The position numbers and the translations under genes are program-made. The notes beneath the pieces are model-generated. The model made no database searches. It was given only the letters and a program-made list of their open reading frames with translations, and was not told where the DNA came from. This document shows positions 1-64,000 of a DNA stretch of 64,000 nt, piece after piece (position 1 is the first letter of the stretch; the number at the start of each line of letters is the position of its first letter). The stretch is from Opeltia flavorubescens (taxonomy: Eukaryota > Ascomycota > Lecanoromycetes > Teloschistales > Teloschistaceae): NCBI GenBank assembly GCA_000442125.1, contig KE546975.1, positions 1,488,001 to 1,552,000 on the forward strand, in the 5' to 3' direction.

Positions 1-101
1 TGCCGGTGTAGGTGCAGCATTCAGGGGGTCCCAACTTTCGGGCCGAGGAGCAAGGGGGCGCCGCTGCGGGGTTAGACCTGGGATTTGGGTTGGGGCTGGA
101 G

Positions 102-197
102 CTAATGTGGGTGGGAGGCGGAGACGAGGAGATGGGTGCTGGAGATGAGGATTAGGGAGAAGAGGGAGAGGATGGAGAGGGGGTTTGGGATGTGCAT
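102..197 (-). CDS. short ORF with secretion-signal-like peptide (doubtful)
   Basis: This is a 31-codon ATG frame. After a short N-terminus it is almost entirely hydrophobic or Ser/Leu-rich (many L, I, S, with VSAS near the end), as in a fungal signal peptide. It resembles in style the signal of the secreted protein that starts at 1347 on the other strand. The frame stops after the putative cleavage region, and I see no convincing donor that would continue it before the window edge. It could be exon 1 of a small secreted protein gene, a remnant, or chance in a pyrimidine-rich tract. Confidence 0.2.
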   Translation of the reverse strand: MHIPNPLSILSLFSLILISSTHLLVSASHPH

Positions 198-1346
198 TTT
201 TAGGGATGGGTGATGGAGATGATGAGAGAGGGGGGGGGTGGTGGTTGATGTAGAGGGATAGAATTGATGCGGTAGGTTTGTTGTTAGACGAGAAGTCAGT
301 GATGACGATATTAAATATTGAGAATTTGACAGGTGAAGAAGAGATAAATTGGGAGAGAAGATGAGACTCGGTATAGAAATGGAAAACTAGACGAAGAAAT
401 GGCTCGACGGGATGTGTGATGCCAATTCCCTCACTTACGTTCCCAGACCGTAGCATGTGTCCAGATGATCCAGATGTACCAAGTAATTTATCAAGGTCGA
501 TATGGGGAGGTTTACGCGGATGGAAAAGTCTGGTACGTATCCTTGTTACGGGGCTTGAGCAAGTATAACGTGCGCAACCAAAACCGAAAGTGGAATTCGA
601 ATCCTGAGCAACGTGCTTTGTTTAGGTTTTAATTCTCTGTTTCGGTACATCAGTGATCTTGTGAGGAGCTGCGAGCGTGATGGTAGGCTATCGAACGACG
701 TCCTTTTTTGGGTAATAAATACTATGGATCGGAAGTGTAGGATTTCGAACGTTGAATTGTGAGGATTCAGTTGTCTGCTTTGATTTTAGTTCTCTGGCAT
801 TCATTTGATCCGCGTCCTACGATGCAATCAAAGGTTCAGAAGTGCAGATTCTGTGGCTCAGGAAAGGGAAATCAGCGCAGTGGTATGATCACATGGGATC
901 TCTTGACGTTATTCTGCTTAGGCTAAGAGTCCAGTGTTGCTCCTTCCATCTGCAGAGGACCTTGCATCCTGGTTTGACCTGTTTCGGGTGTAACGTTTCA
1001 GGCCTACAGGCCTTAATCCGCCAATCGGCAAATAATTATTTACCTTTGTTACCACGGTCTCTACCATTTTCGAATTGGGATCAAAACGACACGTACTACG
1101 GGTAAAAGGGGTATGCAACCAACGAACCCGCGCTCCAGATCCGTATTGGGTGGCCTCGTACATGTATATTTCTACCCAAGGGTCTTCCATCCAGGCAGCA
1201 GGAGAGTGAAAGTCTTGCTTTACTATATTCTCATACGTGGTCCCCATACACTTCACTCACTTTCTCTTCTCTCTCCCATCAGGGATTTAACACAGAAGAA
1301 TTAATTTGTTATATCTCGTTTTTATATCAACAACCACTTTAACAAG
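198..1346. other. intergenic, no gene seen
   Basis: Short frames exist on both strands, but none has coding character and several lack an ATG. The last 100 bases before 1347 are pyrimidine-rich, then AT-rich, which fits a fungal core promoter and 5' leader for the gene at 1347. Confidence 0.5.
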
Positions 1347-1890
1347 ATGCATCTCTCAATCCTGAACCTCATCTCCTTCCTCTCCATCCTCCTTCTCCAA
1401 GGCCAGCATGTCTCGGCCGGTAGTCTAATCCCCACTAAACACCAAGACCGTACGTCAATCTCATCACCTCTGTCTCTAAATTCCCCTTTCTTCCCTTCCT
1501 ACCTCCCCCCTTCCCACCTTCCCAAGAACCTTTTCCCTCCCAACTCACTCACCCTTCCCTCACATACCCATCCATCCACAAGCTAACACCCCACTCCCCT
1601 CCCCATCCACAGACCACAGCCACAGCCAATTCCACTCCCTATCCTCTCGAGCCGACGAACCACTACCACCCAACCCCAATGATCAAATCAAAGATTGCGT
1701 CTTCGTCGGCATCGCACCATTCTGCTTCCCTAGTACTTGCCCCGATGGCTTGATGATAAAGTCGATTGATGCTAAAGGGGACGGGCATAAGTGTATTGTG
1801 GGTGTGAAGTGGTACTGTTGTCCTCCTGAAGTGGATGGGGGAGGGCCTGTGGGGATTTGCCCGGATGGTCATGGTGGAAAGCGGTTTTGA
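1347..1890 (+). CDS. small secreted cysteine-rich protein
   Basis: Two exons, 1347-1449 and 1613-1890, give a 126-aa protein. The intron has a GTACGT donor, a CTAAC branch point at about 1583 and an AG at 1611-1612, and the frame is kept across it. Residues 1-25 form a signal peptide (MHLSILNL, a run of Leu/Ile, then HVSAG). The mature part carries seven cysteines, including a CC pair, in its C-terminal two thirds, and ends in a Gly-rich tail. No domain was recognised. Size, signal and cysteine content fit the broad class of fungal small secreted proteins (effector or cell-wall candidates), but a function is not inferable. It lies in a gene-poor stretch. Confidence 0.75.
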
Positions 1891-3537
1891 GTGGTTGTTG
1901 GGATGGTGGTTGATGGGGGTTTTGTTTGGTAGGGTTTGGGAGGGTGGTTGGGTGGTGTGGTTTGGTTGTGATGGTTGATTAGTTTGACGAGGGAATGTAG
2001 ATGCTTTGATTTCTTTTTGGGTGTGTTTGGGATTACCGTTGTCTTTGTCCTGCTTTCAAATGAAGGAATATATAGCTTGAGGGATAGAAGTTGAACTCAA
2101 ACTGATATATTGTAGTCTAAGTAGTATAGTTTAGTTGATCCTGTCAAATTGTTTTGCTATGCTTTGCCAATTCAGTGTTCAAAGTTCTTCTGCATGTTTG
2201 ACTGTAAGGCGATCTAAATCACTTCTCTTCTGGTCCAGCGAACGGTAAAACCATTCACCTCTCTCCACCCATTACCCCCACTCTAACCCTGTTGTTGAAC
2301 CCTATGATCCGTACCCATCCCCGTCAAATTACAACTTCGTCGGCACCACAGCATGCTGTCTCATCATTCAATGCCGGAAGGCTTCCACCATTAGAGGGGC
2401 AAGGACCCTGGAGAAACGGCCAGAAAATATTGATATGGGGGAGGCAAACACTTTGTCGTCGGTTTGAAAACGGAGATGGGAATTGAAGACGGAAAGAAGC
2501 GGGAGCAACATGAGGAATTTAGATCAAGGAGCTAGGAGCGGGTATTTTGGATCGACATGACATCTCGATGTATCGGCTTATCAAAATCGATGTGGCGACT
2601 GTAAAAATTGGCGAAGTCGATGCCACAATCTTGAATATGAGCGTGGAAAATGAGAAAAAGAGGCTTAGCGCACCGGATAAACTTCGGTACAATCTTTACT
2701 CTAGCAGTGAAACTTGGTTGAGAAATCCTTCGTACGCTCCCAATCGTTCTTTGAGATTCTTTGCGACCACACGAACATTCAGTATCCTGTTGCCGCTCAA
2801 GCAATTTTCTACACCCAGGGTATCGTAATAGAATTAGTGAGCTCAGCCACTTTCGTTCAATCCTTCGCCTATTTCATGGCATCCATAGGCATGTCTCGCT
2901 CGGAGCGAGAAGTCAGTATGAGCAGGTCTTATCCAGCACGGCTTAGTTCCAGAGGATACTGCTGTTTACAGATTGCTAATGGATGGCTCTGGCCACAGTC
3001 AGTAATACTTGCGATGTTCCAAGGCTGAAACAAAAAGGTCAACACCGACGCTAAATCACGGGTATACTTATCTGACAGGCCTAGCGCGTTTAATATCTGT
3101 GCGCAATGACCTCTCTGTCTCTCCGCTTCAATGATCGGATATTTATGAGACACGGTACATTGGATTGTATAATGGAGGACTCTCTTTTGCTGCTCGAATC
3201 TTGGCATCATTTCCTAGATGGCGCCGAATTTTCTCGGAGGAAAAAGGAGCCAAATCCAATGCGTTGTAAAGGCTGTCTTGTATAACGGACAATTGATCCG
3301 GGCGTCCTTGAATGGGCCACAGCTTGCTCAGCCCAGTCATCATGACCAACTTGGTACACTGATGTCCCCAAGCGCGTGCACGGTTACTACCCTTGACATG
3401 CGTTAACAAGTAACGCAGTCAGTGCACATACTCAGGAAGGGTCGCTTCCACTCATATGGCGCTACACCAGCTGCCCGAATAGATATGGTTAGATACCGCT
3501 CTTCGCTCTTCCTTCTGCTGGCTTTCAATCGACACAG
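1891..3537. other. intergenic, holds one copy of a dispersed repeat
   Basis: No convincing gene was found. The frames present are short and overlap one another. The only structure I can support is the repeat copy at 2565-2688, annotated separately. Confidence 0.5.
2565..2688 (-). repeat. dispersed repeat family, copy 1
   Basis: Read on the minus strand, this copy begins with CCGAAGTTTA, passes through GCGCTAAGCCTC and GGCATCGACTTC, and ends in GATACATCGA. The same order of blocks recurs at 6328-6453 (minus), 31257-31406 (plus) and 47635-47760 (plus). The copies are clearly diverged. I see no terminal inverted repeat, poly-A tail or tRNA-like head, so no class is assigned. Confidence 0.65.
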
Positions 3538-4542
3538 ATGCGTTCCATGTTCGCTATGCTCTGGGTCTGCGTATTCCTCTACAGTCATATTATCAGCGCT
3601 TCTCCAGCTTCTCTACCTGGATCTGGGACGCAGCTATCACCGTCAAATATCTCTCTTCCGACATCTAGTGGAGGTAACACTGTCTTAGGGGCCTGGCCAA
3701 GCATACCGTGGAAGACATACATCCCCAGAACAGACCTAGTACTAGATTTTAAGGCCTACGGTCGTTATGCAGATCAGTCCAAGTGGCCAGCTATCCGCAA
3801 AGACCTCGATGAGCTCCAGGCATGGTTCGATGCAGAGAAAAATATACCAGAAGAGGCTCTGGACTTCCAAATATTTCAGAGAGATACCTTTACATTGAGG
3901 CTGTCCAGAATGGTACGATCGCCGGGGATAATAGGAATATCAGCTAGCGAGGCCTCCCAAGTCGTGCAGGTGATCAATGGCTTTTTCTTCGCTTTCAACG
4001 ATAAGCCCAGAGAATTCAACACCCAGATATATCGCCGTGAGCAACCTTACGTTCGGCTAGAGCTGGCCGTCTTTTGGTTTCCGGAGCCAAGCAACTGGCC
4101 TGTAAAGCTACCGTGGCCGTTGTTATCGGCACCGGGTGCGGATATGATGGTTGAGCTCTACGGAAGCGAAATGGACCCAAAGGGGGCGTTGACCCATCAA
4201 ATCGACAGGGATCTTAATTATTTCAAAAACGACTTTTTAGATGAAGGTCCGCAAGAGGGTCCGATCAATCACAGTGTGTATCGCCATCGTTACCTGAGGC
4301 TCGAGATTCTCCAGTTGGACCCAGAGGTTGCAGTGGAAAGGCGGATGATGCAAGTCCTTCTCACTGCGATAAAGAACACGTACTTTCACGTATCCCCTGG
4401 GAAGGTGACAATCAACTGTGGACCTAGGGAGTTGGGCGTTTATCTCTACGGACCCGGTAAAGGAAATTTTGCAAAGGTGTTGATTACATACAATTTCAAT
4501 TTAGGGGATGACGTACAAAATCAGAATGTAACCGAGACATGA
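3538..4542 (+). CDS. secreted protein of unknown function
   Basis: A single exon encodes 334 aa. The start MRSMFAMLWVCVFLY gives a typical signal peptide, with cleavage likely near residue 22 (ISASPAS). The mature protein is mixed alpha/beta in composition, has few cysteines, and ends with a Gly-rich stretch (YLYGPGKGNF) and an N-glycosylation sequon close to the C-terminus. No domain was recognised. It has the look of lineage-specific fungal secreted proteins. The frame has even codon use throughout and no stop for 1 kb in an otherwise poor region, which supports it being a real gene. Confidence 0.7.
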   Translation: MRSMFAMLWVCVFLYSHIISASPASLPGSGTQLSPSNISLPTSSGGNTVLGAWPSIPWKTYIPRTDLVLDFKAYGRYADQSKWPAIRKDLDELQAWFDAEKNIPEEALDFQIFQRDTFTLRLSRMVRSPGIIGISASEASQVVQVINGFFFAFNDKPREFNTQIYRREQPYVRLELAVFWFPEPSNWPVKLPWPLLSAPGADMMVELYGSEMDPKGALTHQIDRDLNYFKNDFLDEGPQEGPINHSVYRHRYLRLEILQLDPEVAVERRMMQVLLTAIKNTYFHVSPGKVTINCGPRELGVYLYGPGKGNFAKVLITYNFNLGDDVQNQNVTET

Positions 4543-6327
4543 GTGTACATACAATTTCCTCAAATCCACGGAAAGGGTTGCTTCGTAGGACGTGATCGAC
4601 GCGACTTATCCTCTCTCGAATACATCATTGGCTTCACAAGGGATAGACAGCGACAGAATCTGGTTGGATCTATCAGTGTAATGGGACGCGCAAGTCCTCA
4701 GCCTAAATATCATAAAGCGGCGCTTCTCGAGACGCAACAACATTATATACATCTCTGGAATATCTTTTGAAGGTATATAGGGACGATTATTTGGCGAAGG
4801 CTGCGGATTATTGTTATGAAAATCAGCGTAATGATAGAAGTCTCGAGTGATAACCCCATCTGCTCAATGTGAGAAGCTATGGACCGTCACAACTACATAG
4901 TTGGTAGGATCTGCGCAATGACGACGAAGTTTATTAACCCCCCTGCGAACTGCTAGATGAAGAATAGCTCCCGTCACCCATCACCCTCTCACATGAAAGC
5001 AACAGGTACTCCCCTGGTCGTGTGGGTGACCACCGCCGCGTCGTGGTGGTATGTCGTCCGAAAGACAGATACGGGATCACCTCAATGGCCACAAATGGCG
5101 AAAGACAGAGTACGTTCCTTCGAACCTTTCCGCATTGAATTGACGGTGGGCATCCAAGGGGAAGCACCGAGCAAAGAACATGGTATCATACCGTGCGAAA
5201 TGTCGGTAGCTTTTCTCGTGTGAGAGACAATGGGCGCTCTACTAAAGAACTTCGGCAAATCGGTGCCAAAGCAAAGACATTGATGATCTGGAAGCTTAAA
5301 TCATCATCGATGGCTTTATGGAACGATATCGACTTGGCTCGACATATTGCATCAGAATTGACGCAACCGACTCAAAGTTACGGTGTGACGAAGGTGAATT
5401 ACCTCCCAAAATTGTAAGTGAAGTATCAGCAACCGAGAATGGAGAAAGGCCTCTAGTTCGAGTCAACCTACATTTCATGGCGACATGGACACTGGAATTG
5501 ACATTGGCTGCGGTCGTACTGGCTTACCGGTTATCAAGAGACCTCAACGACTATCTAATTTAGATTATTTGTCGTGGATAATGGGATCATTGCATCCGCC
5601 GACTTTTGAACAAAGATGTTACAATACCGGTCGAAAGGTCCTGCAATAAGATGTTCCATGCAAGGAGCGATAGTTTTCTTAAGTATTAGTCTTCTCCTTT
5701 GACAGAAATTGTTCATCGAGGCTAAGGGTATGTTCCCATTAGGTTGGCGTGAGAGCTCAGAAACCTTGCCTGCGAGAAGACCGTCATAGAGTACTGTGGG
5801 TTCCCCAGAAAACTGACATCGAGCAGAGCAATCGCTACTCGGTTTGCTAGCTGAAGTGCAAATCGTTTCGGACAGTAAAGCCAGTAAGCGAAATGTCGGT
5901 CTTGGAATATATCTGAACTAGGAAGAGAACCATGCATAGGTTACGGAACGGTGACGACTTCATCAATATCATTGTTCTTAGACGTAACGTAATCATTCCA
6001 ACCCGGCAAATATCGCAACAAGGCATAACCTTGTTGTTTACATCGCCTGATATAGCAAAGTCCTCAACAAACCGTGACTCAACTTCAGAAATCCTCTCTT
6101 AACCCAAAATCTGTTTAGTCATGCGTAATGATATCTAATGTTACAAGTTGTAATTTTCCCTGATTAAAATACCGAGATGTCATCCGGTAGATAGATTCGG
6201 ACCTGAAGTCGATATTGCAATGAGCGCACCCACAAATGCCGAAGATACATGGCGAGACATCGCAGTATCGCAAATACACAACAAACTCTCCATAAATCAC
6301 AGTTCAAATATCGATAAATTGTGGATT
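4543..6327. other. intergenic, unresolved
   Basis: Several 60-90 codon frames between about 4950 and 5560 lie on the plus strand in different phases. They could be exons of an unrecognised gene or remnants of one. I could not link them with convincing splice sites, so no gene is called. Confidence 0.35.
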
Positions 6328-6453
6328 TCGAGGTATCGAATTCATAGAAGTCGACCTGTCGATGCCAAAAACCAGTGAAGTCATTACCATTGTCTTGGAG
6401 ATAACGGATGGGTAATAGCCTGAAGGAGCTTAGCACAGTGGGTAAACTTCGGA
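6328..6453 (-). repeat. dispersed repeat family, copy 2
   Basis: On the minus strand this shows the family's blocks in order: CCGAAGTTTACCC, GCTAAGC, ATCTCCAAGACAATGG, GACTTCACTGGTTTTT and TCGATACCTCGA. It is the mirror-orientation counterpart of the copy at 47635. Confidence 0.7.
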
Positions 6454-6906
6454 TGGTCACCTTTCTGCATACACAATTGTCACACATTCTAGGTCCCAGC
6501 GCCGGTCTTTTTTCGTGACAGAATATATCCGTGTCTCCATTTATGCATCGTCTCTGCACTTTATTGTCTCTTTCATATTCTTCCAAGAGTAGTTTGAGAA
6601 ACTTTTCTGACCGGTCGATCGATTGATTAGAAGTAAGAAAACATTGGCAGCAGGAAACCAGTGTCCTTTCAAAAGCGCGTAAGTCCTACCGACGGTCGGT
6701 GCAAGTTTTGAAAGAAGATTCTACTATACAGGCTATTCCTGATGATAAATGGACGGGGCGTATTGATCGAGTGCAATTACTTACATTGCCTGCATTGCAC
6801 AACACGTGGTTCTTTCCCCCATTCATCTCCGAAAATTCCCTCCAGCTACTTCCCCCCTCACCACCCTCAGTCCCACCTTCTTCCTTTTCCACGAACAGCC
6901 CCCTCA

Positions 6907-7770
6907 TCATTTCCCCCTCCTACAAGCCCCCCCATGCACAACAACATGCTCCGGCACCAAATTCCCTGGCAACGGAATCACCAATCCTACCGTACGCTGC
7001 CGACTCGGGTACGTAGTAAAATGCCCCAGCGTACTCACATTCTTGGTATCTGTAGCTAGAATCAAGCCATCGGCGCCACCTTTGGCTGTGGCTGTTGTGG
7101 AGGAGTTGGGGAGGGAGACGACGGCGGCGCCGGAGGCGAAGAGCACGTATCTGTAAATGGGAGGGGGGTTTTAGTTAATGATCCATTGTTATTCGGGTGT
7201 AGATGGGGCTTTGCTTGAAACGCTGCCGAAGTTGGATTTTATTGGACTTGTGAGTTGTTCAAGCGAGAGAGACGGAGTGTTCAAACATGTGATTATGAGA
7301 TTGCGGAGTCAGGGAACTAGAATAAAGGAAAAGAGACATTGATGGGAGATGGCATGCGTGTCACCATATTCATTTCTCTCCCCAGGATAGAAGTAATGAT
7401 TGGGAAGAAAGAAGGAGCAAAATACAAATCCATGAAAAATTAGAACTCACTGCACAACAGGCGCATTATGCAACCCCCCATCAAATCTCGGCGGTATGTC
7501 GAAATACCCAACATTACTCGGCGCTGTCACTAGATTCCCCAATAGCGCCCCGGCGATGCCCGGTGTGTCCGCGACACTGAGATTAGCGACGGACCAGCAT
7601 TCTAGGATCGATTCTCGCTGGGCGTTTGTGGTGAGGGTTGTGACGTTTAAAGACCGAGGTGTTTGCTTGGTAGTGTCTACTTCAGCGTGGGGAGACGCTG
7701 ATACGGGTCCGGTAAAGAGGAGGGGGAAGAGGGTGGTGAGGATGGAAACGAGAATGAAGAGAGAGATCAT
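6907..7770 (-). CDS. small secreted protein, cupin-like (predicted)
   Basis: Two exons on the minus strand, 7770-7451 and 7150-6907, give 187 aa. The donor is CA|GTGAGT and the acceptor TTTACAG, with the frame kept. The upstream extension of the frame lacks an ATG, so I take the ATG at 7770, which begins a strong signal peptide (MISLFILVSILTTLFPLLF, cut near VSASP). The mature part includes IPPRFDGGLHNAPVVQ, YVLFASGAAVVSLPNS, GLILATDTK and a final HVVVHGGAC. This pattern of a short His-containing beta strand, a Gly/Ala turn and a second barrel strand recalls single-domain cupins found in fungal secretomes. The family assignment is inference. No catalytic role can be stated. Confidence 0.7.
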
Positions 7771-9007
7771 TGTCGTGAATATATGGGAAAGGATCTTTTT
7801 GGATGGACGGATTGAGCTTATCAATGTGTGAGACGAAGCGATTATATTTCAGAGGGATCATAGCTATGACGATAATTCGCCTGTGGGATTTATCGTTTTC
7901 GGATTCGGAGACGTGCGGGGGCGAGGATCTCCGAGATGATCGGCCTTTACTTAGGGTGGACGAGATTCATACCAGCAGGAAGATCTAATTCCCTACGCTT
8001 TCAACTGTTCGTTTAGCCATCGTCATGGATATATGACGTGCGGGTTGTCATCAGGGATGTGAAGATTGAACCTAATTTCATTGGCGCCGCGTTCCCTTTG
8101 GAGCAGCGCCTAATCGACTTCGATGACCTTTTGGTTCATTCATAGTTCCTCATAGTAACTTTCTTATCACTTCAATGATACGTTATACCATTCAAAGAAA
8201 TACTTCTGATATTCAGCTTCCGTGGGACTGCGAGCCCTTCGGTGAATGATTCGGATAGTTTGGAATTAAGTAAGAATAAGCTTGCTATTCTTGCGGATAA
8301 GATCATCAATTCCGCTAAGAATTTCCCCCATTTCTGAATGGTCCCAGCTCGTACTGCTTTTGGTGGAATGGATCAAGGAGGTGCGAACGGCAGCAAAAGA
8401 TGACTTCGGAGGTTTATCTAGCCTGCTAGGTTACTCCAGGCTATTTCTTGGTGTCCACATCTAGAGCTATGACAGCAAGTTCGCCAGTATTGGAATTGAA
8501 GTATTGATCCAAGTGGACCCTTAGTGTTTAAACACCTCTACCGAGATTATGCTGAATTTCTTATGCAATCTCTTTTCTCTCATTTTCCCTTGTAGACCTG
8601 TCGTTCGTTGCTTGCTGGAATATAGAGCAATCTATCTATTTTCCTATCTTATACGGTCTAATTTCGGAACAGAGATATTAATATGCAATCAAGGAAGCTT
8701 GATACGACGCTAGAAGACCATTGTATACCCGAGCGATTGAGCCTACGCATTTTGAGATCACACCAAAGTTGGCGAAGCGTAATGTTAGAATACCCACGAT
8801 ATTGGACTGCGAAGATCGAATATTTCAGCAGCTAAGTGACTCCAATCTCTTTTCTTTCTCTTATTTTTTCTGACCACTTACAATCGTTCTCTCGTCGCCT
8901 CGATTTCTTTCGCAGTACATCGACGTTTGGATGAATGACTTCCTCTATGACTCGAGCGATTACGTGGCCAGGAATGTATGCGGTCAGCAATGGCACCTGA
9001 TCTGCTC
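7771..9007. other. intergenic, no gene seen
   Basis: AT-rich, with only short frames. The stretch just downstream of the HET gene (8880-9007) contains an out-of-phase frame that might belong to an extended C-terminus of that gene, but this is not resolved. Confidence 0.45.
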
Positions 9008-10162
9008 CTATTTTGGGGGGTCCCGGATGTAGACTTTTCGAACTCGCTGAATGTCTTCGCTCTCATGGCCTGGTTTCACGCGGGTGTGAAGTCTGGAAAA
9101 GGTGTCTCCTATACCTAAAATGCTCTGCAGACTGCTCCGCAGAATGATGAACATTCCGCCACTTCCATCTTCGGACAGCGCGCAATTCAATTGACATTGG
9201 AGGAGTTCGTAGCCACGTGCCGCCACAAATCCAGCCCAACCATCATGATACTCTAATTGATCCCGGGAAATTGATCTGCAGAAAATTTCAGCGCGGATAC
9301 CTCGGTTGGTCATAAAGTATGGTGGCCGACCGGAGCCGTCGAAGCTCAATGCAAAGACTTGGCCGCAATCCATGAAACATGCTGGATTTGGTGCAAAGAT
9401 ACCAGTCAATTGATCACGTGCCGGTGCATTCCAGGCGAATAGAGACTCGTCGTCGGAGGTTCTCACAATCTCCTCTTGTAGCCTTCGGAACGCCTTAGTG
9501 CCCTCGCCGTATAGTAGAGGCAGATTAACATCAAAGATCCCCATGAGACAGTACGCTTCATCTTCCGGCCGAGTGGTCGATCTACGTGAAGCCCATGACA
9601 TGCGTGCTGCAATGCTTGCGGAAGTAATCGGGAGATTATGTAGCAGGTATGCTCTACCAACACCAGTGATCCGACAGATCTTGCCGCATAAATTCAAAAT
9701 ATCACCTAGATATCGCCAGTCAGAGTCATAGAACTTCACGTTCTCAGGTGCCAACAATTCCTGCAGAGTCCATCCTCGACGAAACCACCGGCTATTCTCG
9801 AAAGTCCAGCCTGGTCTGGATTCGCCAACATGATCGTATGACACATCACTCATATAAACATAGCAAATCCTAGAGTCTTTATACCATTGGAACATCGAGT
9901 TGATAGCCTCGGAGAGCTCCGCGCTGCTTTTCTTATCGATGCAGCAGGTATCGATCCACACCCACTCGTAGGTATGAGACTTTGCTAGCGCACAACAACT
10001 CTTGATCTTTTGGTATCCTTGCAAGCGCTTTGATGGAGGCTTCTGTATGTCATGGAAAGATACTTCTTCATCGCCCCAAGTGTGCGAAAGTATTGCGTAA
10101 GGTGGGACTTTTGTCGGCAGAAATTCGCAAAGCTCTAGGGTCGTTGTCTCGAGCAGCCACAT
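9008..10162 (-). CDS. HET-domain protein
   Basis: An ATG at 10162 gives 384 aa in one exon; the frame extends two codons upstream but with GTG. The N-terminus MWLLETTTLELCEF followed by YAILSHTWGDEEVSF (about residues 21-35) and WVWIDTCCIDK are signature blocks of the HET (heterokaryon incompatibility) domain. RRGWTLQELLAP and an EDEAYCLMGIFDVN-type block follow, as in the HET-E/HET-D group. HET proteins act in non-self recognition and regulated cell death in Pezizomycotina. There is no NACHT/WD40 or other partner domain in the frame, so this is the short, stand-alone type. The frame ends soon after the domain, and I cannot tell whether a further exon exists. It is flanked on both sides by gene-poor DNA. 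Confidence 0.9.
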   Translation of the reverse strand: MWLLETTTLELCEFLPTKVPPYAILSHTWGDEEVSFHDIQKPPSKRLQGYQKIKSCCALAKSHTYEWVWIDTCCIDKKSSAELSEAINSMFQWYKDSRICYVYMSDVSYDHVGESRPGWTFENSRWFRRGWTLQELLAPENVKFYDSDWRYLGDILNLCGKICRITGVGRAYLLHNLPITSASIAARMSWASRRSTTRPEDEAYCLMGIFDVNLPLLYGEGTKAFRRLQEEIVRTSDDESLFAWNAPARDQLTGIFAPNPACFMDCGQVFALSFDGSGRPPYFMTNRGIRAEIFCRSISRDQLEYHDGWAGFVAARGYELLQCQLNCALSEDGSGGMFIILRSSLQSILGIGDTFSRLHTRVKPGHESEDIQRVRKVYIRDPPK

Positions 10163-12408
10163 TGCCACGATATCGATGGATGGAAAGCAGGTGGACTATA
10201 TTGGTTCTTCGCGCAGCTTCAATTGTATGATGGGTCGTCTTCTGTTCGATTGATGGATGCTTTGTACGTCATATGAATGTTCGGAGGAAATTGGCCAGCT
10301 GTGATGGAACGCGATACAATTAGAAGAGATACCACTGCGCACTCGACAGTTTTCATGTCATTGGAAGTCGTGATAATCTTGGGAGAGGTCAGCCTTGTAA
10401 CTTCCTGCAGCCTCACACTGCAAGCCAATGGCCAGTGGCCAATGACGATGGAAGAACCAGGCACACACTGGCTGCCCATCGTTATGTTGCAATCGAGGAG
10501 CGCAACTTGATGTCATCTATCCATTGGCTCTACCGGGGGCTTTTTGATTTGATTAGAGAAGATCGAATTGAATACTGAAGGAAGAACAACGCTTGTACTG
10601 CAAGCTGCCAAAGCCTGATGAACATGCAGACGCGTTCTACATCCGAAATTTACCCTTTCAGCTAAGCCGGATTCATGTATTTCTCCTCCATATCTCCAAT
10701 ATAATGGCAGCGAACTGGCCAACGTTTGCGTCGATAACTTGACTTTAATATATCTGGATATCGACATAGCCATTCTGTTTAAGCCTCTGACTAATGTCTA
10801 TTGACAAAACTGTTATTATTGTTGCTGTAGAATATAAGAGTGGCCCACAAGGATGATAGGCTGCCTAAGAACCAGCCACCACGATGCTCGCAGACGTGAG
10901 TCGAAATATTGGAGAGATCTAGCTTCGTACAACTTCTTTATTAGTACCGCTAATTCCACATGGTAGGTGAGCAGGTACATATGCTATTAGTCTTGTACTT
11001 TGCACCCTACTTATCACGCATGTCTGCGGGTGCGCTATAGCTGATAAACAAGCTATAGATTAATGGAGCTAAACACTACGGCAAATCGATCAAATAGAGT
11101 GCTAGCTGTTACTTCACGACTGTCTTTCCAAAATTGATACCGAAATAGGGTCCCTTCTCACAGAAACTAAAAGGCGTTTGGAATTTTGGTGGACAGAGGT
11201 TGATCCGCCGTTTCGTTCGTGGGGCCGAGATCTTTTTGACCAGTTATCTACTGCTCCAGCACGATCTGCAGACTGTCAAACAATTTCAGGATTATAACAT
11301 GATGTACAAGTGCACCGTTAATTCAAGCGTGCAGAGTCCCAAGGCTGTCCTTTGGAGAGGAAGTTAGATACTCCGTGCAGTCAGCCAAGCTCGTAATACC
11401 AGCAGATATCACACCATTCGACGAAACGTTGATGGATTATTCCAATATTATTGCGAAGGAACTCATTATTTTTAAGAACAAGATAGCAGAGATTTGTATT
11501 CATACTCACATGTGTGCTTCATTTACCCCAACCTAAGTGCCACTATCTCTCGCTCACAACATCAAAATTCCTCCAACTTATAGAGAGACTTGACGATAGT
11601 ATCAAGACGCACTACACTTCTGCGTCCTATGCAATCCCAGGCTACTAATCTCCTTTAGTGTTCCGATTATCCCTATCTCATCCCGAAAAGGCGACAATTT
11701 CGTAAGGAACTCAAAGAACAGTGATGGATTTGATAATTCTACCTGGAATACCTATACTGCCACAGAGGCTCTGGAGAAGTCATTTCAAGATTCAAATATG
11801 GCATGCACCCTAAGATCGGAGTAGCTTCCATAAGCCGATCCTCCATGGCCCTTGGACTTTATGTAGAGACCTACATTTCTTTCTCATGCAGTGTCTATAC
11901 AATATCTGGATCCCTTGGCGCATATATTGAGGGTGTCCGCCCGTGGTTATCTTCGCTGTGGATTTCGATACCTTTCATACTCTATGGTATCGGGTGAATG
12001 TTATTATGATTAGCGGGGGAATGAGATCCGGAGCGCGGAGAAATTATATATATGGTTGATCCACATCTTGGTATCATGTTCAAAGGTCAGAAGGGTTACC
12101 GAATAGATATGCAATTCTAGCGATAATCTATCATTTCGTGCAAAGAGATTCAAGAAGTCCCCGGGCCGCCCAAGTCAAACCACTCCTTAAGCTAAAGATC
12201 CCAGCAAGTCATGGATATTAAAGTTGCGCCATTTGCTACCTCGCCGAGAGAGTATCCTCAAACACGAAAAAAGCTGCCGAGAAAACCCTGATTGAACCAA
12301 TCCTCCGTCCATAACGGTTTTCCGACTTTTCCTTGAGACTCCATCCCAGACCTTAGTCCCATAAATCCCAAACCCCAAACCCCAATTCCAATATCCCATC
12401 CCATCCCA
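10163..12408. other. gene-poor AT-rich stretch
   Basis: Over 2.2 kb without a supportable gene. All frames are short or lack coding character. No terminal repeats or transposase-like frames were recognised. Confidence 0.5.
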
Positions 12409-14676
12409 TCATGTCCGACTAGCATGACTCCACCGACTAAGCCTCTTCTGCGGTATAAACCTATGCTTCCCATCCGCCTCCTCAGCAACCCGATATCTAA
12501 CCTTCGCAAGATGCGTCTCCTCTTCCAGCCCATCAAGCTCGCCCTGGTGTCGATGCTCGAATGCCGCAGCTAGGACCTCGACCGTGGACAATCCTGAGAT
12601 ACCGATGCGGATGCCGACGAAGAAACGTGCCAAAACGCACAAGGCGCCCAAGCTGACGACAGCTACTCCCAGTTTCGCTGTCCGACCGCTTATCCCGTAT
12701 GCCCAGACATGCATGGTCGCCCAGGTATGGAGGACGGGATGTACGTTCTTGTCTTTGCTCGCATGCTTTGCTTCCGCAAGACTCGGGGGCGGAGTGGTGG
12801 TATATGGCACCAGCGACAACGATTGGCCCAAAGTGTACAAATGAATGAGATTAAACGTCGCAGCGTCGAAGACGTCACTGTCCGAGCCGTTGGTACGATA
12901 AGCCGCAGGAAGCACGCGGATGAGCTCCTTGACAATCTGCCGTTCGCCGTCCAGGGTTCCGTCGTGATCGACCGACCATGCGGCCAGGAACCAGTCCGGG
13001 CTGACGATCTGTGGGAAGGTTTCGTTGCTGGGCAGATCGTTCAGTGTGACGAGACTTTGCGGGTTGGAACTGAGTCTTGTGTCGACGGAGTAGGTGGGGA
13101 AGCTCTGGTAAGTGACATGATCGCACCATACGCGCAAATCTTCATCCGCATCTGGGATTTGATACGATACCACGCCGACATTGATGGACGTGTTCTTTAA
13201 GTCTGGTGGAAGCTGTGCCGAGTCGAAGACGCGATCCCAGTCACAGTGGATGCTTGTTTCGTTATTGGCGATGCATTTCTTGATTCCCGAGCCGAAGTCT
13301 TCATCGTCGTTGTAGTAGGTGGCCTTATCGGCAAAGTATACACCAACACCGATCTGATAATCCGCCACATTTGTATCTTCTATGGCGAGTGAAAACTGCG
13401 CGTCGTAATTTGTGTTGTTGAAGCCCTCCCCAAGGCGAAGACATTTTGTGTAGTACGAAATGCCATCCAGCGTCCAACCGGTATAGCAGCGAACCCAGCG
13501 ATCATAATTATCATCCAGCTTAAAGTCAGTTCTATTTCCCGAGTAGCAATTTGCTTGTACCCCCAAGCTGGGACCTTGACGCTGTAAGATCGTCTGTAGA
13601 GAATTGTTGTACCTTTTGTCGGGATACTCAGGAGGGTCCCAGTCCGAAAAATATCCCTGAGTCTTTAGGTATTCGTGTGACATTTCGCGCAAGACCTGCC
13701 GATTCGCAATCCAGATCAATTCACCCTGACTAGCGTTGTAGGCAAATTGGAGGGCTTCCTCTTGGGTCATGCCCAGGAGGGTGTGGCCATCAGAAGTATA
13801 AGACTGCTTGATGGATGCAATGCCCTGCGCAGCCAGTGCGTCAATGCCAGCGGAATACATATCCATGGTACAAGAATAATTTCGCGCAATAAGCTGAGAT
13901 GCGCTGCAAGAAGTAAACGTGTCATCCGTCTGGGGGGCAAGCATTACACTGGTTCCGTTAAAAGTTTGATTCATGACATGTGGTGTATCGATCCACTGTA
14001 AGGTCGGGAGCACGAGTACAGCCGTGGCTGGTCCCATCAGATTGGCGAGGATAGTCAGAAGAGCTGTTAATATGGCGAAGAAGTACAACTTGATTATCCG
14101 GCTTCGGCTCTCTGGCACACTGTGGCGATGAGGCAAGGGGGATGTCCAGAGAAGAGGATTGAATATATACCGGAGGTCCGTGAATTCAAGATGCGTCAGA
14201 AGATAACCAATAGGTAGACCATCGCCTTTCCTAGCGAATAGAAGACCAACATCATACACCAGGCCGGCCGCAATAGCCATGAACCAGATCTCCAACATTT
14301 TGGCAACAAATTGGAGAGCACCATTAACGTCGTGATCGTTGCGATCGAGTTGCTGGGCTCTGTCAATGGCGCCTTCGGTGGTGCTCTCAGCATTACAATT
14401 TCCCCGTGGACACCAGACACTGGCACCGATAACGAAATGGCTGAAGTTGAAGTATAGAAGAGTAATTATTGGGGCCAGCCAAAGTAATCCAAGGATCTGC
14501 AATAGCCAATGTAGGACAACTCGACGAGGGCTACGTTGCTTCGGACGCTGGATGATGGGAGCATCATTTTGAGCATTTAGGTCAGGAGAAAACTCGGAGC
14601 AGGGTTGATAAGTGGTGCTGACTTCGCGCTTTGGCGGGATGGGCTCGTACACTGGATTCATGGCTTGCTGGCGCAT
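12409..14676 (-). CDS. four-TM membrane protein with large extracytoplasmic domain
   Basis: A single exon encodes 755 aa. Hydrophobic segments lie at about residues 53-85, 123-148, 194-224 and 668-692. Between the third and fourth lies a loop of about 440 residues with many N-x-S/T sequons, aromatic residues and scattered cysteines, so it is likely lumenal or extracellular. The N-terminus (Pro-rich, basic RPKQRSPRR) and the C-terminal 60 residues (charged) would be cytosolic. This architecture matches a common family of uncharacterised large membrane proteins in filamentous ascomycetes. No enzymatic motif was seen and the function is unknown. A second ATG at 14661 would remove only five residues. 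Confidence 0.8.
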   Translation of the reverse strand: MRQQAMNPVYEPIPPKREVSTTYQPCSEFSPDLNAQNDAPIIQRPKQRSPRRVVLHWLLQILGLLWLAPIITLLYFNFSHFVIGASVWCPRGNCNAESTTEGAIDRAQQLDRNDHDVNGALQFVAKMLEIWFMAIAAGLVYDVGLLFARKGDGLPIGYLLTHLEFTDLRYIFNPLLWTSPLPHRHSVPESRSRIIKLYFFAILTALLTILANLMGPATAVLVLPTLQWIDTPHVMNQTFNGTSVMLAPQTDDTFTSCSASQLIARNYSCTMDMYSAGIDALAAQGIASIKQSYTSDGHTLLGMTQEEALQFAYNASQGELIWIANRQVLREMSHEYLKTQGYFSDWDPPEYPDKRYNNSLQTILQRQGPSLGVQANCYSGNRTDFKLDDNYDRWVRCYTGWTLDGISYYTKCLRLGEGFNNTNYDAQFSLAIEDTNVADYQIGVGVYFADKATYYNDDEDFGSGIKKCIANNETSIHCDWDRVFDSAQLPPDLKNTSINVGVVSYQIPDADEDLRVWCDHVTYQSFPTYSVDTRLSSNPQSLVTLNDLPSNETFPQIVSPDWFLAAWSVDHDGTLDGERQIVKELIRVLPAAYRTNGSDSDVFDAATFNLIHLYTLGQSLSLVPYTTTPPPSLAEAKHASKDKNVHPVLHTWATMHVWAYGISGRTAKLGVAVVSLGALCVLARFFVGIRIGISGLSTVEVLAAAFEHRHQGELDGLEEETHLAKVRYRVAEEADGKHRFIPQKRLSRWSHASRT

Positions 14677-17279
14677 CCGGTATAAGGATATTGCCTCTCA
14701 ATGATCACCAGCCGGCATCAAAGCTGGCTGAACTCCCTGACTCGGCAAGTTTGACGCTAGAAAAAGAAAGAGAACCGGTAGACAGACACTGTGATTGTAT
14801 GCCTCGTTCACGTAGCGAACGACAACAGGATGGATGAGAGGTAGTCGGTCTATGATCGAGTAGAAAAGAAATTAGGAACAACCGAATGGAAGTACTTGAC
14901 AAGTAGATTATTGATAAGCGGGTAGAGTACGCCATCTTAAAGAAAGGTCTAGTAGTAGAATGGTGGACCGAACTAAGCCTCAGGATTGAAGAGGCACGAC
15001 ACCGCTCTGGACGAAACACAACACTAATGCATTGAAGGAGGAGCGCCGATTGGCTTGGGAGGGGTTAAGAAAGAAGAATTTGGTGATTAGCTGCATATAG
15101 TGATATTAAATGCCGGACCAGGCTATGCCCCTGCTTAATCATGGGGTAGATGTAAATCCAATTAAGAGACATCTGAAGTAAATCGCGACGTGGGAAAACC
15201 TACAAGCTACTCTCCGATTTGAAAAGGCATCAACATTGCTCAAAATTAGGTCTGTAGGCCATGGTTTTCACTGAATAGAATGCCAACACCGTCTTCGTCG
15301 GGGATGGTGGCCGAGGAACAAGAAGCGTCGGACGCGGCCCCCAAACATTAAGGTACAATCCGTGCCAAATTGGCGTTCAGCCTTCACTAGCGCGAAATGA
15401 TATGTCATGCGGCAGCAATCCTCTCGCGAAGGACCCGAAGGAATGAAGATTTCTTGCCATATGATTAAAAGTGATTGCGTATCACGTTCTTCTGTCCCAA
15501 CAACCAACTCGGACGCAATCACGCTGCCTCGAAGAATTCTCAAATGGGCGAAGCAGCCAGAAGCTACTAAATTTGAAAACTGAGAGGGTTCAAGGGTTTC
15601 CTACATGACGCTAGACACAGCCCTTCCCGAGCCCTAACCCTTTCTTTTCATCCTCTTTCCACTCTGAGATCTCACTCATGCATGTCTGACACACCCACTC
15701 AACCTGATGGAGGCAGACCTTATGCACTTGATAGTTTTCAGCATTGAGATCGGAAGATTTCACCTTGATCAGTCCACTTGACACATCCATCCGGGGAACA
15801 ATGATTGGGTCCAAAAATAGGAATCGGTGGCTGGCTTGCCAACATGATCATGTGTGTCGTATGTTGGTCTGTGGTTTGTTAGATATGTAATCCGATTGGA
15901 TAATGCCACAAGACTTTTCTCTATGCTTTCAACCCCTCCCCGAGAGCAACATCCGCCGGAATCATCTACCTGAAAATGCCCAAATAGATCAATGTCGCAA
16001 AGAATATCCCGCTGGTGTAAAGCCATCCTACATCCCAGACTGGAGTGCTGCCGATAATGTTACTTCATGTTCCAGTATCTTGTCCCAGATATTCTAACCG
16101 GAATCACGATATGTGTGAGAGGGGAAAAACACGACAAATGATCTGTACAAGCCATAGTCCGCAGGAAAGCTGGGCGGTGAGGAGGTATCCCAGTCAAAGG
16201 ACGCGAACAGCAAGCATCCGAAATATACGGGTGTGTGCATGACAAAGACCGGGTATTTCCTCCCTACGGAAGCCGGACTCTCCAGATCGCGTTACAGAAA
16301 ACGTATCCATTCTCTTGATCATGTACACAAAATATCAAATCAATACTCCCATCCCAAGCGCAAAATGCATGTCCAACTCCAATCGCACTTTGACCGATAA
16401 TCAATTATCTATTGATCTATAACACAATGCGAACAATGAGTCGAATGACGACGGAGATCTTACCCCGGTGGTAGTCAGTTTGAATACTAAAGTATGGCCA
16501 AGATCCATGATTGGACTTAGATTGTGAAAACCAATGACGAAATTCACGTACGATATCATCAGCGCTGCATCAAGCATGAAGGGACTCAAAATTATGCGAT
16601 GAGCTTTGACACGAAATAGATTCGTCCTTCTAAATTACCACTTTTCTGACTATGCTCCCTTCTTCTGGACGTTGCCACTTATACCTTTTCGGTAAAGAAC
16701 GTCTAACTAAATCGACTCCTCTAGGTCCAAGGATAAGACAGCAAGAATTGAAATATTCCGTCATTGAAATTGCCCACGCATGAATATACGAGAAGTATAC
16801 GCATTTCCTCCTTCCAGCGCTTTTCGAGTCGCTTGTTACAAGATACATCATTTGTTTAAGAGAAACGATCAGGAAGTATTACAAATACCACTTACTGCTG
16901 TTTCGAGGTGCAATTTTAGGGATAGATGATGTACGCTTACAGGCTTAGATATAGGCCATCAAGAAAAATTCCAATTCTCAGGTTGCGTTGACATCAGTGC
17001 ACCGCCATAAGCTTGCGCAGATACCCACCAGATTTAGCAAGGTATCACGATTAGATTTCGTCCATTTTACCTCCATTGAATCCTTCATGTCGTTTCAAGC
17101 CGCTTTCAATGGCTTTTGGTGGGAGTTAGCCGGCGGAGATAAACGTTTCTCCAAACGGACTTAAGGTTCGAGAACTCGGAACCGACGAAGGATGCGCGCT
17201 GAAGGATCGTGGCTCTGCGTGTATTTGTACAATGCTGTGGCGGGATGAGCTCCGATGTCAGCAAATCAAATATTTATGC
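14677..17279. other. intergenic, unresolved
   Basis: No gene is supportable over 2.6 kb. On the minus strand, frames around 15611-16026 and 16401-16589 look weakly coding (one is hydrophobic, with an in-frame GTAAGA donor). They could be exons of a small unrecognised gene or remains of one, but I could not assemble a continuous model. Confidence 0.35.
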
Positions 17280-17290
17280 GGTATATATAC
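17280..17290 (+). promoter_or_regulatory. TATA element of the MDR oxidoreductase gene
   Basis: GTATATATAC lies about 115 bases upstream of the ATG at 17404. A pyrimidine-rich leader follows, as is usual for fungal promoters. Confidence 0.5.
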
Positions 17291-17403
17291 CCTTCTATCG
17301 CCTCCATATCCGCAAAAAAGTATCCACTTTCCCATATTTCAACCAACCCGGCTCCCCCAACCACCACCCCATCTCCCCCCTTTCCACAACAAAGATTTCC
17401 CCA

Positions 17404-18489
17404 ATGTCCACCACTACCCACCTCGCCGCCTGGCAAGACGCCCCCAGCCAACCCCTCTCCATCCGCCCCACCACAACTCCCCCATCCCCATCCCTCTCCT
17501 CAACCCAACTCCTCATCAAGACCCACGCCTGGGCCCTAAACCCCGCCGACGTAATAGTCCAAGACTCCGCCATCGTCCCCTTCATAACCTACCCCCTAAT
17601 CCTCGGCGAAGACATCTCCGGCACCGTCATCGCAGCCGGAACCTCCGCCTCCGCGCGCTTCAAGCCAGAAGATCGTGTTTTGGCGCTTGCGGTAGGCTCT
17701 GCGAAGGGAAAAGCGGAGATGGGCGGCTTTCAGGAATTTGTGGTTGTGGAGGCGGGGTTGGCGTGTTGTATTCCTGAGGGGATGAGCTTTGCGGAGGGGA
17801 GTGTGTTTCCGCTTGCGGTTGTGACGGCGGGGTTGGCGTTGTTTTCGGGGGAGTTTTTGGCGTTGGGGAAGCCGAGGGTTGGTTTGGTCGTTACTGATGA
17901 TGATGATGATGTGCAGAAGAAGACGCGGCCGAAGAAGCAGACGGTGCTGGTTTGGGGAGGGAGTTCGGCGGTGGGGAGTAATGCCATCCAACTCGCTGTT
18001 GCTGCGGGATATGAAGTTATTACTTCAGCCTCTGCGAGGAATTTCGAATATGTGAAAGGCTTGGGGGCGAGTATGGTGTTTGACTATTCTAGCCCTACGG
18101 TTATTGAGGAGGTGGTTAAGGAGCTGGATCGGAGGGAGTGCGTGGGTGTTTTTCAGGCTGCGGGGTCGGCGGAGGTGTGTTTGCAGATTGCGGCGAGAGT
18201 GAAGGGTGACCTTTTTGTGGCTATTCCGGGTCCGGTGCCTGAGGATATAGTCCCCGATGGTGTTCGTGCGAAGGGACTCTATCAATCTAATACGACGGGG
18301 GACCCGTATGGGGAGATTGGACCGGTGGTTTTTGAGGATTTTCTTCCGAAGGCACTTAAGAGGGGGAGTTATAAGGTTGCTCCTGAGCCGATGGTGATGG
18401 AAACAAAGGGCCTGAAGGGCATTCAGGAGGGACTAGATATCTTGAGAAAGGGAGTCTCTGCTAAGAAGGTTGTCGTTCTTGCTGAGTAG
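17404..18489 (+). CDS. MDR-family zinc-independent oxidoreductase (enoyl reductase-like)
   Basis: The encoded protein is 361 aa in one exon. The frame opens at 17209, but the ATG at 17404 (MSTTTHLAAWQDAP) fits the family start and follows a TATA element and a C-rich leader. The N-terminal GroES-like half contains HAWALNPADVIVQDS and YPLILGEDISGTVIAAG. The Rossmann half contains VLVWGGSSAVGSNAIQLA, the NADPH-binding Gly motif, and FQAAGS. The catalytic zinc cysteines of alcohol dehydrogenases are absent. Known relatives are quinone oxidoreductases and the stand-alone trans-enoyl reductases of fungal polyketide clusters (ToxD-like). No polyketide synthase is in this window, so a pathway cannot be given. 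Codon choice shifts from C-ending to G/T-ending along the gene. Confidence 0.88.
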   Translation: MSTTTHLAAWQDAPSQPLSIRPTTTPPSPSLSSTQLLIKTHAWALNPADVIVQDSAIVPFITYPLILGEDISGTVIAAGTSASARFKPEDRVLALAVGSAKGKAEMGGFQEFVVVEAGLACCIPEGMSFAEGSVFPLAVVTAGLALFSGEFLALGKPRVGLVVTDDDDDVQKKTRPKKQTVLVWGGSSAVGSNAIQLAVAAGYEVITSASARNFEYVKGLGASMVFDYSSPTVIEEVVKELDRRECVGVFQAAGSAEVCLQIAARVKGDLFVAIPGPVPEDIVPDGVRAKGLYQSNTTGDPYGEIGPVVFEDFLPKALKRGSYKVAPEPMVMETKGLKGIQEGLDILRKGVSAKKVVVLAE

Positions 18490-19188
18490 GTTGATGCACA
18501 CTGTCTTGACCTCGAAGAAGAAGAGGAGCATGAGAACGTGAAATTTTAGAATACCTGCCTCAGACCGAGTATGTCAATAGATTTCCAATCGTCACGAGCG
18601 AATGGATAACTCCTCTTGATAAATCTTTAGTTGTTTCCTCATCACAATGAATTTGCCTTTTGTGATTTTTCAGCGCTAGATTCCCTTAAAGGGCCACCGA
18701 CCGAACTGAGAATGGAGTTTTTCTCTCAGCATGATTACTCGAGCCGATTCAAAGTAAGCACGGCTACTTTCTACAATCTACAAGAGAGTCGAAAAGCAGT
18801 TACTTAAACCAGATGTCTACAAAAGGTGGGATGCAAAGAAAGTCATTGCGCACGTGCTGCGGGACCCGCTTGGGGACGAACCTCGGAAAGTTCAGGTACA
18901 ATGCTCCAAGTGCTTCCACGTTTACAAAACCGATCCAAATCCTCAGTATGAGCGGTCAACAGGATATTTCGTTGTGCGAAGGTTCATTTGTAATACAGCG
19001 TCCCAATTTTATTATTGAAGATTCCGGCGATACGCTAGTAAGAGCATCAATTAAAGTTTTATTAGATAACTTGGCTAGCTTGGTTAGTCTTGAAATACAG
19101 GAAGATAAAGGATGGAATCAATTATACGCTCGCCAGTGCGGGATTTGATGAGCTATATATTTTGCATACAAGCAATCGGAATTATCTC
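18490..19188. other. intergenic between oxidoreductase and tRNA-Ile
   Basis: No gene was seen. A 111-codon frame at 18813 has no motif and no sign of splicing into anything larger. Confidence 0.4.
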
Positions 19189-19278
19189 GGTCGCTTAGCT
19201 CAGTTGGTTAGAGCGCTGTGCTAATAGATTTCTATCTTGATAACGCAGATGTCGCGAGTTCGACCCTCGTAGTGACCA
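19189..19278 (+). tRNA. tRNA-Ile (anticodon AAT), with 16-nt intron
   Basis: The acceptor stem GGTCGCT pairs with AGTGACC (one G-T pair), followed by discriminator A. The D arm is TAGCTCAGTTGGTTAGAG, which also matches the A box. The anticodon stem CTGTG/CGCAG has the loop CTAATAA once a 16-nt intron (19227-19242, one base after the anticodon) is removed. The T arm has GTTCGAC, the B box. AAT reads the isoleucine codons ATT and, after inosine formation, ATC. The intron position (37/38) is canonical for nuclear tRNAs. Confidence 0.95.
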
Positions 19279-19281
19279 AAC

Positions 19282-19291
19282 TTTTTTTTTT
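19282..19291 (+). terminator. RNA polymerase III terminator
   Basis: A run of ten T begins three bases past the tRNA-Ile discriminator. Confidence 0.85.
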
Positions 19292-19464
19292 GATTGGTCT
19301 TGTATTTCAGTATATCGTCTAGGAATTTGATACAACGTCCGGGGTTTATTACGAAATTTGAACAATAATGTAATAATAACAAATACTCTATTCTATCCTT
19401 TAATAGCCCCTCGCTCTCTTTATATCCCCCTTCTCCTCTTTCCGAAATCTCCAAAACTTCAACA

Positions 19465-19671
19465 ATGTCTTTCCTGCGTCCTGATCCTACGGACCCTGAA
19501 ACCTCATCTAGCACTATATTAGAAGACTCCCGTGACCTGTTATCAGCAATAGAGGAAGCGATGGAATCTGTACCGGAGGCAGATGAGGGGGCTGGGAAGG
19601 GGAGTTCGGCGGCGGGGGAAATGAAGGGGATGGTTGTGGAGGGAGCGGACAGGGCGGATAAGGGGGGGTGA
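19465..19671 (+). CDS. small acidic protein (doubtful)
   Basis: An ATG frame of 68 codons starts MSFLRPDPTDPETSSS, rich in Asp, Glu, Ser and Gly, and ends in a charged tail. It is preceded by a pyrimidine-rich tract and a TATATC box about 45 bases upstream, so it could be transcribed. There is no motif, and its place just after the tRNA gene makes chance quite possible. Confidence 0.25.
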   Translation: MSFLRPDPTDPETSSSTILEDSRDLLSAIEEAMESVPEADEGAGKGSSAAGEMKGMVVEGADRADKGG

Positions 19672-20226
19672 GGGGAGGGATGGGGAGGAGAGGACAGGGA
19701 GGGAAAGGGTGTAGAGAGATTTCATCGTGGATCCTTCGATACAGGTTTACCGAAAGGGTTAGTGCTGCGCATGCACTAGCCCAAATGGGAGCTTGGCGGC
19801 ATCAACGGTGAGAGATGTTTGGCCCGGTGTGCAACGGCAACGAAATCATAAACGGAGAGCAGGTTCGAAAGGTCGGACGTGGGGCAACGTAAGTAACCAG
19901 AACATAAAAGGGTAGATAGAAATGGTGTGCCGCAGTCAGAAATACCCCGCGCTGATTGGTCGATCCTGCAGCGGTACCCTGTCCCCCGAACATCAAAACC
20001 TGCCCAGTCCCCCTCCTTTTACCTTTTGATTTTCCTTCTCCTGCGCTTACTCTCTAGCACCCATTCCACCGTGCATTGAGTTTTCATTCATCAACCATCG
20101 TCCACCACCATCACTTTCATCATCGTTGCCATCGATTTTGACCTCGTTCGTGCTTTGGTTTTCGCTTGGTACTAGATTTGTCACATACTTCCGTTGGATT
20201 CGAACCGTATTGCATTGCTTGTATAT

Positions 20227-20751
20227 ATGTCTTCGACGTACAACAGTGTCAACTTGAGAGCGATAGACAACGCACAGCATCCAGTCTCGAAGGCAGAGAG
20301 CACCAAAAATCAACGCAGGCAGAACGTCACCGTCCACAACATCATGACGGCAACACCAACAGAAGACTGGACATTGTATCCAGATGAAGTAGTTGTCACG
20401 AAACATTCTTCTATCAAAGAAGCAAGAAGAAATTCGCAGAAATCTCACTCAAATTCAAAGGTCTGCAGCGTCAGAATGACGAGACCAGAGATGCCACCAA
20501 CACCGCCAGGCAGCAACCCCGCATCATCGAAAGACAGAAGCTCACCGGAGAGAAGCGATGCATGCACACGGAAAGATTCGCAGAGCATGCATGGTCGACC
20601 TACCTCTGAAGCATCCTTTCTAGCTGCAATGACTGACAGAACAACCCGAAGACGGGTGTCTTATCCTCATAGGTTGCCGACACCGGACATCTCCGATGTT
20701 GACGAGGACGAGTTCTGGGCATGCTGTAAGGATGGTTACGTGAAGAAGTAG
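20227..20751 (+). CDS. disordered hypothetical protein
   Basis: The encoded protein is 174 aa in one exon. The frame extends upstream only with a TTG, so the ATG at 20227 (MSSTYNSVNLRAID) is the start. Composition is Ser/Thr/Pro/Arg/Lys-rich, with PEMPPTPPGSNP and many possible phosphorylation sites. It ends with an acidic-aromatic stretch, DISDVDEDEFWACC. There is no signal, TM segment or known domain. The conserved-looking aromatic tail after a disordered body suggests a short docking motif, which is inference. The gene lies alone between a tRNA and RPL23. Confidence 0.6.
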   Translation: MSSTYNSVNLRAIDNAQHPVSKAESTKNQRRQNVTVHNIMTATPTEDWTLYPDEVVVTKHSSIKEARRNSQKSHSNSKVCSVRMTRPEMPPTPPGSNPASSKDRSSPERSDACTRKDSQSMHGRPTSEASFLAAMTDRTTRRRVSYPHRLPTPDISDVDEDEFWACCKDGYVKK

Positions 20752-21472
20752 ATGAACCGAGCCTGTCGTGTAGCTGATGGGGACATGGCTTGAGGAAGCT
20801 CTGCCTCTACTTGATGGAGAGTCAGGACCTTTGTCAATACGACCAGACAGTTAGAATGGCGATATCGGAAGTTGCAAGGAGCTTTCCTTGGTCAGCGGTG
20901 TTGCGGGGTGTTTCCAGCGAGATGACGAGGGCTTGGGCGGACGGCGTTGGCATCATGCTCTATTGCTCTTCTATAATCAAGTGTCACAATGATTCGGTCC
21001 ATAGACATCAAGAATGATCTGCTTTTGTCTCTATGGCCGTACTTGATTCGATTGCTCGAGGGGTGAAGGGTCGTGGTGAGGCCTAAAGCATGCCCCAGCA
21101 GAAGGCATGCCCCGGTGCGCCCATAGTGGATTGCGACCGTAGGCCCCAGGCAAGTCGATCAGTGTAGAAGCTTGGGGTCATGGATGCATAAGAACATGAT
21201 GGAACAGCTCAGAACCTCGAATCTCGTGATAGATTGCAGGTCGAATTGATGAAGTGTCGTGAGCAGAGAGTTGTCCTTTGCTTACTCATTCTTCCGTCGA
21301 CCTTCCATTGGCTGTTGCAATCAATCATTGCTGTGGTGAAGCTATCGTGACAGTCTAACCGCAACCCGTTAGAACCCACTTCAACCCACACAAATCATTG
21401 CGATCTTTCAGAATTCAAGATTCGCAGTGATCACTCGTTTTCGAAGTTAATCAACCCTCGAATTAAGTCAAG
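20752..21472. other. intergenic; upstream region of RPL23
   Basis: No gene was seen. Two direct copies of GCATGCCCC lie about 20 bases apart near 21090-21116, roughly 370 bases before the RPL23 start. They may be a regulatory element, which is unproven. Confidence 0.35.
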
Positions 21473-22255
21473 ATGTCGAAGCGCGGGTATGTCTTAACCT
21501 TACCAACTCTCATGGCCCAGATGGTGCGAATCTTGGCTGACGAGATGACACAGTCGTGGTGGTGCCTCTGGCAACAAACTCAAGATGACCCTCGGTCTTC
21601 CTGTGTACGTTAAGACATGCTGCTCTCCTTACGACAATCCTTGAATCGTGGTACTGACTCCTATCTCATACAGTGGAGCAGTCATGAATTGCTGCGATAA
21701 CTCTGGCGCACGAAATCTCTACATCATCTCCGTCAAGGGCATCGGTGCCCGCCTCAACCGTCTTCCTGCGGCAGGTGTTGGTGATATGGTCATGGCTACG
21801 GTCAAGAAAGGGAAGCCAGAGCTGAGGAAGAAGGTCATGCCCGCGGTGGTGGTGAGGCAGAGTAAACCATGGAGGAGAGCAGACGGGGTGTATCTCTACT
21901 TTGAGGACAATGCGGGGGTGGTAAGTGCCTACTCTATACTTGGTTCGGCGGATGATATTGCAAGAGGAGGTTGAACTGGGAAGGCTACAAATTGTGAAGT
22001 GGAGAATGGCTGGGAAGGTGAAAGGGAAAAACGCCGACGTTCTTGGGGGGTAACCTATCGATCGGACACGGCTTGCTGACGTATTTGCTCCTAGATCGTC
22101 AATCCAAAAGGGGAGATGAAAGGTTCGGCAATCACAGGTCCTGTTGGGAAGGAAGCGGCAGAGCTCTGGCCGGTAAGAGATACGGAGCCGTTGTTTCTGC
22201 TGCAAGTACTGACAATGGACAGCGTATTGCAAGTAATTCTGGTGTGGTGATGTAG
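21473..22255 (+). CDS. RPL23: 60S ribosomal protein uL14 (L23)
   Basis: Five exons, 21473-21486, 21554-21604, 21674-21920, 22095-22172 and 22223-22255, give exactly 140 aa, the usual eukaryotic length. All introns have GT/AG ends and the frames join cleanly. It starts [19 protein letters not shown], then [18 protein letters not shown], the conserved [18 protein letters not shown] block, and ends [10 protein letters not shown]. uL14 sits at the subunit interface of the large ribosomal subunit, near the sarcin-ricin loop. The 14-nt first exon and high intron number are typical of fungal ribosomal protein genes. The third intron (174 nt) is longer than the others. Confidence 0.97.
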
Positions 22256-22714
22256 CATACATGCTGGGGCGTCGTATGCGAACAATTTGCGGTGTTGAGG
22301 TTGCAACTCGGGCCATGCAAGATAGGCTTTCAATGAAACGAATTCCCTAAGCTTCGATATCCCACACCTTCCCACATATTCGTGATATGACCGTGGAACA
22401 CAATGACGCGACACATACTCATGATTATCCCCGAGTGCCGTCCAAATCTTCATCAATGAAGTTTGTTTAATAATGTAGCACAATTGCCTTTGAATTTTTC
22501 TGGGGAATCCCGAGCTCGGGCGTGGCAGCAGCAAAACCCAACGGACTTTCCAGATAGAGAGCAAAAACTTCAGAGAAGATATGATAATTGACGTATGAAT
22601 CGTACCTCTAGGCAGAATTACTAGTGGTGGATTAAGTCCTTCGTTAGCGCCTTTGACGTGCCATGATCGTAGCTTCCTTCCTGCCAATCCCTCCAACAAT
22701 TTTGCTCATTCCCT
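22256..22714. other. intergenic between RPL23 and the phosphoesterase
   Basis: Nothing recognised; it holds the RPL23 3' region and the promoter of the next gene. Confidence 0.4.
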
Positions 22715-24157
22715 ATGCTTGCAGCTCTCCATCGTCCTCTTCTTGTACTGATACCACTGTCAATCATCTCTACAATCTACCTGTACTTCTATCCTGCGTT
22801 TCATCGCTGTGGCTTTCCGCTGCAGGAAAACAGACCGGCCCCGTTTCGGTTACTTGCGCTCGGCGACCCTCAGCTTGAAGGCGACTCTTCCCTTCCCGAC
22901 CCTCGACATGCCTTCTTCCCAAGCATTCAAGATCTCTGGCAGAGTCTTGAAGAATCTGTTTCTATATCGGAGCGAGTGCTGGTCGCGCGCCGTTCCCTGA
23001 AGGACGTCCTCACCTCCGACATACTACGCATTCTCAATACCTACCGCAAAAAGCTGGACCTTCTGGGCAATGACTATTACCTCGCCCACATCTATCATAC
23101 CCTCCAACGAGATCTAGATCCTACTCATGTCACGGTCCTTGGAGATTTACTGGGAAGTCAGTGGATAAGCGATGAAGAGTTTGAGCGTCGAGGGCAGAGG
23201 TACTGGCAGCGGGTCTTCAAGAAAGGGCACAGGGTTGATGATGAAGTGACTGCAGCCATACATGTCGGAACACTCGGTCAGGATACTACTTGGAAGAGAA
23301 GGATCATTAACGTTGCGGGAAACCACGACGTCGGTTATGCTGGTGATATGACTGTGGAACGGCTACAGAGATTCGAGAAGGTCTTTGGACGTGCAAATTG
23401 GGAAACGCGATTCGTTCTTCCCGGAAGCGAAGGAGCTACCAATATATCAAGTCTGCCTGAACTGCGTATAGTCGTCTTGAATTCCCTCAATCTTGACACG
23501 CCAGCAACAGATCAAAACCTTCAGGCTGACACATACAACTTCATCAACACGATCATCGGTACCTCTCGTCCGGTCGAAGATCAAAGCGCGGCTACGATCC
23601 TACTTACGCATGTGCCATTGCATAAAGAGGAGGGGGTCTGCGTCGATGGCCCCTGGTTCGATTTCCACGATGCAGAAAGCGGTGGAGGATTGAAAGAGCA
23701 GAATCACTTGAGCTACAATGCTGGGAAAGGGATTCTTGAGGGGATCTATGGACTGAGTGGAAACCCTGATGCTCCGCATGCAGGTCTAGGCCGTAGTGGT
23801 ATCATCCTTACAGGCCATGATCACGAAGGCTGTAATGTGTATCACCATCTGCCTGCAGATCCTGATCCTCAGTCTCGGAAGTGGACTGCCGAGAAATGGG
23901 AAACGTCCACGCACCGCTATGAAAAGTCTATACCTGGCTTACGCGAAATCACTGTCCGTAGTATGATGGGGGAATTTGGTGGCAACGCCGGCCTCCTAAG
24001 TGGATGGTTTGATGAAGAAAGACAACGATGGACTCTCGAATACTCTACTTGCGCCCTTGGTGTTCAACACATTTGGTGGGCTGTCCATATATTAAACGCT
24101 GTCACGATCGGTCTCGGTTCAATTGCAACGATCAGCAACTTCATTCCCCAAGCATAG
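22715..24157 (+). CDS. Cdc1/Ted1/MPPE1-family metallophosphoesterase
   Basis: A single exon encodes 480 aa. An N-terminal membrane anchor (about residues 8-28) is followed by a lumenal calcineurin-like domain with metal-binding motifs in order: LLALGDPQLEGD (near 47-58), VTVLGDLLGS, VAGNHDVGY, LLTHVPLH and LTGHDHEGC. A second hydrophobic segment lies at the extreme C-terminus. In yeast, Cdc1 and Ted1 remove ethanolamine phosphate from the first and second mannose of GPI anchors in the ER, which lets GPI proteins leave the ER. PGAP5/MPPE1 is the animal counterpart. Length and two-anchor layout are close to Ted1 (about 470 aa), but I cannot separate the two paralogues with certainty. Confidence 0.88.
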   Translation: MLAALHRPLLVLIPLSIISTIYLYFYPAFHRCGFPLQENRPAPFRLLALGDPQLEGDSSLPDPRHAFFPSIQDLWQSLEESVSISERVLVARRSLKDVLTSDILRILNTYRKKLDLLGNDYYLAHIYHTLQRDLDPTHVTVLGDLLGSQWISDEEFERRGQRYWQRVFKKGHRVDDEVTAAIHVGTLGQDTTWKRRIINVAGNHDVGYAGDMTVERLQRFEKVFGRANWETRFVLPGSEGATNISSLPELRIVVLNSLNLDTPATDQNLQADTYNFINTIIGTSRPVEDQSAATILLTHVPLHKEEGVCVDGPWFDFHDAESGGGLKEQNHLSYNAGKGILEGIYGLSGNPDAPHAGLGRSGIILTGHDHEGCNVYHHLPADPDPQSRKWTAEKWETSTHRYEKSIPGLREITVRSMMGEFGGNAGLLSGWFDEERQRWTLEYSTCALGVQHIWWAVHILNAVTIGLGSIATISNFIPQA

Positions 24158-24780
24158 CCACCTTGAACATTCCAACAAAGGACATAGCTCCAACGGTACA
24201 GGTGTGAAGAAAGCCGTAAGCAACCTCCTGCAGGTTGACCGCAACTTGAACGAGGTTGGCGGGGCCCAACGGCTCATCCTTGCACCACTCGGATTCATGA
24301 TTCCAGATTCGGTGTCAGAGCGCTTGTCAGCAAGCGAAAGTCCGTTCCACCAACTGATGAGCATCCCCGTCGAATCTACAAACAAGAATCGTGTTCGCCA
24401 TGGCTGGCGGTGATCTGCACGGGATTTGATTTTCCGAATATTAACCATGTATCTTTCTCTGTGCAACGAGACACGGGAAATGAGATCGAATCAAGCCCAC
24501 CAATCAATGGTATCGGAGAATTACACCAAGTACACTTTGATCTGGCCGGAAATTGAAGGTTGCAACGCCATTATGCGGCTTGTCGTCACAGACCCCAAAA
24601 TTGGGGACCCCCCAAAAGAAGGTTGCGGGCGACACGTGGAAAACCATTCAGCCGGGTCCGCCTCATAACAGGTTCACCCTGAGGCTCTGAAATACTGGAA
24701 TACTAAGATAATACTGGTCGCATCAATTCAATTACAGCCAGATCTCATGCTCAAAGTCAAATCACTTTCTACCGACGTTC
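24158..24780. other. intergenic upstream of the Clr5 gene
   Basis: No gene was seen. A nearly palindromic C/A-T/G block (CCCCAAAATTGGGG) near 24593-24606, followed by a C-run, lies 175 bases before the next start. Confidence 0.35.
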
Positions 24781-25761
24781 ATGTCGTCAACAATTACCCC
24801 AGAACAGTGGGACCAACGTAAGGAAGAGATCTTGAGACTGTACATTGACGAAGGATGGGCACTCAAGCCTGTGATGCGTGCCATGCGAAGCGATGATTTT
24901 CATCCGACGTACGTCTTTATCGTTCAGCTTCCCGGAAGGACCATATTTGACAGTGAGTTGTGCATAGTGAGTCTCAATATCGTACCAAATTGAAGAAATG
25001 GAAGCGGAGAAAACCGAGGAATAGTCATGCAGAATCTGCAGACATCCAGCCCTCCAACCCACATACACCAGTATCACAGCCAGTAGAATCAGTTCCGGAA
25101 GGCTATCCACCATCTATGACATGGAGGGGGTGGAGCAACCAGGCCCAAGAGTATGATGATTTCCGTGCAGGCTTTAGTCTTTCGGAACTGACGACGTTGC
25201 AGTCAGATCCGTCCGTCCACAGTAGAGAATTTCGATCCTGCGATGCTCCCGAATCAGACGTCTTTTGGGTGGCACGATGGACTCGTCGCACCATTAGCCG
25301 ATGAGCCGCCTGCTGTTCAAGCGACAACACCAGATCAGGAACACGGGGGGCTTCTGGACAGTGACAATGCCTTCTATCAATCACAAGATGACAGTACGTT
25401 CTTTGATCCAGAAGAATTCAAGGCCCGCGCAAAGAAGATGGCAGCCGATAAAAAGCTAGGTAATCCGGGTCATTCGAGGGTTCAAGTGGTTCAAAGGAGA
25501 CGACGCTATTCTCCCTCGCAACAACACCCGGGCAATACACCCCAATTTCAAGGCATCGGTCAGACGAGTCTGCTATTCAAGGTGCCACACTCGAAGGAAC
25601 CTTTGCCGGCAATACCACCAATGACAATGGGGTCGTTCCCTCCAGACATAAGAGAAATTGGAGAGAAGAAAGACGCATGGTGGCATCCAGATCTCACGGC
25701 TGATACGGCGTCGAAGATGCCTCGAGAGACAACTTTTGAAGAGGCTTTTCTAGATCTATAG
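24781..25761 (+). CDS. Clr5-domain protein
   Basis: Three exons, 24781-24908, 24968-25150 and 25203-25761, give 289 aa. Intron 1 has GTACGT/ATAG. Intron 2 has GTATGA, a CTGAC branch point and GCAG, and restores the frame. Residues 8-60 form a Clr5 domain: PEQWDQRKEEILRLYIDEG, a KPVMRAM block, then ESQYRTKLKKWKRRK. This domain is common at the N-terminus of fungal proteins and is named after fission yeast Clr5, a silencing factor. It is thought to be DNA- or chromatin-related. The rest is disordered (Pro, Gln, Ser), with an acidic FFDPEEF and a basic VQRRRRY patch. The role is inferred only from the domain. Confidence 0.85.
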
Positions 25762-26862
25762 GCCAGGAGCCCGTACCTATCTCTATACGTATACCTTTGT
25801 GTTGTGTGTCGATCTCTCAGTTCAACGCCTCCATCTCAAAAATTTTGGTCCTCGAACGTTGCTATTGCATGTCACGAGTAAGAAATCATGGAGAGTTCTA
25901 CCTTGATGTTCTCTTCGACCGCTATTGTTATACCTTGACTGTCGTGCCCGAACGATGTCTTTCCCTGTTTTCGCACTCCCCTATGATTTCCGTCAACCCT
26001 TGTAATGTGAGTGAGATGCCATGCAGTGATCAGTGAAGGCCCTTGTTGCTATGAAACGCCAATGGAATATCTTTCATGGTGATGACCCTCGCGGTGAAGA
26101 TTAATCTTGAAAGACCATTGACGCAGCCAGCAGAACCGGTGATCAAATTCAAACCCGACGTGAAAAAGCATCGAAGAAGTATTCGTTGCACCATTGAGGT
26201 CTGACTCTTCATTGTCGGCCAAATGCATCGGTACTACTTCCACGGCCTTCTTCAATTCGTGAGGATGGAATGATGTTGATATTTTCATTCCCTGCGACTT
26301 CATTTAAGAATTTGTTCTTTCAGTCATGTGTAGTTGATTTGCTGTTGTTCCGGTGAAGATCAATTTCTTCCAGTATGAAGGACGTGAAACTTCAGTTGAA
26401 ACGGTGTTCACCACTAGAGGAAAACTGACGGTATGGAGTTTTGTTGCGTGACCTTACTGCTCTGACGTGTGTCGAGCATAACAGTAAGTCTTCTTATTCT
26501 CCATCGTCCTCGTTCATTTTCTTTCCTTCTTTGTATCCAACTTCTAGGATTTTCATGATACGTATTCTCTTCTTTTGCATTCTGGGAATTGCAATGCTCG
26601 CTTGAAGTTTGAGCTTATCATCTATCTACAGTATCTTTGGACTTTGAGGAAGGAGAAGTGGAGGTATGTATGTCTCACTTCCAGCATTTTCCAGGCTATC
26701 TTCCTGTCACAGGAAGTTAACATTACGATCTGCAACGTTCAAGCCCGTGGTTTTTGTCAACTCGTGCAGCTGAACTCAAGCTGACTTGCTTATTTTTTTT
26801 TACTCACGCTGACTTGACTGCTCTCTCCACGAACAGTCTTCTCCACCATCCGCGACATCAAA
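25762..26862. other. intergenic upstream of the modular secreted-protein gene
   Basis: No gene was supported. The last 120 bases are T/C-rich with two T-runs, fitting a promoter and leader for the gene at 26863. Confidence 0.4.
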
Positions 26863-29800
26863 ATGAAACCATCAACAATCTCCACCATCCTCAGCGCCGC
26901 TGCCCTAGCTGTTCTGGGTGTGAATGGGGCGGCGATTCCGGTTGATGGTATGTTCTCTTCCTACACTTCTCTACTCATCTAATCTCTTTCGTACTTATCC
27001 TGACTGACCTTATGAATCAGTACTGAAACGCTCCATCCAACCCAGCCCTCGCCATGGTAATGATATCCAACGCGATCCCATCGACATCAAGACTAAGCGT
27101 GCAAATGACCGCTGCCATTATTTCTACGAAGGCCACCTTCGCTGTCCGCTGAGTACCGAGCCTCGGAACTGCGAGGGAGATGGGATTGTGGGAGGCTGTG
27201 GTGGGAATGGGAATGGGAAGCGTGAGGATTATGAGAGGGTTGAGGGTGTTGGGGAGGGGGGTGGTGGTGGTAAGGGGAATGTGAATGTTGGTGATGGTAG
27301 TGCTGAGGGTGGGCATGTGGGTATCAATGATGGTGGGATGGCGAGCCAAGGAGATAACTCGACATCGATTATGAGCACGGCCTCAGCCGCTGACAATTCG
27401 ACTTCGGATTCAAATACTGCGCCGACGACTACCGGGGCGGAGGTATCGCGTCCGAGTGAGACGTTTGTGATGGGGACGAATGCTGGTCAGAATGGGGAAA
27501 ACGGGAACCCTGATGCAAATGCAACCACAGGCGCGAGCGCGAATGGAAATTCTACAACTACACTCAACGTCGGCAACTTCACAGTCTCATGCATCAAGAC
27601 TGCCGATGATAAAGTGGAGTGTGGGCCCGCTGTGGCTCCTCCGCGGGAAAAGAAGAAGAAGCGTGAGGAGATTGAGCGGCGGGCGGCGTGTACGTTGGAT
27701 AGAGATCGTGCGGGGCTGCGGTGTGTGAAGCCGTCGTTGAGTACACCGGGGAATGGGCCTAGGGGTGTTGTGGAGAAGCGTGAAGCTCTTGAACCGCGGG
27801 CGGCGTGTACGTTGGATAGGAATCGCGCGAGTCCTCACTGCGTGAAGCCGTCACTCACGACGCCGGGAAATGGGCCTAGGGACGCTATGGAGAAGCGCGA
27901 GGGAACTGAACAGACACATGAGATTCATGAGAGGATTGAAGATAAAAAAGGACCTTGTACTTGGGTTTGGAATCGTGAGCTTAAGACAAATGTTTGTGTG
28001 TTGGGACCAGGGAATGGGCCGCCTAGGGGGAGGGAGGGTGAGTCCTTTTTTTCTGCCTTTTTCGGTTTGTTTTTGTTATGCTGATGCTGATGACGGGTAG
28101 ATCCACCACCTATCGATTCGATGATGATGATGAAAGCTCGAGAGCTTGAGGGGAGTGATGGTGAGGAATAGATTTTCTCACGTCATTGGGTTGATCTTTG
28201 TGGGAGTATTGTAATCATTCTTGGCATTTTTGTCCTGGGTCTGATGGTGGTGTTGTTGTTGGAGTACCTGTGACTAGCGACCAGATTTCTTCTTCTTTTT
28301 TTTTGCCTTTTGCTTTCGTCCCGACTGAGAAAAGCTGTTTTTTTGAAGTACGCGTAGAGCTGACCTTGTGCAGATGAACCTTTAGAGTCGGCATTGGAGG
28401 CCAGAGACATCGGCAACCGGGCCACTGCTCCTCCTCCTCCTCCAAGTGAGTAATCAGCGCTTCATCGGGTTGAATCAAATTCCTGGGTCCACAGAGTCTC
28501 TGACGCACCACGTTGGACTGTAGGACCCATGACGTGTCAGTATCCTCCTACGGATTATGCTTTCAAACACTGGGATGAATGCAAGATTACTGGTTCGGTG
28601 CCGAAGTGTTTTTTAAAGATTTGCCATCCTAAGCGCGATGGTGTTCCTGGTGAGTCTTTTCTGTCATTGTCGCTTCTGGTTTATTGTTTGGATCCTTGAG
28701 GCTGATCGTGCACAGATGAATTCATTGATCCGACACTGGATATTGGAGAGCTTGTCGCTCGCGATGCTATCCCAGGTAGGTCTTCCAAGCCCTCGTGTCC
28801 GAATACGTTGGCAATCATTATAATAACATGGGAAAAACAGACGGAGTACCAGATCTCAAAGCAGGCCAAGCAAAACCAGGAAAAAAGGCCCCAACCAAAG
28901 GTACCGTATCAGGATGCTCTGCTTGATTACAAAGGCATCGCTGATAGTCCAACAAAGTCCTCCCGCTCATATGCACCACCACATTTAAAGAGTACTATCG
29001 CGACCACGCAAAAGAGTGTCAGGATAATCGCGCTAAGGGTTCCTCGAAATGGAACCAGGGTTTGTATAGGGCGTGCTACGATGATTGGTGTGGTGTTGCG
29101 GCGCCTCCCAAAGGTAACTCTTCTGTTCAGCTTTTAAGGGCTTCTTCCTCTACTGCTCCTTTTCTTACGCGGCTGAAATAAGTGGATTCCGTGCTGATGG
29201 ATGTTTGTGCAGGTTTGCTACGTCGTGATCATGAGAGTCATGAGATGGAAGACGGTAAATCTACTCCCTCCTCTTTAACATGCCTGTAAATTGACCGTAA
29301 GCAGACGACGTCGTTGAACCACTGATGCATTCTCGAGATCTCGTCACTCGTCAAGGTGAGATTGAGCGCATACCTCATAGGTCGACTCAGGGGATGTCTG
29401 ATCATTCGATACGAATCACAGGAAACATATTTTGCACTAAGGTCCCCACCAAATATTGGCAACTCCATCAAAATGAATGCGATGCAAATCCCAAACTAGA
29501 GCAGTGCTGGACCATGAAGTGTGTGAGCCCAGGCGTTCATCTAGACCCGTACCCGGGTGGGCATGGGATGCTTGAGATGAGAGAGGGTATGTCTGAATCC
29601 GCGTGAACTCGATGTCATATCAAGTCATGCTCCTCTGAGTTGGACGAGCCTACCCGAGGTTTCTATGTTGGACGAAGAAATATTGACTATGAATAATAGA
29701 CTTTGAGATCAATCCACCGAGTGTCCGAGGCCTCGAAGTCCGAAGCAACATCAAACAACCTTACGAGACAAACAAGTGCGAAGGAAACTACCTCTACCAC

Positions 29801-30750
29801 TTCAACTACTACTTCGAAAACGCTAAAGCATGCGATGATGAGGCTAAGCACAATAGCAATGTGAACTTATACAATACCTGCTTCGAAGCTCGCACGTGTA
29901 AGAATCGGGCTATATGTGACNGTTGGCTTTGTATACCTGGTGAATGGCTTTTTTAACATATTCTCACCCCGCAATAGAAAGAGACTGACAAGAGGTGTTA
30001 TAGGATCGACAGCATCAAATGCATGGCCTCTTCAGCCTCCTAAAGGTCAGTTCAAGCTTTCGAGCCTCTATTCTGGCCTGAGGATGAGCATTGCTGACCA
30101 GTGTGCGCAGGATGGACCGTGGATCTTCTTAAGGCGGGTGACTATGGACCACAAGGCAGTTCCGGCTATCGCAACACCATGACAACTTGGGGCTTCGATC
30201 ATACCTATCTCTGCGAGACGAATAAAAACAAGCACGCAAGTAATCGTAGTGAAATCATTACGCGGAAGTGCTACGACAAGAAAGACAAACGGGATGGTAA
30301 GTATCACTTTGGTGTGAAAATAGGCTGTAATTAGGAGATGACGTCGATTTAGATCAGTCGATTGAAACTCGGGACGTTGAAAGCGAAGAGGTTGCACCGA
30401 GACTCGAAGCGCGTGAACTGGTTCAGCAGCGCGATATAGAGGACCTTCAGCCACGCACCAACGGCGAAAGCAGCGACGTCCATCTCAACACCGCAACCCA
30501 ACCTCAGCGTACCCCCTCTACCAGCCCTCAACACAAACCCCGCATCATTAAAAAACCTGCGCCTCAAAACATCGATAATACGGGGAGGGTCTGGTCAAGT
30601 AAGTATTTCCGACTTCACATGTTTGCAGATAACTACTTTGTTTTCCGTTCTTAATATAGCGAGGGCTGATCAATTGGTTCTTTATCTTTTGGGAGAATAG
30701 ATAAGAAATTGCCCCCGATGCTTCAGGATGCGCCTCCAGGGTGGCCATAA
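26863..30750 (+). CDS. multi-exon secreted cysteine-module protein with Kex2-type sites
   Basis: My model has 16 exons: 26863-26947, 27021-28037, 28101-28160, 28374-28445, 28524-28649, 28716-28775, 28841-28900, 28958-29113, 29213-29254, 29305-29355, 29422-29586, 29700-29939, 30004-30045, 30111-30296, 30353-30598 and 30701-30750 (885 aa). Every intron is phase 1. Residues 1-22 form a signal peptide, then LKR, TKR and GKRE dibasic sites. Exon 2 holds a Gly/Asn/Ser-rich stretch and tandem 39-residue units (AACTLDR..R...CVKPSL.TPGNGPR, each after EKRE or similar). Exons coding for 53, 43 and 56 residues carry C-x14-C-x(8 or 18)-C-x4-C modules. They alternate with 14-24 residue linker exons bearing LxxR(D/E) motifs. 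No known domain was recognised. One ambiguous base lies at 29921. The 66-nt intron at 29356-29421 is also open in frame and may be retained. Exon borders were inferred by eye. Confidence 0.7.
27659..27892 (+). repeat. tandem 117-bp coding repeat (2 units, degenerate third)
   Basis: Units lie at 27659-27775 and 27776-27892. Each begins AAGCGTGA (Lys-Arg-Glu), then CGGGCGGCGTGTACGTTGGA, and ends in GGGAATGGGCCTAGG. A third, diverged unit follows from 27893, keeping AAGCGCGA, the two cysteine codons and GGGAATGGGCC. The period is exactly 39 codons, so the frame is preserved. Confidence 0.9.
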
Positions 30751-33019
30751 GGAATTCGAAGGGCGTCGAGAGAGGAATGGAAGATGGGAGATGGCAGAGG
30801 ATGGAAATTATAAGTGAGTAATGAGAGATGAAAGAAAGGGAAATGCAAAAAGGGATTGGATGGAGATACAAAGATGCTCTGGAAGGAACGGGAAGGGGGT
30901 TCAAAACATTTCTGGGAATGTGTAGAGTAGAGGAAAATAATAGTTGGGTTGGTGGAAAATGGAAAACATTCCCCAGAATCATGTGTGCAGCTGAAAGCCG
31001 GAGGTTCTGCAATGCTGGCGCTATTTTCAAGCTTTTCTTCGTGAGGGGGGCGATGGTGATGATGTGGATTAGGGGAAGGTGCGGCAGATAAAATGGTGGA
31101 GAGTCGGGCTTTCCTGCTTCTCCTGCTTTCATGTCCTCGAGAAATGAACTTTCAAAAATTAGATTCCAAGGCCTCTAGTGAAGAGATAAACGATGTGTAA
31201 TAGAAGACTTCTATAGTGATCATTGGCCGAAGAAGTTTTCCTATGATCAAGGTACTATCCGAAGTTTACCCGCGCCGCTAGGCCTGTCCTATCAATTTCT
31301 CAAGGTTCATCTCCAAGACTATGGCAGCGACTTCTTCGGTTTTGACCATTGACTTCTCTATTATTCAACATCGACACCTCGACTCTGATAAATTCGATAC
31401 ATCGATTTGGGTATTACCAGGAGAATTGAAGTGAAAAAGGATTTTAGTGAGAAAAACATATCGCGGGAATTAGGGTCAAACTCCCACATGTATGAAAGGT
31501 TTAAGAAGCTCTAGAAAGCTGTCTACTTATTTGATACTTGAAATAGCAGAAAGAAACGATGTGATGCCATTATTTCCTATTCTATTAACTGCTCCTATGC
31601 CGCAATATGAAGTTCGTAATTACGCTTATGGTCCTTTTGTAAAATTGTTTCCTGCTTTTGCCTCCTTTCGACCCAGGCGCTAACCTTGTGGATGTCGCCC
31701 ACCATTTGCAGGTTGCTATTTGAATTCGTTATTTCATCATTGACAGATCTTATCAGTGTAATAATATACAGTGTGATGCTGCGTTACATCCTTATGTTAA
31801 CTTCTAGCAGTGTCGTTGGCCGTGATGGCTTCATCGTCTTCGGCTTCACAGGCCAAGTTCAGCTTGACCCTTCAAACCCGCTCAGATGGGCTGGAAACCG
31901 CCCCGGATATTCTGCGCATCCAGCGTATCAGCTCTTGACCAGGGGAAAATTTATTACGGGTCAGAGGCGTTGCCGATACCGAGCGTGATCTTGACCAATC
32001 AATATTGTACCAATTTCGCAGATTGCGATTTCAGAAGGGTTTGGCTTCAGAGCGGACATCAAACCTAGAAAACTCCCTCGGCGGCTGAAAAGCTTTATCT
32101 GTGCAAGACTCGCGGAGATTCTCTCGAGAATACACGAGGAGGAGCTGGCGTATGAAGAGCTCGAATAGGAAGAGAAGTGAGGACTTAGTTGACCAAAGAA
32201 CGTACAGTCGATTGGTAACGCGTACTGAAACTACTTTGTGGATTTGATAAAATAAGGATTACATAAGACATGATTGAAGAAGACAAAGGCTGCTCAGAGG
32301 AAGCTGGAACTGATTGCTCGAGGGTGGAAACTTAGATTGAAGTGGCACACTGTCAGATCCAAATATTGTGCACAATAAATCTACTGTGATGAAATGAGAT
32401 TTTCATATGTGGGATATGTTGGAGTCATGCCCAATTGGAATACCATTATTGGCAATGGGAAAGGACATGAACTATGATAATCCGCAATTTATTCTTGCAA
32501 GTCCCATAATTTGGTCAGACAGATTGTCAAGGGAGGTCCAACAGCCTCGCTCACAACAACCAGGCATTACGCTAGATTGAAGGAGCGCACAGATGTCCTT
32601 GTTGAGAGCCTCGGGCGAGAGAAGGGGCTGGAGCTCTGAGCTTGCGGTTTCTACATGGAAAAACAGAACCAGATGATAAGTATGACTCACGAACTGATGA
32701 CCTTTCTGTAGCGCCAATTGCGCAAACTTTTTCTGGCTCTGGTCAATCATAACTGAAATTGCTGCTGTTTCGGCTTCCTATGTCAATTAAATGCACGAGT
32801 ATGATGATGAAAAGCAATAGAATCGGTAAGACAAGACACTTGATAACAATACGTCGCTAAACCTGCTTTGGTGATAGCTTATTTTCACTAGTGCCTTGAG
32901 GGATCTGCCGCTTCCTCCACTTCTTACCACCACTTATTGCAACTATTTCTTCTTGAAACTCAAACTCACATTTGGTGCCTTCGCGTTCGTGTAGCCCACC
33001 TCAGCACACAGCACTCACA
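30751..33019. other. gene-poor stretch, holds one repeat copy
   Basis: No gene was supported over 2.2 kb. The minus-strand frame across 30548-31132 is opposite the end of the modular gene and has a low-complexity composition. A plus-strand stretch at 31686-32070 is open in pieces but shows no motif. The repeat copy at 31257-31406 is annotated separately. Confidence 0.45.
31257..31406 (+). repeat. dispersed repeat family, copy 3
   Basis: It shows the shared blocks CCGAAGTTTACCC, CGCTAGGCCT, CATCTCCAAGACTATGG, CGACTTCTTCGGTTTT, CATCGACACCTCGACT and AATTCGATACATCGA, in the same order as the other three copies. It is somewhat longer, from a short insertion in the second half. Confidence 0.7.
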
Positions 33020-34560
33020 ATGGGAAAAAACAAGAGAAAGCATCCCGATCTTGAAGAGATACTGCAGCGGCCATGGTGTTACTACTGTGAGCGCGATTTT
33101 GATGACTTGAAGATCCTGATCAACCATCAGAAAGCTAAGCACTTCAAGTGTGAGCGATGTGGCCGTCGCTTGAATACTGCCGGAGGTCAGTAATGATCAA
33201 TTCCCCATCAAAACTACCCTACTCACACGTTCCTAGGACTCTCAGTCCATATGACTCAAGTCCACAAGGAGACCCTGGGATCCATTGAAAATGCCCTTCC
33301 CAATCGCGCCGGTCCAGATATCGAAATTTTTGGCATGGAGGGAATCCCCGATGATATTGTGACAAGTCACCAGCAACGCGTTATCGGTCAATTTGCTCAG
33401 GCAGAAGCAGACCGTCGAGCTTCTACTGGCAATCCAGCCTCTGGAGCAAACCCCAACAGTGGCAAGAAACCGAAGTTCGAATCGCCATCAGACATCAAGA
33501 AGCGCTTGGCTGAGCACAAGGCGAAGAAGGCGGCCGAGCAGGCAGCTGGCATTAGCAGTGGCGATACAACACCGATGGGTGCAGGACTTGGAAGCCAAAG
33601 CCCAGCTATGGGTCAAAGTCCCGGAACTTTCGTAAGTTCTCTACCACTTTCTTTGGCATGATCTGACATCTAGGATAGCAGCAGACAGCTGGCTCACCAA
33701 GCTACGGCCAACCCCCAATGCAATATGGCGCTGCTCCTACCAATTACAACGCATTCCCACAACCCTATAGTCAACAGGGTCCCTCTTTCCAACCGCCGCA
33801 GAGTCAGCCGCAATTTCCCCAACAGCCGTCTCCTTTCGCTCCTCCAGGTATGCAGCAGCAACAGCAGCAATTTCCCAACAACCAACCTTTCGCACCGCCT
33901 CAACAATTCCAGCCGCCGCCTAATCAAGGGGGTCCTACATTTTCACCTCCCTACCAGAACGGCCCACCACCTTTCCAGAATGGCGTTCCTCAGTTTCAGA
34001 ACGGGCCTCCTCAACAATACAACGGCGCCCCTCCAGGCCCATATCAGCAAAATCAGTTTCAGCCACCGCGAACGCAAAGTCCTTTACAAAATGGCTTTCA
34101 TCAGCAACGCGCTCCTGCTAGCCTCTCCCCTGCACCCGGATTACCACAGCGTCCTTCTTTCGGTGCCCCGCCCGTCAATGCATTCCAGATGCAGCAGATG
34201 CATCAGGGTCAATTGCCTGGGCCTCCAAATCCACCCGATAGTCCATTCAATAATAGTCGTGGAGCTGGTGGTCCCATCAACAAGCCACAAGTGCCATTTC
34301 CAACGCCTATGTCCGAGAATGCTACCTCGCTTGACGAACTCGTGTCGGGCGCTGCACGCAATGCAGAGAAAGCAGCGAATACTCCAAGCGCTGCTCAGCC
34401 GGCGGCCAAAGCGGATGGAACATCGGAGGAGAAAAAAGGCAAGAAAGAGAAGGATAAGAACATCAAGCTTGTGTACTCGGACAATGATGTCAGCCCTGAG
34501 GAGAAGATGGCCCAATTGCCCAGGTACGCATTCGCTCCTGAAGGAAAGGTTGCCGCGTAG
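33020..34560 (+). CDS. BuGZ/ZNF207-like zinc finger protein
   Basis: Three exons, 33020-33185, 33237-33631 and 33685-34560, give about 478 aa. Two C2H2 fingers lie at the N-terminus: [20 protein letters not shown], then [14 protein letters not shown] and, across intron 1, [14 protein letters not shown]. The conserved tail [19 protein letters not shown] follows. A long Pro/Gln/Asn/Gly-rich region comes next. The C-terminus has a GLEBS-like motif, [20 protein letters not shown], with the paired glutamates (about residues 459-460) that BuGZ uses to bind Bub3. In animals BuGZ stabilises Bub3 at kinetochores and undergoes phase separation; the low-complexity region fits the latter. Intron 2 ends in three tandem in-frame acceptors (TAG CAG CAG), so one or two glutamines may vary. 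Confidence 0.9.
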
Positions 34561-35416
34561 GGAAATGGGGCACTACCATCACAGCTGTACTATGAACCCT
34601 CATTGGTTTCTTCGCAACAAGCACCAAACTCGTGCGCAGTCATTTACCCACCTTTAACAATACAGCTTGAGGAGTCGTCAGTTGAGATTGAAGGTTACGC
34701 AGTGAGTCGGCTCACTGATACTTTGAGTATTGGGTGGAAGGGCACAAGCTGATGACTGCTTTGGTGGTCTAGCGGATATTTCTTCTATATTCATCCTATC
34801 ATGCGTACTTAGCGGGGTCGGCTTTCCGTACGTTGAGGCTGTGCCGATTAATGTAAGTGTCAACATGGTCAGTGGTTTCTCTTCCTTTTCTTGATCTTAC
34901 TGCTGCAAGGCCGCAGGCTACTAAGGCATGAGAGGGGGAATGCCTGCCTGGGGAATGCCTGCCGGCGTTGACATATGTATATCGTGACGATAAATTCCGT
35001 GAGTCCCCTATCAAATGCCATTTCCCTGTAAACATGATGTCCCTGGTCCAAAAGGGCCATTGAGACTCTTGAGCAGACGAGCAAGCAATAGGGCATGAAC
35101 ATGTTAAGTTGTCTCGATATCATGGTTGGAGGTATAACCGATACGGAGTGGACCGCGATAGCTACGTGCGATACTAAATGGCTCCATAGAACAAAGCTAG
35201 ATAGAATGTCCCTTCAATTGACTAGGTGGTGATCATCCTTCAGCACTGACAAAAACCATCCTGACAATTGCTGTTTCATCTAGTTCCCCCAAAACGTTCA
35301 GCCCTACAAGGGTGCCCAGGTTTGCCTAGCTTGCCTTCACCTTGACATTCATTGATACCTCCCCAAAAAACCAATCCCTACCCCATCCTCCCGGATACAA
35401 CTTCCTCACAATCACA
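34561..35416. other. intergenic between BuGZ and Y14 genes
   Basis: No gene was seen. A short direct repeat of GGGGAATGCCTGCC lies at about 34935-34965. Confidence 0.4.
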
Positions 35417-36047
35417 ATGGCCTCCACAGAAATGGAAATCGACTCTCCCGAACCCAAGAACAATGACTCATCTACCCCCGCTCCCCCCACCAGCACAACA
35501 ACGACAACGACAACAACAACCTCCGACACCCGCACCTCCACCGGCGCCGTCGCCGTCCGCTCCATCGAAGGCTGGATCATCCTCGTCACGAACGTACATG
35601 AAGAAGCTAGCGAGGAAGATTTGCAGGAACTCTTTGGCGAGTATGGGGAGATTAAGAATCTGCATATGAATTTGGATAGGAGGACGGGGTATGTTAAGGT
35701 ATGTTCTCTGTTACTCTTTCCTGGCACTATTGTTTGGTGACGTCCCTTCCTACCCATTTACCCATCTACGTGCACTTACCCGCCCACACGCTGACCTACC
35801 CACCTGTGAATAGGGATACGTCCTAGTCGAATACCCCACGCAGAAAGAAGCGAAAGCCGCCATTGCGGGCGCGAGTGGGAGTAAATTGCTGGATCAGACG
35901 ATTAGTGTGGATTTTGCGTTTGTCAGACCGCCGCCGAAGAACAATGCTAGTAGAGGAGGAGGAGGGGGAGGAGGAGGGAAGGCGAGTGGTGGGACGGGTA
36001 GGAAGGGGAGGGAGAGGAGTGGGAGTCCGGATATGAAGGATGAATGA
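35417..36047 (+). CDS. exon-junction-complex RNA-binding protein Y14 (RBM8A)
   Basis: Two exons, 35417-35698 and 35814-36047, give 171 aa. The N-terminus is acidic, then Thr-rich: an ACA/ACG repeat encodes a run of threonines. The single RRM begins at [23 protein letters not shown]1 is split by the intron as [20 protein letters not shown]. The C-terminus is Gly-rich, then Arg/Ser-containing (GRERSGSPD). Y14 pairs with Mago in the exon junction complex, which is deposited on spliced mRNA in the nucleus. The family normally has about 165-175 residues. The intron has GTATGT and GAATAG ends. Confidence 0.93.
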
Positions 36048-37286
36048 AATGGAAATTCTTGGAATGAAACACCACGGAAAGGATTAAATATGACGGAGAA
36101 GGAAGGAGAAGAGAGGCGGGGTGAGAGATTCTATGTTGTAGTAGGGAATGGAGGAAAGGCGGTGAGGAGGACTTCGTTCACCGGGAGACGGAGGTGCTGG
36201 GGAAGTCTTGCATCTCTCACGAGGATGAATAAATGAGATGCGGCTTTTCCTGGCACGATTGGCTTTTGAGATCTTGAGGTAAGCTGGTCTTGGAACCGAG
36301 CCCTTTTGGCCCAACAGAAAAACTGACGTTTTGACAGTGGTGCCCTGAGAATTTGCCTGATCGTTGGAAAGACTCGATGCGGTTTATTGATTTGATTGAG
36401 CCCATTGCGTATTGATGTGCCGGTCGACATCTCGGCTACCCGACTGTACTTCTTGCCATGCGATACCGTACCATATCTTCGGGGAAATGTGGCCTGTGGT
36501 TGCTCTATCGCGCATCCAAACATCTCCATTAACTTTCCCATCATACAAATATCACCCATTCTGTCCATATCTGCTTTACACCAGCACGTACGTCCCCAGA
36601 GCAGTTTCCAGTCCCTTCATAAGCTTAGTATAATTTCGAGCATTCGCTTCATCTTAGTCTCCTGACCAATATATACGCTATCATGATTATGAGTTGACAA
36701 GCTATCTACAGGGAAAGAACCTTGTTGGGGCAATGGCTGCATCAGAGCTGTCCTCTGTACGAGGGCCTTTTTATCAAGACCAGGGAAAGAAGCGAAGAGA
36801 AAGGAGGAAGAGGGTAGAAGTGTCTATGATACAGGCGTCCTTGCGTGGAAACTGTTTTTCTGGATGATGGTGGGGGATATTGGCTTATTTTTTGCGAAGA
36901 AATCGATGGAGTGAATGTGGGTAACTCAGACGGGGCTAGGTTCGGGTTCCAGTCCGGGGAATATATCATCTGGTCGGTCTGATGTGGTTCGTTCTATGGG
37001 AGGATGTGGATAATAGTGTATAGGGATTGGGCAATGGTTGCATAAAGCAATTATTTGGTCGCGAGGTTGAATACGGGTTGTAATGTCCATATGATTGAAT
37101 TTAGGTGCGGGTAGCAGGAGAAGATGAACTATTATCGTCGTCACTAAATACACAATTGGTCCAGATACGCTTTATTCGCGGTGACAGCTGAGATTGATCC
37201 GTCGATTTACATCCTCCATTCTTCAATGTAGACCTCAAAAATAAATAGAGAGGCAATAGGATAAAATAGTGGATTCTGACCTCGAT
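36048..37286. other. intergenic between Y14 and tRNA-Leu
   Basis: No gene was supported. Minus-strand frames near 36131-36568 overlap one another and lack motifs. Confidence 0.4.
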
Positions 37287-37391
37287 GGCAACTTGGCCGA
37301 GTGGTTATGGCGCAGGTTTCAGGCCCATTTTGTTCGCAACTTTGCATCCTACCTGTTCGAAAGAGCGAGGGTTCGAATCCCTCAGTTGTCA
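37287..37391 (+). tRNA. tRNA-Leu (anticodon CAG), with 26-nt intron
   Basis: The acceptor stem GGCAACT pairs with AGTTGTC (one G-T pair), followed by discriminator A. The D arm TGGCCGAGTGGTTATGGC is of class II type. The anticodon stem is CAGGT/ACCTG around TTCAGG...T, with anticodon CAG. The intron is 37324-37349. A long variable arm and the T arm GAGGGTTCGAATCCCTC follow. A short T-run (TCTTTTG, near 37403) lies downstream. Confidence 0.95.
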
Positions 37392-38405
37392 ATTGCGTGG
37401 TATATCTTTTGCCACCAAGACTTGTAGGATGACTTTTGCCAAGTGTTGGTCATAGCTTTATCATTGCGGGGAAAAGCCCGAAAAAAACAACACGCAAGAG
37501 AGGTATGGATGGTCGTGTTCGGGACTACCTTCCCCAACTCTTCCTCTTCGCACGGACTTGCTGGAGCTTAGGGCATGCTTTCGATAATTACGCAACATGT
37601 GACTCGGTGTTTGCTCTTTGCCGGAATGACGCGTCGTGGCTGGATGTGGGGACGCGATGTACGAAGTACTGAGGTCATGACCAGCTTGATCGTCAACTAG
37701 AGCATGGGCCAAAGCTCAGGTTGGCTGATTCCCTAAGGCTCTCTATTGGACAATCGAGCAAACACCCCTGGTTCCTGCAGATGACAACCTCCGATCCAGA
37801 TTGGCGAGGTACGCTAAATCGGCAGACATGGTCTTTTTCAACTTCTCCATCCTAAAATCCTCCGGGTGTTCTTTCCTATGTTCCCCATGTCCCCACTTCA
37901 ACTTGGCCCATTGGATCATCATTCACTTAGAACAGGCAAAGCCCCAGAGCTGGAAGTCTCTTCGTGATGTCAAGACCAAGGATCATGCCATGACTTTTGA
38001 TGGGAGTCCTGACCGCTACGGAGTCAACCCCACAATCTGGAGGTGACAGAGGCTGGATCTTGAAGCTTACTGGTCATGTACCTTGTCCGGAACGGTGAGA
38101 TGCCTGCTTCACTGCAAGGTTCCTCTCAATTGGCTTCACTTCATCTCTCCAGACCAGTCGCATGGAGAGCTGCTAAGCAAGGCTACATGACGGAAAGCAA
38201 ACTCCGGACGTGGAGTGATGTCACATTCATTCACTCAGCTTGTGGACATCGCGTGCTTGCAGCCGATGACCGCATGACAAACTTGATGATGGAAGTTACA
38301 TAAGAACCCCAATCACCTCTCCATTGTCTTAATTCTCAACATCACACACATCACCATCAAATCCAAACAAAACATCAAATCAACAAGCTAAGTTCAAATA
38401 TCATC
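37392..38405. other. intergenic between tRNA-Leu and con-6
   Basis: No gene was supported. The last 100 bases (CA-rich, CATCACACACATCACC) look like the leader of the con-6 gene. Confidence 0.4.
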
Positions 38406-38808
38406 ATGTCCAACGTAGGAAACATCGTCGGTATGCATGCCCCCGTTTCAAATGATCAATTCTGTTTCTGACAACTGTTTAGGCGGTCACAAGGCCAACC
38501 TCAACAACCCAAGTAAACCCTTACCCACTTCCTTATGACTCAACAAATCCTAACTATCACAGACACCTCCGAGGAATCCAAGCAGCATTCCAAAGAGGTC
38601 CTCGAGCAGGAGTTCAACGGCGGCAACGTCGAGAAGTCTACCGAGAAGAACCCCCAGAATGTTGCCGGTGGTCTCAAGGCGTAGGTTTTCCTGCCCAATG
38701 CTTCGAGTTTTGGGCTCATTCTGTCGTTCAAGAACCGTCAACAATCCCCAGGTTTCCGAGGAGGCTAAGGAGTCCGCCAAGGAGCGTCTTAAGGAGATGG
38801 GACAGTAG
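38406..38808 (+). CDS. con-6: conidiation-specific protein 6 family
   Basis: Four exons, 38406-38430, 38483-38512, 38563-38680 and 38733-38808, give 82 aa. Two Con-6 repeats are visible. The first is GGHKANLNNPNTSEESKQHS. The second, across intron 3, starts GGLKATVNNPQVSEEAKESA and ends with KERLKEMGQ. Con-6 proteins are short hydrophilic polypeptides. In Neurospora crassa the protein accumulates in conidia and disappears at germination. The same motif occurs in stress-induced proteins across Ascomycota. All splice sites are canonical, and the first two exons are only 25 and 30 nt. Confidence 0.93.
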
Positions 38809-40025
38809 ACATTTCATCCAGTCATGAGAAATGTGAATCGGAGACAGAATGGTGTGGGAGGGCAACTTGTACATAATACTTGATAAGGCGAATGGCCAAA
38901 GATCTGAATATCAAATAAATTTTCTTCAGATACAAGCACGATTGATTGTGCTATGCTTCCATCCAACATTGTCGCGTTAGCCTAATTCCATTTGTAAGAT
39001 GTTAGTTCTTTTCAGCCAATTATTTTTCCTATTTTTGAACAATGGTTATCTCTCTCCCCTTCACAACGGACTTCCTTTCTGCTTTGCCGGTTGTAGAAAC
39101 TGTCCATTCCGTGTGGGAGTGTAAATCTGATATACATCCTCGACCATTGAGAACTTTGGTAGGACCAAGAACTTTATCTCCTCTCCAATTTTATTTGTAC
39201 ACGCATGCAATCCTCAACAACGTATCTCCTAGATTTTTCATAGTCATGCAGTTTCCAATCGGAGTTATCAAAAAAACAATCGACCAGTAGGTCATAACCA
39301 CAAATCATACCTCAAAGATTCCTGCTTTCTCCGATTCGTTTTCCTTATTTCCTATCAAACCTATTCAAGCTAAAGACATTGGAAAAAAATGGCGGAAATG
39401 GTTTTCTGGACTGGATTTAGAAACGCTTTACATTGTGTATATTGTTACATAATTCTTACTCCGCCGAATGTGTAGACAGGTACGAGACTCCTAAGCAGGA
39501 GTCCCTTCTTACCTTGACATGCTATGGTCTCAGTTCTTCACTTGAATAGCTCGTCATTGTAACCTGATCATTATTGACGAGAAGAGAAGCAATACCTAAA
39601 AGTTTCCCTGCATGTAGATCGGACATGTATTTGTTTTCTGGTGATGAGTGAGTATGTTATTAGCTGGCTAGCATTGTAGATCTATACAGTTCAAGATTGT
39701 TCGTTGTTTGCATGAGATGACATGGTTACCGCTTGACTATGAAGTATGGTAAAGCTTTGTGGAGATTTTGTTGTTTATACAAGAAGTATATATAACGGCG
39801 TAGCTCATTCAGAATTGTTACGTAGATGTGCAAATGAGTATTGTATCCGCAAATTGATGTCCAAGAGCGAACGGTATGTAGACTTACATCCTCCCTGTTC
39901 CTAGCTGCTAGAAACATAATACCACCATAGCTAGAAGATGACACATTATCTCCACATTGACCCAACGCCAGCCTAAATTTGGCAGGAACATATCTACAAA
40001 GACATACCCCAATCATCGCAACAGC
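38809..40025. other. intergenic between con-6 and HTM1 (both 3' ends)
   Basis: AT-rich, with no gene recognised. It contains the 3' ends of con-6 and of the minus-strand mannosidase gene. Confidence 0.45.
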
Positions 40026-43000
40026 CTAGATGATAATCAAATTACTTATCGGTATCCCCTGCGCCTGCATCGAATACCTCCTCTTCAACCCTACTCCCAC
40101 AGCTCGTCTGAATATATCATACGTCTTCTCCCCCCCGCCAACCATAACCATGGGAATAGGTCTATGCCTCGGCAACCCCGTTGACGTAAGCTGATGCACC
40201 TCAAGTAGCGGTCTTATCAGCCAACCACCAGGCGCACCATCTTCTGCCTCATCATCTGATACTACAATGACCAGTTGCAACGACCCCTTCTCCGGTGGAA
40301 CAGAAGGAATATTCTGCAACTTTTGGCTAAAGCTACACTCGCCTCGGCGGATGACGAGGATCTGATGATCGCGGGGCACGCTGAGGGGTAAGCGATGGTG
40401 GCAGTTTGTGTCTGTGACGTGGATGGAGTGCCAGAGTAGGGTACCTTGTGGAGAGCCTGAGATATCTGGTCCTTGCGCTTCTTCGACGTCGGGGATAGGT
40501 GCAGCACCGACGCCTGCAGGGATGATGGCGGGGATGTACTCGCGCCGGAAGCCGTGGGTTGTCTGTTGTTGCTCGTTTTTATGGATGAGGGCTGAGACGT
40601 GCTCGATGAGAGAATTGAAGGCGTTGAAGATGTTTGATTGCGCATTACCATTTGCATGAGTGTTGTGACTGGGGAAAGAAGTCTTCTTAGGAGATGAGTC
40701 AGTTGCTACATTTGTATTGAAGAGATTTGAGGTTGTATTATGATGCGGTAGATCGCGGTTCTGTTCTGGTACGACGTCAACGACGAGATCGAGCATCGAA
40801 AAGTCACGTATGCGAGTGAAGTTCGGATCTAAGGGATTGATAACACTGGCTGCGGTGTCTTTGGCTAGGAATATCTTCTCGTCCTTCCCCATGGCGATAT
40901 TGTTGACCGCTTGCACGCGGTACAGATCTCCGCCAGTTGTAAGGCTACCGTCGTCTATTTTCACATCCTGAATCATACCAAGTCGAAGACCACTGATGGA
41001 GTTCACTAAAATACCATTCAGGACACGTTGTAAGTTTGAAGGGTTGAGTATTCCATTTTGAGTGGGGAAAGTGATGTCAAAAGTTGGTCTAGCCATCATT
41101 TTATCGCATGTTGCGTCGTAGGGCACGGTTTCGGGTGGTAGAGTCCATGGAAAGTAGGTATAGTTTGAGGGTGATCTGATATCGGAAATAGACACGCTGG
41201 GATGGTCGGCTGAGAACTCAATAATGGGTGAGTCGAGTGTATCATGTGTTGGCATATGATGCAAACGAGCAAGATTGGCAGCATGATACACATCTCCTCG
41301 TGATGCAACCGTGGAGATGCCGAAAGGACGCGTGGCAAGAGAAGCTGGGCATGAGTCAGGGCTGTTTTCTCCCTTATTGAGATTGTTCGACGGTCTCGGA
41401 GCGTTTGCGGTAAGTGCTCGGCCAGATTGACGTTGGACACGGGGTAGGACGAGAGGATGGCCTTCGGTATTAAAGACGTAAGGAGCGTCAAGTTTGTTCA
41501 ATGGATGCTCTGTATCGAAGAGGAGAGTCAAATACTTGGCCGTCTCGCTGAGGTAGAAACTCTCCATGCGATCACTCCGGTCTCCTGTTCGAACATCCTG
41601 GATACCAGCCCAACCGCATTTTGCCCAACAACGTCTTTTGATGTCGCGTAGAACCATCTCCCCGACATGAAGGTACCATGGATCTTGAGTAGCGCGGTAG
41701 AGGTGGTACGTTGATTCAATGAACTCGGGCCTGCCACCCCACCAACCAAGTCCGCCCTCAACACCACCAGATATGACCGACCATCTCTCTGGCATTGCTG
41801 AATAGCGACTCCAAAGAGCTGTGTTGAGAAGATGCGATTGTGTAGCCTCCTCAATGTCGCCAGTGACTGCCAGAAGTCCTGGGAAGAAAGCGCTCAGACT
41901 GTCGAACCAAAACGCTCGAGCAGCGCCAGTGAAAAGGTCTGCCTGGATATAGTGGGGATGTATGTACATACTGCCACGCCGTAGATGGTGATTTATCGCC
42001 GCATGTGCTTCTTTCCATACTTTGAGGTAACTTTCCGGGTTGTCGTAATTTTCAGGAATCGGACCTTGAGTTTGGGGAGCTGGTGTAGACAGATTGAAAT
42101 CCGATGATGTGGCCGAGGGTGCTGCAGACAATAGGATGTAGGCTTTTGCGGCATATTCGTAGAAGCTATCGATCCCGGCGCCGATGCCAGTGAACGATGA
42201 TACCCAGAGACCGCTTTCAGCATCGATGCCGGCACCGACAAGACCAGTGGAACCTTTCCTCTCCCAGATCGACCAAAATGCTTTTTTCCCCAGTCGTTCG
42301 TACACAAGATTCCCAGTCAGACGACTCAGGGTGACAAATTCCAATAGCAAACTACCTGCACCAGCAGAGCAGGTTTCGGTCAACTCGGCACTTCGCTGTG
42401 GGATTTTGTTGCACACTCCATTTTCTGCATCACGATGTAGAGGAGATTCGGAATAGAAAGGAATACCATGACGAAGGTTGACTCGCGGGTATGGAATACC
42501 TGTCTCGGTGTAGAAGGCTGGTAGAAGCCGGTTCGCGAGGTCTTGGGCAAGCCGTAGCAGCTGACCGTTGTAGGTGAAACCGCGAGACCATCGCATGCCG
42601 ACGGAGCCATCGCCAGCAGTGATCTCCTTTGGCTTGTAACCAGTGATGGGAAGGTCGCCGATCGCGAAGAGATGAGCACTCAGTAAACCGCCAACACCTC
42701 TGATGACAGTCTCAAACACCTGCACCTTGCTATCAAGATCGAAGCCCCGAGCACGGAGACCTTGGCCGGTAGGCCCATCGGTGCCGTCACCATATTGTTC
42801 GACGAGGTCGGCAATACCAGATTGAAAGCGATGGAGCGCCTTTGTGCGCCGTTTTTGATCCGGGGATGATGCGATAACGGCAAGTGTTGTCAAGCTATCG
42901 ACGAGAGAAAGGGAGTAATTGCCGAGAACATCATTAACCGCGATATGTGATGGATCTTGACGGTCGCGACCCAAGGGTCTGCAGGTAAGCGGCTTAAGTT

Positions 43001-43271
43001 CGTCTTCGGGGAAGGCATGCCTCATGTAATTGTCGTATCCATGGTAGAACATATGCTCAGCTTCTTGCCTAGTTTACAGATGTCAGGATCTGCGCAGGGT
43101 AAGATCTCGCACTTTATTTGCTGACCTTAGATCCTTGATCTGGGCGTTGGTCATGCCTTCCGCCATCATGACGCAGAGGGACAAGACCAGGAGGAGTGGC
43201 CATAATATCGGCCATGGATAGTTCGCTGCACAAGAAGCCCTGGGACGGAAGTTGGAGCATTGCGACTGCAT
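40026..43271 (-). CDS. HTM1: ER-degradation-enhancing alpha-mannosidase-like protein (GH47, EDEM/Htm1)
   Basis: Two exons on the minus strand, 43271-43126 and 43068-40026, give 1062 aa from the ATG at 43271. An upstream ATG at 43337 is possible; the frame beyond that lacks ATG. The N-terminus has a signal or anchor (WPILWPLLLVLSLCV), then, across the intron, KDLR|QEAEHMFYHGYDNYM and AFPEDELKPL, the start of the GH47 domain. Further blocks are GDGSVGMRWSRGFTYNG, CSAGAGSLLLEFVTLSRLTG and YLSETAKYLTLLFD. A protease-associated-type region follows in the C-terminal third, which suits the long EDEM class. Htm1 with Pdi1 trims mannose from misfolded glycoproteins, marking them for Yos9 and ERAD. Yeast Htm1 is shorter (about 800 aa), but filamentous fungi usually have this extension. 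Confidence 0.93.
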
Positions 43272-43680
43272 TACCGACTTCGAAACGCAGGTAGGACGAC
43301 ATGGAGGATTCGTAGATGATGCATCAACGTACACCATCAATCGAAATGGTTCCAAGCAATATACTAGAGAAGATGTTGACCAGCATCGTTAGTGATGGCG
43401 TAATTCAGAAGCAGATCTGAGGCAGACTACGGATGTCGCATTGCTTGATGACAAAGTGGCCTCCTTTCCTTGCAGACCAAAATCACCCGACCTGCATGGC
43501 GTCCGAAAAGAGTAAAATGCCCGTTCAGCCTCTGCAGATCACCCGAACCTTAAATTTTTGATTTCTGGCATGGATTAATTCCTTGGCTCACCCATGGATC
43601 CTCCTGCAGCATTATGGCCATTGAGCGCTTGACACTTGCAGCAGATCAAGCTCTCCAGCTTTCGTCTTCTACCACTAAAC
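43272..43680. promoter_or_regulatory. shared divergent promoter region, HTM1 / FRS2
   Basis: About 400 bases separate the start codons of the minus-strand mannosidase and the plus-strand Phe-tRNA synthetase gene. No TATA box was evident; both are housekeeping genes. Confidence 0.5.
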
Positions 43681-45592
43681 ATGGCTGCTGACCTCACTTC
43701 CCAAGTGCTGGAGGCACTGTCCAAAACCGATGGATCGATCCTCACCGCAGATGTCTTCCCTTCGGTCGACTTCACCACCACTAAAAGTGCCCTGGATCGG
43801 CTAGGATCTCGGGAAATGATCACATATCGACAAATCGATCGAGAAGAAGCTGCTCTTACCCCAGAAGCTCAAGGAATCGCGGCTGAGGGAAGCCACGAAG
43901 CTAAAGTTTTTGAAGCTGTGCGCCAGGCAATTGATGGACTCAAGATTGCCGATCTGCCAGTATGTTGGCTCTACTGTACGCCAGCTCGTCTGGATGACCA
44001 TTTATGAGGTCTCTCATCGACTAAGTCATCCTTGTAGGGTATCGTGGGCAAGGAAAGTGCCAAGGTTGGGCAGGGAAAGGCTTTCAAGGAAGGCTGGATT
44101 AAGAAGGACAAAGATCTTTTGAAGGCTACGGTAAGTCTCTTGCCTATAGACTTCTCACCGCCTGTACTCATCAAATATCGCTAGGCTACCGAGATCCGAG
44201 ATGCCAGCCGAGAACAATTGCAAACCATCCAGCAAACACGAACATATCCCGACCCCAAAGTGCTGCTGGATCTACGAAAAAGAAAATTGATTATGATGCA
44301 AAAAGTTATCAGCTTCGAAGTGAATAAAGGACCAAAATTCGCTCTAGAATTCGTCAGGGAAGAGACGGATTTGACGGCGGACATGCTAGCAACGTATGTC
44401 AATCCAGCGATTTCGGTTGGATGAACGTTTGACAATCTCATCACAGTGGGGCGTGGAAAACCGTCAACCTCAAACCGTACAACTTTAAGGCGATGGGTGC
44501 TCAGACCCCAACCGGCGCCCTACATCCTCGTACGCAGCGTCCTCTATGTCCCACTTCTGTGAACTAACTTTGTGGTCATGCAGTGAACAAAGTACGACAT
44601 GAGTTCCGTCAAATCTTCTTTGAAATGGGATTCGAGGAGATGCCGACTAATAGGTAGATCGCGATGACAGGTTCAACACGGGCAGGGCTAATATGGGTAC
44701 AGGTATGTCGAGACTGGTTTCTGGAATTTCGACGCCCTCTTTGTCCCGCAGCAACATCCTGCCCGAGATCTCCAAGACACCTTCTACGTCTCCGACCCCC
44801 CACAAGCCGACAAACCGAGAGCAGACCCTTCGAAGACCGAGAAACTGGCCGACGGCTCAATTCCCACACCCGAATCACAAGGCGCTCCCAAGCAAGACTA
44901 CGAAAGCTATTGGAACGACGTCAAGGAAGTTCATGAAAGGGGGAAATACGGATCGATCGGATATCGCTACCCATTCAAAGAGGAGGAAGCACTCAAGCTT
45001 GTTCTCCGAACACATACAACGGCTGTGTCTACATACATGCTACATAAGCTTGCGGCGGACCCTCGACCGGCGCGTTACTTCTCGATTGACCGTGTCTTCC
45101 GGAACGAAACGGTTGACGCGACTCATCTCGCTGAATTCCACCAAGTGGAAGGGGTGATTGCAGATTTCGGACTCACGTTGGGAGGGCTGATTGGCTTCAT
45201 GGAGGTCTTCTTTGGAAAGATGGGAATACATAGATTACGGTTCAAGCCAGCATATAACCCATATACGGAGCCAAGCATGGAGATCTTTGGTTTTCATGAA
45301 GGGCTGGATAAATGGGTTGAAATTGGCAACAGTGGAATGTTCCGACCTGAGATGCTGGAACCAATGGGATTACCCAAGGACATGAGGGTTTATGGATGGG
45401 GATTGAGTCTGGAGAGGCCAACGATGATCAAGTGAGTGCTTTTAATTCGTCACATTTCCTCCACGACAATTAGCGGAAATGTACTAACGATGCCGCAGGT
45501 ACGGTGTGAAGAATATCCGAGAACTCCTGGGTCACAAGGTAGACCTTAACTTTATCGAAAGTAATCCTGCTGTAAGATTAGAGAAAGATTAA
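43681..45592 (+). CDS. FRS2: cytosolic phenylalanyl-tRNA synthetase alpha subunit
   Basis: Seven exons, 43681-43959, 44038-44130, 44185-44393, 44447-44529, 44584-44653, 44703-45431 and 45499-45592, give 518 aa, close to the yeast length (503). The N-terminal winged-helix region (residues 1-150) is followed by [21 protein letters not shown] (motif 1 area), [36 protein letters not shown] (motif 2), FHQVEGV, and the motif 3 block [13 protein letters not shown], split before YGVKNIREL by the last intron. It charges tRNA-Phe as an alpha2-beta2 enzyme in the cytosol. The start at 43681 gives [15 protein letters not shown]; the frame extends upstream without support. Confidence 0.96.
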
Positions 45593-46453
45593 AAAAACGT
45601 CCATTTATATTACATCGAAAGAGACCCAGGCCTGTCAATGGGTTTCCTATCCCGGCGTGGACCATCGTGCATTCTTATCTCCTCTTTCAGCCTCTGGAAT
45701 TTGTGGACGAGATGTTTTTACACATGGCCAGAACACCATATTTTGGAAATATTAATAGCAGCAGGTCAATACGAACGATCGTCGCCCTCAATTCGCCCAC
45801 GTTGAAAAGGTCCATTCACAAGGCTGCAGACTGCAGGTTGCTTAACGACCAGTCATCATTGATCAGTGGCAGACGGAAGGTTCCGAATTTCATAACAGCA
45901 GACCGATTGGCTCGGTTGCGATTGGCTCTCGCCTAACACTCTCCGCATTACTTTAATTTATCCTGGCCGAAACAACCATCTTTAAATTAAAGCTTGGCAA
46001 CGAGCTCGGAATCCTGACGACGATCGCAGGTAGGAGATCATCACCAGAGCACGCTCAGAGCATCGTCCGTACTTATGTCTTTTCTCCAGTTTAAAAGCTG
46101 AGTGCTGACTGAGCAAACATCACAGCTCCTTGCGCAAGATCAACTGTTTTGTTTACGCCTGATCAGCCTTGTCAAGCTGAAGCTTGGACATCATGGTAAG
46201 CCTACCCGTGGCCCCCAATTTGCTAGGAGGAATGACCTTCGTTTGAGTTGCCACATCATTGGTCGACTATCCAAAAGCCAAGCCATAAGCGCTACGACGT
46301 TGAGGCCCCGACTGAACCCATTGCTCACTCACTCCTCGACTACGCCATGACTGGAAAAGCTGCCAACCTTCAAATCGTGATGCGCCCGTTAGCGGGGAGG
46401 CTATGTAGGAACCCTCTGTTTGGGTAATTTCGCCAGTCACGGCAGGTATATGG
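45593..46453. other. intergenic between FRS2 and the GPI-protein gene
   Basis: No gene was supported. A plus-strand frame at 45667-45936 has no motif. Confidence 0.4.
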
Positions 46454-46460
46454 TATAAAG
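46454..46460 (+). promoter_or_regulatory. TATA box of the GPI-protein gene
   Basis: TATAAAG lies 160 bases before the ATG. A long C/T-rich tract between them is typical of strongly expressed fungal genes. Confidence 0.55.
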
Positions 46461-46619
46461 GGCACAGCGAAGCTGTTGCCTCCCCTGACAGCTTCTCTCT
46501 TCTACCTTCCTCTCTGTCTTTACTGCTTTCTCTATATTTTCCTAGTATACATCTATACATTCGCTTCCTAATACACTCGCTTCGTACCCTATAATCCAAA
46601 GAAAGCAAGACCGATAGAG

Positions 46620-47327
46620 ATGCATTCCCTCGCCATCACCCTCTTCGCCGCTGGCGCCCTCGCGGGAAATCTCAACTACCTCGTCCCTCGCGAACTTCAA
46701 GTTCGTCAGGACCAATCCTTCACCCCGACCACCAGCTTCGGCCAGGGTGCAACTTGCGCCGACGCTTTTGGCGCTGGATACATTGACTGCAATGGTGTCT
46801 GCTATAACCCTACTCAAGGCGAGACCTGCTGTGCTGGCAATGGTGACGCATGTACGTTCTTTCCCTCATCATCCCCGATCTGTCCCCCTTTCCCACCAAC
46901 TAACATATCAACAATAGACCCCTGCCCCTCCGACTCCTTCTGCCTCATAAACGGCCTCTGCTGCCCCTCCGGCCTCCCAGCCGAGACCTGCGCCGCCCAA
47001 AACGGCGTCACCCTCCCCAAGGGCTTCAGCACTAACACCGCTGCCCCTGTCGCACCGGCGGCGGAGACCCCGAAACCTACCGTCTCCGTCGTGGAATCTA
47101 GTGCTTCTTCCTCTGAGGTCTTTGTCCCGAGTACCACGGCTGTGATTGCGACGCCGTATCCTATCCCTGGGAACGCGACTGGCCCGGCGCCAAGTGGGAC
47201 TGCGGCGCCGAGTGGAACTGGGGCTGGGGTGGGGCCTACGCCGGCGCCGTTTACAGGTGCGGGGGCGAGGGTTGTTTGTGGAGGTTTGCTGGGGGGGTTG
47301 GCGGGTGTGGTTGCTTTGGTTCTGTAG
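46620..47327 (+). CDS. GPI-anchored cysteine-rich surface protein (predicted)
   Basis: Two exons, 46620-46851 and 46918-47327, give 213 aa. The 66-nt intron has GTACGT, a CTAAC branch point and ATAG, and removing it joins GNGDAY|PCPSDSFC cleanly. A signal peptide covers residues 1-16 (MHSLAITLFAAGALAG). The N-terminal domain has about a dozen cysteines, including two CC pairs (GETCCAG, GLCCPSG). A Ser/Thr/Pro/Ala-rich stalk follows, and the protein ends in a small-residue/hydrophobic tail (VCGGLLGGLAGVVALVL) that fits a GPI signal. Many ascomycete cell-wall proteins share this plan. No enzymatic role is inferred. Confidence 0.82.
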   Translation: MHSLAITLFAAGALAGNLNYLVPRELQVRQDQSFTPTTSFGQGATCADAFGAGYIDCNGVCYNPTQGETCCAGNGDACTFFPSSSPICPPFPPTNISTIDPCPSDSFCLINGLCCPSGLPAETCAAQNGVTLPKGFSTNTAAPVAPAAETPKPTVSVVESSASSSEVFVPSTTAVIATPYPIPGNATGPAPSGTAAPSGTGAGVGPTPAPFTGAGARVVCGGLLGGLAGVVALVL

Positions 47328-48334
47328 TTTTCATTCTGGTCTGCTGTTGAGTGAAGTTAGTGGGCTTGAGGAGAGGGGGAGATATGTACATTGAGATGAC
47401 TGTGGGAGTGAATGTTGATTAATGTAATACGAGATATCCCTGCCGCGGGTCCTTCGAGCTGGATAATGGGTGGTGTGTTTGGAGATTTTAGCAAAGTTAA
47501 TTGAATATCATTCATCATGTGAATTTTATATCTTTTCCTTGCCTTTGATCAGGAGTGTTGAATGGGATAATGATTGTTATGACCCTATTTTCAATGGTGG
47601 ATATTGGGAAGAGCGCTTTGGTGAGGGTATTGTTTCCGAGGTTTCTCCATTACGCTAAACCTCCTTTGCGATTTTTTGATACTTATCTTCAAGACGATGG
47701 CATCGACTTCACCGGTTTTCCACATCGATACATCGACTTTAGTAGATTCGATACCTCAAGTTCTTAACTTGGCCAAAATTTCCCAGCCCTTTCGACTCAA
47801 TTTGATCTTCCTTTGTATAACCCTAGACTTTGATATCGTGAAGTAGAAGGCTTCTGATTGTAGAAATCCTTGCTATTGCTTTCTTCAATAATCATCGCCT
47901 ATCTAGCTGTTTATTTCATTTCTCCGAGGATGAATTTGTAATTTCCTTATCATGCTGTCATGGGAACGTCCTTCGTATATCATGAACACTGATAGGTAGG
48001 TCAAGGCAGTGGATTTTAATTATTATGGAGTTCTGTGTGAGTTTAGTCTTTCGATAGTTCCAAGAGAGTATATGTCGACGATTTCATTCCCCATTTTGGG
48101 ACTACCCTCGAGACTAGAATTTCATCAATACCGATCACCGTCCAATATCCACCACAGTAAGAAAATGACATGCGTTCAACTAAGGGGGATATCGAGCGCC
48201 AAGATCTAGGGCTTAGGGCACATGCCCGCATCGTTACTCCATATAATAATCTTGCGTTTACCCTCAACGCATTCAGTCAGATCTAATCTCATCCCAATAC
48301 CACACTCCACCCTCATCCCCCAAAATCCCGGAAA
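47328..48334. other. intergenic, holds one repeat copy
   Basis: No gene is supported; the repeat copy at 47635-47760 is listed separately. Confidence 0.45.
47635..47760 (+). repeat. dispersed repeat family, copy 4
   Basis: It has the blocks TCCGAGGTTTCTCC, CGCTAAACCTCC, TATCTTCAAGACGATGG, CATCGACTTCACCGGTTTT, CATCGATACATCGACTTT and GATTCGATACCTC. It is the closest copy to the consensus in the ATCGAC-rich half. Confidence 0.7.
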
Positions 48335-48865
48335 ATGCCCGCACCAAAGCACTCCTTCCTCCACCCCGGTGTCCCCGTCAACATCGTTCTCAAATCCGAT
48401 CAGCCCACCGGGAAACTCACAGCTGGTATTGTGAAAGATATTCTGACTAAGGGGGATCATCCACATGGCGTCAAAGTCCGGCTCACGGATGGTAGAGTGG
48501 GGAGAGTGCAGTCGATTCGATCCAACGATTTTCTTGGAAGTAATGATATCAAGGCCAGCACGCCGCATAATGATAATTATAAAAGAAGTTCCTCTGCGAA
48601 GCACACACTCCTTCCAGAACAGCGGGCTACGAGTTTGGAGGATTATATCATCACGCCTTCTCCCTCCTCCAAGATTCAAAAAGCAAAAGCAAAAACAAAA
48701 AGAGAAGCAAAATCTTACGACCCAGTAACGACACCAGAAGACGCACAAACCCACCTCTCAAGAAAATACCCAAATCTCGACACCGCATTGATAGCCGCTA
48801 TACTCGCTGACTACCCTTCCGTCGAAGAAGTGGAGAGGGTGCTCGATACTCTGTCCTCCAGCTAA
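48335..48865 (+). CDS. YwbE-like (DUF2196) protein with C-terminal CUE-like segment
   Basis: The encoded protein is 176 aa in one exon. Residues 10-65 match the bacterial YwbE/DUF2196 family: VPVNIVLKSDQPTGKLTAGI, VKDILTKGDHPHGVKVRL and DGRVGRVQSI, a small beta-barrel of unknown role. A basic, Lys-rich linker (SKIQKAKAKTKREAKS) follows. The last 45 residues (EDAQTHLSRKYPNLDTALIA, then ILADYPSVEEVERVL) resemble a CUE-type ubiquitin-binding three-helix motif, which is inference from spacing and hydrophobic pattern. The 3' end faces the end of the large minus-strand gene 137 bases away. Confidence 0.8.
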   Translation: MPAPKHSFLHPGVPVNIVLKSDQPTGKLTAGIVKDILTKGDHPHGVKVRLTDGRVGRVQSIRSNDFLGSNDIKASTPHNDNYKRSSSAKHTLLPEQRATSLEDYIITPSPSSKIQKAKAKTKREAKSYDPVTTPEDAQTHLSRKYPNLDTALIAAILADYPSVEEVERVLDTLSSS

Positions 48866-49002
48866 ACGGGATCAATGCCATCAAGTGCGTTCGAGAAAGC
48901 ACCATTCCCATCACAGTCACAACCAATCATTCTTTATTGAAAGAGATTATTTGATACATCATCCCGGTACTAATATCACTGTCAACATTGGCGAATGGAG
49001 AA

Positions 49003-52000
49003 TCAAGCATCTTGAGCCCCTATCGGTTTACTGAGCTGCAAGAACCCCTCCACAAGCGTATATGGTCCTGGATCAAGGCGGAGACGACCATCTGCAAAAG
49101 TCAAAAATCAGCAAGACCTATTAGCAACCAAAGGCATACGATACGGGGCCCAGCCTATTTCACTCTTCGAGCGTGGCAAAAGACTTTTTGCCGTAATGAC
49201 AGGAGAGTGGATAGATTTAATGGCTGGGATGATGATGGATGATGTTTTACAGAGATGCACATACCTTCCTCCCCCACATCAAAAGCGTTGTACCTTCTCT
49301 CGTTCTCGCCCTCCCCCTCATCTTCTGCGCCCTCCCGCGGAACCTGATATGGCTGCAACCACTCCCAACCCCCCTTCTTCCCCCCTCCTATCGGCAGCCT
49401 GATCTTCGCAGCCACAGGATCTGTCGTACGCTCTCGTTGGCGGCGTAACCAAGTCTCTACATCAAGAGGATTTCCCGCGTCGTAGCTCACGGGGACATCC
49501 TTCGTCAAAAGGAGCGGACCAAGATGGAAGAACGCGCTCATCTTCTCCAAAGCACGCTGTACTGTCCATGCTGGTAGCTGGAGAGATGTTATGGGCAGGA
49601 TGGGTGTAAAGACGTGGAGGGGTGTGTAGGGGTCTATGAGCATGGTTTTGACGAGGAGTTGTTTTGTTTTTGCGGCCGCAAAGTCGGTGCTACTTGAGAA
49701 ATCTTCCGGTGAGATGTGGAAGGGACGGAGGGTATCGGAATTCTCGGGTAAGATCGGGATTCGAGGATCTCCCTGCTCGGGCGCTGAGGTAGAGGAGGGG
49801 GAGATGAAATATGTGTGCAGTTTCTCCCAGTCGGTGGCACCATCGTTGTTATCAAAAAACCCCACAACGCCATCAAAAGGACGGTCCGCGTCGCCGATCT
49901 TGATGGGGAAATCATAGCTCAGTAGAGGGGCTGGCTCCGTTGGCACAGCCGGGCCAAGGGCATCGGGAGGAGAGGTAACCACACCGCTTCGTAGCGGCGC
50001 GGTGGCGAGTTCGAGACTGAAACCCACGTTCACAAGCGCGAGGGGTTTTCCAACTATGGAGGTGGCGTAAGCTGCGTAATCGGGAGGAGAGTACGGCATC
50101 GTTTCTATAGCGCGACTAATCATATTGAAGAAGGAGCGGAGATATGGCCCTCCTCCGTTTGGATCGGAGAGACGCGTTACCAGCTGGTCGAGTTGTGGGG
50201 AGACTAGATTTGAGGGCTGGGATGGAGGGTCGAAGGGGAGCCATTTTGGTGATGTTATGGTGCTTGAGGGGCCCTGGCAGGATGTTAGCGGTCGAGGGTT
50301 GAGAAAGAGCGAGGGAAGCGAACACCGAGAGTCAATTCGACGTAGAATTGGCCTTCGGCTGTGAAGAACTGGAGGCCGTAGTCTGCGAAGTTGACGATCA
50401 CCCTGGAATTGAGTCAGAGATTCATTTACACAGAATACGGTTCATGACCTACCATGCCCATACGGGTTGATGCCAATCGTCAGCTACCTGCCATTTTGCA
50501 GGGTTGGCGTCTGTGGCGGCATTTGGCACCACGAAGCGAGCATTGAGCCTGGCCGGCTGATTGATAGAGGGTGTAAGCTGCACATACGGGCACAGTGGAT
50601 AATCCCCTGGAATCTGAGGATCGGCCTGCGTCAACGCAGTCACTGTGTTCAGATGGCTAGTCCCTGGCAGAAGATTTGGACAGACCTGATCTCCGAGACA
50701 AGGATATACCGTGTCAACAGTCGCGGGATCAATGCTTTGCTGAGGTGGTTTAGGTGGTATGGCACTGATAACCTGCCCGAATTTATCGACGACATTGATC
50801 TTCGTGAACATCATTTGGCCATGTGTGACGCCTTTGAACGCATCTTCCAAAGCGGCTAGATCTTTGATTAACGTTCCGTATGGGGTTGCCCCTGTTTGGT
50901 CGCCTATGACCTTCAAGTCGTTCTGTGTGATACCGCCATCTCTACCGGCTAGATATGTAGCGGTCAGAGGATGTTCTTCGGTCTCGCCGGGAATATGCAA
51001 GTTCGGCTGGACATGAGTGCCCTCAGTCACGGTCGTCAAGTGGCTCGTCAGTCCTTCTAGCTCGGCATTCAAAAAAGCTAGCCGGCCAATATTCTGAACC
51101 AGTTTCGTTCGTTCCTCAGGATCTAGAGTGACGCCTGGTGTGTCCATTACTTGCTCTACTAAAGCTTTCAGATTCACTGTCGCTTGTGGCAGCAGGATCG
51201 CGCGGCCTGACACGGAACGCCGATTTCGAGTACTTTGAGGATCATTGGCTAGATCTTCTTTGACAGCGTATCGCACGCGAGGCGTCACGCTATCAATAGG
51301 AGATGTCAAGAGATCGACGGACCATTTGTTTATGGGGATATGGAAATATGTTGCTTCCCATTCCAAATAGAGAGGACACCAAGGTTGACCTTTCCACGTC
51401 TTGAAGCCAAGAGTATTTCCATGATCCTCTGTAGCAAATGCCTCCCGCCCCAGAACCCAAAGGGCATGCGAAATGTGGGCATTGCGGATCTGAGTTAGAA
51501 AAAGGACTTCAGCGTCATTGTTGTTACTAACGACGGATCTGACAGGTACATTACCCATGTACTCCAATGGCCAGCCAGATGGCATGCCCGCGATGCATAT
51601 TGTTGGATCTCTCCTTTGAAAGAATGGCTGCTGTGGAATACTTCTTGCTGGAACTAACGCAGATGTCGTCGGGTCAGCTGGCTCTTCCTTGCGCACTATC
51701 GTTTCAATCTGGTCATCTAGACCAGTTACTGGAGTCGAAATAAGCTTCATGAGTTTGTCCGCTTTTCCTCGAAGATCGCTGGCGCGATTTGCATACCAGG
51801 TGCGGCGCGCTGGATCGTTATTGTTTGCATCGGAAACGAAGTCCCACCATACTGCAAATAACGACCATTTCACGTCTTGTAACATCCTTATCGCCGAACT
51901 CGATTGATCTTGTAGGTCATTAACTGATCTCAGCTCGTCTAGCTCTGAGCGGCCGGTATCACCATCTGGGATCCAGTTCGGCCTGCCCGGTTGACCATTA

Positions 52001-53364
52001 GTTGTCCGACCATCGTACTGCCAGGCATTACCACCTGAAGTGGGAGCGAAGTTATTTCTCAGCATAATATCCTGAGCCTTGATCCGAGAATCAAAGTCGT
52101 CTTCAGTAGCATATAGTAGTTCACTGAGAGTGAGTAAGTCCTTAGCCACAGCACCTGTCCCAGGCCCGAAAACTTCTTCACTGTCGTTTTCATGTGCTTT
52201 CAGGAAGCTGAGTATGGCATCTAATCCTGTGTTACCGATGGCGAGGGGTTCCATGTCAATATCGTTGGTGAAGAGCTTTGCATAATCGTCGGCTGGAGTT
52301 AGCGGTTTGGTATCTCGATCGAATGATACGTCATAGATTATTCCGTGGCAGACGGTCCTGGCCTCGCCAACGTAATCAAGCCGAGCTTGATTGTCTAGCC
52401 CGGGTCCGGGACTCAGGAACAAATCCCGCAGACGGTCACCAAGACGGCCCTGAAGTCCTTGCTTTGGATATAGTGGATCACTCAATTCATCCCAATGCCA
52501 GCCAAGTACTACATAATCACATACAACTTTCTTCAATGCCGCTTTGTTGCCACTTGCATCAGTATACTGGAAACTGTCGACCATGGAAAACACGTTGGGA
52601 TTATGCATGGTATTGTCGGCAAAGCAAAAGTTCGAAGAATTCATCACAGTCAATTGTGTCCGTGGCACTGACTTTCCCGTTTCCCGCCAGCCTTTAGCAG
52701 CAACTCTGGCACCGATGTAAACGCCGGCTTGCTTGTTGAGGATTTCGGGATCTCGCTCATCCCCGTCCACGTACGAAACGAAAGGACTGACGTCTGTTGC
52801 CAGGTCAACTTCGGGGCCTAATTCGTTGATGTTCCATAACCGGTCACTCTCGATGATCCAAGCATCTTCACGTTGGGCTATTGGCAGCTCTGGCTCGGAG
52901 GACTTGATGCGCCGACCAACGAGCCAACGGGTAGGAACCTGCCAGAATTTGGGCGATGATGTCTTGTTGCCGTTGTCGTTCTTGTGGCTCGTACCCTCTG
53001 CTCCCATCACTCCCGCGCGGTACATGCGGGGCAAGCTCCAATGCAGGTAAACTCCAATGCGGTTTTCATGTAAGGGAGGTTCTGGCGGTGGAGGCTGAGC
53101 TGGATCAACAGGTGGATCATTAGATGAATCAATGACCGAAATGCGCGAGTTGGCCGATGCTGGCTGGCTATGAAGTACATCCACTTGAGGAAGTATGTCG
53201 GCTTTGATATGCGCAGGATCTGGTCGAAGACCTCCATAGTTTGGCTGTGTGATGGGAGCGATTCTTGTGAGACCAGTGTCACAGACGGGTTTGTTCAGTA
53301 CGAATGCATCGACGTTCATGGGGACACATATTGCCCCTGGAGGACCTGTCTCGGAAAACGCCAT
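49003..53364 (-). CDS. very large protein of unknown function, bacterial-like (cluster gene A)
   Basis: Four exons on the minus strand, 53364-50453, 50402-50324, 50273-49265 and 49091-49003, give 1362 aa. The ATG at 53364 (MAFSETGPPGAICVP) is the first in frame. The donor of intron 2 is weak (GTTCGC); it is chosen because it keeps the frame. Motifs include GVYLHWSLP (104-112), WQVPTRWLVGRR (141-152), FADYGLQFFTAEGQFY over the exon 1/2 join, SPKWLPF after intron 2, and DGRLRLDPGPYTLVEGFLQL at the C-terminus. From memory, blocks like LHWALP plus PNRWLV occur in large bacterial proteins of unknown function. There is no signal peptide, TM segment or known enzyme motif, so it is likely cytosolic. 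It shares a divergent promoter with the subtilase-like gene. Confidence 0.8.
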
Positions 53365-54149
53365 GTTGTCCTCTGTGGATATTGAGTCAGGTCGAGGCAA
53401 TGGTTTTCATGTGCTAAAAGGGCAATGAGACTAGCACAGAAACTGTAACAAAGGGCATTTGGATTCCATGGTTCATGATAGAGCATGCATTCGGGAGATT
53501 GGAGGACGTCCATCTACTGAAAATTGCATGCTTTGAGTATCATGCTTCAATCTAGCGCTGCCAATCGGGGCACTAAGTGACGACAATCTCCGCAACCTGC
53601 TGAGGTTCGAAAGGGCAGCGACATTGCAGGCCTGTCATCTGAAGTCGCCTGGAAGCTCAGATCGTGATCGATACACTGGAAAACGAAAGATACCAATGTT
53701 TCGATAAATTACGGCGCCTATTGAATTGTGGCAGAGAGCGCCAAGGGAGTCTAGGCGCCGACAACGACACCATGTAACAACACTTGGACTTCAGCTCTTG
53801 GCCTGGGAGTCAGAAGGCGTTCGGTGGCTGTGAGGCTGCAAGGCCGCAGATGCTGATGATGGACCACGGACATCTCACCGCCTCGATGTAGTTGGGAGGT
53901 GAGATCTCAATATGTGGAAGTCGCTGCAATTGGTGCCTCACCTGGCATGTTCATTGTGGTTGGCTCAACAAACGGTGATTGACGGGTGAGGACGCCAAGT
54001 CATCAGACTTTGCTAGGTTCTGCGATTGCTCTCTCTGCTCACATGTATGTTTGTGCGTCGCACATATTTTTCATTTGACCCATTCTCACACCTTAGTTGG
54101 TGTATTGCAATTTAGATCAACGAGAGAAAGTTGTGGCCAGAATTTCAAA
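53365..54149. promoter_or_regulatory. shared divergent promoter region, cluster genes A and B
   Basis: About 785 bases lie between the two start codons. Upstream extension of both frames lacks a better ATG. No known binding site was recognised with confidence. Confidence 0.45.
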
Positions 54150-56417
54150 ATGTCTATTCGTCTCTCTATCATTTCTGGGGAGATAATCACACCGGGAACG
54201 CCGATACGAATATATTCTCCCCATCCAGTCGATCCAGCTTCCGCAAGATCGGAAATCAAGCTTTCAACTGCGAGTGCTGTCATAGAGTGCAAGTTATCAG
54301 TGAGAGACAAATTGATTGAGATCGACACACATAATCTATTGTCCAACGCATACAGACTGCAAGTTGGTACTCTGTTTGATTGCAAAAAAGTTTGTATAAA
54401 TAAGCTACCCATCTCGCGCAACATTGTCATTCGGTCAATCAAGGGTCGAATCGCATCCGACAGTCTGATCCAGCATGTCATCCATCTGGCCGTCGGTCAA
54501 ACCTCTACCACTAGGCTTAGACCAGGCGAAGAAGCCCCTGCTGGAACTCGATATCTGGAGGCTATTAGGGTGATGGATCGTCAAACCCATAAGTCCTCCC
54601 GCTGTTACTTCAAGGAGGACGGGGATGAAGTCGATGGGGCTAGGATTCTCGCATCTGTCGACCAAAGGCGCGAAAAGAAGTTTGGCCGCTTTCACGAGGC
54701 TTTGTGGAATCGGTTACAGACAGCGGACGATGATGATTTACACGAAGTCATCGTTTGGCCCAAAATCGGTGATGAAGATGACGATGATGTGAAAACGGTA
54801 AAGCAAAATTCCTCCTGTCCTCGTGATAAAAACACAAGATCGGAAATAATCAAGCTCATTAAAAGTTTCGGCACCGACTGCGAGCATAACGAAATATTGC
54901 CTCTCGTCTGCACAAAGCTCACAACACGACAGCTCCACCAATTGGCATCATCAAACCACATCGCCAAAATATTCTACGACGACAAATCAATCACCCTTTC
55001 ACGAGCCAGCCTTCGCTCCTCCCTGACCACAAGCCGCGCAAATCTCGTGCATCCCCGCCTCATTCTCGGCCAAGGCATAAAAGTCGCTGTATGGGAAGAA
55101 GGCCCCAGCGACACAACAGACCTAATCTTCGCCGATCGATTCCAAGCCAACCCCCCCGCTTCAGATCACGCCCGCCTCGTAAGCGGAATCATAAAATCCG
55201 CGCCGAACCCCCAAGAACCCGCCGGCTACGCCCCAGAATGCGAGCTCTACTCCGCAAATTCCTACAACGAAAACGCCCTCGCATGGGCAATCACCAAAGG
55301 CTGCACAGTCATCAATCACAGCGCGCATAGAGCCTCCGAGGAGGCCTCCGGAGAACTATCAATCCGAGACGTACAATACGACTGGCTAGCCACGCATTCC
55401 CCCTTCCCCACCCTAGTAACCGCAGCAGGGAATTTCGGCGCTGTGACCAATGATCGGAATCCGAAATACGTGGTTCATAAAGCTTACAATGCTATCCCTG
55501 TCGGAGCCCACGCTTCTATCTTCAGACAGGACATCAGCGAAGCAAGGATTCCCGATTGGTCGAACTTCAAAAATCCAACTTCCCCGCACGCGGATAGGGA
55601 ATTACCTCTCCTAGCTGCTCCCGGGGAGAACATCTCCGCTGTGGGGCTCACCAAGTCCGGCACGAGCTTCTCTTCCCCCGCTGTAGTGGGCGCGGTGGCA
55701 TTATGCCAATCCGTAGCCCCGGCTCTCCTGGCAGGTAATCCCGCCGCATGCCGCGCCATCATGCTCGCATGCGCGGGGAGGAACGTGAGCGGCGGTCTCT
55801 GGGCCGCTGATATCGCCGCACGGATCGACGCCAGGGACGGAGCGGGCGCACTAGATGTCGATGCAGCAGTCCAGATTGCACAAGCTCATCACCCCTATGG
55901 TCCTCCGAGACCATTGGCTTCTGGCTCTACAAATTCAGCGGCGGGTGGGAAGACACAGTGGCCGAGGGGATGGACAAGTGGGGTTTATAAATCTGCTGAT
56001 ACACCTACGTCTAATAGAGTGGTGTGGAAACAACATATCTCCATCCCGCCCCCGTATCGTCTTGGCATCGTCTCCGAATCCGCCCTTGGCCTTACGTTTC
56101 GCGCGACCGTGACGTGGAATGCTCGTGTTAAGTGGCAGCCTGGTGGTGCAGGCACCAATGGCCTTTCATACCTCCCTGCGAATTTGGATATTAAAATTCT
56201 GGATGGGAGAAGTCTGTTGCCTGTGGCGTCCTCGGCGAGCTTTGATAATAATTATGAGGTTTGTGATTTTGTGCCTGAGGCCGGACGAGGGTATGATATC
56301 GTCGTCGAAGAAGAAGATGACGGGGTTGGAGCGGGGAGTGGGGCGCCGGGGGGTGGGGGGCAGACGTTTGGATGGGCGGCGGCGTGGTGTCTGTTTTATA
56401 ATGAGGAGATTGTTTGA
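54150..56417 (+). CDS. subtilase-fold (S8) protein with altered catalytic Asp (cluster gene B)
   Basis: A single exon encodes 755 aa. The frame opens 57 codons earlier, but the ATG at 54150 (MSIRLSIISGE) follows a normal A-rich leader. Residues 1-300 form an N-terminal region of unknown type, ending in a possible inhibitor-like segment (KLTTRQLHQLASSNHIAKIF). The S8 domain follows: KVAVWEEGPSD (311-321), where subtilases have VAVxDTG; DHARLVSGII with His340; VTAAGNFG with oxyanion Asn428; and SGTSFSSPAVVGA with Ser506. The usual Asp position is Glu316. The C-terminal 170 residues resemble a beta jelly-roll (TFRATVTWNARVKW). There is no signal peptide, unlike secreted fungal subtilisins. Activity is uncertain. 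Confidence 0.88.
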   Translation: MSIRLSIISGEIITPGTPIRIYSPHPVDPASARSEIKLSTASAVIECKLSVRDKLIEIDTHNLLSNAYRLQVGTLFDCKKVCINKLPISRNIVIRSIKGRIASDSLIQHVIHLAVGQTSTTRLRPGEEAPAGTRYLEAIRVMDRQTHKSSRCYFKEDGDEVDGARILASVDQRREKKFGRFHEALWNRLQTADDDDLHEVIVWPKIGDEDDDDVKTVKQNSSCPRDKNTRSEIIKLIKSFGTDCEHNEILPLVCTKLTTRQLHQLASSNHIAKIFYDDKSITLSRASLRSSLTTSRANLVHPRLILGQGIKVAVWEEGPSDTTDLIFADRFQANPPASDHARLVSGIIKSAPNPQEPAGYAPECELYSANSYNENALAWAITKGCTVINHSAHRASEEASGELSIRDVQYDWLATHSPFPTLVTAAGNFGAVTNDRNPKYVVHKAYNAIPVGAHASIFRQDISEARIPDWSNFKNPTSPHADRELPLLAAPGENISAVGLTKSGTSFSSPAVVGAVALCQSVAPALLAGNPAACRAIMLACAGRNVSGGLWAADIAARIDARDGAGALDVDAAVQIAQAHHPYGPPRPLASGSTNSAAGGKTQWPRGWTSGVYKSADTPTSNRVVWKQHISIPPPYRLGIVSESALGLTFRATVTWNARVKWQPGGAGTNGLSYLPANLDIKILDGRSLLPVASSASFDNNYEVCDFVPEAGRGYDIVVEEEDDGVGAGSGAPGGGGQTFGWAAAWCLFYNEEIV

Positions 56418-57635
56418 AACGTATCAATATAAATCAGTAGCATTTACTTTTCCCTACCCCTTGACTACAAATAATCAGGTCGAGAATATACCTACTCACC
56501 TCTTTTCTTATTCTGACCATATCTCCACACTAACACCATATCATCGTAGTAAAGTCAAATATCAAAAATAGATTTCCCCTTGTTTTGTTTGGTCCCTNCC
56601 CCTTCATCACTCCCTCCTCCTCCACCACCACCACCAAAAATTGGGAAAAGAAGAAGGCTACAGAACGCCCGACCTTCTATATAACGTGAAAACAAGAATT
56701 TTAAATTGGTGAAATAGAGATAAGATGTAAATCAAGCAACAAAATCCCTCCCTGGATGGATAGATACTCAAACACAAGGTCTCCGTACATAACAAATAAA
56801 TGCAAATCGAAATTTTTCCGAAATACTTATTTATCTCTGAATACAAAAAAGGTAACGGAGGGAAGAAGAAGGAGGAGGAGGTAAAATTTACCATCCAGGA
56901 CGGACGACCGGAGTTTTTAACATTGTATAGATATGTTATCTACGTGGTGAAGATCTGTAAGTTTTCTTGGAAGAAAGGAGAATAGCTGTAGCAGCCACTG
57001 CACCCCCTTTGTTCGTGTATACTTTTCTCTCTCCCTTTCATCCTCTAAGACTTTTATTCATATAAGGTGAAACGGCACCAAAAAAAAAATTGGATTTTTT
57101 CTTTTCTTTTCTTTTCTTTCCTCGCTCTCCCTTCCTTCTTCCTCCGCCCGAAGTGAATTTTTAATTTTTTTTTTTTTTTTTTTGCTTTTTTTTTTTACAA
57201 GAATGAGGGGATTTTCTTTTTATAGATGTTTTTCGGGATTTATTTTGAAAGTAGTATATACACTATTGGATAATCTGAAGGGTGATGATGAGGGCGCGAT
57301 AGATAGGGCTTTCTTGCTAAACCCCCAACGTACTTGAGTTGATCTATATTACGAAAGTTCGGCTGGATGGGGAGGAGGACTTCTGAAAGGTCTAGAGAGA
57401 GAGAGAGGGAGAGAGAAAGATAGAGAGAAAAGAAAAAGAGAAAGAAATTTTTTTCAATCGCATTTGAAAAACGTTTCTACGGCGAAGGGGGAGGGGGAGA
57501 CGTAAGTGAACCAGAGCCGGTTCAAAGGACTAAGTTTCTTCCGGAATATCCAAGATTAATGACCGATTCTTTCAGGAGAAGTTTTGGACAGGAATTGAAT
57601 TTTGAATATCATATTTATGGATATTTAGTTCCTAG
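56418..57635. other. convergent intergenic region, homopolymer- and purine-rich
   Basis: This lies between the 3' ends of cluster genes B (plus) and C (minus). It contains a T-run of about 20 with a second T-run near 57160-57197, a CTTTT tract near 57110, and a GAGA-type purine tract at about 57391-57450. One ambiguous base lies at 56598. No gene was seen. Confidence 0.6.
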
Positions 57636-60479
57636 TCAGCGCTGAGTGGTCAAAACAGGTCCTCGCTGATTGATAGATAGGCCTTGAAGTTCTCTCACCG
57701 TCTCTAGACCTTGCGCTTTCAATCTTTCGAAATCCCCTTCCCCTGTCCGCGCAGACCTCGCATCATCATCATCATCATCATCCGCTCTCAACGCCATCGG
57801 TCCAGTAGGATTATCATTCTTTCCAGTCCACAACTGCCTCACTCCCCTCTGCACCACCGCCGTTCCTGCACTCTCCACACCCTGGATCTCAAGCCCATAG
57901 CACCGATCATTCAACTCCAACCCCACAACCGCAGACCCCACATCCGCATCAAACCCCTCCCCCCCCTCTGGCCCAGTGAACGGCAACACCCTCTTCAAAC
58001 TCTGCACGTACTTGTCTACTTGTACAACGCGTGTGGTGGGATCGTACCAACTCGCCGCTTCCTGATCCGGGATTGATGTGTTGGGTAGAGGAGGCCATTC
58101 CCCCTCCTCAGGCGCACCACGGGTGAAGAGTTGCTTGATTTGAAATGGTAGACCCTCGACTGCGGGTATGGGTGCTGTAAAGCGCTGTTGATGCGGTGGT
58201 TGTGTGAGAGTGATGATTTGAATATCTTCTGGGGAGCAGTCCAGGAGCGCGAGGATTGTGTTCTCGTCGATGCGGGTTAGGCGGATTAATGCTTGTGCGG
58301 AATTGGGGGATGTGTCGGGATTTGTAGTGGTGGTGGTGGTGAGGATTGTGATTCGAAGATCTGGAATCGCTTTCACCAATAGGGAGCGTAGAAAGAAACC
58401 ATATCGTGGAACTGGTGGTTTTAGGCCATTAGTGCCGGGGATGGGTGTGCGGAGGAAGAGATTGTATGTTTCCTTGATATTTAAACGCATGGTGTCGTTG
58501 TCGGCTGAGAAATGATTCGCTACGGATAAAGCGCCGTCGATGAGGCAATCGAGCCATGCGTCGTCGATGTGGAAGAACCGAAGTGCTTCGGGGGGTAGAC
58601 GAATGGGCTCATTTTTGGGGGAGAAAGGAATAGGAGTGGAGGCTAGGTGGCTGGGGTCCGTGATTAGGTAGTGGGAGGGTATCCCGGAGAGGAAGAGCTT
58701 GTCGCTGATCCAGGAGTGGATGATTGACCAGTCGGTGTTTTTGGCGGTGGTGGAATAGTAGTCTGAGAGGATGTGGTTGTTGTCTGCGGAGCGAGCTAGG
58801 TTATCAATGACGTTGCTACTTATTCTGCGGGAGAGAGCTGTGATGTCGGGATGTTGTCTATTCCTGAGGCTTTGGCGTTGAAGAGCAAAGGAATTGCGTT
58901 GGGGTCGTGTTTGGCCTTGTGTTAGATTGTGCATGTTCCCCATGATGTTGAACGCTCGATTGACTATCTCCCGAGCAGGCGTAAAGCCATTGAGCGTCAT
59001 TCTCAGTTCGTTCGAAGCAGATTTGTGAATGAGGGAGCGGAAGCGGAAGAGCGCTTGATAGAAGGTTGTATCAAGCATGGCGAGCATTTTTCCCAATTGC
59101 CAGGCAGATGAGTAGGTTGTGTCCACAAGGCCTAAATCCTGATCGAGTATTTGATAATCTTTGCCAGTGTAGGACAAGTAAGGCCACTCCGAAGGTGAGA
59201 CCGCCGAAGGCGTCTTTGATGTTGGGGCGGGAACTAAGGGTCCCCTAACGAATGCCGCCGTCTCTTCTCCCGTCGTCGTTCGCCATCTTAAGAGTGTGTA
59301 ACCGAGCGATAGCCTTTGGTGTAGAAGCTTCTTACCAGACTCCAGGTCCGGCGTGGTCTGGCCTTCCACTGGAGCAATTATCTCACCCAGTATGGGGTTC
59401 GGGGGTGTCAACATTTGTTTCTGATCACCTAAATTTTTCATGAGAGCGGTAAAATTGGTTGGAAGTGGAGGTGTGGAAGTATAGTTCCAACTGAATAATG
59501 ATATAATTCCAATCCGATCGGAGGAGTTTGAAGGATCATGCGGCCCGTATATGATGTTCTTAACGCTGACCAAATGGACAATCTGAGTCACGGGTTTATT
59601 AAGTCCCACGGTGGGTCCGCTTCGATGAGACACGCAAATGGAATAGAGGCCACTATCTTCGTCGGTAGAATCAGGTAGACCTGTATTGCTAACTTGTCGT
59701 ACATGTGCCATGTACATGACATCGAGTAACTTCTCTCTGGGGAAAAGGGATTCTATCAAGCTCTTTTTTGGGAAGATAATAGTGGTAGGGTCGGTAGAGC
59801 CTTGTAGATTGGTCCATTCTTCCGAATCAGGAGGTAGACCGCCTTCGAGAGTCACCCGCGACGTAACCTGCGTCAGAAACTCTCCAACTTTCATTGGAAA
59901 CGCACCAGAACTTGGCTGCCCATTGACTTGAAAGGATGGAATACGCAGTGCATCGCCTTCAGCTTTGGTGAGCTTCAGCTCATCCGGGTCGAATACTACG
60001 ACTGCGATCCATGGCGGTCGAGTCTTCAGCCTGACAAAGGGATCAATCACAACTACCTCGGGGCGGAAAGGAGGTTTGAAGGGTGGTCTCTCCCATGGAA
60101 GATGAGGGTCATTGAACACTATATGTGGTAGAATCCGTGCTTCTTCCACAAATCCATCAGGTGGATAGTATGAATTGATGGTTTTTGCGTCCAGCTGAAA
60201 TCTAGGTGCGACGACGGTGAACTGTTGCAACGATGTAGGGTAGTCTTGGCCAGCTGGTGGAGGAACGGTATCGATGCTGTTATAATTGTAGATGTGTAGC
60301 TCTTCATTGGCTGCCTGTACGATCTGTTTGGCTTCGATACCATATACACCTTCCGACAAGATTGGGGTGTGGTGATTGAATAATTTCATATGCCCATCCG
60401 GCAGTTGTGGTAGACTGAGTGCCTGGTCCTGGAGGCTTCTCGCTCTTTCGATGTTCTTTCTTGCTAGAGCTCGAGCCAT
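57636..60479 (-). CDS. large protein of unknown function, bacterial-like (cluster gene C)
   Basis: A single exon encodes 947 aa, ATG at 60479 (MARALARKNIERARSL). Motifs include QFTVVAPRFQLDAKTINSYY (86-105), ILPHIVFNDPHLPWERPPF (116-134) and PPWIAVVVFDPDEL (155-168). From memory, bacterial unknowns share the order of a sheet block, FPP, LPHVVL, LPWER, PWLALLVFD. The middle part is helical (residues about 450-560). The C-terminal region has a run of seven aspartates encoded by a GAT/GAC repeat (57760-57785), which may vary in length. There is no signal peptide or TM segment. It shares an upstream region with gene D and converges on gene B. Confidence 0.85.
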   Translation of the reverse strand: MARALARKNIERARSLQDQALSLPQLPDGHMKLFNHHTPILSEGVYGIEAKQIVQAANEELHIYNYNSIDTVPPPAGQDYPTSLQQFTVVAPRFQLDAKTINSYYPPDGFVEEARILPHIVFNDPHLPWERPPFKPPFRPEVVVIDPFVRLKTRPPWIAVVVFDPDELKLTKAEGDALRIPSFQVNGQPSSGAFPMKVGEFLTQVTSRVTLEGGLPPDSEEWTNLQGSTDPTTIIFPKKSLIESLFPREKLLDVMYMAHVRQVSNTGLPDSTDEDSGLYSICVSHRSGPTVGLNKPVTQIVHLVSVKNIIYGPHDPSNSSDRIGIISLFSWNYTSTPPLPTNFTALMKNLGDQKQMLTPPNPILGEIIAPVEGQTTPDLESGKKLLHQRLSLGYTLLRWRTTTGEETAAFVRGPLVPAPTSKTPSAVSPSEWPYLSYTGKDYQILDQDLGLVDTTYSSAWQLGKMLAMLDTTFYQALFRFRSLIHKSASNELRMTLNGFTPAREIVNRAFNIMGNMHNLTQGQTRPQRNSFALQRQSLRNRQHPDITALSRRISSNVIDNLARSADNNHILSDYYSTTAKNTDWSIIHSWISDKLFLSGIPSHYLITDPSHLASTPIPFSPKNEPIRLPPEALRFFHIDDAWLDCLIDGALSVANHFSADNDTMRLNIKETYNLFLRTPIPGTNGLKPPVPRYGFFLRSLLVKAIPDLRITILTTTTTTNPDTSPNSAQALIRLTRIDENTILALLDCSPEDIQIITLTQPPHQQRFTAPIPAVEGLPFQIKQLFTRGAPEEGEWPPLPNTSIPDQEAASWYDPTTRVVQVDKYVQSLKRVLPFTGPEGGEGFDADVGSAVVGLELNDRCYGLEIQGVESAGTAVVQRGVRQLWTGKNDNPTGPMALRADDDDDDDARSARTGEGDFERLKAQGLETVRELQGLSINQRGPVLTTQR

Positions 60480-61419
60480 TCTGCAGATTGTCTCTTTGTA
60501 AAAAATATCGCCTGTGATGAAAGGCTATACTCTGTAGCTCAAATACTCTAGAGACAAAATGGATACTTTGATACTGGCAGATTGCAAGCTATCATCCTCA
60601 AAGACCTACTTGGACGTGACTTCTGTTTAATCCGGCAAAGTCGATGCTCTCAATACTCAGAGCCAGCTAATGCATCAGTTGTCTGGCGTTCCACCTCATC
60701 TCGCTACAATCCAAGCGTCAGAAGGGAAAATTTAGTAAGATGGAGTCGTTTGTCTGAACCACTGATGAAGCTGGCTAAGGACTCGGCGGACTTTGTAAGG
60801 CATAGAATAGGGCTCACGATTTTTCTGATCATGGCGATAGCATACAATGGCCAAGGATTCCAGACCCTTTCTTCCCAGCGCCGGTGGGGTGGCAGCCGCG
60901 AATTGTCGGGATGGAAGGAGGAGGTGAAGATACATGACGGAGATTGCCGCCAGCCTTGTATGGTGAATAATAATAGCGAAGAGGTCCAAACAGACTTGAG
61001 TGGTCTCTTATCATCAGATGGCGTCCAACGATGTCTCCAATTATTGTGTTAGTGATACAACTCTGGCTTGCCAAGCTTGGTGGGCGGTAAGCCTCTTCGC
61101 GCTAGTGTCACATAACGGTATTTTATCATCTCTCTTCTATGAACCAGAATCTGCAGGAACCGTCATCCCCACCCATGCAGCTCGAGCTTCGGGTAGGGAA
61201 TGGGAATAGAATTTGCAGCCTTATCAAATGTCAACGATCAAATAGGATTCCACCCTTACCTCCCAATGCCCCGCCTTACCCCAGGCAGTCTGAAGCCCAG
61301 TATGGGCGGATATGAAGACTTCTTTAGTAGTACAGACATATCACTTACCGAAGATACCTGAGAATTGCAGCATCAATGGATGGGATCATCACCGACTCAT
61401 GATCTACTAGATCTGAACA
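60480..61419. promoter_or_regulatory. shared divergent promoter region, cluster genes C and D
   Basis: The 940 bases between the two start codons contain a 156-codon plus-strand frame (60582-61052). It has no motif and ordinary intergenic composition, so I do not call it. Confidence 0.4.
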
Positions 61420-64000
61420 ATGGCATCCTCTGGCCTCGACAGCTTTCTAAGCGGCCAACAATTCAGCACAAGTCCTGAATGGAACGCCATCATCCAGCAA
61501 TCTCCTCTGCAGCTACAAAAACTTCCCTCCGATCAACCAGGAGCTCCAGTCATCAAAAGTGGTCAACTATGGAACCTCAACTTTTCGAGCTCCCGCAACT
61601 CTGCAAAATTTGGCCCTCCCCCTCAAAGAGCCAGCGATGCCTCAACTCCAGACGAGCCTCCGGACGCAGTATTTAGCTTATTAGCCACGTCGGAAGCTCT
61701 AAGAACTTTCAAACTCGAAGATGATGTGCGTCGAGGTTTCGGTCTGGATCCAGTAAATACTCCGCCCAAGATCGCTGCATTCTTCAATCGAATTGATCCC
61801 AACAAATCATTGACGCTATCTCTGGATGGCTCCGACGAGGCCCGTTCTGCCTTCTGGGCGTTATCGGGGCCTGTATACCGAACAGCTGTGTCGCTTGTTT
61901 TCGTACTGCCTGTTGCAGTCTTGGATGCCATCACAGCTTTCGTCCGGGATGAACGTGGCGTGAATCTCCATACCACAGGTCAAGCACCACTTATGACCAT
62001 TAGAATGCTCACTTCACATATTACCGGCGGAAATCCGATCGTGATCCAGAATGATTCAAGTGTTGCCATAGTCGTAAGTGTTCAGACTGAATTCTTCGAC
62101 GTCGAGATCAATCTGGACGTTTCGGGTCTGGAGATCCGCTTTTCCGATTCGCGAGATGCCGGCGCATCCTCAACTCCTCTAACCACCAAATTAAGCCAGA
62201 CGACAGCCGGAAGTAGCACAGCAACACCTACGCAGGGAACATTGCCAGATTCATCGGGTGGTGGCATCTTTAACACTTTCCTGAAGGATATCGAGCTTTT
62301 TTACATGGTACCACATGTTTCTGAAGAACCTCCCGTAGACGACGAGGCTGGAAATACGGTAGCCGTACCCGGTATAAATTACTGGCAAATCATTCTCCTC
62401 GCTAATTGGCAGACTCACGCGGGTGTCGTCCTTGCCCTACAATTTGACTCTCGGACTTCAACCTTGTATGGAAGACTTGTTTTCAAGAGTGATGCTGCTG
62501 CAACGGGTGAGAACCGGCGTTTTGATTACGATCCTAGACTTGACCTTGGACTTGCTACATCGAAGCCTTTACCTGATTCATTGGATATCTGGAAACTCTT
62601 CAGTCCATCTACCAAGGCACCTGCACAGATTCCTAGCCAGTTGACCAGTGCGAGTGTACAATTTGGTAAGGGCCCAACAAACGACTCGATTGTATTCGGC
62701 ATTTCTGGAACCCTTTCGGCCGCTTCCGCCGTCGCCGCGGCTAACAAAGCTGCCGACTCGGCACCAGATGGCTTCGTTTGGGACAGGGTCAAGGTTCAAG
62801 CAATCATCCAGAACGGTTCAGGATCGATTACGACAAGCCTTCAGCTCAGCTCGGAGATGTCCATCAAGGTCGATAATATCGACCCGCCAGTAAAGCTGTA
62901 TTTTGGAATTGCATACCGCTCTCCAGGTTCCTGGCTTCTACACGGTCAAGCCAATGATATTCCTCTTAGCTCGCTGTCCAACTTCTTTGCTTCTTCAGTG
63001 CGTAAATCTGCCATGAAGATGCTTGGTAGCATTGCAATTCGCTCTCTTGACATGATATACACGTATGATCCAAGTGGAGAAGCATCGTCCTTTTTCATCT
63101 CGGCGGCATTAATACTCGGCGAGCTCGAGCTTGATTTGAGCTATGAGTACGCGTCAGCCCGGCTGACCACAAATGAGACTTCTGCGTCGCAGATCGCTAA
63201 GACGGAGGGTATCAATTCCATAGACAGAGCCGAGCTCAGACCTCAGGCAACAGAGGCTTCCTGGACATTTGAAGCAACACTTGGGGCAGCGTCCCCCGAC
63301 ACGGATGTTGGGAAAGTGATCGACAGTCTCACAGGGAAGCCCACCGTCCTTCCGTCTTTTGTGCGTGGTATTCCTGTTGGTGCTGCAGCTAGTGGTGACG
63401 CCGCTGTGAAATTGGCTCTTCATGGAATTTCTGCATCGACAGTCCTCGCGATTTCCATCAAAATTAGTGCAATCAGCCTGACTCTTGTCTCGTTCACCGG
63501 TACCAGTGATGGCCCGAAGAAGACCGTCCTCCGAGTCAGTGTCGATGAGATGGAGGTAGCGAAAAGCGTGCCTTTGATCAAGGAGCTACCGCAACCCTTC
63601 GACAGCTTGCTGTACCTCTGGCTCAGCGATGAAGAAACCGATGCAACGAAAGCAGGTCTGTTCGCGCAAGACCTGCAAACCATCAACGACACCTTGGCAG
63701 GTCTCAATATTCCTCCCATCTTAATTAAAGATACGAATAAGCAAAACACCGGTCTGGCTACCTTGCGTGTAGGTCATCACTTCATGATAGTGAACCATAA
63801 CACCGTGATACTAGACCATAATTTCTCCGATTCAGACGCAACATCAACACCTTCAGGCACTGCCATCCCTCCCGACCCTTCTACACCAGCAGCAGATGCG
63901 GGATCTGCGCCCACTAAAGGTGCGATGGACAAGAAACTCCCTCTTCTCTCCATTGACGCGCTTTCATTACTCTACAAACAAGGAGCACTCGGTATCAGCA
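61420..64000 (+). CDS. giant protein, possibly DUF6603 type, runs off the window (cluster gene D)
   Basis: The frame from ATG 61420 (MASSGLDSFLSGQQFS) is open for 860 codons with no stop to the window end, so the protein is partial here. Composition is beta-rich with repeated alternating hydrophobics (VSVQTEFFDVEINLDVSGLE, VWDRVKVQAIIQNGSGSITT, FEATLGAASPDTDVGKVIDS). Near the end, KLPLLSIDALSLLYKQGALG resembles the opening of the DUF6603 region of giant bacterial and fungal proteins. That assignment is from memory and unverified. There is no signal peptide at the start. It is head-to-head with gene C. The size class (probably well over 1500 aa) and lack of introns set it apart from the housekeeping genes. 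Confidence 0.8.
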   Translation, partial: MASSGLDSFLSGQQFSTSPEWNAIIQQSPLQLQKLPSDQPGAPVIKSGQLWNLNFSSSRNSAKFGPPPQRASDASTPDEPPDAVFSLLATSEALRTFKLEDDVRRGFGLDPVNTPPKIAAFFNRIDPNKSLTLSLDGSDEARSAFWALSGPVYRTAVSLVFVLPVAVLDAITAFVRDERGVNLHTTGQAPLMTIRMLTSHITGGNPIVIQNDSSVAIVVSVQTEFFDVEINLDVSGLEIRFSDSRDAGASSTPLTTKLSQTTAGSSTATPTQGTLPDSSGGGIFNTFLKDIELFYMVPHVSEEPPVDDEAGNTVAVPGINYWQIILLANWQTHAGVVLALQFDSRTSTLYGRLVFKSDAAATGENRRFDYDPRLDLGLATSKPLPDSLDIWKLFSPSTKAPAQIPSQLTSASVQFGKGPTNDSIVFGISGTLSAASAVAAANKAADSAPDGFVWDRVKVQAIIQNGSGSITTSLQLSSEMSIKVDNIDPPVKLYFGIAYRSPGSWLLHGQANDIPLSSLSNFFASSVRKSAMKMLGSIAIRSLDMIYTYDPSGEASSFFISAALILGELELDLSYEYASARLTTNETSASQIAKTEGINSIDRAELRPQATEASWTFEATLGAASPDTDVGKVIDSLTGKPTVLPSFVRGIPVGAAASGDAAVKLALHGISASTVLAISIKISAISLTLVSFTGTSDGPKKTVLRVSVDEMEVAKSVPLIKELPQPFDSLLYLWLSDEETDATKAGLFAQDLQTINDTLAGLNIPPILIKDTNKQNTGLATLRVGHHFMIVNHNTVILDHNFSDSDATSTPSGTAIPPDPSTPAADAGSAPTKGAMDKKLPLLSIDALSLLYKQGALGIS

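Follow-up and report, generated by a model that had tools for sequence, protein, structure and literature searches.

Four large genes, A to D, lie at the end of the window (the whole stretch of DNA analysed, 64,000 nucleotides, C11:1488001-1552000; the genome comprises 34.4 Mb on 23 contigs), and they raise the question of whether they form one system, where else such a system occurs and what it might do. A preliminary description had read them as a candidate conserved four-gene system of bacterial type, acquired by transfer, in which the protease-like B might help to mature a large complex. Our gene models bore out the sizes proposed for A, B and C and extended D, previously placed at more than 860 aa, to 1648 aa, with a stop 2,991 bases past the window end (gene D spans L004:920-6491). 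The four genes are as follows.

49003..53364, minus strand: gene A, 1362 aa, three introns; A family, without a Pfam match, with 88 homologues plus bacterial relatives
54150..56417, plus strand: gene B, 755 aa, no intron; subtilase (PF00082)
57636..60479, minus strand: gene C, 947 aa, no intron; C family, without a Pfam match
61420..64000 (the part within the window), plus strand: gene D, 1648 aa, five introns; DUF6603 (PF20248)

Gene models and the place of gene B

All four are real genes, and open frames of 812-1055 codons lie far above chance expectation. A and B stand head to head, as do C and D, while B and C converge, exactly as first described. The label 'intron-poor' holds for B and C, which have no introns, and fails for A and D, whose three and five introns were delimited by splice sites placed by eye from sequence alone; those of A fall at 50452-50403, 50323-50274 and 49264-49092 (minus strand), the second keeping the frame only with an atypical donor. 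The reported lack of signal peptides stood up in so far as Kyte-Doolittle analysis, the one method applied here, showed no N-terminal hydrophobic stretch in the window proteins; in D such a stretch occurs further in, around residue 157. A small frame beside gene A (48335-48865, plus strand) may resemble the YwbE family.

In the Pfam search neither A nor C nor the portion of D inside the window gave anything above cut-off. Matched exon by exon and across the window end, D contains DUF6603, previously raised as a possibility: stretches of D and its continuation scored 135, 87, 65 and 62 bits against a curated cut-off of 27. The same domain is found in 86 of the 87 relatives of D, and a bacterial D, that of locus L006, reaches 360 bits (E 2.1e-107). 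The nearest named protein relatives (58-72% identity) come from the genera Pyrenodesmia, Kuettlingeria, Squamulea and Caloplaca, lichen fungi of the Teloschistaceae, so that the window probably belongs to a fungus that forms lichens; the C-terminus of the window's C is shorter than those of several relatives.

The subtilase fold of B was confirmed (PF00082, family S8, E 4.6e-12). His and Ser motifs were found, and inspection by eye places 'VAVWEEG', that is a Glu, where the Asp usually stands. Phmmer gave no match to B across the 86 bacterial loci described below; there was one weak plasmid match, no paralogue was found elsewhere in the same genome, and B went undetected in that genome's second cluster. 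In L044, one of these bacterial loci, another subtilase lies 116 bases upstream of D (PF00082, E 3e-47); its similarity to B is not significant. Judged by these searches, gene B is outside the conserved set, so that of the proposed four-gene system A, C and D stand and B falls away. Since B has no match in the bacterial loci and went undetected in the second cluster, and the L044 subtilase shows no significant similarity to it, a putative role of B in proteolytic maturation would be a local addition at most.

Distribution and history of the D-C-A genes

Seeded with P0290, a remote homologue of A that was treated as bacterial, a search for A matched 8 of 72,556 plasmid records (three of them from one species); the fungal C matched the same 8, and the D of L006, searched separately, matched 7, its own record included, all within that set. 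A was absent from the 50,697 phage records searched. A one-genome-per-species scan with an alignment of A proteins yielded 270 relatives; the loci of the 80 best were joined to 6 plasmid loci, giving 86 bacterial loci. Relatives of D, C and A lie in the order D-C-A on one strand in 84 of these 86, as counted with C and D profiles seeded in part with fungal proteins and with some of the plasmid loci (like these two, the E and enzyme profiles derive partly from the loci on which they were counted). The two exceptions are a locus whose contig ends within C (L018) and a plasmid without D (L008). The set spans eight phylum-level lineages: Actinomycetota (most loci), Bacillota, Bacteroidota, Pseudomonadota, Acidobacteriota, Planctomycetota, Cyanobacteriota and SAR324. 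The order is strong though not absolute, because three further loci (L173-L175) have A upstream of D-C. A, C and D are thus a conserved system, and the idea of a multi-protein system of bacterial type, made of large proteins of unknown function, is upheld for them: their homologues are mostly neighbours and not single and scattered.

Two features of the flanks were also recorded. Both L008 and L009, two Paenibacillus plasmids, carry a phospholipase-D-like gene downstream of A, and in a SAR324 bacterium a cassette of D, C, A and E is faced by two convergent long frames, of which one contains RHS repeats (L013:16294-23584, minus strand; E is described in the next section).

The association also appears in genomes that were not selected via neighbourhood. 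Among 296 Actinomycetes genomes, sampled evenly across the class to which a Nocardia (G001) belongs, DUF6603 (D) occurs in 31 and A in 18, and all 18 A genomes fall within the 31 D genomes (Fisher p 7e-21). When G001 and G010, both of which came from loci found through A, are left out, 16 of 16 A genomes carry D. The remaining 13 of the 31 D genomes have no A match, a count of A that is a lower bound because two candidates per genome were scored. These 13 comprise three weak matches and ten scored as a diverged type II (D'-C'-A'). A C-like gene follows D at 8 of the ten and at three further type II loci; it gives weak profile matches in 8 of the resulting 11 loci (L162-L172), with a profile-profile probability of 88%. 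In 10 of the 11 the next very large frame (about 1400-2100 codons) was taken as A', for which a relation to A was not detectable.

Among fungi, with contigs matched by equal length, C and D share 16 contigs, A and D 11, A and C 9, and all three 6. On several of them the genes bear neighbouring numbers (Exophiala 005213, 005214 and 005215 are an example), Squamulea has one numbered gene between A and C (tags 004484 and 004486), and the A and C genes of Pyrenodesmia and Kuettlingeria fall on separate contigs, which may reflect true separation or broken assemblies. The genome that holds the window has a second cluster, together with a third, short stretch of DUF6603.

C9:54005-58459, minus strand: A2, by similarity to A
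C9:60853-63293, minus strand: C2, by similarity to C
C9, from about 64627 to 72517, plus strand: D2, in pieces collinear with P0061
C19:29313-30595: third DUF6603 stretch, short, with no A or C match within the 30 kb inspected; perhaps a remnant

The second cluster has 26-28% identity to that of the window in its main stretches and repeats its arrangement of A(-) C(-) D(+) apart from B. Along the minus strand both clusters run C then A, as in bacteria, with D inverted, and the window layout is better read as an ancestral D-C-A in which D has been turned round and B has entered the space from C to A.

Short-search, unrooted trees built from picked rows place the fungi in one group each, with support of 100 in every case (36 of 36 rows for A, 28 of 28 for C and 24 of 24 for D); homologues are not fungal-only. 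The A and D trees also have cross-phylum groups in common, such as one of Paenibacillus, Nocardia bovistercoris and Chitinophaga, from which we infer that D-C-A moved jointly among bacteria. Entry into filamentous fungi probably happened once. The acquisition by transfer suggested earlier, from bacteria to fungi, is likely, its direction being read from breadth, as the trees are unrooted.

Fibre-like genes and enzymes around the core

A further family, E, accompanies the core in 78 of the 86 bacterial loci, with 119 copies at 1-5 per locus. All 119 are on the strand of A, and 118 come after it; the remaining one lies within the C frame of L066, where a single long frame (L066:5092-9954) matches both the C and E profiles, so that C and E may be fused there. 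E proteins have a common N-terminal region and variable C-terminal parts that resemble a fibre stalk and tip. Searches of Pfam, PHROGs and PDB returned no firm match, and from the character of its sequence E reads like a fibre protein; in one locus (L016) three proteins with a phage tail collar domain stand beside it. As E is missing from 8 of the 86 loci it does not define the core, and the E profile has no match in the window.

Enzyme genes were counted directly upstream of D in a minority of loci, partly because the upstream flank is often short. With profiles made from these same loci, this place was seen to be taken by a metallo-beta-lactamase-fold gene in 11 of the 86 and by a nuclease-like one in 3. 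Elsewhere this position holds a trypsin (L016), a weak match to an M91 peptidase (L082) or the subtilase of L044, and a hemopexin-like family is present in 12 bacterial loci. An enzyme domain also occurs on D itself: of 17 D proteins examined, 7 have a metallo-beta-lactamase motif near the N-terminus, as does D2, the N-terminal profile match to this fold has a probability of 96% (E 4.7e-9 over 86 columns), and in one bacterial D (P0069) the domain exceeds the Pfam cut-off. Another protein, P0057, has two stretches of H-type lectin. These fusions tie both enzyme and binding parts to D. The window's D has no recognised enzyme, for which the subtilase B may substitute. As for the partners, the predicted structure of a bacterial relative of C contains beta domains and gave no clear fold match.

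A proposed modular particle and the competing readings

The reading we tentatively favour is that D-C-A forms the core of an undescribed three-protein system, a modular particle whose genes spread as a unit among bacteria and, probably once, into filamentous fungi. D, C and A would assemble into one large complex; D would hold or expose an enzyme, either the product of its upstream neighbour or an N-terminal fusion; E, or a lectin fused to D, would provide target binding; and the particle would deliver the enzyme to the cell or surface that is targeted. As to function, this would be modular machinery in which enzyme and binding parts can be exchanged, whether a delivery particle or a conflict system of the immunity type. 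A more specific version, which we consider possible though rather doubtful, is a new cross-kingdom class of large non-contractile D/C/A particles with an interchangeable enzyme and fibre or lectin targeting. The unit would move between bacterial phyla and would have reached fungi, certain of which joined an enzyme or lectin to D and have kept the system in use, perhaps for dealing with microbes, as opponents or partners, in lichens. Neither a signal peptide nor a pore, tube or sheath was recognised.

Contractile or phage-tail-like injection systems and Tc toxins likewise combine fibre-like binding genes with a swappable enzyme. In the D-C-A core no sheath, tube or baseplate gene was recognised, and there was no firm PHROG match. 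D and its bacterial relatives are members of DUF6603, a family defined as a domain of unknown function. Its name appears in none of the 5.39 million papers searched, and no description of the C and A partners was found in the literature covered.

An unlikely but substantial competitor is an intracellular conflict system, acting in immunity or altruistic death, in which D-C-A would sense or scaffold and the variable hydrolase (metallo-beta-lactamase, nuclease-like or protease) would be the effector. The enzyme types recall the effectors of such systems: the metallo-beta-lactamase upstream of D in L064 has a fold similar to, and its nearest PADLOC matches in, the Lamassu effector LmuA (E 1.9e-10) and RTasMBL (E 8.4e-6), and L006 has a conflict-system gene about 9 kb from D. 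NTP-dependent ternary conflict systems of multicellular bacteria have a MoxR or other NTPase core with vWA and variable effectors (PMC7159879). D-C-A is reminiscent of them in its three genes of conserved order, its changing effectors, its presence in more than one copy in some genomes and its frequency in Actinomycetota. Against this reading, D-C-A has fibre-like genes and is also fungal; no Pfam or PADLOC match to MoxR, another NTPase or vWA was obtained in the A, C, D and E proteins scanned, no known sensor was recognised in A, C or D, and those bacterial A, C, D and E proteins that were run against PADLOC matched nothing. Tail-fibre-like E proteins and H-type lectins also suit binding outside the cell better.

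A surface or spore-coat structure, or an adhesive layer, in which D, C and A would be wall proteins, E would form exposed fibres and the enzyme would be accessory, appears improbable. The large proteins, the beta domains predicted for C and the varying copy number of E agree with it, as do hosts that presumably belong, in many cases, to filamentous or sporulating groups; against it, no secretion signal was seen in the fungal proteins (Kyte-Doolittle), and the fact that D proteins of distant lineages carry an enzyme domain suggests more than a structural role. Least probable by far is the earlier proposal that B matures the complex of A, C and D: its position between C and A, the single gene at that place in Squamulea, known by number only, and the unrelated-looking subtilase of L044 speak for it, but its absence from the 86 bacterial loci, the failure to detect it in the second cluster and the Glu read by eye at the usual Asp place weigh against it.

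Because the fungal genes are related to a bacterial three-gene set with fibre-like genes and sometimes changing enzyme genes, D-C-A looks like an undescribed molecular apparatus common to bacteria and fungi. Kept together in eight phylum-level lineages and in fungi, equipped with exchangeable parts for catalysis and binding, and unnamed in the literature searched, it would be a new molecular machine and one more of the multi-gene systems that fungi have received from bacteria.
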